Shown here one piece after another: positions 1 through 48,793 of a DNA stretch of 48,793 nucleotides (its first letter is position 1; the number at the start of each line of letters is the position of its first letter). The DNA is from a bacterium (GTDB lineage Bacteria > Hinthialibacterota > Hinthialibacteria > Hinthialibacterales > Hinthialibacteraceae). Position numbers and translations under genes: made by a program. The notes under the pieces are model-generated. The model was not told the origin of the DNA and did no database searches. It was given only the letters and a program-made list of their open reading frames with translations. The stretch lies in the NCBI GenBank assembly GCA_016125385.1, contig WGLV01000001.1, positions 1 to 48,793 of the forward strand. The letters are read 5' to 3'.

Positions 1-11
1 CACGAGTCCCT

Positions 12-70
12 TGGACAAGCCTCCGGTTTGTCCACAGCCGCTTGAGGAAACGAGCGCGCTCGTTTCCTCA
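12..70. repeat. Two adjacent inverted repeats, one a perfect 28-nt palindrome
   Basis: Positions 12-18 (TGGACAA) pair with 28-34 (TTGTCCA), and the stem can extend inward to about 10 bp with a G-T pair. Directly after it, 43-70 is a perfect 28-nt palindrome with half-site TGAGGAAACGAGCG. No T-tract follows either, so they do not look like ordinary intrinsic terminators. They lie 5' of the PHP-domain gene at 190 and may belong to the end of a gene outside the window. No second copy was noticed in the window. Confidence 0.6.
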
Positions 71-189
71 CAGGATTCACAAGCATAAGAACAACGCAAA
101 AACTCTCACTTCAACTGGATCAAAAAAACGGGGCTAGACAGTGATTGATTCAACTCAAAAACGATTGTCTAACAATGGAAGGAGACATA

Positions 190-1431
190 ATGATTGGGAA
201 ACTGGCGCGTGTTTGTTTATGCGTTGGGATGGCGGCGCTGTTCGCGGCCGCGTCTCATGGCGATGAATGGTGGAAAGGCAACACTCACACCCATTCGATG
301 TGGAGCGACGGCGACGATTACCCCGAGATGATCGTGGACTGGTACAGGGAGCACGAATACAACTTTCTGATGCTCTCCGACCACAACGTGCTGTCGATCG
401 GCCAGCGTTGGATCAATCCCGCGAAAAGCCGTGGCGGGGTCAATGCGCTGGAGAAATACATCGTGCGTTTCGGCGATGAATGGGTCGAGACTCGCGATCG
501 CGACGGCGTGCTGGAAGCGCGGCTCAAACCGCTGAACGAGTTTCGCTCGCTGTTTGAGAAGCCGGATAAGTTTTTGCTGATTCAGGGCGAAGAGATCACC
601 GATAACTTTCACGACGCGAAAACCAACCAGAATCTTCCCATCCATCTCAATGGCGTAAACCTGATCGAATACATCATGCCGCGCGGCGGCGATTCGGTTA
701 AAGAAACGCTTCAGAACGACATCAACGCGGTAATGGAACAGCGCGAGCGCACCGGTCAGCCTATGTTTCCCCATATCAACCACCCCAACTTCGGCTGGGC
801 GATCACGGCGGAAGACATCATGGCGCTGGACGGAGAAAAGTTTTTTGAAATTTATAACGGGCACCCATCTGTGCATAACGACGGCGACGCCTCGCACCTC
901 GGAACCGAACGCATGTGGGACGTGATTCTCTCGAAACGGCTTGGCGAATTGAATAAACCCGTCATGTACGGCATCGCCACCGACGATTCGCATAACTATC
1001 ACCAGTTCGGCGCCGGCGAGAGCAACTCCGGCCGAGGGTGGGTGATGGTGAAAGCGCCCCGGCTGACGCCGGAGGCGATCGTAACCGCGATGGAGCGGGG
1101 AGACTTTTACGCCAGCACGGGCGTGACGCTGAACGGCGTGGACGTGCGGGATGGCATGATTCGGATCATGATTAAACCGGAAAAAGGTGAAAATTACACA
1201 ACCAAATTCATCGGGACTCGCAAGGGCGCGGAGCTGGACCGGGATTCAGCAGGACGCTACAGCGGTAAGATTGGCGAAGTGTTTTCGGAAGTGGAGGGGA
1301 ACTTCGCGACATATCGCCTTTCGGGAGATGAACTTTATGTGCGCGCGGTGGTTTACTCCAACACCATGATGGATAACCCGGTGACGGATCGTGACGTGAA
1401 ACGAGCGTGGACCCAGCCGGTGATACCCTGA
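190..1431 (+). CDS. Secreted PHP-domain metal-dependent phosphoesterase-like protein
   Basis: The 413-residue product starts with a typical signal peptide (MIGKLARVCLCVGMAALFAAASHG), so it probably acts outside the cytoplasm. The mature protein opens with NTHTHSMWSDGD, the metal-binding His motif 1 of PHP domains, followed by the motif LMLSDHN and later HINHPN and ATDDSHNYH, which supply further His/Asp ligands. PHP proteins hydrolyse phosphoesters with a di- or trinuclear metal centre; the substrate here is unknown. The ATG at 190 is chosen over an in-frame upstream start at 145 because AAGGAGA lies 6 nt before it and the signal peptide begins there. The gene is single and is followed by a hairpin terminator. 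Confidence 0.85.
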   Translation: MIGKLARVCLCVGMAALFAAASHGDEWWKGNTHTHSMWSDGDDYPEMIVDWYREHEYNFLMLSDHNVLSIGQRWINPAKSRGGVNALEKYIVRFGDEWVETRDRDGVLEARLKPLNEFRSLFEKPDKFLLIQGEEITDNFHDAKTNQNLPIHLNGVNLIEYIMPRGGDSVKETLQNDINAVMEQRERTGQPMFPHINHPNFGWAITAEDIMALDGEKFFEIYNGHPSVHNDGDASHLGTERMWDVILSKRLGELNKPVMYGIATDDSHNYHQFGAGESNSGRGWVMVKAPRLTPEAIVTAMERGDFYASTGVTLNGVDVRDGMIRIMIKPEKGENYTTKFIGTRKGAELDRDSAGRYSGKIGEVFSEVEGNFATYRLSGDELYVRAVVYSNTMMDNPVTDRDVKRAWTQPVIP

Positions 1432-1466
1432 TAGCAGGTTAGATTCATCCGATCGAAAAGACGCGG

Positions 1467-1503
1467 CGCCTCGCCGGGATTTTTAATCCGGCGGGGCGTT
1501 TTG
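1467..1503 (+). terminator. Rho-independent terminator after the PHP-domain gene
   Basis: A GC-rich stem of about 11-12 bp, with one or two G-T pairs, forms between 1467-1478 and 1487-1498, followed by TTTTG. It lies 36 nt after the stop codon at 1431. Confidence 0.85.
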
Positions 1504-1617
1504 ATGAACTATAATAGGCGTGAGGGGAGTGCGTTGCGTGTATGTGATTATTGATGTTCTCGTTTTCCATATTTTATCCCTGCTTAACAACCCTGAATAA
1601 ACAGCGAGACGATTCAA

Positions 1618-2175
1618 ATGAGTAAACAAGGGTTCACGCTGATCGAATTGATGATTACGGTGGCGATAGTGGGCATTCTGGCGGCCATCGCTCTGCCGAA
1701 TTACACGAATTCACTCATCAAGGCGAAAGCGGCGAAGGCTGAAGCCGACATGAACGCACTGAGTACGGCGATTGAAAGTTACCGCATCGATCACAACCGA
1801 TACCCCTCCTGGACCGATCCGGACGGGACGCATAAGAATCCCGTCGACCGGCGGCTGATTCCACTGACGACCCCCATGCCCTATATGTCGGTGATTCCCG
1901 TGGACCCATTTATCTCGGTTTGGGAATACGAGGCCTATACGACGTATGATTACGTCGACGCCTGGAGCTCGATCCATTACAAGAAAGATTCGATTCTGGA
2001 CGTATCGTTTCGTTGTTCTGAATGGCGTCTAGCCAGCGCTGGGCCGGACGGCAGAGTTACCTTCGGCTCCGCGTATTCTTACAACTTGACGAATGGACTG
2101 CGCAGTATCGGCGATATCGTACGTACGGGACCAATAGTGAAATTTCCCTGTGTACCGTTTCTGCGCGATCGATAA
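1618..2175 (+). CDS. Type IV/type II secretion prepilin-like protein (GspG-like)
   Basis: The 185-residue product begins MSKQGFTLIELM, the class III prepilin signal cleaved between Gly5 and Phe6, with Glu at +5 of the mature protein. A hydrophobic helix follows (ITVAIVGILAAIALPNY). After cleavage and N-methylation it would assemble into a pilus or pseudopilus in the inner membrane. The segment ESYRIDHNRYPSW and the late ASAGPDGR motif are typical of GspG-like pseudopilins and related orphan pilins. The Shine-Dalgarno is weak (GAGACG, about 7 nt before the ATG). No secretion or pilus assembly genes are nearby, so it is an orphan prepilin, convergent with a second one at 2251-2952. Confidence 0.9.
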   Translation: MSKQGFTLIELMITVAIVGILAAIALPNYTNSLIKAKAAKAEADMNALSTAIESYRIDHNRYPSWTDPDGTHKNPVDRRLIPLTTPMPYMSVIPVDPFISVWEYEAYTTYDYVDAWSSIHYKKDSILDVSFRCSEWRLASAGPDGRVTFGSAYSYNLTNGLRSIGDIVRTGPIVKFPCVPFLRDR

Positions 2176-2202
2176 GCAGTGAACTGAAGCGATCAACGAG
2201 AG

Positions 2203-2238
2203 AGGCCTCATTCCCTGGCGGGATTTGAGGCCTTTTTG
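2203..2238 (+). terminator. Intrinsic terminator after the first prepilin gene
   Basis: AGGCCTCA at 2203-2210 pairs with TGAGGCCT at 2226-2233 and is followed by a run of five T. It separates the convergent prepilin genes; the minus strand has no matching T-tract, so it works mainly for the plus-strand transcript. Confidence 0.85.
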
Positions 2239-2250
2239 TTTGATTGGGGG

Positions 2251-2952
2251 TCAGCGGCGTAATTGGACGCGTCGGGGCTGAATGGTTCCGCCGACGGTTA
2301 ATTCAAACTCGCCGTACCAGGTTTGACCGGGCGATTTCTCATCCGGCCCCAAACGATAGGGGAAAGGAATCGCACGGTCTGGATCGAACAATCCAACGTC
2401 GAGATGGAGGCTTCGCGCCAGCCACACGCTGGCGGCGTCATGCTCGATGTCGGCTTCTCCGCCCGCTGCGCCACCGGCGTCGACCGCCGCGTAGTTATAG
2501 GCGTACCGCATGAATTTCCATTGCGCCACTTCGCGCCGTCCGAAATCGCCGCTCGCACAACTGGGCCAGGCGGGGATGGATTGGCGATAGGTTCTGCGCA
2601 ACGCTGGATCGTAGAGATTTTCTTCGGCGCAGTAACCGCGCTCGGCGAGCTGGAGGGGGATTCCGCTCCAGAACCCATTGGCGGCGGGACCGCATCCATA
2701 GGTCGTCTGACCGGGGCTGGGCGTGGAACCGGCGGTTCCATCGGCGGGCGGAAATGCGCCGTAGTCGGTCCGGTAAGCCATCAGGGCCGTGTGGATGGCG
2801 CGCAGGTTGGCCTGCGAGGCGGCGGCGTCGGCGCGTTCGATCGCGCCGGTGACGTTGGCGATGCTGGCGGCGGCAAGCACGCCGATGATCGCCACGACGA
2901 CAAGTAACTCGATCAGAGTAAACCCACGGTTTTGAGTATTGAAATAATGCAA
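2251..2952 (-). CDS. Prepilin-type protein under a cobalamin riboswitch
   Basis: The 233-residue protein begins MHYFNTQNRGFTLIELL, a class III prepilin signal with cleavage after Gly10 and Glu at +5, followed by a hydrophobic helix (VVVAIIGVLAAASIANV). The helix continues into an alanine-rich region (RADAAASQANLRAIHTALMAY), as in orphan pseudopilins. The globular part carries four Cys and Gly/Pro-rich loops; no known pilin subfamily was recognised beyond the N-terminus. The start codon is TTG (complement of 2950-2952), with GAGG about 7 nt upstream. Upstream on the same strand, with no other gene between, are a promoter and a full B12 riboswitch (3088-3253), so expression is probably switched by cobalamin. 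Surface display through a type II/IV assembly system is inferred. Confidence 0.85.
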   Translation of the reverse strand: MHYFNTQNRGFTLIELLVVVAIIGVLAAASIANVTGAIERADAAASQANLRAIHTALMAYRTDYGAFPPADGTAGSTPSPGQTTYGCGPAANGFWSGIPLQLAERGYCAEENLYDPALRRTYRQSIPAWPSCASGDFGRREVAQWKFMRYAYNYAAVDAGGAAGGEADIEHDAASVWLARSLHLDVGLFDPDRAIPFPYRLGPDEKSPGQTWYGEFELTVGGTIQPRRVQLRR

Positions 2953-3087
2953 GGTAAGCCTCGATCTTCCGGACGCGCCTCACGGCATGAAGCGCAGGAA
3001 CGGCGATCGGAGAAAAGGCGACTTGGGTACGGCGAACGGTCCAGGTCGCGGAGCCTTCTCCTCGGTCGGTCTCCAGAACAGGAATGT

Positions 3088-3253
3088 GGAAAAGCAGGTC
3101 TTCTGGCTCCCGGGCGTCGTGGCCTACTCCCTCGCCTTCTCACCCTCGCGGGCAATGGCTGATGAGGTTTCGTTCCCGGTTACAGCGGCGGGACCGCGCC
3201 GGATTCTCACCGGCTTCCCTTCGCGCGGGGTATGGCCGCGCGATCGCCTTTCC
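3088..3253 (-). promoter_or_regulatory. Cobalamin (B12) riboswitch
   Basis: On the minus strand the conserved core is clear: AGCCGGTGAGAATCCGG, then GCGGTCCCGCCGCTGTAACC (the B12 box, about 3176-3189), and near the 3' end AGCCAGAAGACCTGC (3094-3108). Closing stem P1 forms between GGAAAGGC (3246-3253) and GCTTTTCC (3088-3095), 8 bp with one G-U pair. These match the known cobalamin riboswitch consensus. The next gene downstream is the prepilin starting at 2952, 135 nt away. A short hairpin lies between aptamer and gene, but no clear terminator with T-tract was seen, so the expression platform may act on translation or through Rho. Confidence 0.93.
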
Positions 3254-3259
3254 TGTTTC

Positions 3260-3289
3260 ATACTATGGCTGCTCGCGGGAGAATGTCAA
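3260..3289 (-). promoter_or_regulatory. Sigma-70-type promoter of the riboswitch transcript
   Basis: On the minus strand a perfect -35 TTGACA (3284-3289) is separated by 18 nt from TAGTAT (3260-3265; 4 of 6 matches to TATAAT). The predicted transcription start is about 3253, the first base of riboswitch stem P1, so promoter and aptamer support each other. Confidence 0.7.
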
Positions 3290-3403
3290 TCCGGAAAATC
3301 GGAGAGAGGCGGGTATGAATGATAGCCGCATCACTGAAAAACGTTTTCAGCCAGTGGTCGCTTATGGTAGAGTGGCTGAAAATACCAATTGGGGATGAAT
3401 GAC

Positions 3404-6064
3404 ATGAAAGCGATGATGATGACGATTCTTCTTACGCAATTGACCGTGACGGCGTTCACGGCGCCGGCCGATCCATTTCAGTGGGACGCGCCTTCACAAA
3501 CCGCGAAACCGTGGGCGCGCTGGTGGTGGCTGGGAAGCGCGGTGACCGAGGGCGAACTGGCGCGGCAACTGAACGAACTGCGGACGGCCGGGTTCGGCGG
3601 AGTGGAGATTCAACCCATTTACGCCGCCTCCGATTCACCCATTGAGCCTATTCCCTATCTTTCAGAAACCTGGGTACAGCGTCTGCGCTTTACCATTGAG
3701 GAAGCGAAGCGGCTGGGAATGGGCGTTGATCTGACATTGGGAAGCGGATGGCCGTTCGGAGGGCCGTGGATCGAACCCGAGCACGCCGCTCGTCGTTTGC
3801 TGGTGGAGGAATCAATCGTCAAGAGCGAGGTTAAAACTCGGCGCATCGAGAGCACGGTGGAGAAGCCGGTGGATCTGGTGGTGATTCAACCGCTCGCCGA
3901 AAAGGATTCAGCGGGGAGCGTTCTTGATGAAAAAAGCGGCGGCGTGTGGGAGGTTCCCGCTGGAGAATGGCGGGTTTTCGCCATCACCGATGGATATACC
4001 CGCCAGCAGGTAAAACGCGCGACGGTCGGCGCGGAAGGCCCGGTGCTCGATCATTTTTCACGCGAGGCCTTCGATGATTACATCAAGCCGTTCAATCGCG
4101 CGATAGACTGGCTGGGCGAGAGCCGCCCGCGCGCCACCTTCAATGATTCATTCGAGGTGTATGGCGCCAACTGGTCACCCGGTCTGCTGGAAACGTTCCG
4201 CGAGCGGATGGGGTATGACCTGACGCCTTATCTTCCGTTGCTGGCGTCGAAAGATGACAGCGAATTGATTCGGCGGGTCGTGCACGATTACCGCGTGGTT
4301 GTCGAAGCGATGTTTTATGAGAATTTCTGCAAGTCGTGGCGTGACTGGTCGCACAAAGAGGGGATGAAGATTCGCTTTCAGGCGCATGGATCGCCCGGCG
4401 ACCTGATCGACCTCTACGCGCTGGCCGACGTCCCCGAGACGGAGGGATTCGGGCGTGGCGGTATTGACGTGTACGCGCCGAAGTTCGCCTCATCGGCGGC
4501 GCACCTGTACGGCAAGCCGCTGACTTCATCCGAGACCTTCACGTGGCTGGATGAACACTTTCAGGTATCGTTGGACCACATGCGAAAGACGGCCGATCGC
4601 TTTTTCATCGCAGGGGTGAATCACATATTCTATCACGGCGTTCCATTTACGCCGCAAAGCGTGGCGTTTCCAGGATGGATGTTCTACGCCTCAACCAACG
4701 TAAGCGACCAGATGCCGTGGTTTAAACACGTGAAATACCTGAACGGCTATCTCGCGCGGGTTCAGAGCGTATTACAGCGGGTTCCATGCGATCCCGACGT
4801 ACTGCTGTTTTATCCAATTCACGATCTGTTCATGTTGAAGGACGGTGCGCGGAACGGATTGCAATACTGCACGATTCACAACTCAAATCACTGGATCGGT
4901 AGCGGGTTGCCCGGGACCAGCGAAGCGGCGAAGGAATTGCTGGAGGCGGGCGTGCAATACGATTTCGTTTCGGGACGAGCGGCGCGGGAGCAACTGAGGG
5001 TGGAAGACGGCGTGATTCGCGCTGGCGATAGCCGCTATCGCGCGTTAATCCTCGCGGGTTGCCACTGGCTTGAAGAGGATACGTTGAAACAAGTCACCAA
5101 ACTGGCGCGGGAAGGCGCCAAGGTGATCGTAATCGGCGACGCGCCTGTCGTGGTTCCAACGGGCGATCCGAATCTACCGGTATCGAGAGAAAGCATGACG
5201 GAATCGATGCGGCTCAAAGGCATGATGACGTCGGGCCGTATTCAACAGGTTTCGACCATGAATGAGGCGCTGGCGGCTCTGAAAGACGCGGGCGTCAAAC
5301 AGGAGAGGCTGGCCGAACAGGGATTCGAGTATGTAAGGCACGCGAAAGACGGCGTGACGTATTATATTTTACGCTACGCCGGTGAAGAACCGTTTGATGG
5401 ATGGGTATCGTTCGCGTCGGAAGGCGCGCGCGCCGTGGAGGGAGATCCGCTGCGAGGAACGATGGAGACTCTTCCCGCTCGTGGGGATGGGAAGCGAGAG
5501 TTCAGGCTTCGCTTCGAACCGTTGCAGGCAAAGATGATCGCGTTGGGCGACGGGCTGGCGGTTTCCACGCCGGTTGAAGACGTCGCGAGCACGGAACCGG
5601 CTGTGGTGAAAGGGCCTTGGACTTTGTCATGGAAGAATGAGGCCGGAGAATCCCACACCACGGAGTTGAGCTCGTTACAGGATTGGACGTCAATCGATGC
5701 GTTGCGCTATTTTTCCGGAACGGCCTCATATGAAACAGACATTGAGGCGAGCGGACCGTTCAGGCTGCAACTTGACGGGCTGCATGAATCAGCCGACGTG
5801 TATCTCAATGATGAATACCGAGGGACGATCTGGACGGCGCCGTACCGGTTGGAAATCCGCGAGGGAATCAAATCCGGAACAAACACGTTGAGGATCGAGG
5901 TGACGAATCTCGCCGCGAACCGAATGATTCAACTGGACCTAAACGGAGTGGATTGGCAAAAGTTTTATTTCGTGAACATCGATTATAAAAAATTCAGCGC
6001 CGCCGGTTGGAAACCGCTGCCTTCCGGACTTCTCGGGCCCGTGACCATCATGCCAATGGAATAA
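3404..6064 (+). CDS. Secreted GH106-like alpha-L-rhamnosidase
   Basis: The 886-residue protein has a short signal peptide (MKAMMMTILLTQLTVTAFTA) and then PWARWWWLG (about 36-44) and AGFGGVEIQP (about 62-71), the hallmark opening of GH106-type alpha-L-rhamnosidases and relatives. A TIM-barrel core follows (NDSFEVYGANW, PETEGFGRGG, SSETFTW). The C-terminus is a beta-sandwich with LHESADVYLNDEYRGT and NTLRIEVTNLAANRMI, as in the galactose-binding-like domain that ends this family. The expected role is release of terminal rhamnose from polysaccharide outside the cytoplasm. ATG 3404 is preferred to TTG 3389 or ATG 3395 because GGGG lies about 9 nt before it and the signal peptide starts there. It is divergent from the riboswitch transcript and appears single. 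Confidence 0.8.
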   Translation: MKAMMMTILLTQLTVTAFTAPADPFQWDAPSQTAKPWARWWWLGSAVTEGELARQLNELRTAGFGGVEIQPIYAASDSPIEPIPYLSETWVQRLRFTIEEAKRLGMGVDLTLGSGWPFGGPWIEPEHAARRLLVEESIVKSEVKTRRIESTVEKPVDLVVIQPLAEKDSAGSVLDEKSGGVWEVPAGEWRVFAITDGYTRQQVKRATVGAEGPVLDHFSREAFDDYIKPFNRAIDWLGESRPRATFNDSFEVYGANWSPGLLETFRERMGYDLTPYLPLLASKDDSELIRRVVHDYRVVVEAMFYENFCKSWRDWSHKEGMKIRFQAHGSPGDLIDLYALADVPETEGFGRGGIDVYAPKFASSAAHLYGKPLTSSETFTWLDEHFQVSLDHMRKTADRFFIAGVNHIFYHGVPFTPQSVAFPGWMFYASTNVSDQMPWFKHVKYLNGYLARVQSVLQRVPCDPDVLLFYPIHDLFMLKDGARNGLQYCTIHNSNHWIGSGLPGTSEAAKELLEAGVQYDFVSGRAAREQLRVEDGVIRAGDSRYRALILAGCHWLEEDTLKQVTKLAREGAKVIVIGDAPVVVPTGDPNLPVSRESMTESMRLKGMMTSGRIQQVSTMNEALAALKDAGVKQERLAEQGFEYVRHAKDGVTYYILRYAGEEPFDGWVSFASEGARAVEGDPLRGTMETLPARGDGKREFRLRFEPLQAKMIALGDGLAVSTPVEDVASTEPAVVKGPWTLSWKNEAGESHTTELSSLQDWTSIDALRYFSGTASYETDIEASGPFRLQLDGLHESADVYLNDEYRGTIWTAPYRLEIREGIKSGTNTLRIEVTNLAANRMIQLDLNGVDWQKFYFVNIDYKKFSAAGWKPLPSGLLGPVTIMPME

Positions 6065-6068
6065 AAAT

Positions 6069-6746
6069 TCAGCCTTTACGAACAAATGAGTCGCCGGTCC
6101 AGCGGTAGCCGTCTTCATGGAAAGCGGAGAAGTCAGCAGGATCGGCGATTTTGTTTTCACACAGCCAGCGTATGAAGCGTCCTTTGATGAATTTGCCCTG
6201 ATGTCCGGCGGGGGTGCGTTTCCCGTTGATGATCCGGATGAAATCAACGCGAATTCCGCCGTCATACGGCGCCGCCTTGAGATGGGTGAGGGGAAGCAGG
6301 TCGATGACGAAAACGCCGCGAAGTCGATCCGCGATGATCTCGCGCCAGTAGTGGGCCGCGTCGAGTTTGGCGATGGAGAGTTTGTAATCGGGAATGGGAT
6401 CGGCTGGCTTCAACAGACCGAACACGGCGGAGACGATGCGGACCCGGGTATTGAACACACGCCGAGCTGCTGGGGCCATGCCTGGATAATCGATTCCATC
6501 GTATACCACGCCGCTATACCGTTCGATCGCCGGAAGAGAGGGGGAGTGGAGAATGGCGTGGTTCGCCTGAATCGCTTCATCAAGGGCTTTACCTTTAACG
6601 CCCAGCAACTTGCCCCAATCGCCTCCGAACTCGCTCAGGCGTTCGATCATGACGCGCGCTTCCGGCGTCGGATCGATGGGCTCGCCCGCGCCGCCAGGTC
6701 TTTTGCCTTCGGATGGTGGAATGAGGATGTATGTTTTTTTCGTCAT
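6069..6746 (-). CDS. yaaA: YaaA/UPF0246 family peroxide stress protein
   Basis: The 225-residue cytoplasmic protein opens with KKTYILIPPSEGKRPGG, matching the LLPPSEGK-type start of the actinobacterial-like branch of the YaaA (DUF328) family. Other family signatures are YSGVVYDGID, ARRVFNTRVRIVSAVFGLLKPADPIPDYKL in the middle, and a C-terminal FHEDGYRW. E. coli YaaA (258 residues) limits free iron and protects DNA during peroxide stress; the same role here is inferred from family. The ATG at 6746 has only a weak GGA upstream. It ends 4 nt from the convergent GH106 gene and has no clear operon partner. Confidence 0.85.
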   Translation of the reverse strand: MTKKTYILIPPSEGKRPGGAGEPIDPTPEARVMIERLSEFGGDWGKLLGVKGKALDEAIQANHAILHSPSLPAIERYSGVVYDGIDYPGMAPAARRVFNTRVRIVSAVFGLLKPADPIPDYKLSIAKLDAAHYWREIIADRLRGVFVIDLLPLTHLKAAPYDGGIRVDFIRIINGKRTPAGHQGKFIKGRFIRWLCENKIADPADFSAFHEDGYRWTGDSFVRKG

Positions 6747-6853
6747 TAGATGTCCGTCGTTAAAGGTCTATAGGAATTCCATTTTTCATTCATCCGCCAA
6801 ATCGGTCAAACGCTCCAGCGGAGAGGAGAAACCGCCCTGCCGTAAAATCGTAG

Positions 6854-6909
6854 CGTGAACACAATATTCACGAACCCGTTCAATCAGGAGAACGGGTTTC
6901 TTGTTTTTT
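6854..6909 (+). terminator. Twin hairpin ending in a strong terminator, with no plus-strand gene upstream
   Basis: CGTGAA (6854-6859) pairs with TTCACG (6867-6872). Immediately after, AACCCGTT (6873-6880) pairs with AACGGGTT (6891-6898) and is followed by TCTTGTTTTTT. It lies 58 nt upstream of the PQQ-propeller gene (start 6967), and the preceding gene (yaaA) runs the other way. It is therefore either an attenuator in that gene's leader or the end of a small or antisense RNA. A possible promoter after it is TTGTTT (6901-6906), 18 nt, TATGAC (6925-6930). Confidence 0.7.
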
Positions 6910-6966
6910 AAGGAATCCACTCAATATGACATCGCAAACAAACAAAGCGCGGGGGAGGTCGTACTG

Positions 6967-8241
6967 ATGAATCTATTTATTCGAATTCTGACGATCGTGT
7001 GTTTCATAGCGCCGCTCACCACGCGGGCATCGGATGAAAACTGGCCGCACTGGCGCGGGCCGCACTATACCGGCGCCGCCGAGGCGACCGGTCTGCCCGT
7101 TGAGTGGGGGCCGGAGAAAAATCTGCGGTGGAAAACCGTTATGCCTGGAGAAAGCGCCGCCACGCCCGCGGTATGGGGCGATCGGGTTTTCGTCAGTTCG
7201 CGCGATGAACGCTCCGGCGATCTGCTGGCGATGTGTCTCGATTTGAAGAACGGCGAAGAAGTCTGGCGCAAGACGGTGGGAGTTGACGCGGGAGCCAATC
7301 GCCGCCAGAACATGGCGTCTCCTTCGCCGGTCACGGATGGGAAACGCGCGATTTTTCTTTATGGGTCCGGCGATCTGGCGGCGTATGACCTGGACGGCGT
7401 TGAATTGTGGAAGCGCAATCTGCAGCGCGAATATGGACGTTTTCAGATTCAGTTCGGATACGCCTCCAGCCCCACGCTTTATGAAGACAGGCTTTATCTG
7501 ACCGTGTTGCAACGCTCGCCGGATTCATTTCTGATGGCGTTGAATCCAGATACGGGTGAGGAACTCTTCAAGCATATTCGCCCGACGGACGCCAAACAGG
7601 AGTCGATGGAGGCCTATACAACGCCGATTCCATTCGAGGGAGCGGAGCGCAAGGAGATTCTGGTGATGGGCGGAGACTGCATCACCGGGCACGATCCCGC
7701 CACGGGCGAAGAGCTCTGGCGCTGGGCGGGATACAATCCCCGCAAGATCGGCCATTGGCGAATCGTGCCATCCGCGGTGACGGGCGGCGGATTGGTTTTC
7801 GCCCCCGCGCCCAAACGAGAACCGTTGTATGCGCTCAAGGCGGGGCTGTCGAGCGAGACCGGCGATGACGCCGTATCATGGAAATTCGACGCGGCGCCGC
7901 CGGATGTCTGTACGCCCGCCTATCACGACGGGCGCTTGTATGTTTTCGATGGCGACCGGTATGTCATGACCTGTGTTGACGTATCGAGCGGAGAGACGAT
8001 GTGGAGCGGTGAATTGGAGAGTTCCGTCGTGTTTCGCGCTTCACCCACTTTAGCCGATGGTAAGCTGTATTGTGTGAATGAGAACGGCCTGGTTTATGTA
8101 CTGGAGGCGGGCGACGAATTCAAGATTCTCAATCGGATTGAGATGGGCGGCTCGCCGGTGCGGGCGTCGATCGCGGCGGTGGGGAGCAAATTGTTGATTC
8201 GAACCGCTGAAGCGCTGTACTGTGTGGAACAGGCTGGATGA
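6967..8241 (+). CDS. Exported PQQ-like beta-propeller protein
   Basis: The 424-residue protein has a signal peptide (MNLFIRILTIVCFIAPLTTRAS) and then ENWPHWRGPHYTG, the WRGP start common to PQQ-like propellers of planctomycete-type genomes. Repeats containing D-x-x-[ND]GEExWR/LW motifs follow (LDLKNGEEVWRK, DLDGVELWKR, HDPATGEELWRW, VDVSSGETMWS), indicating about seven blades of the PF13360/BamB type. No catalytic residues of quinoprotein dehydrogenases are evident, so it is likely a structural or binding propeller rather than an enzyme. ATG 6967 is preceded by GGGGGAGG 8-10 nt upstream; an upstream in-frame start at 6901 overlaps the terminator tail and is rejected. The next gene begins 40 nt later and may share its transcript. 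Confidence 0.85.
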   Translation: MNLFIRILTIVCFIAPLTTRASDENWPHWRGPHYTGAAEATGLPVEWGPEKNLRWKTVMPGESAATPAVWGDRVFVSSRDERSGDLLAMCLDLKNGEEVWRKTVGVDAGANRRQNMASPSPVTDGKRAIFLYGSGDLAAYDLDGVELWKRNLQREYGRFQIQFGYASSPTLYEDRLYLTVLQRSPDSFLMALNPDTGEELFKHIRPTDAKQESMEAYTTPIPFEGAERKEILVMGGDCITGHDPATGEELWRWAGYNPRKIGHWRIVPSAVTGGGLVFAPAPKREPLYALKAGLSSETGDDAVSWKFDAAPPDVCTPAYHDGRLYVFDGDRYVMTCVDVSSGETMWSGELESSVVFRASPTLADGKLYCVNENGLVYVLEAGDEFKILNRIEMGGSPVRASIAAVGSKLLIRTAEALYCVEQAG

Positions 8242-8281
8242 TCGCGTGTGAAAAAAATCAAAACCGAACAACGAGGATAAA

Positions 8282-8818
8282 ATGTCATTAACCGAACAAC
8301 CTTTGAAGGGAAGACAGTTTCTTATTTTTACCGGCGATTATTACGAAGACATGGAGTTGTGGTATCCAAAATACCGGCTTGAAGAAGCCGGTGCGAAGGT
8401 TACGGTGGCTGGTTTGGAAGCGGGCGTGACGTACAAAGGAAAAAATGGATACCCCTGCAAGGCAAGCGCGTCATACATCGGTCTTAAGGCTGACGATTTC
8501 GACGGGATTGTGTGTCCCGGCGGATTCATGCCCGACCGGCTGCGCCGTGATTCCCGCGTGCTGACGCTGGTGAGCGAGTTCCACAGCCAGAACAAGCTGG
8601 TCGCGGCTATCTGCCACGGTGGCTGGATTCCAATTTCGGCGAAAGTGTATCAGGGAGTCAGGGTGACGGGATCGCCGGGCATCAAGGACGATCTGGAAAA
8701 CGCGGGCGCGATCTTTGAAGACGCGCCGGTGGTTATCGATCGGCATTTCGTCTCGAGCCGCAAGCCCGACGATCTGCCCGATTTTATGCGAGGGATTTTT
8801 CAAGTTCTGGGAGTTTAG
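8282..8818 (+). CDS. DJ-1/PfpI family protein
   Basis: The 178-residue cytoplasmic protein has the DJ-1/PfpI fold signature: TGDYYEDMELWYP with Glu22, DDFDGIVCPGG (71-81), and the nucleophile elbow VAAICHGGW with Cys111-His112. C-terminal SPGIKDDLENAGA and VVIDRHFVSSRKPDDLP match the PfpI branch. Members act as cysteine peptidases, deglycases or chaperones; the exact activity cannot be told from sequence. GAGG lies about 6 nt before the ATG. It is followed 3 nt after its stop by the CPXCG gene, so the two are probably co-translated. Confidence 0.9.
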   Translation: MSLTEQPLKGRQFLIFTGDYYEDMELWYPKYRLEEAGAKVTVAGLEAGVTYKGKNGYPCKASASYIGLKADDFDGIVCPGGFMPDRLRRDSRVLTLVSEFHSQNKLVAAICHGGWIPISAKVYQGVRVTGSPGIKDDLENAGAIFEDAPVVIDRHFVSSRKPDDLPDFMRGIFQVLGV

Positions 8819-8821
8819 TTC

Positions 8822-9007
8822 TTGCTCGAAGAAGTATTTTTCACCTGCCCGTATTGCTGGAGCTGCATCAGCGTGTTGATCGATGTATCCATCTACGATC
8901 AGCAATACGTGGAGGATTGTGAAATCTGTTGCCGTCCGATGCACATAGAGGCACGCTCGGATGGCGAAATGGTAATCGACTTTAACGCGGAATCCATTGA
9001 GCAGTAG
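8822..9007 (+). CDS. CPXCG-motif cysteine-rich protein
   Basis: This 61-residue protein contains FTCPYCWSCISVLIDVS and YVEDCEICCRPM, the paired CPxC and CxxCC motifs of the Cys-rich CPXG family (PF14255), likely a small zinc-binding protein. Translation appears to start at TTG 8822, 3 nt after the stop of the DJ-1 gene, with GGGAG inside the end of that gene serving as Shine-Dalgarno. This suggests translational coupling. The family has no assigned function. Confidence 0.85.
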   Translation: MLEEVFFTCPYCWSCISVLIDVSIYDQQYVEDCEICCRPMHIEARSDGEMVIDFNAESIEQ

Positions 9008-9255
9008 TGAGTTATCTCATAAAGACTATTGGGTATAATTCCATCTGATTTCTATCTTTGCGTTTTTATTTTTCCCCACTACTTACAACTTTTTACAGAA
9101 ACCCTATCGCTTTGTGTGACGATTGCGGCTTGTATTGATATTGTAATTTGTGGATGAGCATTTGTTTATTGGCGGGCTGGATTTTATTTCAAGTCAATCG
9201 TGTGTTTTTTTTCGTTGGGTATCTGCTTCAGTTTGGTGTGAAATGGGGATCAACC

Positions 9256-12200
9256 ATGTCATCGAGATTCTGGCTTGGCGCCGGTATGCTCATTGCGCTA
9301 TTCGTGAACGCGGAGGCCGCGCCCGTTCGGATGAACGGCGTTGAAATCGATGCACCCGCAGCGCGGTTATCCGTTGATGAGTCGCTCCCGCTTCAACACG
9401 TTCTGATTCAGTATCGCGGTCCGCGAACGACGGCGCAGCGAAGTCAGGATCGAGCGTTTGGCGTAAACTACCTCGATTTTATTCCACCTCATGCCTATAT
9501 CGCGGAGGCTTCGCCTGACGCGTTGCGCCTGCTCGCGCTGGATGAAGAAGTCGAATGGATCCGACAGACGCCCGGTGAAGCGAAAATCGCTCAGGGGTTG
9601 CGCAAGGCGTTTCTGTCCGAGCCGGTGATTTCCACTCTGGGCGAGGCGAAAGTAAGCGTCAACGTTGTGTTTTATCCTGATATTTCATTTGAAGACGCGG
9701 CAGTATTGTTAGACTCGCTGGGCGCCGATCTGAACGGCAAGACAGGGTTCGACTTCAGAGCCTCGCTGTTCGAGATCGCTTTGCCCGTCGCGCGGCTTTC
9801 CGTGCTGGCCGCGGACGACCGGGTACGATCGATCGATGAGATCGAACCACCTCTCGCGCCGCTGAACGCAGACGCACAAGACACCTCCAACGTCGACGAG
9901 ATTCATCCGGGCGGGATCGCCGGGTATAACCTGGACGGTTCCGGAGTCACGCTGGGGGAATGGGACGTGGGGCCCGCGCTGGATATTCACGAGCAACTGA
10001 AGGGGCGGGTGATCAATCAGGATTACGAAACCGCTTCGGAATTCCATTCAACTCACGTGGCGGGCACGATCATCGCCAGCGGCGATCCCGATCCGCGCGC
10101 TCAGGGCATGGCGCCGGGCGCGCGTCTGCTTTGCTGGAATTATTACAACGACCTGAGTGAAATCGCGCTGAATTATAAACGAATCACGGCGTCGAACCAT
10201 TCGTATGGTTATTCCTATACAGAAGACGGCGTTACGCTCGCGCGGCCAAAGGGGTTGGCGGGGACGTTGTCGTATTCACTCACGCCTTCGTATGGGTTAT
10301 ATACGGAGCGAACACGTTCATGGGATTGGATCGCATCCGAATACAATCACATTATCGTTTCAGCGGCCGGCAACAATCAGCTGAAAGGCGCGGGGCCGTC
10401 ACGCGCCGATTCGAATGACGCTTCCGGCGCCAGAACGATGAGCTTACCCAACGCCGCTTCGGGTTCCGGATACGACACGATCATGTCCACCGCGACGGGG
10501 AAGAATATCATCACGGTAGGCGCCGTGCAGGACCTCGATTCCGATCCACCCCAACCGGTGGAATCGAGCATGACCGATTTCTCCAGCTGGGGTCCGACCG
10601 ACGATGGGCGGATCAAGCCCGACATCGTCGCCAATGGATATAAATTGTATTCCACTGGAAATATCAGCGATGACGCGTATGCGTATCAGTCGGGCACCTC
10701 AATGGCTGCGCCGGTGGTAACGGGGACGATCGGCTGTCTGACCCAGTTGTACCGTCAGGTTCTGGGAGGCGAGGACCCAAGCCTCGCTCTGATGAAAGGT
10801 CTGCTGATTCACACCGCCATTGAAGCGGGCGAAACCGTTGGACCTGATTACCGCTTTGGCTGGGGATTGTTAAACGCACGCGCCGCGGCTGATTTTCTTT
10901 CCAGCCTCAGGCTGGGCCTGCGGCGGCTCGCAATTGATTCAATTAAAGATGATCCTGTTGAATATTCGGCGCAATACGGAGGAGCCGGTCCAATTAAAGT
11001 GACGCTGATCTGGAACGATCCACCCGCATTGCCTTCGTATGGTTCGGAAATCCCCGCGCTGGTGAACGATCTCGACCTGAAAGTGATCGGTCCCGATGGC
11101 GAGCATTATCCCTGGACGCTGAACCCTCTGCGCCGCGCCGATGCGGCGAAACGGGTTGGGGCGAATCACGTGGATACGGTGGAACAGGTATGGATCGACA
11201 CGCCGCAGGCCGGCGCGTATCGCATCGAAGTCGGCGGCGCCGTCAACCTCGGGGCGTCGCAGCAGTTCGTTCTGTTGATGGATGGTTTGGTGTTGACGAA
11301 CGATGAACCAAACGTGGCGTTGTTGTCGCCATTCGGCGGCGGGCAGACGGATGGAGTCGCCGACGTCATGGCCTGGGTTCCCAACGCGGAATCAATGAGA
11401 AATATCTCGCTTATGGTGAACGGCGTTTCCCTGTCGCCGGTAACGGTCAAGAACGGCGTAATCAGCGCGAGTTGGGATACCACGCAATTTAACGACGGGC
11501 TGTATGAAGTGAGCGCGGCTGCGGTCGATGGAAATGGAATCCGTAAGGAGTCGAGGTGTCATGTAATCGTTCAACCCAGCGACGCCGTTGTGGAGTTATT
11601 CGCTGACGGGGTTAAACGCGCCGCTCAGGTATCGCCCATTCAGGTCGCGGCGGAATTCATCTTTCAACCCACCGAATCGGGCGTGTATACCATTGAGACC
11701 TTTCCCGCCGGGCAAGGCGCGGAGACGGACACCGTTCTTTTCCTGCAGGGCGAAAGAGCGGGGCGGCGATATGATATCGCCAAAGACGACGACGCAGGAG
11801 TTAACACTTATTCGTTAATTTCAACGCAATTGGAAGGCGGCGCGATCTATCACATCCGTTGTGATACGTTCGACCGGTCATACGGTGTTTTTCTGGTGGG
11901 CGTATCATCCGGCGAAAGCGGACGGATGAAAAACGTCAAACCAATCACGGTCAATCAACCACGCGTCACGTCGCAGCCAGCTTTAGACATCGGAGATCCG
12001 TATTGGTATTCGTTCACCAGCCGGGCGAGTGAGAGCCCTTACGTGACGCACAACATCTCTCTGATATCCGAAAGCGCCTATGCTCGGTCGGTGATCTGTT
12101 CGCTATATGATACAAGCGGCGGTCAAAGCCGGTTCGTTGAAAGCTGGACAGGACCCAGTCATGAAAGCGGACTGAAAAGCGGCAGTGAATATGAACTCAA

Positions 12201-13032
12201 GGTTCAGTATCCTAAAACCAGCGTTGGGCACAGCATCCGTTTGACGGCTCCTTTCGCGCATGCGGCGAAAACGTTGCTCACTGATGGAACGCCGACGGCG
12301 TTTTCGTTCGATCAGGAAGAAGAACCGCAGGAAACCTGGTTTGAATTTCATCCGGATAAGACCAGCATTGTATGGATTCAGGCGTCAAGCAAACAACAAA
12401 ATCAGGCTGTTCCGCAAATCGATTATTTTTATTTGAACGATGGCGCCCTGCTGGCAAAAGGCAAAGTGAACCGTGACCGGTTTACCGGGGGAACGACGTA
12501 TTATGTGCGGGCGTCAGCCGGCCCGGGGACCGGCGATTATGAGGTCGCGGTTGATCTGAATCCCTATCAGAATGCGGTGAGCAACCCCGGCGAACCCAAC
12601 CCGCGCCAGCAATATTATGATTACCCTATCACGGTGACGCGTTCATTCAGCAGCGATCATTACATCAGCGGAGAATTGGTTGACGTGGTGTTGAAGGCGT
12701 TCGTCGACTCCCGATATGGAATCGAATCCTACACGATCTTCGGGTACGAGACATTTCCCCCCGACTGGTACGCAATCGACCGCCCGCGCGGTTTGCGATT
12801 CGGTTCCTACCTGATCAATCTGGTTCAGCCACGAAAAACTGCGGCGTATTCGCTGTTGCCCTCTGAGACGAGTAAAGGCCCGGTATTGCTGCAAACCACG
12901 ATCATGGTTACTTTTCATATTCTGGGTTCACCTTACGAATATTATTACTATACCAATGTGCGTGGAGACGAGGCCTTATTACCGGGAAGCGTTGAACCGA
13001 CGGCGGTATTTGATTGGCGCCTGCATGATTGA
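9256..13032 (+). CDS. Secreted S8 (subtilisin-like) serine protease with long C-terminal extension
   Basis: The 1258-residue protein has a signal peptide (MSSRFWLGAGMLIALFVNAEA), a propeptide-like region to about 220, and an S8 domain with the triad Asp237 (GEWDVG), His267 (THVAGT) and Ser482 (GTSMAAP), plus oxyanion Asn373 (AAGNN). After about residue 560 come a jelly-roll-like domain (KVTLIWNDPPALP), an Ig-like domain (SPFGGG...GLYEVSAAAVDGNG), and one or more PPC-type beta-sandwiches (GVYTIETFPAG; GDYEVAVDL). It is expected to degrade proteins outside the cell. ATG 9256 is chosen because GGGG lies 7 nt upstream and the signal peptide begins there; an upstream TTG at 9148 adds a second hydrophobic stretch and lacks a good Shine-Dalgarno. 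It ends at a bidirectional terminator. Confidence 0.9.
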   Translation: MSSRFWLGAGMLIALFVNAEAAPVRMNGVEIDAPAARLSVDESLPLQHVLIQYRGPRTTAQRSQDRAFGVNYLDFIPPHAYIAEASPDALRLLALDEEVEWIRQTPGEAKIAQGLRKAFLSEPVISTLGEAKVSVNVVFYPDISFEDAAVLLDSLGADLNGKTGFDFRASLFEIALPVARLSVLAADDRVRSIDEIEPPLAPLNADAQDTSNVDEIHPGGIAGYNLDGSGVTLGEWDVGPALDIHEQLKGRVINQDYETASEFHSTHVAGTIIASGDPDPRAQGMAPGARLLCWNYYNDLSEIALNYKRITASNHSYGYSYTEDGVTLARPKGLAGTLSYSLTPSYGLYTERTRSWDWIASEYNHIIVSAAGNNQLKGAGPSRADSNDASGARTMSLPNAASGSGYDTIMSTATGKNIITVGAVQDLDSDPPQPVESSMTDFSSWGPTDDGRIKPDIVANGYKLYSTGNISDDAYAYQSGTSMAAPVVTGTIGCLTQLYRQVLGGEDPSLALMKGLLIHTAIEAGETVGPDYRFGWGLLNARAAADFLSSLRLGLRRLAIDSIKDDPVEYSAQYGGAGPIKVTLIWNDPPALPSYGSEIPALVNDLDLKVIGPDGEHYPWTLNPLRRADAAKRVGANHVDTVEQVWIDTPQAGAYRIEVGGAVNLGASQQFVLLMDGLVLTNDEPNVALLSPFGGGQTDGVADVMAWVPNAESMRNISLMVNGVSLSPVTVKNGVISASWDTTQFNDGLYEVSAAAVDGNGIRKESRCHVIVQPSDAVVELFADGVKRAAQVSPIQVAAEFIFQPTESGVYTIETFPAGQGAETDTVLFLQGERAGRRYDIAKDDDAGVNTYSLISTQLEGGAIYHIRCDTFDRSYGVFLVGVSSGESGRMKNVKPITVNQPRVTSQPALDIGDPYWYSFTSRASESPYVTHNISLISESAYARSVICSLYDTSGGQSRFVESWTGPSHESGLKSGSEYELKVQYPKTSVGHSIRLTAPFAHAAKTLLTDGTPTAFSFDQEEEPQETWFEFHPDKTSIVWIQASSKQQNQAVPQIDYFYLNDGALLAKGKVNRDRFTGGTTYYVRASAGPGTGDYEVAVDLNPYQNAVSNPGEPNPRQQYYDYPITVTRSFSSDHYISGELVDVVLKAFVDSRYGIESYTIFGYETFPPDWYAIDRPRGLRFGSYLINLVQPRKTAAYSLLPSETSKGPVLLQTTIMVTFHILGSPYEYYYYTNVRGDEALLPGSVEPTAVFDWRLHD

Positions 13033-13058
13033 AGTTTGAATATGGAAGATTCAAACAA

Positions 13059-13096
13059 ACGCCCCGCACGAGATTGCTCTCATGCGGGGCGTTCTT
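13059..13096. terminator. Bidirectional terminator between convergent genes
   Basis: ACGCCCCGCA (13059-13068) pairs perfectly with TGCGGGGCGT (13083-13092). The plus strand continues TCTTT and the minus strand TTGTTTG, so it can end both the protease and the DUF6786-like gene transcripts. Confidence 0.85.
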
Positions 13097-13113
13097 TACC
13101 GGGTGAGATCGGT

Positions 13114-14340
13114 TTACTTCAATGCGTTCTGGATGGTCTGAAGATCGGCGCCCAGTTTCGCCTTCGCGATGGCGTTCAGCGCTTCTTCGGGCCCGGTTAA
13201 ATGGCAAGTCCGATGCACGTGGGTGAACGACTCGCCCGGCGCCAGCGCCGCCGCGGGCGAGGATGTTTCAAGTTCATAAAATGGGCCAAGCGGCTTTTTC
13301 CCCGGGCCGGGAGGGCCGTCGTTGTATGAATTGATCGCGTCGCCGGCGTATGGGTGTTCCTGAAGCTCCCACATCGAATTGACGTAATCGGTTACGCCTT
13401 CCGGCTTGGTGTAATTGACGATGGTCAGCGCTTTGTTGGCCGCGTCATAACTGCCGAAGAAGGGTTTGGCGCGGAGCGGATTGAGACCGATTTTGCTGCG
13501 GTATTTTCCATCGCCGGAAAAGAACATGACGCCGTCGCCAACTCTTAAACGGTCGGCTGGCACCTTGCCGAAGTAGGCGTCATTGACCACGGGGCCGAGC
13601 TGATCTTCAGAACCCGTCTGGAATGGAATCGCGACGGTGGTTTCAGGCGAGGGGTTGTACATGCCCAGAATCCAGATGGAGAGCAGGCCGGTGTCTTTCG
13701 TCCATGCCTTGTCGCCTTTATTGGTGATGGTGTTTTCAGATTCATAGCAGACCATGTTCACTGAATCGGGAATCTCGACGCCGAGCAACTGACTCGCGCG
13801 ATCCCGGGAGATCAGGCGGACGGTGCGGTCGGTTTGCACGGTGAAGCGCGTCCCCGATTTGTTGATCAGTTTGCCGGTTTCCTGAAAATGAACTTCGGTA
13901 TCGCTTTTGGATGTGACGGTAAACGGCTGTGAATCGATGTAAGGCGGCGTCTGCCATGATTGCAGGTTGAACTGGTCGCCCTGACGGAAAAAGATGGAGA
14001 ACTGGCCGCCTTCCGGCCCCAGCCAGAAGCGGTCTTCGCCGCCGAAGGGGTTGATGTGGGCGATGAATTCACCGGATTTGATGAGATCGTGATTGATCCA
14101 GCCGAAACTGATCCCGTCGTTTCCCGAGGCGGAACTGGTCATAACCCGGCCCTGATAGGCGGGAGCGACCGCGACGCGCGCGGCTCCATCGTTCAACACG
14201 ATGACGTCGATGTGTTTATTCAGAAAAGCAACGTCTTCACCAAAAGTCGCGGCGCCGGACAGAGCGGGCGTCAGTAACAGCAGGGCCGACGCCATCGACA
14301 CAATCGCCAAACGCCGGATTGAAAGGAATGGTTTCATCAT
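13114..14340 (-). CDS. Secreted DUF6786-like protein
   Basis: The 408-residue protein has a signal peptide (MMKPFLSIRRLAIVSMASALLLLTPALSGAA). It contains AVAPAYQGRVMTSSASG, FGWINHDLI, and HINPFGGEDRFWLGPEGGQ, a set I associate with the DUF6786 family of planctomycete-like bacteria. The all-beta look and conserved His/Asp/Glu suggest a galactose-mutarotase-like fold, but the function is unknown. ATG 14340 has GGAGGAG 8 nt upstream; a longer frame from 14382 is rejected. It lies 58 nt downstream of the FG-GAP gene on the same strand, so the two probably form an operon. Confidence 0.75.
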   Translation of the reverse strand: MMKPFLSIRRLAIVSMASALLLLTPALSGAATFGEDVAFLNKHIDVIVLNDGAARVAVAPAYQGRVMTSSASGNDGISFGWINHDLIKSGEFIAHINPFGGEDRFWLGPEGGQFSIFFRQGDQFNLQSWQTPPYIDSQPFTVTSKSDTEVHFQETGKLINKSGTRFTVQTDRTVRLISRDRASQLLGVEIPDSVNMVCYESENTITNKGDKAWTKDTGLLSIWILGMYNPSPETTVAIPFQTGSEDQLGPVVNDAYFGKVPADRLRVGDGVMFFSGDGKYRSKIGLNPLRAKPFFGSYDAANKALTIVNYTKPEGVTDYVNSMWELQEHPYAGDAINSYNDGPPGPGKKPLGPFYELETSSPAAALAPGESFTHVHRTCHLTGPEEALNAIAKAKLGADLQTIQNALK

Positions 14341-14398
14341 ATTTTTCTCCTCCAGAAAAAATGGATAAATCGATGTTATCAAAATACGCCTGTATGCG

Positions 14399-15589
14399 TC
14401 AGGTCCGATTAAGAAACAGCGTGAGATTGTGCGTGCGTCCGCCAGTGACGAGGATATCGAGGCGTCCGTCGCCGTTCACGTCTCCGATTGAGAATCCCTG
14501 AGCGGCGATTCCTCCATCATCGAGAACCTGTTTCATCCAGCGGGCGCCGCTGTTCGCCGTGTAAAACAGAAACATGCCGCCGCCGTCTTCTCGATGCCCC
14601 GCGATGATTTCGTCCTGTCCGTCGCCGTTGAAATCGACGCAGGCGATCGCGTGCCCTCCCGGCGCGTTTTCTTCAAGAACGGATCGGTCTTCGTACATGC
14701 CGCCGCCATCCAAATCACGATAGACGCTGACTCGCGGTCCATGCCAGGGATCAACGGTGGCGATGAAACGTTCGCCCGATTTCATTCGCCCCATGCAGAC
14801 TTCGCTGGAGCCGGTGCGTCCTTCTTCGCTGGGCGATCCAACGCAGAGCCGCGTCTTACGCCACGCGCCCCCGATCCATTGAAATGCGTTTACGCCCTCT
14901 TCGCTGGCGGTAAGCAGAGAGATTGGATTCGTGTCACGGTCGATGAAGATACCGTGCGTCAGGTGGAGGCTTTCATCAATGAGCTCTTCTTTCCATTCGC
15001 CGTTTGGCTCTGAAGGAGGACGAAAGAGCAATAATTTCGCGGGGGTCTGGTTGAATTCGGGACTGCGGCTGCCTACGCCCAGGATGGGAGCGACGATCAG
15101 TTCGCTCGCGCCGTCGCCATCGAGATCGGCCCAGCGCAGGCGGTGGGCGGTGGGAGAAACGGCGATGCGATGAAGGTCCCAGGGAGCATTGGGGCTATTT
15201 GCCGCACTGAGCCATGAAATCAGTCCGCCATGTTCAGAATCGCCCAGGTTGAATTCAGAAGCGAGGGCCATATCAAGGCGGCCGTCTCCGTTGATATCAT
15301 GGAAAGCGAGATCGATATAGCCGCTGCTGGCGGTGGTACAGATCGGGCGCTTCGTCCAACCCGGATTCTCATACCAGAATACGCCCGAATCACGGCCCTC
15401 GCCCAACGCGGCGGCGTCGAGCGATCCATCGCCGTTCACATCGGCGAGCGCGCATTGATACGCGCCGGGCAGATCGGCGTCGATCGTCACCCGTTCGAAT
15501 TGAAAAACAGGTTGACTCCATGTCGAGCATGGCGCGGCAATGAACGCGGCGATCAGAAAAAAAATTGTGGAGAATGGAAGATTTCGCAT
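14399..15589 (-). CDS. Secreted FG-GAP/VCBS-repeat beta-propeller protein
   Basis: The 396-residue protein begins MRNLPFSTIFFLIAAFIAAPCSTWS, a signal peptide. It carries at least five DxNGDG/DxDGDG calcium-binding loops: DVNGDGSLDAAA, DINGDGRLDMAL, DLDGDGASELIV, DFNGDGQDEIIA and DVNGDGRLDILV, as in FG-GAP (integrin-alpha-like) propellers. Such proteins bind ligands or matrix outside the cell; no enzyme domain is attached. The start at 15589 is taken for the signal peptide, although its Shine-Dalgarno is weak; an in-frame ATG at 15646 is possible. It is the first gene of a likely pair with the DUF6786-like gene. Confidence 0.85.
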   Translation of the reverse strand: MRNLPFSTIFFLIAAFIAAPCSTWSQPVFQFERVTIDADLPGAYQCALADVNGDGSLDAAALGEGRDSGVFWYENPGWTKRPICTTASSGYIDLAFHDINGDGRLDMALASEFNLGDSEHGGLISWLSAANSPNAPWDLHRIAVSPTAHRLRWADLDGDGASELIVAPILGVGSRSPEFNQTPAKLLLFRPPSEPNGEWKEELIDESLHLTHGIFIDRDTNPISLLTASEEGVNAFQWIGGAWRKTRLCVGSPSEEGRTGSSEVCMGRMKSGERFIATVDPWHGPRVSVYRDLDGGGMYEDRSVLEENAPGGHAIACVDFNGDGQDEIIAGHREDGGGMFLFYTANSGARWMKQVLDDGGIAAQGFSIGDVNGDGRLDILVTGGRTHNLTLFLNRT

Positions 15590-15730
15590 GATTTTTTTTG
15601 ACTGCTTTATCGAGTTTGAATAGAGTAAACCTGATTTTCTCTCCATTCGGGGCGCGATGTCTAGCGATCTTATGAATTCGCGATTCGCTTTGTTCGTCCA
15701 ATTATACTGAATTCAACGAGGAGAAGGTTG

Positions 15731-17623
15731 ATGAAACAGATATTGAAACTTTGGGTGATTTTGCTCTTATTCATGGCGGCGCCGGCGGGGGCGGGCGTCG
15801 ATGAGATCGCGCCGGGCGTCTGGTTCCGTTCAGGAGAGCCGGGATGCAATAACTTATGGGTTGAATTCGCCGATTACGTGTTCGTGATCGACGCCAATTA
15901 TCCCGATCAGGCCGAGAAGATCGTGGAGGAAGTGCGAAAGACAACCAGCAAGCCGATTCAATTCGTCTTTAACACGCACAATCACGGCGATCACGCGTTG
16001 GGAAACACGGTGTGGGTGAAGGAGGGGGCGGCCATCGTTGCGCAGCGGGAATGCGCAAAGCCGCAGAGCACGCCCGACTGGCGCGCGATGTATGGCAAGT
16101 GGGCGGAAGGCAAGCCGCATTTTGAAGCGATGACGCCCAAAGCCCCCACAGTGGTGTTTGACGATCATCTTGTTTTCGATGATGGAACCCGGAGGCTGGA
16201 GCTGTTGTACTTCGGTCACGGGCATACCAAAGGCGACGCCGTCGCGTATCTGCCGAACGAGAAAATTCTGTTCACCGGTGATCTGTGCGTGAATGGCGCG
16301 TTTAATTATCTGGGCGACGCACGCACCAGCCACTGGATCGAAATCCTCTCCATCCTGCAGCAATACGATGTGGACACGGTCTGTCCCGGGCATGGTCCCA
16401 GGGGCGATAAGTCGCTGCTGGAGACGCAGAAGCAGTATTTCATTCAATTGCGAGAACAGGTCAGGCAGGGGATCGACGAGGGCAAGAGCGAAGATGAAAT
16501 TCTTGCGGCGATCGACATCCCCGCGTACAAGGAATGGACCGGCGTGACGCCGCGTGAAGGCAATATTCAGCATGTGTACGATGAAATCGCGGGACTGGTT
16601 ACGCCGTGGGAACTGCTCGATCTGAATTTGAGCGCCGGGCCCAATCCAACCCGAGATGACGCTGGTTGGACTCCACCCAAAAAGATGCTGGTGCGCGGGC
16701 TGAGCGACGCGGAAATCCGCGCGTTGGAACGCGTGGCGCCGGGGATGGAATTCGTCAATCCACGCAATTCGGAAGACTCGATGAAGGAGATTGTTGACGC
16801 TGACGCGGTGTTGGGTTGGGTGAACCCCGCCATGCTGGCCGCCGCGAATAATTTGCGCTGGGTGCATTCGATTACGGCGGGAGTGGAAGGCCTGTTATTT
16901 GACGAACTGGTGAACAGCAACGTGGTGGTGACCAACGGGCAGGGGATGTACGGCCCCGCTATCGCCGATCACGTCATGGGGATGCTGCTCATGTTCATGA
17001 AAAACCTGGCCCCGCAATACGAACTCCAACTGAAAGGCGAATGGCGTCATGACCGGCGCTTTGAACAAAGCGACCTGCGCGGCAAGACGATGCTGATTCT
17101 CGGCCTGGGCGGCATCGGATCGCAGATCGCCGAACGCGCGGCGGGCTTCGGGATGACCATTCTGGCGATCGACCCCCAATCGATGGAAAAGCCGCTGTAC
17201 ATCAAGCGCATCGCTCCGCCGGACGCGCTTCATGAATTGCTGCCCGAGGCGGATGTGGTCGCATCGACCGTGCCGCTGACAAAATACACCGACCGTTACT
17301 TTGGAAAATCGGAATTCGACCTGATGAAGCCTTCGGCTTACTTCATCAACGTGGGACGCGGTCAGACGGTGCGGCAGGAGGAACTTGTCGAGGCGCTTCA
17401 AAACAAGACCATCGCGGGCGCCGCGCTTGACGTGTTCGATCCCGAACCGCTGCCGTCCGATAATCCACTGTGGAAGATGGACAACGTCATTATCACGCCG
17501 CATATGTCGGGGCGGACCTCGGAGAGCTACGAGCGGCGCTGGCTGCTGTTGCGTGAAAACGTAAGGCGCTTCGCGGCGGGCGAGCCGATGTATAATGTGG
17601 TGGACAAAAAGGCGGGATACTAA
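15731..17623 (+). CDS. Exported fusion: metallo-beta-lactamase domain + D-2-hydroxyacid dehydrogenase
   Basis: The 630-residue product has a signal peptide (MKQILKLWVILLLFMAAPAGAG). Residues about 24-290 are a metallo-beta-lactamase-fold hydrolase with the zinc motif HNHGDH (83-88), GHGHTKGD (His165), FTGDL (Asp184) and PGHG (His221). Residues about 318-625 are an NAD-binding 2-hydroxyacid dehydrogenase: Rossmann motif GLGGIG (458-463), Asp481 ending the following strand, and catalytic Arg543 (VGRG), Glu572 (DPEPL) and His591 (TPHMSG). All catalytic residues of both halves are present. No stop or frame change separates the halves. ATG 15731 follows GAGGAGAAGG; TTG 15728 is less likely. The fusion and the export signal on a nicotinamide-dependent enzyme are unusual. 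Confidence 0.85.
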   Translation: MKQILKLWVILLLFMAAPAGAGVDEIAPGVWFRSGEPGCNNLWVEFADYVFVIDANYPDQAEKIVEEVRKTTSKPIQFVFNTHNHGDHALGNTVWVKEGAAIVAQRECAKPQSTPDWRAMYGKWAEGKPHFEAMTPKAPTVVFDDHLVFDDGTRRLELLYFGHGHTKGDAVAYLPNEKILFTGDLCVNGAFNYLGDARTSHWIEILSILQQYDVDTVCPGHGPRGDKSLLETQKQYFIQLREQVRQGIDEGKSEDEILAAIDIPAYKEWTGVTPREGNIQHVYDEIAGLVTPWELLDLNLSAGPNPTRDDAGWTPPKKMLVRGLSDAEIRALERVAPGMEFVNPRNSEDSMKEIVDADAVLGWVNPAMLAAANNLRWVHSITAGVEGLLFDELVNSNVVVTNGQGMYGPAIADHVMGMLLMFMKNLAPQYELQLKGEWRHDRRFEQSDLRGKTMLILGLGGIGSQIAERAAGFGMTILAIDPQSMEKPLYIKRIAPPDALHELLPEADVVASTVPLTKYTDRYFGKSEFDLMKPSAYFINVGRGQTVRQEELVEALQNKTIAGAALDVFDPEPLPSDNPLWKMDNVIITPHMSGRTSESYERRWLLLRENVRRFAAGEPMYNVVDKKAGY

Positions 17624-17717
17624 AAACAACTTTTGAGATGCCGGGCCTGTCATGCATCACTAGCGCTAAAACCAGGCGGAGACGGAATCATGAGCCATTC
17701 GCTCAATTCTGATCGAG

Positions 17718-17906
17718 ATGGATGAAGACGGCGTTTATATCGTAAGTTGTCCTTCGTTTAAAGGGTGCAGATCTTATGGGGAGACCGTGGATGAAGCAAT
17801 GTTGAACATCAGGGAGGCGATCGAGCTATGCCTTGATGATCAACCTGCCGTTGAACAGAACGTTTTTATCGGTTTTCGAGAATTGGAAGTGAGTAATCGT
17901 GCCTAA
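17718..17906 (+). CDS. hicB: HicB-family antitoxin, N-terminus probably lost to a frameshift
   Basis: The 62 residues MDEDGVYIVSCPSFKGCRSY and ETVDEAMLNIREAIELCL match the partial RNase H-like fold of HicB antitoxins. The first beta-strand is missing. It can be read just upstream in the same frame (IRSILIE) but an in-frame TGA at 17691-17693 precedes it. An ATG at 17690 with a good GGAG Shine-Dalgarno (17678-17682) opens a different frame that stops after 11 codons. Removing one C near 17695 would join them as MSIRSILIEMDEDG. The gene overlaps hicA by 8 nt. Either a single-base insertion broke it or it starts internally. Confidence 0.75.
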   Translation: MDEDGVYIVSCPSFKGCRSYGETVDEAMLNIREAIELCLDDQPAVEQNVFIGFRELEVSNRA

Positions 17907-18110
17907 ACTTCCGACCCTCACCGGTAAAGAAATTATCCGGATACTGGAATTACGTGGATTTCGAGTTTTGCGCAACAAGGGTTCTCATGTGAGGATGAGT
18001 TTCGACGATGGGCCGTGCATGGATCAAAAATTTTACCTAAAGGGCTTTAAAGGAAAATCATCAGAGAAGACTTAGACATTTCAGTTGAAGAATTTTTGAC
18101 GTGGACTTAA
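17899..18110 (+). pseudogene. hicA: Degraded HicA-family mRNA interferase toxin
   Basis: From GTG 17899 the frame reads VPKLPTLTGKEIIRILELRG and FRVLRNKGSHVRM, the HicA double-stranded-RNA-binding-like fold with catalytic His (GSHV). After about 18010 the homology moves to another frame: VHGSKILPKGL, an in-frame TAA at 18048-18050, then RKIIREDLDISVEEF to a stop at 18108-18110. The original frame instead stops at 18073-18075 after 58 codons. So a frameshift plus a nonsense change separate the halves and the toxin is likely inactive. It overlaps hicB, the usual order for this HicBA type. Confidence 0.8.
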
Positions 18111-18135
18111 TCATGAGTAATCTGAAGATGTTAAT

Positions 18136-18167
18136 TCAAAAAGGGCGGCCAATCGGCCGCCCTTTAC
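18136..18167. terminator. Bidirectional terminator between hicA and the fucosidase gene
   Basis: AAGGGCGGCC (18141-18150) pairs perfectly with GGCCGCCCTT (18155-18164) around a 4-nt loop. The minus strand continues with TTTTTG, giving a strong terminator for the fucosidase operon; the plus-strand T-tract is short. Confidence 0.85.
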
Positions 18168-18188
18168 GTTGCATGGATATGGATTTTG

Positions 18189-19649
18189 TTATGGCTGGAC
18201 TTTGGAGAGTTTGAAGGTGTAGGCGTAATCGCACGGCGCCTGGCCGGGGCCGAGGTCCGGCGTTTCGATTACCACGTTGGCGCCGTCCTGGCTCCATTTC
18301 AACTCGCCCTCGACGCCAAGCATGGATGCCTTTGCGTCGGGCGCGGCGGTTACGTTCTGAAAGACGTATTGCTTGCCCGGCCAGCGGGGGGTAATGGCGT
18401 AAAGCACGTCGTCTTTTTTGGTGAAAAAGCCGGTGATGACCGCCTTGCCGTCTTTTGAATCGCCGGTGACTTCATTGATGTCGTACTTCACCATGTATTC
18501 GCCGCCGTATTGCACTTTGGGGATTTCACCTTCGCTCCATTGACGTTGTTCCTTCCATGTGCGGGTTCCATAAATCGCTTCGCCATTCACCTTGAGCCAT
18601 GAGCCGATTTCATGGAGACGCTGTTGCATGATGACCGGGATGCGGCCGTCGGAGGTTGGTCCGATGTTGAGCAGCAGGTTGCCGCCGCGGCTGACGAGGT
18701 CGATCAGCATCAGCACGAGTTCGCGGCCGGTGTTGTAATCGGCGAGGTCTTCATTGCGGTTGTAGCCATACGAGCGCCCCATGCCGCGATTCTCTTCCCA
18801 CGGGTGAGAGGCGTCGGCCATGCCGGAGGCGTATTCGGTGGTGTAATAGTCGCCATGATGATGACGGGTTTCCTTACCCCAGCGGTCGTTGACGACGACT
18901 TCGTCTTTTACTTTGGTTTCGTTAAACAGCCATGCGAGCAGTTCGGGGCTTTTCCAGTCGGCGGAGGGGAGGTCCCACTCGCCGTCGGAAAAGATGATCG
19001 ACGGGTTATAGCGAGTAACTACATCTTTGAACTGAGGAATCATGTGCTGTTCGATGTAAACCTGTTTGTCGGTTAGCCAGAGCGGGTTGTACCACTCATA
19101 GAGCGAATAATAAAAGCCCATGCGCAGGCCTTTGGCGCGCACGGCTTCGCCCAACTCGCCAAGGATGTCGCGATGCGGACCGGCGTCGACGCTGTTCCAG
19201 GGGCGGCCCCAGTCGCGGTTGGCGATATCGCTTTTGAACATGCAGAACCCGTCATGATGTTTGGAGGTGAGGGCGACGTATTTCGCTCCGGAATCCTTGA
19301 ATACATCCGCCCAGTAATCGGGGTTGAACATCTCGGCCTTGAACATGGGGGCGAACTGAACGTAGGCGAAACCCGGGCCGAAGTTTTTGACGTGGAAATC
19401 CCAACTTTCGCCGCTGCCCTTGCTGATGTGGTTCCAGTACCACTCTGCGTACTGGCCCTTGGGTGCGAACGAGGGGACCGAATACACGCCCCAGTGGATG
19501 AAGATACCGAATTTGGCGTCCTGATACCATTCAGGGATGGGACGCTTATCGAGCGAATCCCAATTGGGTTCGTAGCGCGTTTCGGCCCGCGCGGTGGAAA
19601 GGCAGAGGGCGGAGAGCAGAATCAAAGCGGAATAGACGGCTCGTTTCAC
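18189..19649 (-). CDS. Secreted GH29 alpha-L-fucosidase
   Basis: The 486-residue protein has a signal peptide (VKRAVYSALILLSALCLSTARA) and the full GH29 signature: WYQDAKFGIFIHWGVYSVPS, FNPDYWADVFKDSGAKYV, TSKHHDGFCMF (His131/His132), and the catalytic nucleophile Asp222 in IIFSDGEWD. GGNLLLNIGPTSDGRIP marks the end of the barrel, followed by a beta-sandwich. It should release alpha-L-fucose from glycans in the periplasm or outside. The start is GTG 19649: AAGGAG lies 8 nt upstream and it overlaps the stop of the upstream nitrilase gene in a GTGA motif, so the two are translationally coupled. Confidence 0.93.
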   Translation of the reverse strand: MKRAVYSALILLSALCLSTARAETRYEPNWDSLDKRPIPEWYQDAKFGIFIHWGVYSVPSFAPKGQYAEWYWNHISKGSGESWDFHVKNFGPGFAYVQFAPMFKAEMFNPDYWADVFKDSGAKYVALTSKHHDGFCMFKSDIANRDWGRPWNSVDAGPHRDILGELGEAVRAKGLRMGFYYSLYEWYNPLWLTDKQVYIEQHMIPQFKDVVTRYNPSIIFSDGEWDLPSADWKSPELLAWLFNETKVKDEVVVNDRWGKETRHHHGDYYTTEYASGMADASHPWEENRGMGRSYGYNRNEDLADYNTGRELVLMLIDLVSRGGNLLLNIGPTSDGRIPVIMQQRLHEIGSWLKVNGEAIYGTRTWKEQRQWSEGEIPKVQYGGEYMVKYDINEVTGDSKDGKAVITGFFTKKDDVLYAITPRWPGKQYVFQNVTAAPDAKASMLGVEGELKWSQDGANVVIETPDLGPGQAPCDYAYTFKLSKVQP

Positions 19650-20539
19650 TGTGATGACTCCTTTGCATCGGATTGGATGATACGTACTTTTTCCATGCCC
19701 GATCGCCACCAGTCCACGAGTTTCGGGGCGCGCAGGCTTTTTAACGCGGTTTCGCGCGTGGCGCGAGCTGCGTCCAGTTCGGCGATGACCATTTCATCCT
19801 GAAAATAACCCGCCTCCGCCAGCACGATGCCCGAAGGATCGATGATGCGGCTCTGACCGTGCGACTCCATGGCGGGGCTGTTGGCCTGAACGATGAATAT
19901 ATCATTTTCATCGGCCCGGGCGCAAATCTGCGCACGATAGGGATCGAGTTTTTTTTCGGCGGTGATGCTCGATTCGCTGGATATGTAAAAAACGATCCGA
20001 GCGCCAGCCAATACGGGAAGACGAGTCAATTCAGGATAGCGTTCGTCGTGGCAGATAATGACGGAGCAGAGAATCTCATCGATGGGGAAGACGATCATCT
20101 CATCGCCGGGTTCAGCCCAATCGTCGCCCCCCACCAGTTGGATTTTCGCGTAACGGGCAAGCAGGTCTCCATCTGGAGTAAAAATCGCGGCGGTGTTGTA
20201 CCGCTTGCCCCGGTCGTCATGCGGCGCGCCAACAATGGCGTACATGTTCAACTCCGCGCAGGCTTGAGCGATGAGCCGTTCCGCTTCCATCAGCGACCGG
20301 GACGCCGCCGAGGCGATCGCCTGCTTGTCGTACCCGGTCAGGGCGCATTCCTGAAACGCGGCGACACGTACGCCCTGGTCCGCGCATTGACGCAGCCGAT
20401 CGATAATGATCGCCGCGTTTTCCTGAACGGAAGGCTTCGGCGAAAACTGAATCGCGGCGGCTTTAATCAACGGCCGCGGATGGATCACCGCGATGGGAAT
20501 CAATAATAGGCACACCGTAACGATGGATCGGATTCGCAT
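19646..20539 (-). CDS. Carbon-nitrogen hydrolase (nitrilase superfamily) with N-terminal hydrophobic segment
   Basis: The 297-residue protein carries the nitrilase Glu-Lys-Cys triad: Glu64 in FQECALTGY, Lys132 in RYAKIQL and Cys163 in VIICHDERYPE. These enzymes hydrolyse amides or nitriles or transfer acyl groups; the substrate is not evident. The N-terminus (MRIRSIVTVCLLLIPIAVIH) is hydrophobic and could be a signal peptide or anchor, uncommon in this family. ATG 20539 has GGGGAG 9 nt upstream; a longer frame from 20728 overlaps the divergent kinase start. It is the first gene of the operon with the fucosidase. Confidence 0.85.
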   Translation of the reverse strand: MRIRSIVTVCLLLIPIAVIHPRPLIKAAAIQFSPKPSVQENAAIIIDRLRQCADQGVRVAAFQECALTGYDKQAIASAASRSLMEAERLIAQACAELNMYAIVGAPHDDRGKRYNTAAIFTPDGDLLARYAKIQLVGGDDWAEPGDEMIVFPIDEILCSVIICHDERYPELTRLPVLAGARIVFYISSESSITAEKKLDPYRAQICARADENDIFIVQANSPAMESHGQSRIIDPSGIVLAEAGYFQDEMVIAELDAARATRETALKSLRAPKLVDWWRSGMEKVRIIQSDAKESSQ

Positions 20540-20711
20540 CCTCGAATTCTCCCCGCGATTCAAAGTTAAATTAAAGCAAGCAGGATGATTCCATCCTGTT
20601 GCGCGTTGATTTATGATATCCCAAACAGATGCCAGTTGATTTGAAAGGTATTCAACCAAATACCGTACATTTATCATTGGACGCCGAACAGGCCTGAACG
20701 CGAGGGGCGGA

Positions 20712-21863
20712 TTGAACCAGGAAGCCAAACGCCATAACCAGGTGAAGCGGATCGACCGGATCGCGATCGCCGTCCTGCTTGTTTTTCTGGGCGTGACGGT
20801 GGTATTCAGTTTTTATCATTCGGTGTTGTGCCTGCTGATTGTATTCGGGCTGAGATTTTTGTATTCGCTGTTTTACGCCCGGATTCCTAAAACCTACTGG
20901 GCGCTGTCCGCTTTCGGAGCCGCGCTCGCGGCGTACAGCCTGTTTTACGAATCGGGCGTGGCGGTTACCGTATTCGCCGTCGCCGCGTTACTGGAATGCC
21001 TGCGCGTGTTTATGATCGCCCTGTTGAATTACCCTTCAACGGTGAGAAATCTGGAAACGCTGACGCAGGAACTGGAAAAAAGAGTTCAGGATCGCACCAC
21101 TGAACTGAAAGCGGCCAACAGCGAACTGCAACGCGCCAATACAAAACTGCTTGAGCTCGATAAACTGAAATCGGCTTTCGTCTCGCAGGCGTCGCACGAT
21201 CTGCGGACTCCATTGACCGCCATCAAGGGCAGCCTCGACAACTTGATGATCGGCGTTGCGGGGCCGCTCAATGAAAAACAGACACGGATACTCGAACGCG
21301 CCCAGCGGTCAGTCGACCGATTGACGTTTCTGATCAATGACATCCTCGATCTGAACCGCATCGAATCGGGCCGGGAAAAATTACAGAAGACGGACGTCTC
21401 GCTCACCACGATGGTGAAAGGCCTTATTCAGGAGCATAAGCCCGCCGCGGATCAGAAATCGATCGCGCTTGACGCGGAGTTGAACGGCGATGAAGTCCAT
21501 GCCTGGGCCGATCCCCACAAAATGGAGCGGGTCATTGGCGAGTTGATCGGCAACGCCATTAAATACACGCCCGAACAGGGCCGAGTTACGGTTCGACTTT
21601 CGCTGCAGGACGGCGCCCCCTGCGTGATGGTCAGCGACACCGGAGTGGGGATGTCGGAAGAAGAATCAAAGAAAATATGGGAACGGTTTTATCGAACCGC
21701 CAATTCGCAACACATGGCCAAAGGCTCCGGCCTGGGGCTATCGATCGCGAAGGAACTGGTGGAAATGCACGGCGGGTCGATCCGTGCGACGAGCGAGGCG
21801 GGGCGGGGCAGTACGTTTAAAATCACGCTGCCTCCATCTCCCGTCAAAGAGACGGCGATATGA
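20712..21863 (+). CDS. Membrane sensor histidine kinase
   Basis: The 383-residue protein starts at TTG with GAGGGG upstream. Residues about 15-105 form three or four transmembrane segments with short loops, so there is no large periplasmic sensor. A coiled coil follows (LEKRVQDRTTELKAANSEL), then HisKA with His162 (SQASHDLRTPLTAIKG). The ATPase domain has the N box (GELIGNAIKYTPEQG), G1 (VSDTGVGMS) and G2 (GSGLGLSIAKELVE). It should phosphorylate the response regulator at 21860, whose start overlaps its stop (ATGA). It is divergent from the nitrilase-fucosidase operon; control of that operon is possible but not shown. Confidence 0.92.
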   Translation: MNQEAKRHNQVKRIDRIAIAVLLVFLGVTVVFSFYHSVLCLLIVFGLRFLYSLFYARIPKTYWALSAFGAALAAYSLFYESGVAVTVFAVAALLECLRVFMIALLNYPSTVRNLETLTQELEKRVQDRTTELKAANSELQRANTKLLELDKLKSAFVSQASHDLRTPLTAIKGSLDNLMIGVAGPLNEKQTRILERAQRSVDRLTFLINDILDLNRIESGREKLQKTDVSLTTMVKGLIQEHKPAADQKSIALDAELNGDEVHAWADPHKMERVIGELIGNAIKYTPEQGRVTVRLSLQDGAPCVMVSDTGVGMSEEESKKIWERFYRTANSQHMAKGSGLGLSIAKELVEMHGGSIRATSEAGRGSTFKITLPPSPVKETAI

Positions 21864-22231
21864 GCAAACCGGTGATCGCAATCGTGGAAGATGAAGAAGA
21901 ACTCCGGGAGAATCTATGCGATTTTCTTGAGTTCAAAGGCTATGAGGTCCTCTGCTTTGATTCGGGCGACGCGGCGGTCGCGGGGTGCGGCGATTGGAAG
22001 GCCGATCTGGCCCTGCTCGATTACCTGATGCCTGGTTTAAACGGCATTGAGGTGATGAAGCGGCTTAAAGAGGTTCATCCCGATATGCCCATCGTATTTT
22101 TGACCGCGTCGTCGCAGGGTATGGTTAAGGAAAGCGCTCGATTAAAAGGCGCTGAAGCCGTTATTCTCAAACCGTATTCTCCAAATGAACTGATCGAAAC
22201 AATCGAACGGATTCTTTCCCGCACGGCGTAA
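21860..22231 (+). CDS. CheY-like single-domain response regulator
   Basis: The 123-residue protein is one receiver domain: acidic pair in IVEDEEE (10-12), phospho-acceptor Asp54 (LALLDYLMPGL), FLTASS with the switch Thr, and AVILKPYSP with the conserved Lys. No DNA-binding or enzymatic output domain is attached, so it acts by protein contact or in a phosphorelay. Its ATG overlaps the TGA of the kinase gene by 4 nt, so the pair is co-translated. Confidence 0.93.
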   Translation: MSKPVIAIVEDEEELRENLCDFLEFKGYEVLCFDSGDAAVAGCGDWKADLALLDYLMPGLNGIEVMKRLKEVHPDMPIVFLTASSQGMVKESARLKGAEAVILKPYSPNELIETIERILSRTA

Positions 22232-22248
22232 CTTGTTTTCCCCTCCGG

Positions 22249-23190
22249 TTATTGATACTTCGTTTTCAGGCGTTCGATGACGGCATGTGGATCGGCGCCG
22301 CGATAGTAGACGGCCTCTCCCTGTACATAGACGCTGTCGCCGGCGGGGCAATTGGCGAATTGAGGGTCGGAGTGGAGGCAGGGCACATCGGCGTTGCCCC
22401 ACGCTCGATCGCAGTGATTCCATGCGGTGATGATCCATTCGTCGCCAGCGCTGGAATGGACCGCCGCGACGGGTTTGTCGAAAATTTTGTTTTCATTGGT
22501 AAGCGCATTGAATTGAGGCGCTCCCTTCAGCATGATACAGACCTGAGTGACGAGATCGCTCATCTTTTCATCGGATAGATTGTGAAAAGCCAGTCTCATC
22601 CCCACGCTCCATGATTCGCCGTCTTCCTCCATCTGGTGGCTGGGGGGGAACAAACCCGCCATAAGCATGACTCCGTTGGGCAAGGTCCAAACGTTTTCCA
22701 GCTGGTCTTCCGATTTCCTGATCCAATCGTGATTGATGATCTTTTCACCGCGCTGATCCCAGATGGTGGGGATGTGAGTATGAGCGAGAAAGAGCAGGCC
22801 GTTCTGATGCCACACCGCTTCAGGCAGGTCGATGACGAAATAGGCGGTTGAGCCAGGGATAAAGACGCCCGCCTTCGTGCCGCGCATGGGGTCGACCGCG
22901 CCTTCAAGGAAGCCGATGCGCGGATGGCGTCCACCGGGGTAAGGCAAGACGCGCATGGCGTCGAGCGCCGCCGGGGCGGTTTGATCGAGCTGGCCGCGTT
23001 TGATTTCGACTTCTTCCGTGCTCCAGCCCAACACACCGGCCGCTTCGTCCAGTGTGTACTGATAATCGTTCAGCATGATAGGCAGCCAGGTCCGCCAACT
23101 CTCCCGGGTGGCTTTCGTCTCGGTCGTGACGTCTTGAGCCGCCGTCACCAGAGTGAACGTCAACATGATGAAAATCGATGCCAATCGCAT
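22249..23190 (-). CDS. Conserved secreted protein of unknown function
   Basis: The 313-residue protein has a signal peptide (MRLASIFIMLTFTLVTAAQ). Distinctive motifs are LPYPGGRHPRIGFLEGAVDP, FLAHTHIPTIWDQ, LPNGVMLMAGLFP and a Cys-rich end (WNHCDRAWGNADVPCLHSDP, then NCPAGD). I recognise this layout as a family found in planctomycete-like genomes, without a known function; the all-beta look and conserved His, Asp and Trp suggest sugar binding. ATG 23190 follows GGAG at 6 nt. It begins 15 nt after the glycosidase-like gene and is probably in its operon. Confidence 0.7.
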   Translation of the reverse strand: MRLASIFIMLTFTLVTAAQDVTTETKATRESWRTWLPIMLNDYQYTLDEAAGVLGWSTEEVEIKRGQLDQTAPAALDAMRVLPYPGGRHPRIGFLEGAVDPMRGTKAGVFIPGSTAYFVIDLPEAVWHQNGLLFLAHTHIPTIWDQRGEKIINHDWIRKSEDQLENVWTLPNGVMLMAGLFPPSHQMEEDGESWSVGMRLAFHNLSDEKMSDLVTQVCIMLKGAPQFNALTNENKIFDKPVAAVHSSAGDEWIITAWNHCDRAWGNADVPCLHSDPQFANCPAGDSVYVQGEAVYYRGADPHAVIERLKTKYQ

Positions 23191-23205
23191 TGTGATCTCC
23201 ATGTG

Positions 23206-25026
23206 TCAGGGACGCCTTAATGCGTTTTGAAGATAGTTTTTTCTGTCTTGAACGAAGACCCAGAGTTTTTGATTGAGCGAACTGAGAACGCCCAGTTCAC
23301 CCCGCGAGTATACCCGATTGGCGCAGGCGGTGAATAAATCACTCAGCGGCGCCGCGTCGATGGCGTTGAGAGCTTCCTGTATTTTTGACTCGCGCTCATC
23401 CGGCGCGAGCGCGCCTTTGACGTCGAGATTCTTGATGCGATCGGCGATTTCGAGTTGCTGACCGGTTTCATCCAGTAGAAGGATGAAAGAGACTGTGTTG
23501 CTTAACCAGACGATGTGGTTGAGTTGATCCTGAGTGGCGTTGAGGGGGGAGAATGAGGCGAGATCGTTTTGAAAACGCTCGATCCGCTGGCGGACATCCG
23601 CCGTCAGGCGGCCGAAATGCGTCATATACGGGAAATACTCTTCTGAACCGGCGCCGTGACCTAACGTCTGATCGACGTCAATCCGGGTGAGCCAGGGCGC
23701 AATGATCTTCGCTGCTTCTTCTCCATAGTACTCACGGCAGGATTCTTCATACCATTGCCGCGTGACACGCTCTTTCTCTTTGTCGCTGAATCCATCGGGT
23801 TCATCGAGAGTGACGGGGTTTTTCATGAATCGGGCCATCGCGGCGAAATTGTCGCGGATATCCTGAGTGCGCCAGTGGATGCCGATGACGCCGTCGATTC
23901 CCTGTGAAGCGGCCAGCGAGACCTGTTCGGCGAGGAGAGACACGCGCGGCTGAGGATGCCAGAGCAGACGATCGCCCTCCAGCCAGGGAATGACCCAGGC
24001 TTCGCGGCCCTCAAGGTTCGCCATCGCGGGATCATGAGGCTTCCAGCCCTGATCGGGATTGAGGCAGGAGAAAATAATGTCTTTCGGGAGAACTTTGTGA
24101 AGCCCGGGGAGCAGCGGTGGCAGCTGAGAGCCGCCGCCCCAGCCGCTGATCACCATTTTGACGTTGGGAGCGATCCGCTGGAGAATGGCTCGCGCCTTTT
24201 CGATATACAACACGGACCATACGCCGTTGAATTTCGCCATCGGGCTCTGGGTGTAATCGAATTGAGGCGAGAGGCGATCGTATTCTTTCTGAAAATCGCC
24301 GCTGAATTGGAAATGGGCGCCGGGCTGGTACATTTCCTGAAGCCAGAACCAGATATAATCGATTCCGGGATAGGCGGAGACGATATCCTGAATGTAGCGT
24401 TCCAGAATTTCGATATTGGCCGGGTGCAACGGATCGGGCAGATAGGGGCTGCTCATCATTGCGCCGGGGGGCAACACGGAAAAGAACTCGGGCGGATAGA
24501 TGCCGAATTCAAAGCCGAGGCAGAACTTCATGTTTTTGTCATGCGCATAGTCCATGACCTGGCGCATCAACTGCTGGGCGCGGCGGTAGCGATCTTCCTG
24601 GCTGGTCGCCCGTAACGCGCACTCGGCGCCGAATACCGATGAAGGAAACAGTTTCCCTGTGTTGAAGGCGAATTGCGTGGTGTACAAGGGGCTGTATCCC
24701 CAGCGGCTGGTCATTGACGTGTCGAACTCGGCGCAGGGAAGAACGTTCATGTACTGAACGCGGATGGTGGGCTCAACGTAGCTCACGTATCTTTCCGCGC
24801 CGCCGGTGTAGCAGTGAAAGCCGATGAAATTCATGCCCAGCCCGGCCATGGCGTCGATGTAATCCTGATAGTCCTCCAGATTCCACGCTGATGGTCCGGA
24901 GAGGAAATTATGCCAAGGCAGGGTTCCCCGGATGGAGAAGACGTCTTCGGAAGCACGGCAAACCGGGGTGGATACGGCCAGGAAACATGACAAGGCGAAA
25001 AAAACGATCCGGTTGCGGTTGTTCAT
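23206..25026 (-). CDS. Probable TIM-barrel glycoside hydrolase, family uncertain
   Basis: The 606-residue protein has a signal peptide (MNNRNRIVFFALSCFLAVSTPVCRA). IRGTLPWHNFLSGPSAWNLE followed by DYIDAMAGLGMNFIGFHCYTGG recalls the start of the barrel in GH67/GH20-like enzymes. FCLGFEFGIYPPEFF, IDYIWFWLQEMYQPG (candidate acid Glu) and GIDGVIGIHWRTQDI look like later barrel strands. A helical C-terminal region follows. The enzyme family and substrate cannot be fixed by eye. GGAG lies 7 nt before ATG 25026. The next gene starts 15 nt after its stop, so the two form an operon. Confidence 0.65.
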   Translation of the reverse strand: MNNRNRIVFFALSCFLAVSTPVCRASEDVFSIRGTLPWHNFLSGPSAWNLEDYQDYIDAMAGLGMNFIGFHCYTGGAERYVSYVEPTIRVQYMNVLPCAEFDTSMTSRWGYSPLYTTQFAFNTGKLFPSSVFGAECALRATSQEDRYRRAQQLMRQVMDYAHDKNMKFCLGFEFGIYPPEFFSVLPPGAMMSSPYLPDPLHPANIEILERYIQDIVSAYPGIDYIWFWLQEMYQPGAHFQFSGDFQKEYDRLSPQFDYTQSPMAKFNGVWSVLYIEKARAILQRIAPNVKMVISGWGGGSQLPPLLPGLHKVLPKDIIFSCLNPDQGWKPHDPAMANLEGREAWVIPWLEGDRLLWHPQPRVSLLAEQVSLAASQGIDGVIGIHWRTQDIRDNFAAMARFMKNPVTLDEPDGFSDKEKERVTRQWYEESCREYYGEEAAKIIAPWLTRIDVDQTLGHGAGSEEYFPYMTHFGRLTADVRQRIERFQNDLASFSPLNATQDQLNHIVWLSNTVSFILLLDETGQQLEIADRIKNLDVKGALAPDERESKIQEALNAIDAAPLSDLFTACANRVYSRGELGVLSSLNQKLWVFVQDRKNYLQNALRRP

Positions 25027-25203
25027 GATGATCTCCCATACAGCGCGAGTCGTATACTTCAAAGGCGTGCTCATCGTCGAAGATTTTGGGCTGAACCGCA
25101 AGTTCTCTCCATCGCCGTAATAAGAAATACGCTTTCCCTGGTGAAGGGGAGATATATAAAGGCGCGGAGAAGCGTCTGATGCGTTCGTATTAAACAGGGG
25201 TTG

Positions 25204-25995
25204 TTAAAACGCGCTTTTGATCACGCCTCCATCCACGCGGAGCGCGGCGCCGGTGGTGGCCGAAGAGAGTGGGCTCGCGATATACGCGACAAGGGCCGCG
25301 ACTTCATCCGTCGACGCAAAGCGCTTGATGAGCGACGTCGGGCGTACGCTCTTGAAAAAGTCCGTCTCGAATTCATCCAGCGTTTTGCTCTGTTTTTTTG
25401 CCATATCATTTACGAAGTCGCTGACTCCACGCGATTCAGTTGGGCCTGGCAGGACGCTGTTCACCGTCACGCCGGTTCCCGCCACGTGTTCGGCGAGGCC
25501 CCGGGCGATGGCGATCTGCGCTGACTTCGTCATTCCGTAATGGATCATTTCTTCAGGGATCTGAACCCCGCTTTCGCTGGAGATGAATACAATGCGTCCC
25601 CAGTTCCGTTTTATCATGGCGGGAAGATACGTTCGAGACAGGCGGACTCCACTCAGCACGTTCGTTTCGAAAAAACGCATCCATGATTCGTCGGATATCT
25701 CTTCAAACGGAACCGGCTCAAAGATTCCAAGATTATTAATCAGGATGTCCACAGCAGGATGCAGCTCACTCAGTTCAACCGCCGCTTCCCGTGTGGAAAG
25801 GTCGCCCGCGAACCCAATCACTTCAGCGGACGCCGTCGCGGATAATTTAGAAACCGCCCGATCCACGGATTGTTGTGTACGCCCGTTAATGATCGTCCGG
25901 GCTCCTTCCGTTGACAGTGCTTTGGCGATGGCGAAGCCGATGCCGGCGGTGCTGCCCGAAATCAGCGCGGTTTTATCGTTCAGGCGTAAGTCCAT
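25204..25995 (-). CDS. SDR family oxidoreductase
   Basis: The 263-residue protein is a classical short-chain dehydrogenase: cofactor motif GSTAGIG (14-20), NNLG, active-site Ser (IVFISSESG) and YGMTK (Tyr and Lys of YxxxK), and the PGPTES loop. The Arg in NGRTQQ after the second strand suggests NADP(H) preference. It is likely cytoplasmic and acts on an alcohol or keto substrate, perhaps a sugar-derived one given the setting. AAGGAA lies about 7 nt before the ATG. It is a single gene, divergent from the next SDR at 26203. Confidence 0.9.
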   Translation of the reverse strand: MDLRLNDKTALISGSTAGIGFAIAKALSTEGARTIINGRTQQSVDRAVSKLSATASAEVIGFAGDLSTREAAVELSELHPAVDILINNLGIFEPVPFEEISDESWMRFFETNVLSGVRLSRTYLPAMIKRNWGRIVFISSESGVQIPEEMIHYGMTKSAQIAIARGLAEHVAGTGVTVNSVLPGPTESRGVSDFVNDMAKKQSKTLDEFETDFFKSVRPTSLIKRFASTDEVAALVAYIASPLSSATTGAALRVDGGVIKSAF

Positions 25996-26202
25996 TGTTA
26001 ATTTCCTTTCCGGGTGGAATCATGAATTCACATCCCTATTGTAAGGTAACCGCGTATGAACAATGGGCAATGATGATTTATGATGAATCGACGATCGACA
26101 GGGGGATTCGTCTCGAATTTGCGGTAATCATTAAGAATAATCTTCGTTGACGGGGTTGGGGGTGAGAAACACGCAACCAGGAATCCAGGAAAGGGAGCGA
26201 TT

Positions 26203-26904
26203 ATGAATTACGATTTGAAAGGGAAAATCGCGGTGGTGACCGGCGCCAGCCGAGGCATCGGTCTGCACATCGCGCGGGCATTGCATCGAACCGGCGCGAG
26301 CGTCGCCATCACCGGGCGAAACGGAGAGACACTGCGCGAAGCCGCGCAATCAATCGGCGAACGATGCAGCACGTTCGTGTGCGATCAGCGGGACCCCGCC
26401 GCCGTTCAACGCATGGCGGAGCGTGTACAACAGGAACTTGGCGCGCCCGATCTGCTGGTCAATAACGCGGCGCTCATCAAATTCGGCTATATCAACGATC
26501 TGACGCTGGAAAACTGGAACGAGGTGATCGAAACCAATCTGACCGGCGTGTTCACCACCACACGGGCGTTTTTGCCCGGCATGATGGAAAAAGATCGCGC
26601 CGACATCATCATGATCAGTTCCATGAGCGGAAAATCGGGCGATCCCGGAGGTTCGGCGTACGCCGCCAGCAAGTTTGGATTGCAGGGATTTTCACAATCG
26701 CTGGCTCGAGAAGTGCGCAAGCATAACATCCGCGTGATGGTGTTGAATCCGAGCAGCGTCAATACAGGCGATGACGATGGTCCATCCTTCGGGCCCGGGC
26801 TCTACCTTCACGCCGCCGATCTGGCCGACACGGTGGTGCATCTGGCCTGCCTGCCGGGTAGAACGCTGATTCGCGATATGGACATCTGGGGAACGAATCC
26901 ATAA
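26203..26904 (+). CDS. SDR family oxidoreductase
   Basis: This 233-residue classical SDR has TGASRGIG (13-20), NNAALIKFG (NNAG-like), IMISSMSGKSG with catalytic Ser, and YAASKFG with Tyr and Lys. Tail residues VVHLACLPGRTLIRDMDIWG resemble 3-oxoacyl-reductase-like SDRs. TGRNGET after strand 2 points to NADP(H). AAGGGAG lies before the ATG. The PqaA-like gene starts 123 nt downstream and may be transcribed with it. Confidence 0.9.
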   Translation: MNYDLKGKIAVVTGASRGIGLHIARALHRTGASVAITGRNGETLREAAQSIGERCSTFVCDQRDPAAVQRMAERVQQELGAPDLLVNNAALIKFGYINDLTLENWNEVIETNLTGVFTTTRAFLPGMMEKDRADIIMISSMSGKSGDPGGSAYAASKFGLQGFSQSLAREVRKHNIRVMVLNPSSVNTGDDDGPSFGPGLYLHAADLADTVVHLACLPGRTLIRDMDIWGTNP

Positions 26905-27027
26905 ATTTGATTCGCTGGATCGCTGTTGTTGACGATTGCTTTCCGCTCAATTTACTCTATGATTTTAAAGTTTATTGTGATGGTTAAGAATAAACGCCCG
27001 GAAGCTCAAACCGAGGAGGAAAGTTGG

Positions 27028-28398
27028 ATGATGAAAACGACCGCTGTTTCCACTTTTTCGCGTATTCTGTTTACGATGATATGCGGGGCCGTCATGATCG
27101 GTTCGATGAGCGCGGCAAGCACCAGCCCCGCTTTGAAGAATTATGTCTATAAAGATGACGGAGCGTTTACCTGGTCGGAGCGCGGCAAGGCGGAAACGGA
27201 TGACGTGACGGTATACGATCTCGCGCTGACCTCACAGAAATGGCGCGACATGATCTGGAAACACCAGCTGACGCTGGTGGTGCCGAAGAAAATGAAATCG
27301 CCCAGTACGGTTCTCCTGTTTGTGACCGGCGGTTCAAACAACAAAGAAACCGGCGAGCCGAACTGGAATAAACTGGACAGCGGCGACTTCAAGCGGTTCG
27401 CTCAAGTCGCAACGGCGTGCCAGGCGCCGGCCGCGGTATTGCGCCAGACGCCCAATCAGCCATTGTTCGGCGACCTGCATGAAGATGAAATCATCTCGTT
27501 GACGTTTGATAAATATCTCGATTCTGGCGATGAAACCTGGCCGCTGTTGTTGCCGATGGTGAAATCGGCGGTGCGCGCCATGGACGCTCTGCAGGCGTTT
27601 GGCAAGAAAGACCTGGATTTGAATTTCGAAAAATTCGTCGTTTCTGGCGCGTCAAAACGCGGCTGGACGACCTGGCTGACCGGAGCCGCCGAGCCTCGAG
27701 TCGCCGCCATCGCACCGATGGTGATCGACGTCTTGAATATGAAGCCGCAGATGGATTATCAGCTGGACGCCTGGGGCGAGTACAGCGTTCAGATTCAGGA
27801 TTACACCGAAAAAGGCATCCAGGAAAAAATGAATACCGACAAAGGCGCCGGCCTGCGCGCCATCGTCGATCCGTATTCATATCTCGATTCGCTGACCATG
27901 CCGAAACTGATCTTCATCGGCACGAACGATCCGTACTGGCCGGTGGACGCGATCAAGTTTTATTTCAACGATCTGCCTGAGCCGAAATTCATCCATTACG
28001 TGCCCAACGTGGGACACGATCTGGGTGATGGAGAACAGGCGATTCGCGCGCTGGCGGCGTTTTTCGCCGAACAGGCCCAGGGAGTCAAACATCCGGCGAT
28101 CAGCTGGGAAATGAAGCCTACCGATGAGGGGTTGATGCTGAGCGTGTCCGCCGATTCAACCGCGACAGGTGTACGGCTCTGGGAAACGACGTCAACCGAC
28201 CGCGATTTCCGCAACAACCTGTGGCTCGAACACAAGATCAAGGCGAAGTCGAGTCCGATCGAAATCCCCGTGCCCAGCCCGAAGAAGGGGTTCCGCGCGT
28301 TGTACGCCGAAGTGGAGTTTCCCAGTCTGGCGGGCGGCTCCTATACGAAATGTACGCGTGTCTACGTAATGGATCAGAACGGTCCGATCGATCGTTGA
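27028..28398 (+). CDS. PhoPQ-activated pathogenicity-related (PqaA-type) secreted alpha/beta hydrolase
   Basis: The 456-residue protein has a signal peptide (MMKTTAVSTFSRILFTMICGAVMIGS) and matches the PhoPQ-related family (PF10142): LKNYVYKDDGAFTWSE, LLFVTGGSN, and VVSGASKRGWTTWLTGA with nucleophile Ser209. GTNDPYWPVDA (Asp) and YVPNVGHDLG (His) complete the triad. A beta-sandwich tail follows. In Salmonella the family is PhoPQ-induced and linked to peptide resistance; the role here is unknown. ATG 27028 follows GAGGAGG; an upstream start at 26926 is rejected. Confidence 0.88.
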   Translation: MMKTTAVSTFSRILFTMICGAVMIGSMSAASTSPALKNYVYKDDGAFTWSERGKAETDDVTVYDLALTSQKWRDMIWKHQLTLVVPKKMKSPSTVLLFVTGGSNNKETGEPNWNKLDSGDFKRFAQVATACQAPAAVLRQTPNQPLFGDLHEDEIISLTFDKYLDSGDETWPLLLPMVKSAVRAMDALQAFGKKDLDLNFEKFVVSGASKRGWTTWLTGAAEPRVAAIAPMVIDVLNMKPQMDYQLDAWGEYSVQIQDYTEKGIQEKMNTDKGAGLRAIVDPYSYLDSLTMPKLIFIGTNDPYWPVDAIKFYFNDLPEPKFIHYVPNVGHDLGDGEQAIRALAAFFAEQAQGVKHPAISWEMKPTDEGLMLSVSADSTATGVRLWETTSTDRDFRNNLWLEHKIKAKSSPIEIPVPSPKKGFRALYAEVEFPSLAGGSYTKCTRVYVMDQNGPIDR

Positions 28399-28420
28399 TC
28401 GGTCTTCCTGGCTTGAATGC

Positions 28421-28452
28421 AAAAGGGCGGCTCATTCAGCCGCCCTTTTTTT
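28421..28452. terminator. Bidirectional terminator
   Basis: AAAAGGGCGGCT (28421-28432) pairs with AGCCGCCCTTTT (28438-28449), followed by more T. The minus strand also ends in TTTT. It separates the PqaA-like gene from the convergent gene at 28480. Confidence 0.9.
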
Positions 28453-28479
28453 GTGAATCAATGAAAATATTGATGTAAG

Positions 28480-29040
28480 TCAGTTGATTTTCGTCATCAC
28501 ATTGGCTTGAACCACTTGCAGGTTATCCAGCGTAATTTCCTGCTTCAGGTTTTTCTTATCAGTTTCCTGCCCCCAAATCCGGTTGAACAGGGCGGTTCGG
28601 CCTTTGCTGGTCGTGATCAGGCCCGACTGGTAATTTCCATCTTTCGTCATGAAGACCAGGCTGGGGCCGGTCTGGCTGACGCCGAAGGCGGCCTGACGCA
28701 TTCCACGTTCGTCGTAGAGATGAATTCCCGTATCGCCACTCACGTCGGCGAGGGAGAGTTTGGGAGTTCCGCTGGCATCGTAAAAAGCCAGTATGGTGTT
28801 GTCATTCTGAGACGATAATTCGGCGCGTATCACGCCGGCTGAATCGGTCAGCAGAAATTTTTCCGCAGTGATTACCCGGCCCGGAGCCAGATTAACGCCC
28901 ATGTATCCGATAGCCGCCGCGCCGGCGAGAAACACGCTGAGGATGAATGAAAACGCGGCGATCGCGCGATTGCGTCGATTTTGTCTTTCGAGTGTTTCTA
29001 CCCGTTCCAATAACATGGCTTCAAACATAGTGGTGGTCAT
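28480..29040 (-). CDS. Membrane-anchored beta-repeat protein of unknown function
   Basis: The 186-residue protein has a short N-terminal coiled coil (MLLERVETLERQNRRNRAIA), one transmembrane helix (about 26-50, FSFILSVFLAGAAAIGYMGV), and repeats of about 22 residues: KFLLTDSAGVIRAELS, LAFYDASGTPKLSLAD, IHLYDERGMRQAAFGV, LVFMTKDGN. The pattern hydrophobic-x-D-x-x-G-x-x-R-x-x-L suggests a small beta-solenoid or sandwich facing the periplasm. Similar proteins occur widely without a known role. AGGAC precedes the ATG. Confidence 0.75.
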   Translation of the reverse strand: MTTTMFEAMLLERVETLERQNRRNRAIAAFSFILSVFLAGAAAIGYMGVNLAPGRVITAEKFLLTDSAGVIRAELSSQNDNTILAFYDASGTPKLSLADVSGDTGIHLYDERGMRQAAFGVSQTGPSLVFMTKDGNYQSGLITTSKGRTALFNRIWGQETDKKNLKQEITLDNLQVVQANVMTKIN

Positions 29041-29220
29041 GGCGTCCTGTCCTTTCGTGTTTACTTCCCCATAGAAAAGGATGGCTGGATGCCATAGAAA
29101 AGCATTCCCGTCGCCGCCGGCGGCCGTATGGCTTGTCTCTGGGCCGAATGAACGGCGGCTAACGGGGTACAGTAGTGAATACGTGATAAAACGTCCAAAG
29201 TTTCAGTTATTTTTTTTGTC

Positions 29221-30006
29221 CTACGCGGCGTCTTGAGCGCGCAATTCGGTTTCAACCAGATCGGCGACGCTGTTGACGATCATATCGGGCCGATAGGCGT
29301 ATTTGAGAAGATCTTCGCGCCGGGTTCCGCCGGAAAGCACGAGTATCGTCCGATAGCCCATCAGGGTTCCACCGAGAATGTCGGTTTCCATCGTGTCGCC
29401 GATCATGGTGGTCTGGCCGGCGGTGAGGTCCATCTCTTTTCGCGCGGCGCGCATCATGATCGGGCTGGGTTTTCCGACGCTGAAGGCGTCGAAGCCGGTC
29501 GCTTTTTCAAGCATGGCCACGATGGCGCCGCAACCCGGCCGCAGACCGTGCGGCGTGGGGCAGTTGGGATCGATGTTTGTGGCGATCAGCTTGGCGCCGT
29601 TCATGATCATGCGGACGGCGTTTTCGATGATCTCCATGTTGAAGGTTCGTCCCTCGCCCACTACGACGTAGTCCGGGTCGTGATCGACGATGGAGTAGCC
29701 CACGCTGTGCAGAGCCTGGGTCAGACCTCCCTCGCCAATGACGTACGCGGTTCCGTTCGGTTTTTGTTTGGCGAGGAACTGCGCGGTTGCGTCGGCGCAG
29801 GTGAATATGTTTTTATCCGTGACGGGGATGCCCATGCGTTGCAGTTTAGTGGCGACGTCACGGCGGGTGCGCTGGCTGTTGTTCGTCAAAAAGAGAAAAG
29901 GCACGCGCTGGCGGATGAGTTCGTTAATAAAGCGGTCGGCGCCTTCGATCAGTTCGCTTCCGCGATAGATCACGCCGTCCATGTCAATCAGGTAACCTCG
30001 AGTCAT
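29221..30006 (-). CDS. HAD-IIA family phosphatase (NagD-like)
   Basis: The 261-residue protein begins TRGYLIDMDGVIYRG with nucleophile Asp8 and acid Asp10, then FLTNNSQRTR (motif II), VGKPSP (motif III Lys) and MIGDTMETDILGG (motif IV). The order and the long cap (ATNIDPNCPTPHGLRPGCGA) are typical of NagD/AraL-type sugar phosphatases, 250-270 residues long. It probably dephosphorylates a sugar or nucleotide phosphate in the cytoplasm. GAGGAG lies about 7 nt before the ATG. It is 180 nt upstream of the beta-repeat gene on the same strand. Confidence 0.92.
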   Translation of the reverse strand: MTRGYLIDMDGVIYRGSELIEGADRFINELIRQRVPFLFLTNNSQRTRRDVATKLQRMGIPVTDKNIFTCADATAQFLAKQKPNGTAYVIGEGGLTQALHSVGYSIVDHDPDYVVVGEGRTFNMEIIENAVRMIMNGAKLIATNIDPNCPTPHGLRPGCGAIVAMLEKATGFDAFSVGKPSPIMMRAARKEMDLTAGQTTMIGDTMETDILGGTLMGYRTILVLSGGTRREDLLKYAYRPDMIVNSVADLVETELRAQDAA

Positions 30007-30691
30007 GATTCGCTCCTCAACTCGTCATGCGATTGGGTTGTAATGCTTGCCTGGCATGAAACGCAAAAGGTGTGCGAGATTACCAGATCAAGAGGAATAA
30101 TCAGACGCCTGTTTGCGGTAAAAGCGCCGCGAGATGATCGATCGGCTGCATGGCGGCGGAATGGGCGAAAAATGGAAATCGCCAATGAATACAGGTCGAT
30201 TTGAATGTTTTTGTCAATGAAATATCGATCGATATCAGGGAAAAAAAATCATGAATTTCCCTCTGAATTATTTTTCAATTACGGGCTTCCAGAATGTTAG
30301 AATTCTGCAAATGTATATAAAACTCTTACGTTTGTGTGGCTGTGTTCAAAAAGCAATTCATTGCGATTTGGATTGTGTTCAAAACCAGCGCACTCATTTT
30401 TTTACAAAAGAAAGGGGCGTTTCAAAAAGAAACGCTCGAGTCTCAGGAGTGAGAAATCACGACGAGTCCAGACCGTGTGAGTACTACACAAACGTTTGAA
30501 ATCATGAATGGAATTCGAATCCTGCTTGCCACATGCAAATGATTGAAAGTAGAAACGGATGCCCAGTCGTATTTCAGCCGATGAAACGCATTGAAATAAT
30601 CGAATGACGTTTCAACCATGCTGGATGTTCGATTCCGCATGGGATAGGATGACCGTACACTATGCAAATACGGGATGAGAGGAGATGTGTA
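30007..30691. other. Long intergenic region without a convincing gene
   Basis: This 685-nt stretch, AT-rich at 30190-30400, has no open frame with both a good Shine-Dalgarno and protein-like composition. It contains a hairpin (GCGTTTC, five A, GAAACGC; about 30417-30435) and inverted arms CGTTTGTGT (30329-30337) and ACACAAACG (30486-30494) that enclose it. The sequence TGTGTTCAAAA occurs twice (about 30341 and 30375). It could hold an untranslated RNA or the worn remains of a small element. The last part should contain the promoter of the methyltransferase gene. Confidence 0.4.
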
Positions 30692-31336
30692 ATGACTGGA
30701 TCAATCAGGAAGTTTGCTTTGTTACTCATGACGATGACGATAGCGCTGCAAGCGGGATTCGCGCAGGAGCAGCATCAATACAACCCAGAACAATTCGAGC
30801 GGGCGGAACGGGACGAGTGGCAAAAGCCGGATGAGGTCATCAAAGCGATGGGATTGAAAGAAGGGCAGAGCATCGCCGACATCGGCGGAGGTTCGGGGTA
30901 TTTTTCACGGCGGTTCGCAAAAACGGTCGGCGAAAAAGGGGTGGTATACACCTGCGACATCGCGACCAACCTGCTGGAATACCTGCAGGCGAAGGCGAAA
31001 GAGGAAGAGCTGAATAACATCGTGACGGTATACGCCGCGCTCGACCGCCCCATGCTGCCGCCCGCCAGCCTGGATTTCATCTTCTTTTGCGATACCAACC
31101 ATCATCTCGAAAATCGGGTCGAGTATTACAAGGGTCTTATTCCGCTATTGCGTCAGGGCGGCCGCCTGGTTGTGGTTGACTGGCAAAAACGCGAACAGAA
31201 GGTTGGGCCGCCTCCAAGCCATAACGTCGCGCGAGAGACCGTGCTTGACGAGATGAAGCAGGCCGGCTGGAAGCTGGAACGCGAAGAAACTTTTCTGGAC
31301 TATCAGTACTTTATGATTTTCGAACCCGCCCGCTGA
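30692..31336 (+). CDS. Exported class I SAM-dependent methyltransferase
   Basis: The 214-residue protein has a signal-peptide-like start (MTGSIRKFALLLMTMTIALQAGFA) and then a methyltransferase domain. Motif I is ADIGGGSGYF (62-71), followed by VVYTCDIATN (acidic end of strand 2), DFIFFCDTNHHLEN (motif IV region) and RLVVVDWQKRE. The layout matches methyltransferase domain 25/31-type proteins. An export signal on a SAM-dependent enzyme is odd, since SAM is made in the cytoplasm; the segment may instead anchor the protein. ATG 30692 is chosen for GAGAGGAG upstream. Confidence 0.85.
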   Translation: MTGSIRKFALLLMTMTIALQAGFAQEQHQYNPEQFERAERDEWQKPDEVIKAMGLKEGQSIADIGGGSGYFSRRFAKTVGEKGVVYTCDIATNLLEYLQAKAKEEELNNIVTVYAALDRPMLPPASLDFIFFCDTNHHLENRVEYYKGLIPLLRQGGRLVVVDWQKREQKVGPPPSHNVARETVLDEMKQAGWKLEREETFLDYQYFMIFEPAR

Positions 31337-31433
31337 ATCATCAGGCGGATTCGGGTCAAGCGGGAATCATGCTAGCCTGATTCGTTCCGCGATCACGCGG
31401 CGTTCGATTCTGAAAAACGAAAGAGAAGTCATC

Positions 31434-32543
31434 ATGGTGAAACTGGCGCAACGCACCAAGCGCATCGATTCATCCGGCATTCGGAAAGTCTTCGCTCTGG
31501 CGGCGAACATGACCGACCCGGTGAACCTCTCCATCGGTCAACCGCACTTTGACGTCGCCGACGAAGTGAAAGAAGCGGCGATTGAGGCGATTCAGCAGGG
31601 CCGTAACAGTTATACCCTGACCGCCGGCTTGCCCGAATTAAGGGAAAAGGTCAAACAACAGTATCTCACGAAAGGGATTCCCGATCTGGGCGACGTATTG
31701 ATTACGTCGGGCGTGTCGGGCGGGATTCTGCTGTCTTTGATGGCGCTGCTCGACGAAGGCGATGAGATCATTGCTCCCGATCCGTATTTCGTGATGTACA
31801 AACATCTGACCAATTTCATCGGCGCCCGGCCGGTGTACGTCGATACCTACCCCGATTTTCAGATGGACGCGGACCGGATCGAAAAACTGATTACGCCGCG
31901 CACGAGGGCGATTCTGCTCAACAGCCCGGGCAACCCGACGGGCGTAATCTATAACGAGGAGACGGTGCGCGGCATCGTTGAACTGGCCGCCCGGCATGAC
32001 GTCGTGCTGATTTCGGACGAGATTTACGATTCGTTCGTCTATGAGGGAGAGTTGATTTCACCGGCGAAGTATTACCCCAATACGCTGGTGCTGGGAGGAT
32101 GGTCGAAATCGTCGGCGATGACGGGCTGGCGGATGGGATACGCCTACGGTCCAGCCGACCTGATCGCCGCCATGATCAATATACAGATGTATTCGTTCGT
32201 CTGCGCGCCCAGCCTGGCTCAACACGCCTGCCTGACCGCGATGGACATGGACCTGACCCCGCGCCGGGATGAATACCGCGCCAAGCGCGACCGGATCTAC
32301 AACGGGCTGAAGGATCGTTTCAACGTGGTGAAACCAGGCGGAGCGTTTTATATCTTTCCGGAAGCGCCGGGCGGAGACGGCGACGCCTTCGTGAAGAAGG
32401 CGATCGAGAATAATCTACTGATCGTGCCGGGCAGCGTGTTCTCCGAGCGCAAGACGCATTTTCGAATCTCTTATGCGGCGGAGGATCGGACGATCGATCG
32501 GGGGATTGAAATCCTGCAACGGCTGAGTAAGGAGTTTGGGTGA
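31434..32543 (+). CDS. PLP-dependent class I/II aminotransferase
   Basis: The 369-residue protein is a fold-type I aminotransferase: LSIGQPHFD (substrate loop), NSPGNPTG (163-170), SDEIY with Asp195 contacting the PLP nitrogen, GGWSKSSAMTGWRMGY with the Schiff-base Lys225, and HFRISYA with the Arg that binds the substrate carboxylate. It resembles aspartate/aromatic aminotransferases of subgroup I-gamma; substrate range cannot be told. It is slightly shorter than the usual 385-400 residues, mainly at the N-terminus. GAGAAG precedes the ATG. It is 97 nt after the methyltransferase gene. Confidence 0.92.
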   Translation: MVKLAQRTKRIDSSGIRKVFALAANMTDPVNLSIGQPHFDVADEVKEAAIEAIQQGRNSYTLTAGLPELREKVKQQYLTKGIPDLGDVLITSGVSGGILLSLMALLDEGDEIIAPDPYFVMYKHLTNFIGARPVYVDTYPDFQMDADRIEKLITPRTRAILLNSPGNPTGVIYNEETVRGIVELAARHDVVLISDEIYDSFVYEGELISPAKYYPNTLVLGGWSKSSAMTGWRMGYAYGPADLIAAMINIQMYSFVCAPSLAQHACLTAMDMDLTPRRDEYRAKRDRIYNGLKDRFNVVKPGGAFYIFPEAPGGDGDAFVKKAIENNLLIVPGSVFSERKTHFRISYAAEDRTIDRGIEILQRLSKEFG

Positions 32544-32579
32544 ATCGAACCAATTAGAACAGAATGAATTGAATTTCGC

Positions 32580-32612
32580 AAAGCCGTTCCGTTTTCGGAG
32601 CGGCTTTGTTTA
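32580..32612 (+). terminator. Terminator after the aminotransferase gene
   Basis: AAAGCCGTTCCG (32580-32591) pairs with CGGAGCGGCTTT (32596-32607) with one G-T pair, followed by GTTTA. Confidence 0.8.
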
Positions 32613-33052
32613 TATCGAGACAAAATTGTTGATTAAGGGCAGGCGGAAGCAACCCGCCGCTTGAATTCAAACAAAAAAAGAACGCGCTGGCCTGGTGATC
32701 TTTCAAATTCTCAAAATGAATAGTTTATACAGTTAAAATTTCTGAATCGATTTTCATCTTCTAATAAATCCGCTTCCTGCTGCTGCTCCGTAATCAAGTG
32801 TATGAATTTTTCATTCATGTCTTCTGAAACGAAAAAACATTAAGGAATTTGTTCATTTTGGCGGGAAAATGGAATTTATCATTCCTGTAATCAGAAATTG
32901 GCCCTTCAATTGCTCTTCGGTTAAACCAGCAAATGATCGTATCGCGTTTTCTCTACCAGCCCCGGAAATAGCAACAGGTTTTAAAGAGAAGATTTGATGA
33001 GGTCTCGCCAAAAGAAATCTCATTTTCACTGTTACCATTGAAGGAGCCCAAA
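32613..33052. other. Intergenic leader region of the chemoreceptor gene
   Basis: This 440-nt AT-rich stretch has no convincing open frame. GGCGG at about 32641 can pair with CCGCC at about 32657. No clear sigma-28 promoter with correct spacing was found, although TAAA-containing sites occur near 32925 and 32982. Nothing else is recognised. Confidence 0.4.
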
Positions 33053-35005
33053 ATGTTTAAGAATCTGAGCATGTCCGCCAAGATCAGTTGCAGTTTCGCT
33101 ATCGTAATTCTGATTATGCTGGCGACTCTGTTTGTATCGTACAACGCATTGACGAATTCAACAGATGGATTCACGGAATATCGTTCTCTGGCCCGAACCA
33201 GCAACCTCGCGGCTGATCTCGAACAGAACCTGATACTGGCCCGGCTTGAAGCCAAAGATTTTATCCTCAGTGGAAAGCAGGAAGCCGTCAGTCAATTTGA
33301 AGATTATATGAAGCAAATGCTGGCTGACGTGAAAACGGCTCAGGAGAAACTGGCTGATTCACCATTGAGAGCCAATGTCGATTTGATTGCGGCGAAAATC
33401 GAAGAATATCAGACCGAATTTCATAGCGTGGTCGAATTTCAGACGCAGCGGAATCATTTTGTTAACGACGTCATGAACGTGAACGGCCCCAAGATGGAAA
33501 AAGCGCTGAGCGGGATTCTATCTGTGGCATCGGAAAAAAAGGACTACGCCACCTCGAATCTTATCGCGCTTTCATTGCGGAATTTGTTAATGGGGCGCCT
33601 CTCAATGATGAAATATCTTGATGACAACCGCATTGAAAACGTGAACACCGCGAAGGCTGAAATGTCGCAATTGGATGAGCGCCTGAACCAACTGGAAAGC
33701 AGCGCGAAAACCGATGACGTCAAAACCTTGATCTCTGAAATCAAGAGTCAGAAATCGGAATATATGGACGCCATCGATCAGGTTGTCACGGCGATTGAGT
33801 CCAGAAACAAGACTGTAACGGATGGAATGAACAAAATCGGACCCGAGATCACTACGGCGGCGGGCGACATTCATGATTCCTCCTTAAAATCGCAAGACGA
33901 ACTCGGCCCGAAATTGGCCGCGGCCAACGAGCGCGCGGTAACGATTCTGCTCGCCAGCGGCCTGGCGGCCGTGGTGCTGGGCGCTTTGATTTCCTTCTTG
34001 ATCAGCCGGGCGATTACGCTTCCGATTCGCAAGGCGCTGACGTTCGTCGAGGCGGTCGCGGACGGCGACCTGACCAAAAGCATTGAGCTGAATCAGAACG
34101 ATGAGATCGGCGTCATGGTGAAAAAACTGAACGCCATGTCGATGAACCTTCGCGAGATTATTCTGGGCGTTCAGCAGTCGGTCGACCAGGTTGCGTCAAG
34201 CGCCGAGGAACTGTCGGCTACATCCCAGACGCTGGCCAATGCCGCGACCGAACAGGCGGCGAATCTGGAAGAAACCTCCGCCTCCATTGAGCAACTGACT
34301 TCTTCGATCGAAGAGAATTCGGCTCACTCCGAACGGACCCGCAAGGTCGCGACCGAAGCCGCGAGCAAATCAGAGACCGGAGGCGCGGCGGTTAAGGAGA
34401 CGGTGAAATCGATGAAACAGATCGCTGAAAAAATCTCGATTATCGATGATATCGCCGATCAGACAAACCTGCTGGCGCTCAATGCGGCCATCGAGGCGGC
34501 GCGAGCCGGTGAAATGGGTAAGGGATTCGCGGTGGTGGCGGTCGAGGTAAGAAAACTAGCGGAGCGCAGCCAGGAAGCGGCGCGCGACATCATCGCTCTT
34601 TCGAAGAATAGCGTAAAACAGGCCGAAGAAGCGGGGCGTATGATCGAAGAAACTTCACCCGCCATTCTTGAAGCGGCGAATCTGGTGGAAGAAATCGCGA
34701 ATAACTGCGCCGAGCAGGCGAACGCTTCATCGCAGATTCGCACCGCCGTTGAACAACTCGACATGGCTACTCAGCAGAATTCGGCTTCGAGTGAAGAAAG
34801 TGCTTCGGCCAGCGAAGAACTGGCGGCGCAATCGCAGATCGTTCAAGAACTGTTGAGCCGGTTCAAAGTCCAGGAAGCTCTTGTTTCAATGATGGAAGCC
34901 GCCGAACCGTATCGTCCGAGCCATTCGTCTGCAAATGGGAAGCATGAAGCCAAGGGACGTTACGTACCAGTGGATGATGAGTTTTCAGTTTTCACAAACA
35001 ACTGA
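33053..35005 (+). CDS. Methyl-accepting chemotaxis protein
   Basis: The 650-residue receptor has a first transmembrane helix (about 13-32), a long helical periplasmic domain (about 35-295) of the helical-bundle type ([21 protein letters not shown]), a second transmembrane helix ([20 protein letters not shown]), a HAMP domain ([20 protein letters not shown]), and a cytoplasmic signalling coiled coil. The hairpin tip [21 protein letters not shown] binds CheA/CheW. A Ser/Ala/Glu-rich methylation region flanks it. ATG 33053 follows AAGGAG. No che genes are in the window. The flagellin at 40500 fits with a motile, chemotactic cell. Confidence 0.95.
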
Positions 35006-35023
35006 AAGATAAGATGATGCAGT

Positions 35024-35057
35024 AAAAAAGGCGGTTCATTTCGAACCGCCTTTTTTT
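35024..35057 (+). terminator. Terminator after the chemoreceptor gene
   Basis: AAAAAAGGCGGTTC pairs with GAACCGCCTTTTTTT across a short loop at 35024-35057, with a seven-T run. Confidence 0.9.
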
Positions 35058-35100
35058 ATTGTCATCCGGTTGCCTTTTAATTCATCGTTCGGATCGTTCG

Positions 35101-35135
35101 GACAAAGAAAAGGGGCCGCATCCCGCGGCCCCTTT
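35101..35135 (-). terminator. Terminator after the sigma factor gene
   Basis: Read on the minus strand, AAAGGGGCCGC (35125-35135) pairs with GCGGCCCCTTT (35109-35119) and continues TTCTTTG. It lies 25 nt beyond the stop of the sigma factor gene. Confidence 0.85.
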
Positions 35136-35160
35136 GAATGTCTATCATCAATGCGATGCG

Positions 35161-36792
35161 CTAGCCGGCGAGACCGTCAAGAAAGCCCTTCAGGCGCTGA
35201 GCGCGAAGCGGGTGACGCAGTTTGCGGATCGCTTTGGTTTCGATCTGGCGGACGCGTTCACGGGTGATGCCAAAACGGTTTCCCACTTCTTCCAGTTTGC
35301 GGGGCTGGCCGTCGTCGAGCCCGTAACGCAGACGAAGAACCGCCTCCTCGCGCTCGGTGAGAGTTTCCAGCGCGGAGACGATCTCGCCTTCCAGCGAGGT
35401 CAGGCTGGCTTCATCAACCGGCGAACTGACGGAGGCGTCTTCAATGAAATCGCCAAGGAAACTGTCTTCGCTTTCGTTAATGGGCGTTTCGAGCGATACC
35501 GCGCGCTGAACAACGCGGGCGAGCTTCATATACTTCTTGACCGGGATGTCGACGCGGCTGGAGATTTCTTCCGGCGTTGCCTCACGTCCGAGTTCCTGCT
35601 GAAGTTCCTCGGACGCCTTGATGATACGGTGCCACGTGCCCTGAAGTCCGACGGGAATGCGGATGTCATGGGCCTGGCTGGCGCAGGCGCGCGAGATGGC
35701 CTGACGAATCCACCAAGTGGCGTAGGTGGAAAACTTGAAGCCAAGCAGGTGGTCAAACTTTTCGGCGGCGCGCATCAGACCGATGTTGCCTTCCTGAATC
35801 AGATCGAGCAGGTGAACGCCGCGATGACGAAAGCCCTTGGCGACGGAAACCACCAGACGAAGGTTGGCGCGGACGAGATCCATCTTGGCGCGCTGTGCTT
35901 CTTTTTCGCCTTTGCGGATGATTTTCACCGCGCGGAAGAGCCGGTAGGGATCGTCTTCAAGATCGAAGATGGTCTGCAACACTTTTTTGGCTTCGGTGAG
36001 TTTGCCGATTTCTTTGAAGACGTCGTCTTTCTTCAAATGCGACACCATGCAGATCTGACGGATGCTGGCGTCGGTGTGTTTCTGCCGAGAGGCCAGTTTG
36101 TCGGACTGCTTGGGGGTCAGTTTGAACAGGTGTTCGATGCGCTCGCATTCCTTGATGGCGCGGTCGGCGCGGAAGGCGCAGCGTTTCAAGTCATCGGCCG
36201 CTTCCTGAACGGTTTCCGGCGCGAAACCGATCTTATAGAGGTCTTCACCGGCGCGGCGGAACAGGTCTTTCGATTGATCGGCGTCTTCGACCATCAGTTC
36301 AAGGCCCTGACGCGATTTTTCGAGAACGCGGTCTAGCTTTCGTTTGAGGCCGCCGAGAAAACGGTTTACTTCGCGCTCGGTTTTGGCGTTTTCAGGGACG
36401 GTGTTCATCACCACATCAAGGCGGCGGCGGCCTTTTTTAATGCCTTCCACCACGCCAATGAGGTATTGAATCGCCTGAAAACTGCGGACGACGCCCACGC
36501 AGATCTTTTTGCGTCCGTCCTGCATGCGTTGCGAGATTTCCTGTTCGTCTTCTTTGGTAAGAAGGGGGATGCTGCCGATTTCTCGTAAATAGAGGCGCAG
36601 GCTGTTGTGGGCGGCGCGGCGGGAGCTGCGCGAGGCTTTGCCATCGGCGTCGAGCTCCATGGGCCGGCTCAGGGAAGGCAGATAGGCCGCCTCGTCGTCG
36701 TCTTCTTCCAGATCAAGCGTAAAATTAATGGACTCATCATCGAGAAGATCGTCATCTTTGTAGAGGCTGGTCGAAGCCAGGGTAAAGGTCAT
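35161..36792 (-). CDS. rpoD: Primary RNA polymerase sigma factor (sigma-70/RpoD)
   Basis: The 543-residue protein has region 1.2 ([19 protein letters not shown], about 65-83), a non-conserved region of about 200 residues, and region 2 ([53 protein letters not shown]). Region 3 follows ([14 protein letters not shown]), and region 4.2 ([18 protein letters not shown]) recognises the -35 box. The N-terminus is a short acidic region rather than a full region 1.1. In region 3.0 the motif is [10 protein letters not shown]: the positions of E. coli His455 and Glu458, which contact extended -10 elements, are Gly382 and Gly385. AAGGAG precedes the ATG. Group 1 assignment is likely but a group 2 paralogue cannot be excluded. 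Confidence 0.92.
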
Positions 36793-36905
36793 CTGTGGCC
36801 GCTCCTTATATCAGGAAAGTGAACGATACGGTTTATAACGGTTACGACACGATCAAAGTCTCGCGGGTTGACCGGCGAGAGTTGGACCGTGCTTTATTTA
36901 TCCGT

Positions 36906-37409
36906 CTACGCGATGCAGGATTTTGGGGCGGATGGGCACGCCGATGGCAATACCTTGAGTCCCTGATCTTCGGGCGCCAGCCATTTCGACCGTTGTTGCG
37001 CTCCGCTTTCAAGGGCGGCGATATCGGCGATCGTCATCTGCTCCAGAACTTCCAGCATGCGCTTTTGCGCTTCATGAAATAAATTCACTAACGAACATCC
37101 GGCATGCAGCTCGCAACCCCGTTCTTCCCACGAACAGTCGAATTGCGCGGCGTCAGAATCGATCGCGATGACGACATCGGCGATGGTGATCTGTGCGGGC
37201 GGCCTTTTAAAGGTGAAGCCGCCATTCTTTCCGCGAATCGACTTGAGGAGACCGGCCTTGGCGAGCCAGTGCATCACGCGGGCCAGATAACTTTCGGACA
37301 CGCGAACGCATCTTGCCAGATCTTTAATCTGAACGGGCTCTTCCGGCGAATGTTTCGCCATGTACCAGAGCGCGTGCAAGGCCATATCTACGCTTTGTGA
37401 AAACCGCAT
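36906..37409 (-). CDS. Rrf2 family transcriptional regulator with Cys triad
   Basis: The 167-residue protein begins MRFSQSVDMALHALWYMA, the Rrf2 N-terminus, then a winged helix (IKDLARCVRVSESYLARVMHWLAKAGLLKSIRGKNGG). Cys92, Cys99 and Cys105 (CSWEERGCELHAGC) lie where IscR has Cys92/98/104, so a [2Fe-2S] or other cluster is likely and the regulator probably senses redox, NO or iron-sulfur status. The spacing C-x6-C-x5-C differs by one residue from IscR. The C-terminal 40 residues are longer than usual. It is 113 nt upstream of rpoD on the same strand. ATG 37409 begins the conserved motif. Confidence 0.9.
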   Translation of the reverse strand: MRFSQSVDMALHALWYMAKHSPEEPVQIKDLARCVRVSESYLARVMHWLAKAGLLKSIRGKNGGFTFKRPPAQITIADVVIAIDSDAAQFDCSWEERGCELHAGCSLVNLFHEAQKRMLEVLEQMTIADIAALESGAQQRSKWLAPEDQGLKVLPSACPSAPKSCIA

Positions 37410-37769
37410 CGTCGATTCCCGATAAGATGACACATGTTATCAAGTTAGTTCGGAATCCTAGATGAAAACGCCCGTGATGACAACTTGATTGCGTGCGCCA
37501 AGAAGGGAATAATGCGAATACGGTTTCGGCAGCGGGGTCGTTTCGCTGCTCTATTGATAAAAATATATCAGAAATTTCAGAAGACGTAAGCCCCATTTTT
37601 TCGAATCGGTGTAAAATATCTGAGTAGGGCTTTGAATGGTAATTTGCTTGTTTTTCTCGATTTATGTATTTTAATTCATTCGATAGTGAAAAAAAGTCTT
37701 TCAATTCTATATGGAATGCGCCCAATCATGCTCTTAATCGAAATTGGACGGACAATCATACAAAAAAAC
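37410..37769. other. Intergenic region between the Rrf2 gene and the PhnD-like gene
   Basis: This 360-nt divergent promoter region contains inverted arms ATCAAGTT and AACTTGAT (about 37439-37446 and 37482-37489), 35 nt apart, upstream of the Rrf2 start. They are a candidate operator. No gene is evident, though the next gene could start earlier within the region. Confidence 0.35.
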
Positions 37770-38585
37770 ATGCGGTGTATCGTATTGAGCCTCGCGTTGA
37801 TTTTCGCCGGGTATGGTCCGATGACTTGCGCATGGGGGCAAAGCATCCCTGACGAGGATGAAGCGTTCACTCTGATTCGCTGGCCCCTGGAGGTCTGGCT
37901 AGACACGGGAGCCGCGCCTGAAACGGATCAGCTGGAAAACGCATGGCGCGACGGACGGTTGGCCTCGTTCCTCGGGCGGGGAGTACACGTCGTTGAAACG
38001 AAACCGGGCGCGCTGGACGAATATTATGAGATGATTCGGGTTCAGCGGCCGGAATGCATCGAATGCGAGTTGAGCCGCGACGCGCTTGACGGGCATGACG
38101 TGCTGGATGAATACATCGCTGTTGTTGAGTATCAACCAGGCGGCATACTGGACGGTGAACTAATCGTTCGTGACGGCGCGAGCGAACCACCCTCTCCGAT
38201 CGCGGCGGCGTCAATGAAACTGGAGTCATGCGGCGCTTCGCAAGAGCGTTGGGTGAATGAGAAATACAGCCGTGACGCGGATTGGGCGATGTTCGACACG
38301 CCGCTGGAAGCCATGCGCCACCTGATCGTGGGAGACGCGTCCGCCGCCGCGGCGCCCGCCGGTTCGTTCGCGTGGTTTCTCGATGGGATGGGGCGATCCG
38401 ATTTGTTGAGCCGTTTTCAGGTTATACGGACGCCTTCGACAGGACGGGGCGTCGGGATTCTGTTGCGCGGAGACCTGTACAAGGACCCGTTTATCCGGAC
38501 GCTGATCACGGAAACCTGGTTGCGAGACGGATTCTCGGAAAAGTTGAACTGGGCTTCTCCCATCGAGCCGGTGTCCGGACCCTGA
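37770..38585 (+). CDS. Exported PhnD-like substrate-binding protein, divergent
   Basis: The 271-residue product has a signal peptide if started at ATG 37770 (MRCIVLSLALIFAGYGPMTCAWG). Segments EYIAVVEYQPGGILDGELIV, MKLESCGASQERWV and a late RFQVIRTPSTGRGVGILLRG, DLYKDPFIRTLI resemble the two-lobed phosphate/phosphonate-binding (PhnD-like) fold, but the match is weak. It may bind a small ligand and signal rather than transport, since no ABC transporter genes are near and a histidine kinase follows 89 nt later. No good Shine-Dalgarno was found; in-frame starts at 37632 or 37716 are possible. Confidence 0.5.
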   Translation: MRCIVLSLALIFAGYGPMTCAWGQSIPDEDEAFTLIRWPLEVWLDTGAAPETDQLENAWRDGRLASFLGRGVHVVETKPGALDEYYEMIRVQRPECIECELSRDALDGHDVLDEYIAVVEYQPGGILDGELIVRDGASEPPSPIAAASMKLESCGASQERWVNEKYSRDADWAMFDTPLEAMRHLIVGDASAAAAPAGSFAWFLDGMGRSDLLSRFQVIRTPSTGRGVGILLRGDLYKDPFIRTLITETWLRDGFSEKLNWASPIEPVSGP

Positions 38586-38674
38586 TCATCGACGCCAATT
38601 AATCATTTGCCCCAAGCCACCAAGGTATGGTCGAGTGAATTTTCCTTTCAAACGTTTATCTAATAGAGGCCCCT

Positions 38675-40114
38675 ATGAACACTCCATACCGCCGCGCCGC
38701 GAACGCCGCCATTGTTGTTTCACCCCGTGGAGAGTTTTTGCGGGGCAACGGCGCGGCTGGTGAACTATCCCAGCCGGGAGAGTCGATCGCTACGCTTTTT
38801 GTTTCCGGCGAAACGGTGATCGCCGCGTTGAATGAAGCCGTGCAAAGCGGTGATGTGGTGGTGATCGATGAAATCGAATTCGCATCGGGCGGGTCAATCT
38901 CATTACGAGTGATCCCGTTGCCAGATGGCGACGGGCGTTGCCTGATCGATTTCGACGCGGAATCGACTCAATTGGAACCGCTGGAGGAGGCCGCACGTCA
39001 GAACGATCTGCGCGTTCAGCGGCTCAGCGAACAACTCGTAACCGTCACAAGAGAACTGTTAAACCGCACCGCGCAACTGGCTGAACAAAAACAGAAGATC
39101 GACGCCATCATCAACGGCATGGAAGAAGGGCTGCTGGGCTGCGATGAACAGGGCCGGATCATTCAGATCAATGAAACCGCCGCACGGCTTCTCCAGCTCG
39201 AACCCTCCCGAGTGATGCAACACCCCCTGCACGAAGCGCATCCGTTTACCGCGAACGCCATCGGATTCGATCCCGACCAGCCCGGCGCCCTGTCGCGGCG
39301 TAACGTGAATTTCACCGTAGCCGGACGCGATATCCGGGTGTTCTCATCGCCCATCGTGGATGAAACCACCGGTTTCAAGGGATTCGTGCTGATTCTGCTC
39401 GATCGCACCAAGCAAGCCGAACTGGATCAGATGAAAGCGGATATCATCTCGATCGTCTCGCACGAAATGCGTTCGCCGCTGACTTCGATTAAGGGCTATA
39501 TCGACCTGCTGATCGGCGGCGACGTGGGCGAGGTTCCTGAATCGATGATGAGTTATCTGGGTATCGTTTCTCAGAACGCCAATCGCCTGAGCTCGTTGAT
39601 TGATGACATGCTGGATCTGTCGAGGCTGGAAGCGGGCAAGCTGGATATGTCGTTCGGCCGGGTGGACGTGAATTATCTGTGCGACTCGGTTTATCTCAGC
39701 ATGAAGCCCCAGGCCGAGGCGAAACGCCTTGAGTTCAGGCGGGATGTTGAAACCGGCCTGATGGTCTCCGGCGACGTGGACCGGCTTCAGCAGGCGCTGG
39801 GCAACCTGACGTCGAATGCGATCAAGTACACGCCGGAAGGCGGCATGGTCGCTATTGAGGCGATGCGAGAAAACGAAGGCGTGATCTTACGAGTCATCGA
39901 CAGCGGGATCGGAATCAGCGCGAACGATCAGCAGCGGTTGTTTCAGAAATTTTTCCGGGTGAAGAATGCGAAAACCCGCAATATCGGTGGTACGGGGCTG
40001 GGACTCTGTATTGCGAGAACCATCGTCGAAGCACATGAGGGAAGGATCGTGATCGAGTCAAGCGAGGGCGCCGGGTCGAAATTTACTATCCTGTTGCCAG
40101 AATATCAGAGTTGA
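38675..40114 (+). CDS. Cytoplasmic PAS-domain sensor histidine kinase
   Basis: The 479-residue protein has no transmembrane segment. An N-terminal PAS-like region (about 10-95) is joined by a coiled coil (LSEQLVTVTRELLNRTAQLAEQ) to a canonical PAS domain (about 140-245: IINGMEEGLLGCDEQGRII). HisKA follows with His263 (SIVSHEMRSPLTSIKG), then HATPase_c with N box (NLTSNAIKYTPEGG), G1 (VIDSGIGIS) and G2 (GGTGLGLCIARTIVE). All catalytic residues are present. No partner response regulator is adjacent, so it is an orphan kinase. It lies 89 nt after the PhnD-like gene and may be transcribed with it. Confidence 0.92.
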   Translation: MNTPYRRAANAAIVVSPRGEFLRGNGAAGELSQPGESIATLFVSGETVIAALNEAVQSGDVVVIDEIEFASGGSISLRVIPLPDGDGRCLIDFDAESTQLEPLEEAARQNDLRVQRLSEQLVTVTRELLNRTAQLAEQKQKIDAIINGMEEGLLGCDEQGRIIQINETAARLLQLEPSRVMQHPLHEAHPFTANAIGFDPDQPGALSRRNVNFTVAGRDIRVFSSPIVDETTGFKGFVLILLDRTKQAELDQMKADIISIVSHEMRSPLTSIKGYIDLLIGGDVGEVPESMMSYLGIVSQNANRLSSLIDDMLDLSRLEAGKLDMSFGRVDVNYLCDSVYLSMKPQAEAKRLEFRRDVETGLMVSGDVDRLQQALGNLTSNAIKYTPEGGMVAIEAMRENEGVILRVIDSGIGISANDQQRLFQKFFRVKNAKTRNIGGTGLGLCIARTIVEAHEGRIVIESSEGAGSKFTILLPEYQS

Positions 40115-40173
40115 CCCGCGTTTCGTGAAAGATTTTCATACCAATGGTTATTAGATTGCGGGAATACAAACAA

Positions 40174-40204
40174 TAAAGCGGGACGGAATGGTCCCGCTTT
40201 GTTG
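40174..40204 (+). terminator. Terminator after the PAS histidine kinase gene
   Basis: AAAGCGGGAC (40175-40184) pairs with GTCCCGCTTT (40191-40200), followed by GTTG. The T-tract is short. Confidence 0.7.
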
Positions 40205-40224
40205 CGTGAGGCCTTTCGGCATCA

Positions 40225-40425
40225 TCAGGCAGTCAGGTCGATTTTGGCCGCCCCGTTGGAGGGCGTCGCGGGAGGATTGGCGTCCTGCTGACGAGTGGAA
40301 TCAGATTCCACTTTCACCGGAGGTTGAACCGCGCTTTCCGTAACACTGGAAGATTCGCGGCGCGGCCCCACGGAGAAGACCAATCCGGAGACGCCCTGGA
40401 GTGCGTTAACCCCATCTTGCGTCAT
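40225..40425 (-). CDS. Small protein encoded after flagellin
   Basis: The 66-residue product has a strong Shine-Dalgarno (AAAGGAG, 7 nt before the ATG) and sits 74 nt downstream of the flagellin stop on the same strand, which supports a real gene. It starts MTQDGVNALQGVSGLVFSVG and continues with a polar Ser/Pro/Gln-rich tail; no motif was recognised. The position is one where small flagellar proteins such as FlaG often sit, but it does not resemble FlaG clearly. Confidence 0.55.
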   Translation of the reverse strand: MTQDGVNALQGVSGLVFSVGPRRESSSVTESAVQPPVKVESDSTRQQDANPPATPSNGAAKIDLTA

Positions 40426-40499
40426 GATACGCTCCTTTCCCCGCTCGAGACGCCGGTGGACGAAGCGATCGCCCCGCCCACCGGCCTGATCTCACCTCT

Positions 40500-43058
40500 C
40501 TAGCCGAGAAGCTGCAGGAATCCCTGACTTTGGAAATTCGCTTGCGCCAGGACTGAAACGCCGGCCTGGAGCAGAACCTGATTCAATGTGAAATTCGTTG
40601 TTTCCGAAGCGATGTCCGCGTCGCGGATACGCGATTCGGAAGCGGTCAGATTTTCAGACGCCACGCTCAAGTTTGAGACGGTGGCTTCAAGACGGTTGGT
40701 TGCCGCGCCGAGAATGGATCGAGTGCGGTTCACCTGGCTGAGCGCTTCATCGACGATGTTCAGCGCATTGTTAGCGCCGGTTAGCGTCGTAATGTTGATA
40801 TCAGCCACCGAACGGCCCGAGCCGCGGCCGAAGCCGAGGTTATCGGAACGCAGATCGCCGATGGAGAAGGCGATGGACTGACCCGATTCGGAACCGATCT
40901 GGAAGTTAAGGCCGCGGTTAACCGTCGAAAGCAGGACGGTGAAACCGGTGTCGGAGCCGGAAAAGTTGCTGGTGACGTCGATGGTTGAATCGAAGTCCAC
41001 CGTGACGAACTTAGCCGGTTCGGCGTTTGCGCTCTTGCTGAAGAAGACCACGTCCTGATCGCCGGCCTGGAAGGTAACGGCGGAACCACCGTTCAACTGA
41101 CCGGTATACAAGTCGCGCTGATTCACGAAGGTATCGGTTCCGGCGGTGAGTCCGCTTCCGACGCGGAAGGTAACCTGCGGCGTCGGGATTCCCTGAACCG
41201 TGGAGGTTGGGCCTGTGAGCGTGACCACGTCGCCCGATTCAGCGCGAACCGCCTGTCCGCCTTCAATACGGAAAGTCGCCGCTTCGGCGAACCCTTCCTG
41301 CTTGAGTAGAGCCTTGTCCTGAAGCGTGGAGTTCGAAGTGCGCGCGCCACCCGCCGCATTATTGAAGGTCAGGGTGAATTTGGTCCCCGAATCAGTGTGG
41401 CCGTAGTCGTCGATCAACTGCAGTGAACCCGACGTGGTGAATGTGAAGACGGCGTCTTCAAAGCGCGTCTGCGTACCGTCCGAAGTAGAACCGGCGGTGT
41501 AATCACGCGTACGGAAATTCAACTCGGCGACCAGACCGGAGATCGAGTTGAAGGAGAAGTCCGCCAGGCTGGCGTCATACAGATTGGCGGCGGAGTCGGT
41601 TGACTGGAACGTGAACGTTCCCTGGAATGTTGTGCCGTCGGTGTTGGTTCCCGTCAGCGTAATGGTGTCGCCTCCACGCAGGGTGGTGCCGCCGGTATAG
41701 ATGCCGCTGACGAAAGAACCGTTCAACACGACGGTGTTATTATTCGCGCCGGTTGAAAGAGACGTTGTCCGGCTGATGATGGTGCCGTTTCCGTCACGGA
41801 AAGCGATCGTGCTTTCCAGTTTACGCTGTTGAGCCTTTTGAACGTCTTCAACCGAGATGCTGAATTCGCCGTCGGTAAAGGTCGAACCGGTGATAGAAGT
41901 GACTGAGTTGCCGATGCGGCCCTTTCCCGTGAATACCGAGTCAGCGCCGATCTCACCGGAGCGCGTCACGCCGTTTGAACTGGTAACGATTTGGCCGTTA
42001 CGAATCAAGGTGACGTTAATGCTCGCCTGGTTGAAAGTATTTGAACCATTGGCGAAAAGGATTCTGCCCACGTTGGCGCCTGATGTGCCCGCGGAGGCGG
42101 TGGTCGCGAATTTAGATGGAACGCTGGAGGCGTTACCGAACAGCGCCGCTTCCGAGTTATCGATCGAGAGGTTGATGGTGGAGACCAGCCCGCTGAAGGT
42201 CAGTTCAGTACCCGTGCTGAGCACGGTGGAAACCGAACCGTTAAACTGAGTCACGCCATCGGCGAGAACACCACTAAAAACGAAAATATCGCCGCGCTGC
42301 AGCGAAACGCCATTGAAATACGCTTGGCTGCCGCCGGCGGAAGGAACGAGATCATTGGTCGCGGTACTGACGCCGGAGCCTTTGACGCCGGCTCGGCTGA
42401 CCGAGAAGAAAGCCAGGCTGACTGCTTGATCCTGCTGGTCAACAATGCCCGAGCTGAGAATCTGGCGGTCGCCGGCGGGGTCTCCAGCGACGATTTCCTT
42501 GAACCCGTCCTTAATCTGACGAATGTTCAGGAAGGATGTGCCATTGCCCAAGTTGCTGGCGACTTGCGAGGAGTCGATGTTGACGCCGACTTTCTGGATG
42601 CCGTTTTTCAAATCGGATTTGATCGAGAAGTCGCCGTTGAGCAGGAAGTTGCTTCCAAAGAGCGTGGTATTGGCGATTCGAGTGATTTCGTCAATGTTCT
42701 GGAAAACTTCGTCCTGCAGGGCCTGGCGAGCGCCAAAGTCGTTCACGCCGGTGTTCGCCGCCTGAATCGACAATTCGCGGATGCGGCTCAGACGATTGGT
42801 GGTTTCGTCGAGCGCGCCTTCCGCGACGCTGATAACGTTGATGCCGTCCTGGGCGTTCGCGGCGGCTGCGGTAAGGCCCTGGCTCTGGGTGCGGAGCCGG
42901 TTGGCCACCGTCAAACCGGCGGCGTCGTCACCCGCCCGGTTAATGCGAAGACCGGAAGAAAGCCGTTCAATGGAGCGTTGAAGGTTCAGGCCGGTTTTAT
43001 TTACGTTGCGCTGAGCGGTCAGCGCGGATATGTTCGTCGCAATACGATTGATACTCAT
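40500..43058 (-). CDS. fliC: Flagellin with very large central domain
   Basis: The 852-residue protein has canonical flagellin ends. The N-terminal D0/D1 region (1-165) includes MSINRIATNISALTAQRNVN, IERLSSGLRINRAGDDAAGL and AEGALDETTNRLSRIRELSI. The C-terminal region (about 770-852) includes LEATVSNLSVASENLTASES, RIRDADIASETTNFT and a final LAQANFQSQGFLQLLG. Between them lie about 600 residues, rich in Thr, Ser, Gly and Asn, that would form surface domains D2 and beyond. Typical flagellins are 270-550 residues. ATG 43058 follows AAGGAGG; a frame from 43148 is rejected. It is transcribed from a sigma-28 promoter far upstream (43695-43721). Confidence 0.95.
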   Translation of the reverse strand: MSINRIATNISALTAQRNVNKTGLNLQRSIERLSSGLRINRAGDDAAGLTVANRLRTQSQGLTAAAANAQDGINVISVAEGALDETTNRLSRIRELSIQAANTGVNDFGARQALQDEVFQNIDEITRIANTTLFGSNFLLNGDFSIKSDLKNGIQKVGVNIDSSQVASNLGNGTSFLNIRQIKDGFKEIVAGDPAGDRQILSSGIVDQQDQAVSLAFFSVSRAGVKGSGVSTATNDLVPSAGGSQAYFNGVSLQRGDIFVFSGVLADGVTQFNGSVSTVLSTGTELTFSGLVSTINLSIDNSEAALFGNASSVPSKFATTASAGTSGANVGRILFANGSNTFNQASINVTLIRNGQIVTSSNGVTRSGEIGADSVFTGKGRIGNSVTSITGSTFTDGEFSISVEDVQKAQQRKLESTIAFRDGNGTIISRTTSLSTGANNNTVVLNGSFVSGIYTGGTTLRGGDTITLTGTNTDGTTFQGTFTFQSTDSAANLYDASLADFSFNSISGLVAELNFRTRDYTAGSTSDGTQTRFEDAVFTFTTSGSLQLIDDYGHTDSGTKFTLTFNNAAGGARTSNSTLQDKALLKQEGFAEAATFRIEGGQAVRAESGDVVTLTGPTSTVQGIPTPQVTFRVGSGLTAGTDTFVNQRDLYTGQLNGGSAVTFQAGDQDVVFFSKSANAEPAKFVTVDFDSTIDVTSNFSGSDTGFTVLLSTVNRGLNFQIGSESGQSIAFSIGDLRSDNLGFGRGSGRSVADINITTLTGANNALNIVDEALSQVNRTRSILGAATNRLEATVSNLSVASENLTASESRIRDADIASETTNFTLNQVLLQAGVSVLAQANFQSQGFLQLLG

Positions 43059-43082
43059 CTGGTTTCCTCCTTGAGGCTTGAG

Positions 43083-43117
43083 TGTCCAGCATCCCGTGCT
43101 GGACAGTGCTCGCACGG
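43083..43117 (-). promoter_or_regulatory. Two mutually exclusive hairpins before the flagellin Shine-Dalgarno
   Basis: One hairpin pairs 43083-43091 with 43097-43105 (TGTCCAGCA/TGCTGGACA, 9 bp, 5-nt loop). The other pairs 43093-43099 with 43111-43117 (CCCGTGC/GCACGGG, 7 bp). They share 43097-43099 and the loop of the first, so only one can form. The RBS-proximal hairpin ends about 13 nt before AAGGAGG. This could be a translational switch. Confidence 0.6.
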
Positions 43118-43275
43118 GTCCTGTAACGCCCGAATCCGGAGGTATCAATCGGTTTAATCTCTCTACGACCGCATGCAGGGAGACTCCACCGAGGTTCCGG
43201 AGTGGACGCTTGCCTGATCTGTATTGGAGGAAGGGAAGTGAATGGAAAGGTAAGGCCGACGCCAGATGGCGCCGT

Positions 43276-43344
43276 GGTTAAGTCGTCCTGTGCAGGTAAG
43301 GTTTCCGAGGCCTAGATCGAGCAAACGGACGAAGTCATTCAACC
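43276..43344 (-). repeat. Flagellin-leader structured element, proximal copy
   Basis: It contains the 49-bp repeat at 43299-43347, 46/49 identical to 43524-43572. On the minus strand GGTTGA (43339-43344) pairs with TTAACC (43276-43281), including one G-U, and TCGTCC (43327-43332) pairs with GGACGA (43283-43288). The conserved core includes CTCGATCTAGGCCTCGG. In this frame the core reads FVRLLDLGLGN and a TTG at 43342 with AGGAG upstream could start a 59-residue leader ORF, so a peptide role is an alternative. Confidence 0.7.
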
Positions 43345-43495
43345 CTTCTCCTGACTACCTGATTTTTTTCAACACCTCCTTATCGAAAATTTACAAAATC
43401 TCGTGTTTTTTTCATTAAACCTTCTAAATTGTCTGGCCGATACTTAATAGCGTCTTACGATTGAACCAAACTGTAACGCAATGTAGAATTTATTT

Positions 43496-43570
43496 GGGTT
43501 AAGTTACATTCGTCTTTGCGCTTAGGTTTCCGAGGCCTAGATCGAGCAGACGGACGAAGTGATTTAACCC
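43496..43570 (-). repeat. Flagellin-leader structured element, distal copy
   Basis: It contains the second copy of the repeat (43524-43572). On the minus strand GGGTTAA (43564-43570) pairs with TTAACCC (43496-43502) and TTCGTC (43553-43558) pairs with GACGAA (43509-43514). The 3' arms lie outside the conserved block and differ in sequence and spacing from the proximal copy, yet still pair. A T-rich plus-strand run (minus AAAAAAAA) lies 5' of it. Confidence 0.7.
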
Positions 43571-43694
43571 TTTTTTTTGCCTGTTTCCGGTCAAATCCTT
43601 CGGTAAATCCGCTCTTTCATCCTCTCTGGTTCAATTGTTTTTCTTCGACCCGGGCGAGGTGGTCATTGCGTATTTTTCGCCCTTGTCGTCTTAG

Positions 43695-43721
43695 TTGTCG
43701 GCTCTTTGACTAAAAACTTGA
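43695..43721 (-). promoter_or_regulatory. Sigma-28 (FliA) promoter for flagellin
   Basis: On the minus strand TCAAGTTT (43714-43721), exactly 11 nt, then GCCGACAA (43695-43702). Each half matches 7 of 8 bases of the consensus TAAAGTTT-N11-GCCGATAA. The expected start of transcription is near 43687, giving a leader of about 630 nt before the flagellin ATG. Confidence 0.8.
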
Positions 43722-43879
43722 GAAAAAAATTTTGTCAATTTGAATTTTTTTTGAGGAGATGCTTAGGGGAGTAACAGGATTGGCGATCACGCCGATTGTT
43801 TATCGCTGCGATTGCGAATCTTATCTGGAATGGGGTATGATCGGCGGGCGTAATGAACACCATCACAGGAGACATCAAA

Positions 43880-45289
43880 ATGAACGCCTTTCGTTTGATC
43901 CAGCGAATTACGCTTTTATTGACTTTCATCGCTCCCGCCGTTTATTCAGGTGAACCTATCCGGCTGCATCCGGATAATCCTCATTATTTTCTATATCAGA
44001 ACCAACCCACTGTGTTAGTGACTTCGGGTGAGCACTATGGCGCCGTGTTGAACCTCGATTTCGATTACGAGCGCTATCTCGACGCGATGCAAGCGGATGG
44101 AATGAATCTCACCCGCGTGTTCTCTGGTGTTTATTGTGAGAAGCCGGGCGAGTTCAAGATCGAGAAAAACACGTTGGCGCCCTATCCCCTGCGCTTTTTA
44201 TCGCCGTGGGCGCGCTCCAGTGAACCGGGATACGCGGTCGGAGGGAATAAGTTCGATCTGACTCAATGGGATGCAAAATATTTTGAGCGGTTACACCAAT
44301 TTATGAAATACGCTGATCGCCGGGGCGTGGTGGTGGAGTACGTCCTGTTCTGTCCCATGTATAACGACGGATTGTGGGAAATATGTCCGATGAATCAGAA
44401 GAACAACGTCAACAGCATTGGCGCCGTGAATAAAAATGAAGTCTACGCGCTGAAAGAAGCCAAACTTACCGAAGCGCAGGTGAATTTCGTTAAAAAAGCG
44501 GTCAATGAACTGAATCCATACGGCAATTTGTACTTCGAAATCTGCAATGAACCCTATTTCGGCGGAGTGACGCTCGATTTTCAACGCGACATCGCGAAAA
44601 CGATCACAGACGAAGAAGCCAATTTACCCAACAAACACCTCATCGCACAGAACATCGCTAACGGAAGCCAGACAGTGACCGATCCAGACCCGAACGTTTC
44701 GATTCTGAATTATCACTACGCGTATCCGCCGGACGCAGTCTCGCAGAATTACAGACTGGATCGAGCCATTGGATACGATGAAAGCGGTTTCGCTGGCGAC
44801 AGCGACGTGCGATACCGTACACATGCGTGGGCGTTTCTGCTGGCGGGTGGTGCGGAATTTAATAACCTCGATTATTCGTTCACTATCGATTGTGAAGATG
44901 GAACCGCCAGTCAGGAAGCGCCCGGCGGCGGCAGCCCCGCGCTACGAAAACAGTTGAAGGTTTTACATGATTTCGTGAATGGATTTGATTTTATCCGGAT
45001 GAACCCCGAGCCGGAGCTCGTTTCCAACCGAAAGCCTGGAGGTTTGCGTACCTGGGTATTGGCTCAGGAAGGCAAGACGTACGCCGTCTATCTATATATG
45101 CCCAATGGGGAGCGAATCGAAGCCACGCTGACTCTGAAAGCGCCCGCTGGCCGCTACGCGGTGGAATGGGTAAGTACTATCGACGGGAAAGTGGTGAGAT
45201 CGGAAAAGACCGAATCGAACGGCGAGATTACGTTGAAGTCGCCCGCGTTCGTCGATGACGCCGCGCTGAAACTGACGCGCGAGGATTGA
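43880..45289 (+). CDS. Secreted clan-A (GH5-like) glycosidase
   Basis: The 469-residue protein has a signal peptide (MNAFRLIQRITLLLTFIAPAVYS), then FLYQNQPTVLVTSGEHYGAV and LDAMQADGMNLTRVF, as in cellulase-like/DUF4038-type barrels. The acid/base Glu224 lies in FEICNEPYF and the probable nucleophile Glu301 in GYDESGFAG, both positions typical of clan GH-A. A C-terminal beta-domain (LVSNRKPGGLRTWVLAQEGK; YAVEWVSTIDGKVV) resembles the collagen-binding-like domain that follows such barrels. Substrate is unknown. AGGAGA lies 8 nt before ATG 43880. It is divergent from the flagellin unit. Confidence 0.82.
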   Translation: MNAFRLIQRITLLLTFIAPAVYSGEPIRLHPDNPHYFLYQNQPTVLVTSGEHYGAVLNLDFDYERYLDAMQADGMNLTRVFSGVYCEKPGEFKIEKNTLAPYPLRFLSPWARSSEPGYAVGGNKFDLTQWDAKYFERLHQFMKYADRRGVVVEYVLFCPMYNDGLWEICPMNQKNNVNSIGAVNKNEVYALKEAKLTEAQVNFVKKAVNELNPYGNLYFEICNEPYFGGVTLDFQRDIAKTITDEEANLPNKHLIAQNIANGSQTVTDPDPNVSILNYHYAYPPDAVSQNYRLDRAIGYDESGFAGDSDVRYRTHAWAFLLAGGAEFNNLDYSFTIDCEDGTASQEAPGGGSPALRKQLKVLHDFVNGFDFIRMNPEPELVSNRKPGGLRTWVLAQEGKTYAVYLYMPNGERIEATLTLKAPAGRYAVEWVSTIDGKVVRSEKTESNGEITLKSPAFVDDAALKLTRED

Positions 45290-45323
45290 ACCGCTCTGTA
45301 GAATTCATATTCCTCGGGTATCG

Positions 45324-45360
45324 CAAAACAGGCGGCTCCCAATGGAGCCGCCTGTGGTTT
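45324..45360. terminator. Bidirectional terminator
   Basis: ACAGGCGGCTCC (45328-45339) pairs perfectly with GGAGCCGCCTGT (45344-45355). The minus strand continues with TTTTG, the plus strand with GGTTTG. It separates the glycosidase gene from the convergent Cys-rich gene. Confidence 0.85.
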
Positions 45361-45382
45361 GTGGCGAGAATGATGCGTCCGC

Positions 45383-45856
45383 TTATTTGAGAGCGGAAAC
45401 GATTTCGGCGGGATGATCGGTGAGGGTTTCAACCGGCGCCAAGCTGGAGGTCTGATCCGCATTAACGAGCAATTCAACCGGTTGTGAAGCCGTCCGTCCT
45501 GCGGACTGGGCGCCGGTTTTCTGAAGGTAAGGGCACTGACCCGCCGCGGCATGAGGTGAATCGCATGAGCCCGCGAACGGGCATTGGCCGCCTTCGACGG
45601 CGAATTCAGCGACGGAACCCTCGCGGTAGATCGCGGTCTGGATCCCACTCGATTCACAGCAGCCGTCATCCATCGAGGCTCCGGAATTCATGGGACACTG
45701 AGCTTGTGAGACATTCGCTGCGTTGATCTGTTGAGTGGCGCACCAACTGTTAGAGGCGGAAGAAAACATACACTTTGAGCCATTGACCTGATAGGCGTAG
45801 ACGCCGATTCCGGCGGCCATGACGAGCGGGATGATAAAAAGAGGAAATCGCTTCAT
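45383..45856 (-). CDS. Exported cysteine-rich protein with repeated QCPx motifs
   Basis: The 157-residue protein has an N-terminal hydrophobic segment (MKRFPLFIIPLVMAAGIGVYAY) that may be a signal peptide or anchor. The rest has eight Cys: C29, C39, C54, C66, C67, C92, C98 and C108. QCPM, QCPF and QCPY occur at about 53, 91 and 107, together with DDGCCES and FAGSC. The pattern suggests metal binding or disulfide-rich packing; no family was recognised. AGGAG lies about 7 nt before the ATG. It is a single gene. Confidence 0.75.
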   Translation of the reverse strand: MKRFPLFIIPLVMAAGIGVYAYQVNGSKCMFSSASNSWCATQQINAANVSQAQCPMNSGASMDDGCCESSGIQTAIYREGSVAEFAVEGGQCPFAGSCDSPHAAAGQCPYLQKTGAQSAGRTASQPVELLVNADQTSSLAPVETLTDHPAEIVSALK

Positions 45857-45979
45857 CTCGTGACTCCTGTTCTTAAGCAAGGTCATCGGTAAACAATTAT
45901 GGTTCGAAGATGAGGATTCTGATCAATGAGGTGAAGTCATTATAACAGAAAAACACGAAGTGTATATAAGGCGAATGCT

Positions 45980-46555
45980 CTAATCTTTCAGCAGATCGAA
46001 TTGAGGATCGTGGTTGTTTTCCCAGTCCTCTTTCAGGATGGAATACATAATATGATCGACGAATCGATCGTAAAGCCATTCTGCTTGACGTAATCGGCCC
46101 TCCTGCCGAAAGTCAAGTCGTTCTGGAATCCCCCGGCTGCGATGGTTGTCGGGCGCACAACGAATCTCAATCCGATTCAAGCCCAGTTCGACGAAAGCAA
46201 ACTCAATGAGGAATCGGACGCTGAGTGTTACCAGACCTTTGCCCTGATAGATTTCTCCGATCCAGTAACCGATTTCAGCGGTCTTGTTGGGCCAGTCGAT
46301 CCGATCCATTCCCACGACGCCCGCCAATTCGCTCTGGTACCAGATGCCACAGTGCAAAGCCTTGTTGTTCTTAAAATGCGTATTAAGTAACTTGAGATAA
46401 GATTTGCATTCATTGATTGTTTTGTGCTTGTCGACCCAAGGGAGCCACTCACGCAGATACAGGCGGTTGGCCTCTAGCAATTCAAAGAGACGATCCGCGT
46501 CGTCCATGGTGAGGATGCGTAATTCGGTGTCTTCATTGAGCAGATAAAAAAACAT
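45980..46555 (-). CDS. GNAT family N-acetyltransferase (RimJ/RimL-like)
   Basis: The 191-residue protein matches RimJ/RimL-type acetyltransferases: TELRILTMDDADRLFELLEANRLYLREWLPWV, then AGVVGMDRIDWPNKTAEIGYWIGEIYQGKGLVT (acetyl-CoA loop Q-G-K-G) and LGLNRIEIRCAPDNHRSRGIPERLDF. It would acetylate a protein N-terminus or small amine in the cytoplasm. It starts 3 nt after the stop of the PfkB gene, so it is the third gene of an SDR-PfkB-GNAT operon. Confidence 0.92.
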   Translation of the reverse strand: MFFYLLNEDTELRILTMDDADRLFELLEANRLYLREWLPWVDKHKTINECKSYLKLLNTHFKNNKALHCGIWYQSELAGVVGMDRIDWPNKTAEIGYWIGEIYQGKGLVTLSVRFLIEFAFVELGLNRIEIRCAPDNHRSRGIPERLDFRQEGRLRQAEWLYDRFVDHIMYSILKEDWENNHDPQFDLLKD

Positions 46556-46558
46556 CGG

Positions 46559-47518
46559 TTATCCTGATTTGGCTGTATAGGAAGTGGATTGGTTCAAGCA
46601 ACAGGGGCAATATGAGTTCGCCTGTTGAAAGGTTCGCCCCTCATACAGTCGTCCCCGCGCGCCATAGAATTTACCGTTCAGAACGGCTTCATTTTGGGCG
46701 GAGTTTAAAGCGTTTTCGACTAATCCAGCGTCGTCCAGTAATTGTGCTTGACGATGCAGGGGAGTCAGGTGATGAATCAACGTAGCGCTGACCCAGTCGC
46801 CTGAACCCGCCGCGTCGATGAATTGATCGGCGTGAAGTGCGGGAATACGCTTCCATTCGCCGCGCCGAACGCGGTATCGCACACCATCCGAGCCTAGCGT
46901 TTCGATTTCAAGCGGAACGGATGGGCGGCGCGAATCATCTGGCAGGAGTCCGCATCGGTCACGGGCGTACTTGAATATGTCAGCCAATTCGAGAAGATGA
47001 AGGCAGTCGTCTTCGCATGTCATCCGGTTCAGCTCGACGTAAATTAACGCGCCGCGATCCTTGCAGGCTCGCGCCAGTTGAAAGCAGGAGGTGAAATCGC
47101 GTTCGAAGCAGGCGGCGTCGATGGTTTCAGGCAGGCTGCCGATCAGGTTATGGGTGAATTCATCGCTGTTGGGAACGCATGACGGGAAATCGGCGCCGCA
47201 ATCGGGGCATTGCCTGTGAAATCGGTGACCTTTGGATTCGATGGTTTCAACATAGACAGGGGTTTGGGTATCGGCATCCCGCTCAATCATACGGGTCTGG
47301 ACGTTCATCGAATCCAGATCATGCAAGATGCGTCTTGAAGCATAGTCATCGCCAATGCGTCCAACGACGTGAGAATACCATCCCTTTTGTGCGAGAATGG
47401 CGGCGATGTTAAGTGAGGTTCCACCCGCAAACAGGCGGGGCGGTCCGCCATCAGGAACCAGGACGGCGTCGAGGCAGATCAAGCCGCATCCTATGTAGAT
47501 CGGCGTTCGGGTGTTCAT
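46559..47518 (-). CDS. PfkB family sugar kinase with CPxC and CPCC motifs
   Basis: The 319-residue protein is a ribokinase-fold kinase: GGTSLNIAAILAQKGW near the N-terminus and DAAGSGDWVSA (235-245) with catalytic base Asp241 and the anion hole. It should phosphorylate a sugar or nucleoside with ATP. It carries HRQCPDCGADFPSC (Cys104, 107, 114) in the lid region and SYCPCCLNQ (Cys304, 306, 307) at the C-terminus, which look like two zinc knuckles and are not part of standard PfkB kinases. Its start overlaps the stop of the upstream SDR gene by 4 nt. Confidence 0.88.
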   Translation of the reverse strand: MNTRTPIYIGCGLICLDAVLVPDGGPPRLFAGGTSLNIAAILAQKGWYSHVVGRIGDDYASRRILHDLDSMNVQTRMIERDADTQTPVYVETIESKGHRFHRQCPDCGADFPSCVPNSDEFTHNLIGSLPETIDAACFERDFTSCFQLARACKDRGALIYVELNRMTCEDDCLHLLELADIFKYARDRCGLLPDDSRRPSVPLEIETLGSDGVRYRVRRGEWKRIPALHADQFIDAAGSGDWVSATLIHHLTPLHRQAQLLDDAGLVENALNSAQNEAVLNGKFYGARGRLYEGRTFQQANSYCPCCLNQSTSYTAKSG

Positions 47519-48375
47519 TCACTCAATTTCAGCATGCGCGCGATGACCCAATCCTGAATCCGTGTGGGGAACAGATTTAATACCAACCGCATACGGGCAT
47601 CTGTTCCCACGACATAGCGCTCACGAGGGGGATCGGAGGTGAGAGCGTGCCAGACGGCGTCAACCACGCGTTCAACCGGCGCGGCGCGATGGGCCGCGTT
47701 TTCTATCACTTCGTAAAACTTGCGCAGATAAGAGCCGTAGAGTTCCATAACTTCCCGGTTTGACTCTCCGTCCATTTGTTTACGCATTCCCGCTGCTTTT
47801 TCCCAGATCGGAGTGTCGATGGCTCCCGGTTCGATGAGAATGGTTTTGATTCCCCATGGGCGCAGCTCAAGGCGAAGCGAATCGGAAAGCGCTTCGACGG
47901 CATGTTTTGACGCGCAATAGGGAGCGGTAAACGGCATGGAACTGCGTCCCGCGATGGAACTGATGTTGACAATTCTGCCGCGCGCCGGACGTAACAGCGG
48001 AATCATGGTTCGGGTCATGGCGATCAATCCAAAAACGTTGACTTCAAACTGGCGCCGCCAGATATCGAGCGAGATACATTCCTGAGGGCCGCCCAAGGCG
48101 ATCCCCGCGTTATTAATCAAGGCTGAAAGCCCTCCTTCGCCCAACGATTCCTCAAGCAGCCGGCGAACTTCATCAATATCGGCGTTATTGGTGACATCCA
48201 GATGAATCGGGACCAGACGGCCGGAACTTTCTTTCCGGAGGGATTCGGCGTCTTCTTCTTTGCGGCACCCCGCGAAGACGCGATACCCCTGTTTATCAAG
48301 GTAGAGTGCGCAAGCCTTCCCGATGCCCGTGGAGGCTCCGGTGATGATGACGCTGGGAGGCGGGGTAAGTTTCAT
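47515..48375 (-). CDS. SDR family oxidoreductase, first gene of a three-gene operon
   Basis: The 286-residue classical SDR has TGASTGIG (12-19), LDVTNNADI, NNAGIALGG, IVNISSIAGRSS and YCASKHA with catalytic Ser, Tyr and Lys, then a long C-terminal part typical of the retinol-dehydrogenase-like or steroid-type group. AGCRKEE after strand 2 suggests NADP(H). The start at 48375 follows GAGGG 9 nt upstream; ATG 48390 is also possible. Its stop overlaps the PfkB start, so the SDR, PfkB and GNAT genes are co-translated. Confidence 0.88.
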   Translation of the reverse strand: MKLTPPPSVIITGASTGIGKACALYLDKQGYRVFAGCRKEEDAESLRKESSGRLVPIHLDVTNNADIDEVRRLLEESLGEGGLSALINNAGIALGGPQECISLDIWRRQFEVNVFGLIAMTRTMIPLLRPARGRIVNISSIAGRSSMPFTAPYCASKHAVEALSDSLRLELRPWGIKTILIEPGAIDTPIWEKAAGMRKQMDGESNREVMELYGSYLRKFYEVIENAAHRAAPVERVVDAVWHALTSDPPRERYVVGTDARMRLVLNLFPTRIQDWVIARMLKLSE

Positions 48376-48666
48376 GGGAGCAGCCCTCATTTAACAGGGA
48401 ATGGACCATAGTAGCATGAATGCGTCATGAGATGAGAGCCAGGAATAGGGGAGAGAGGATTTTATAAATTGCGAGAATAAATTACATTCCTGTAACCCAT
48501 TGCGCTACTGGATATTCGTTTTGTTGATTACAAAACAGAATCGATTCACAAAGGATATATAATTCATATATTTATGTAAATCAGTGACTTGAGATGTTTG
48601 AGGGTTGAATGGAGATTTCTGGCACGTATTTAGCGTGATGGGGTGTGCAAAGTTTAGAACCTGTTT
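48376..48666. other. AT-rich region next to the transposase end
   Basis: This 290-nt region holds no gene. It has an inverted repeat GTTTTGT (48518-48524) / ACAAAAC (48530-48536) and must contain the promoter of the SDR operon. The end of the insertion sequence probably lies between about 48600 and 48667; its terminal repeat could not be identified without the other end. Confidence 0.4.
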
Positions 48667-48793
48667 TCATGAATTGAGTGCCCGGAGGACCTGCCGGATT
48701 GCGTGAACGCGAATATAGTTTTCTGAATGTCCCGGCAGGATTTCATAATCTTTGGATAGCCGGCGGCCATGATTCATCCAGGCGAAGGTGCGC
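48667..48793 (-). CDS. IS5-type transposase, C-terminal end (partial)
   Basis: The minus strand enters the window in frame and reads RTFAWMNHGRRLSKDYEILP, then GHSENYIRVHAIRQVLRALNS and a stop at 48667-48669. The string R-T-F-A-W-x-x-x-x-R-R-L-x-K-D-Y-E is the C-terminal signature of IS5/IS1182-like DDE transposases (the conserved Glu of the DDE triad lies just before it, outside the window). Only 41 residues are visible, so whether the element is intact is unknown. Confidence 0.85.
   Translation of the reverse strand, partial: RTFAWMNHGRRLSKDYEILPGHSENYIRVHAIRQVLRALNS

Follow-up and report, generated by a model that had tools for sequence, protein, structure and literature searches.

Loop-loop antisense RNAs of the CopA/CopT and RNAI/RNAII kind control plasmid copy number, and the hag flagellin leader of Bacillus subtilis is under post-transcriptional control by FliW-CsrA. 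Control of flagellin by sigma28-dependent small RNAs (sRNAs) has only recently been shown, in Escherichia coli. There, the sigma28-dependent sRNAs MotR, FliX and UhpU are derived from UTRs, MotR and FliX pair with fliC, mostly within the coding sequence, and flagellin is raised or lowered by these sigma28-dependent sRNAs (PMC10578931). In Campylobacter jejuni, CJnc180 is encoded in cis and antagonises CJnc190, a trans-acting sRNA that targets the ribosome-binding site of ptmG (PMC8687705), and the flagellar-hierarchy sRNAs FlmE and FlmR (CJnc230 and CJnc170), one of them FliA-dependent, tune filament length, with flgM and Cj1387c as targets of FlmE (PMC11187230). We describe here a flagellin locus from an unrelated and essentially uncultured lineage with what looks like an independent solution. 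It lies in a window of 48,793 nt (the whole stretch of DNA that was analysed), and the two copies of a repeat found there are probably an antisense-type sRNA and its target in the flagellin leader.

A flagellin-leader repeat and its distribution

A 49-nt repeat is present twice between the flagellin coding sequence and its sigma28-type promoter (Table 1), in copies that are 46/49 identical (94%) and 225 nt apart from start to start. An earlier note, made from the letters alone, had drawn attention to this pair; its coordinates, the degree of identity and the position of the copies between promoter and flagellin start were all reproduced, and the outer and inner stems that it had drawn were recovered in computed folds. 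As the promoter is upstream of both copies, the flagellin leader, of about 630 nt, contains them both. A genome-wide search found the repeat pattern nowhere else in this genome, and an Rfam scan of the repeat region at gathering and permissive thresholds returned no family, riboswitch classes included, in keeping with the view of the earlier note that the core fits no known riboswitch class. Elsewhere in the window, Rfam places a cobalamin riboswitch (3076-3266, minus strand; 109.6 bits). Transcript starts after the strong sigma28-type promoters of the class often read TGACGAYAA or similar, repeat-less promoters included (e.g. window ~43691-43680, minus strand; L091; L093).

Table 1. Features of the flagellin locus, in window coordinates
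Feature	Position	Strand	Remark
Flagellin coding sequence	40500..43058	-	852 aa
Flagellin ribosome-binding site CTCAAGGAGGA	43065..43075	-	
CsrA-type site, hairpin with GGA in the loop (CCAGCA-CGGGA-TGCTGG region)	43083..43106	-	upstream of the flagellin Shine-Dalgarno sequence (SD)
TTCCTCC, anti-Shine-Dalgarno	43226..43232	-	3' of target; possible pairing partners are 43373-43381 and the flagellin SD
Proximal copy, putative target in the flagellin 5' leader	43299..43347	-	core 43300-43314
AAGGAGGTG, Shine-Dalgarno-like	43373..43381	-	5' of target; without a well-placed start codon; found in all six target-bearing leaders
Sigma28-type promoter of the predicted sRNA, TAAACCTT-N12-GCCGATAC	43416..43443	+	shuffle p<0.0005
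Predicted sRNA, ~130 nt	43449..43578	+	5' end inferred from promoter
Long intrinsic-terminator hairpin and U8	43496..43578	+	U8 at 43571-43578; apical hairpin AGGUUUCCGAGGCCU
Distal copy, apical loop and 3' arm of the predicted sRNA hairpin	43524..43572	+	
Sigma28-type promoter of flagellin, TCAAGTTT-N11-GCCGACAA	43695..43721	-	

Upstream regions of 59 flagellin-like genes were taken from 14 genomes of the class. The 15-nt core AAGGCCTCGGAAACC (TAGG... in the present genome) occurs in six of these leaders, always in flagellin sense; the other core-bearing leaders belong to five genomes of four other genera of the order. The covariance-model search that the earlier note had proposed found homologous elements upstream of flagellin genes in five other genomes, with E-values of 3.6e-15 or better for the flagellin-leader copies. 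There are two such copies each in the present genome, G001, G004 and G005, and one each in G007 and G008. The model (R1) also detects six strong copies outside flagellin leaders, two each on G005:C101, G006:C16 and G008:C170, which brings the total to 16 instances in seven genomes, with an invariant core of 13-15 nt (G006 and G008, which hardly differ at the sRNA locus, were counted as one). The element is absent, by covariance-model search, from G002 and G003, which belong to the same family as the present genome, and G007, a fragmented assembly of 1270 contigs, yielded the target and no sRNA. A scan of the genomes of 84,980 species recovered the pattern in three related MAGs deposited as Candidatus Omnitrophota, together with 11 scattered single matches, about the number expected by chance; viral contigs held nothing beyond short chance-level matches to the pattern. 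Two core matches were treated as chance, one inside a glycerate kinase ORF (G010) and a lone one with three mismatches in a distant genome (G036). A AAAGGCCTCGGAAACCTTT hairpin upstream of glutamine synthetase in a deltaproteobacterial MAG (L137, 3487-3542, minus strand; 22.7 bits) is probably a chance match. In a tree of N-terminal flagellin sequences, the four target-bearing flagellins of the family cluster (support 89/92), and those of G007 and G008 form a separate group with no firm placement.

Two kinds of copy and their predicted pairing

The copies are of two types, distal (own_1, G001_1, G004_1, G005f_1, G005n_1, G005n_2, G006s_1 and G008s_1; n=8) and proximal (own_2, G001_2, G004_2, G005f_2, G007f, G008f, G006s_2 and G008s_2; n=8), "own" denoting the present genome. 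The earlier note had not noticed that the distal copy in the window folds better on the plus strand (-34 against -21 kcal/mol on the minus strand) and has a T8 tract there, nor that it is accompanied by an antisense sigma28-type promoter. Each of the eight distal-type copies is immediately preceded, in flagellin sense, by an A tract, which corresponds to a U tract 3' of the repeat on the opposite strand. In the predicted sRNA of the window, the promoter is followed by about 80 nt, a G-U-rich hairpin and U8. This promoter is the weakest of the set, with a spacing of 12, one nucleotide above consensus, and the hairpin was not reported by a general terminator scan, probably owing to its interrupted stem and the short loop criterion. 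An antisense sigma28-type promoter accompanies all but one of the eight distal-type copies (seven predicted sRNA genes, distributed over six genomes, of which G006 and G008 are near-identical), the end of its -10 element being 68-87 nt before the core (GGTTTCC); the seven distances are 81, 87, 80, 83, 68, 83 and 83 nt (shuffle p<=0.0005 each, under a scoring matrix that was hand-set after the first sites had been seen). It is absent at G005f_1 and at all eight proximal-type copies (p>0.17). The seven RNAs predicted from these promoters have lengths of 112-136 nt and terminate in a long hairpin followed by U6-U9. In G005, the leader copy is without promoter and two trans copies have good ones. 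The latter (L127, G005:C101) stand one behind the other and each have an antisense promoter of their own. An integrase fragment adjoins them and a sigma28-type promoter in sense orientation precedes them; they may be the remains of a former flagellin leader.

Of the eight distal-type copies, seven have their better fold on the sRNA strand and one folds equally well on both, with a mean difference of 8 kcal/mol. RNAalifold, applied to six aligned sRNA-strand hairpins, gives 25 pairs, seven of which are changed on both sides, against a mean of 2.9 in shuffled alignments (0/500 shuffles reach 7); 94.6% of the alignment cells are paired, a share that falls to 31-59% when the partner strand is slid. 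The proposal of the earlier note that RNA structure is under selection was right, the covariation being found on the plus-strand hairpin. Non-Watson-Crick cells comprise 31 G-U and one A-C, an excess of G-U that points to the plus strand, since the same pairs would be mismatches on the flagellin strand; this count leans somewhat to the strand on which the structure was predicted, and consensus folds computed separately for each strand agree with it (-26.0 for the sRNA strand against -15.6 for the other). Hfq is encoded in 12 of the 14 genomes of the class, and the predicted sRNAs end in U-tract terminators. The distal copy is probably the terminator hairpin of a predicted sigma28-dependent sRNA on the plus strand, and this sRNA is presumably expressed.

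What the proximal-type copies have in common with the sRNA gene is only the core and the arm on its 5' side (28-30/33 identical in five flagellin pairs); the 3' arm is not shared (7-13/25 identical). The similarity between the copies ends where the predicted pairing ends; the shared part is the one predicted to pair with the sRNA hairpin, at its apical loop and 3' arm. The predicted sRNA-target duplexes comprise 57-65 bp for the flagellin targets, with an extra target hairpin looped out in G007 and G008, and the best duplex partner is in each case the sRNA of the same genome (-111.0 kcal/mol in the present genome, -103.8 in G001, -103.7 in G004, -98.4 in G005 and -99.4 in G008); the G007 target fits the sRNA of the sister species. 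As sRNA and target are on different contigs in G005 and G008, the match is not simply due to local duplication. At 25 variable columns, cognate partners fit at 116/125 positions, the best of all 120 assignments (mean 85.8). By duplex energies and by this assignment test, the complementarity of the sRNA to flagellin mRNA is above chance. Promoter, terminator, strand, pairing and conservation of the sRNA/target system are all supported in silico.

Possible modes of control and rival readings

The target is flanked by AAGGAGGT and TCCTCC in all six target-bearing leaders, and a comparable close pair of these motifs is essentially absent from the other 53 flagellin-type upstream regions. When the segment between these motifs is folded alone, GGAGG/CCUCC closes it in five of the six leaders, the helix of the present genome standing at +2.8 kcal/mol. 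TTCCTCC is also complementary to the flagellin SD (CTCAAGGAGGAA), and in a folding model in which the target is made unavailable, the TTCCTCC-SD pairing increases from 0.01 to 0.70 in the present leader; the same model shows no such rise in G001, G004 and G005, and a value of 0.86 in both states in G007 and G008. The thermodynamic switch model gives a consistent answer for the closing helix only and not for SD masking, and since masking shifts in the present leader alone, it lends weak support to the mechanism and direction of a switch. The placement of the target between the conserved AAGGAGGUG and UUCCUCC suggests control by leader refolding, with repression as the likelier direction. A hairpin with an invariant loop CATGCGGTCG (window 43166-43175, minus strand; at about -130) is found in the four target-bearing leaders of the same family, and the loop has an exact match in no other flagellin leader fetched.

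The sRNA presumably acts on flagellin, and the following scheme can be proposed. A sigma28-dependent sRNA would be made from the plus strand inside the flagellin leader region, end at its own terminator hairpin, and pair with the second copy of the same sequence, which lies nearer to the coding sequence in the flagellin mRNA leader and has the orientation of a target. First contact would probably involve the 9-nt loop of the target (CCUCGGAAA), which is open, and the apical stem-loop of the sRNA (UUUCCGAGG), which is weak and rich in G-U; from there, pairing would extend into the 3' arm of the sRNA hairpin, to a length of at most about 60 bp. The likely consequence is a refolding of the leader domain closed by AAGGAGGUG and UUCCUCC, so that UUCCUCC may mask the flagellin SD; cleavage by RNase III may be an additional or alternative route. 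As sigma28 would drive both RNAs, flagellin would come under a feed-back or feed-forward control that sets in when the flagellar sigma factor becomes free.

In the sister genus (G006, G008), the sRNA is trans-encoded beside a second sigma28-driven RNA, in which a copy of the target is preceded by a consensus sigma28 promoter (TCAAGATT-N11-GCCGATAA) and followed by an intrinsic terminator. This second RNA is predicted to be ~137 nt long, encodes no evident protein and is predicted to pair with the local sRNA at -84 kcal/mol; in the simplest reading it is likely a decoy. One may tentatively imagine a three-RNA sigma28 circuit, in which the leader region both encodes (in antisense) and receives the sRNA, the SD/anti-SD switch is flipped by the sRNA, and a decoy buffers the system in relatives; were this the case, the flagellin gene would carry its own small-RNA thermostat. 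The flagellin leader might instead be a sponge, the abundant flagellin mRNA soaking up an sRNA whose real targets are elsewhere. A target that lies ~240-290 nt ahead of the start codon, well away from the SD, would suit a sponge, as would the second RNA of G006 and G008, but this is unlikely given that the covariance-model search found no other strong target copy in the genomes of the class and that the target is embedded in the conserved AAGGAGGU/TCCTCC leader domain.

The earlier note had considered a tandem element on the flagellin strand that would bind a ligand, as riboswitches do, or a protein, a reading for which the invariant core, the paired arms and the leader location would speak. 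We now regard this as very improbable: the distal copy probably belongs to an opposite-strand sRNA, as indicated by the strand on which the distal-type copies fold, the G-U asymmetry, and the antisense promoters and terminators; the proximal copies do not share the 3' arm, and Rfam offers no match. This reading, like that of a leader peptide, fails because the two copies are of different kinds. A single flagellin-strand aptamer for both copies (P1/P2/core hairpin), whose alignment shows cognate arm pairing above chance, was rejected on account of the other-strand folding of the distal-type copies. Integron attC sites, prompted by the GTTAAAT...ACTTAAC ends, were also rejected; in attC sites the ends come in the opposite order.

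Slightly less credence still is due to the idea that the repeat copies are CsrA-binding hairpins, with the GGA of the 9-nt loop CCUCGGAAA of the proximal copy as binding site. CsrA is encoded in 13 of the 14 genomes of the class, and FliW adjoins it in the present one (C68:35763 and 36280), but in most leaders of the class, the present one among them, the canonical CsrA-type hairpin is at another place, beside the flagellin SD, and a GGA site would leave the antisense promoter, the U tract and the 60-bp complementarity unexplained. The hairpin GGCA-N-GGA-TGCC precedes the start by about 50 nt in most flagellin genes of the class (L037-L092), with a loop one nucleotide longer in the target-bearing flagellins of the family. 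Its presence in most leaders and the adjacency of FliW and CsrA indicate that FliW and CsrA probably control flagellin here as well, as they do in B. subtilis. The leader peptide FVRLLDLGLGN can be practically dismissed: its frame is open in both window copies and the 59-residue frame from 43342 does exist as a mechanical TTG ORF, but in G004, G006, G007 and G008 the GLGN frame is closed by a stop immediately ahead of the core, each of the three frames is interrupted in many members of the set of 16, and the linker that precedes the core measures 6, 8 or 9 nt, which changes the frame.

The predicted sRNA/target pair among known systems

As an antisense-type sRNA with a flagellin-leader target, the predicted pair resembles CopA/CopT and RNAI/RNAII in its complementary hairpins, its YUNR-like loop (CUCG in CCUCGGAAA) and its arm pairing, and differs from them in that it concerns a chromosomal flagellin leader and that the sRNA is trans-encoded in relatives. 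With B. subtilis hag it has in common a flagellin leader that would be post-transcriptionally controlled, and a CsrA-type hairpin and FliW are present here too, whereas the repeat is a separate element, predicted to pair with RNA. The transcript running antisense across the sRNA gene recalls C. jejuni CJnc190/CJnc180; here this transcript is the flagellin mRNA, which, unlike in that system, would double as the target. A copy of the target in a flagellin leader, as found here, has not been described for FlmE/FlmR (PMC11187230). We found no description, in the open-licence full-text literature, of a flagellin leader that holds, in antisense, the gene of an sRNA targeting that same flagellin. The predicted sRNA gene sits inside the region that makes the leader of its target, and in relatives it has been relocated and yet still matches that target; such a natural series of sRNA-target pairs lends itself to the study of co-evolution, and it comes with a testable flagellin switch. 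In this bacterium, the filament gene thus seems to be subject to an RNA control of its own, timed with the flagellum. By prediction, the sRNA is of the same kind as MotR and FliX of E. coli, with a sigma28-type promoter and complementarity to flagellin mRNA, and it differs from these and from UhpU in having its own promoter, in being antisense within the leader region and in pairing over ~60 bp with a leader site. The kind, sigma28-dependent sRNAs acting on flagellin, is therefore known from E. coli, and the nested arrangement appears to be new.
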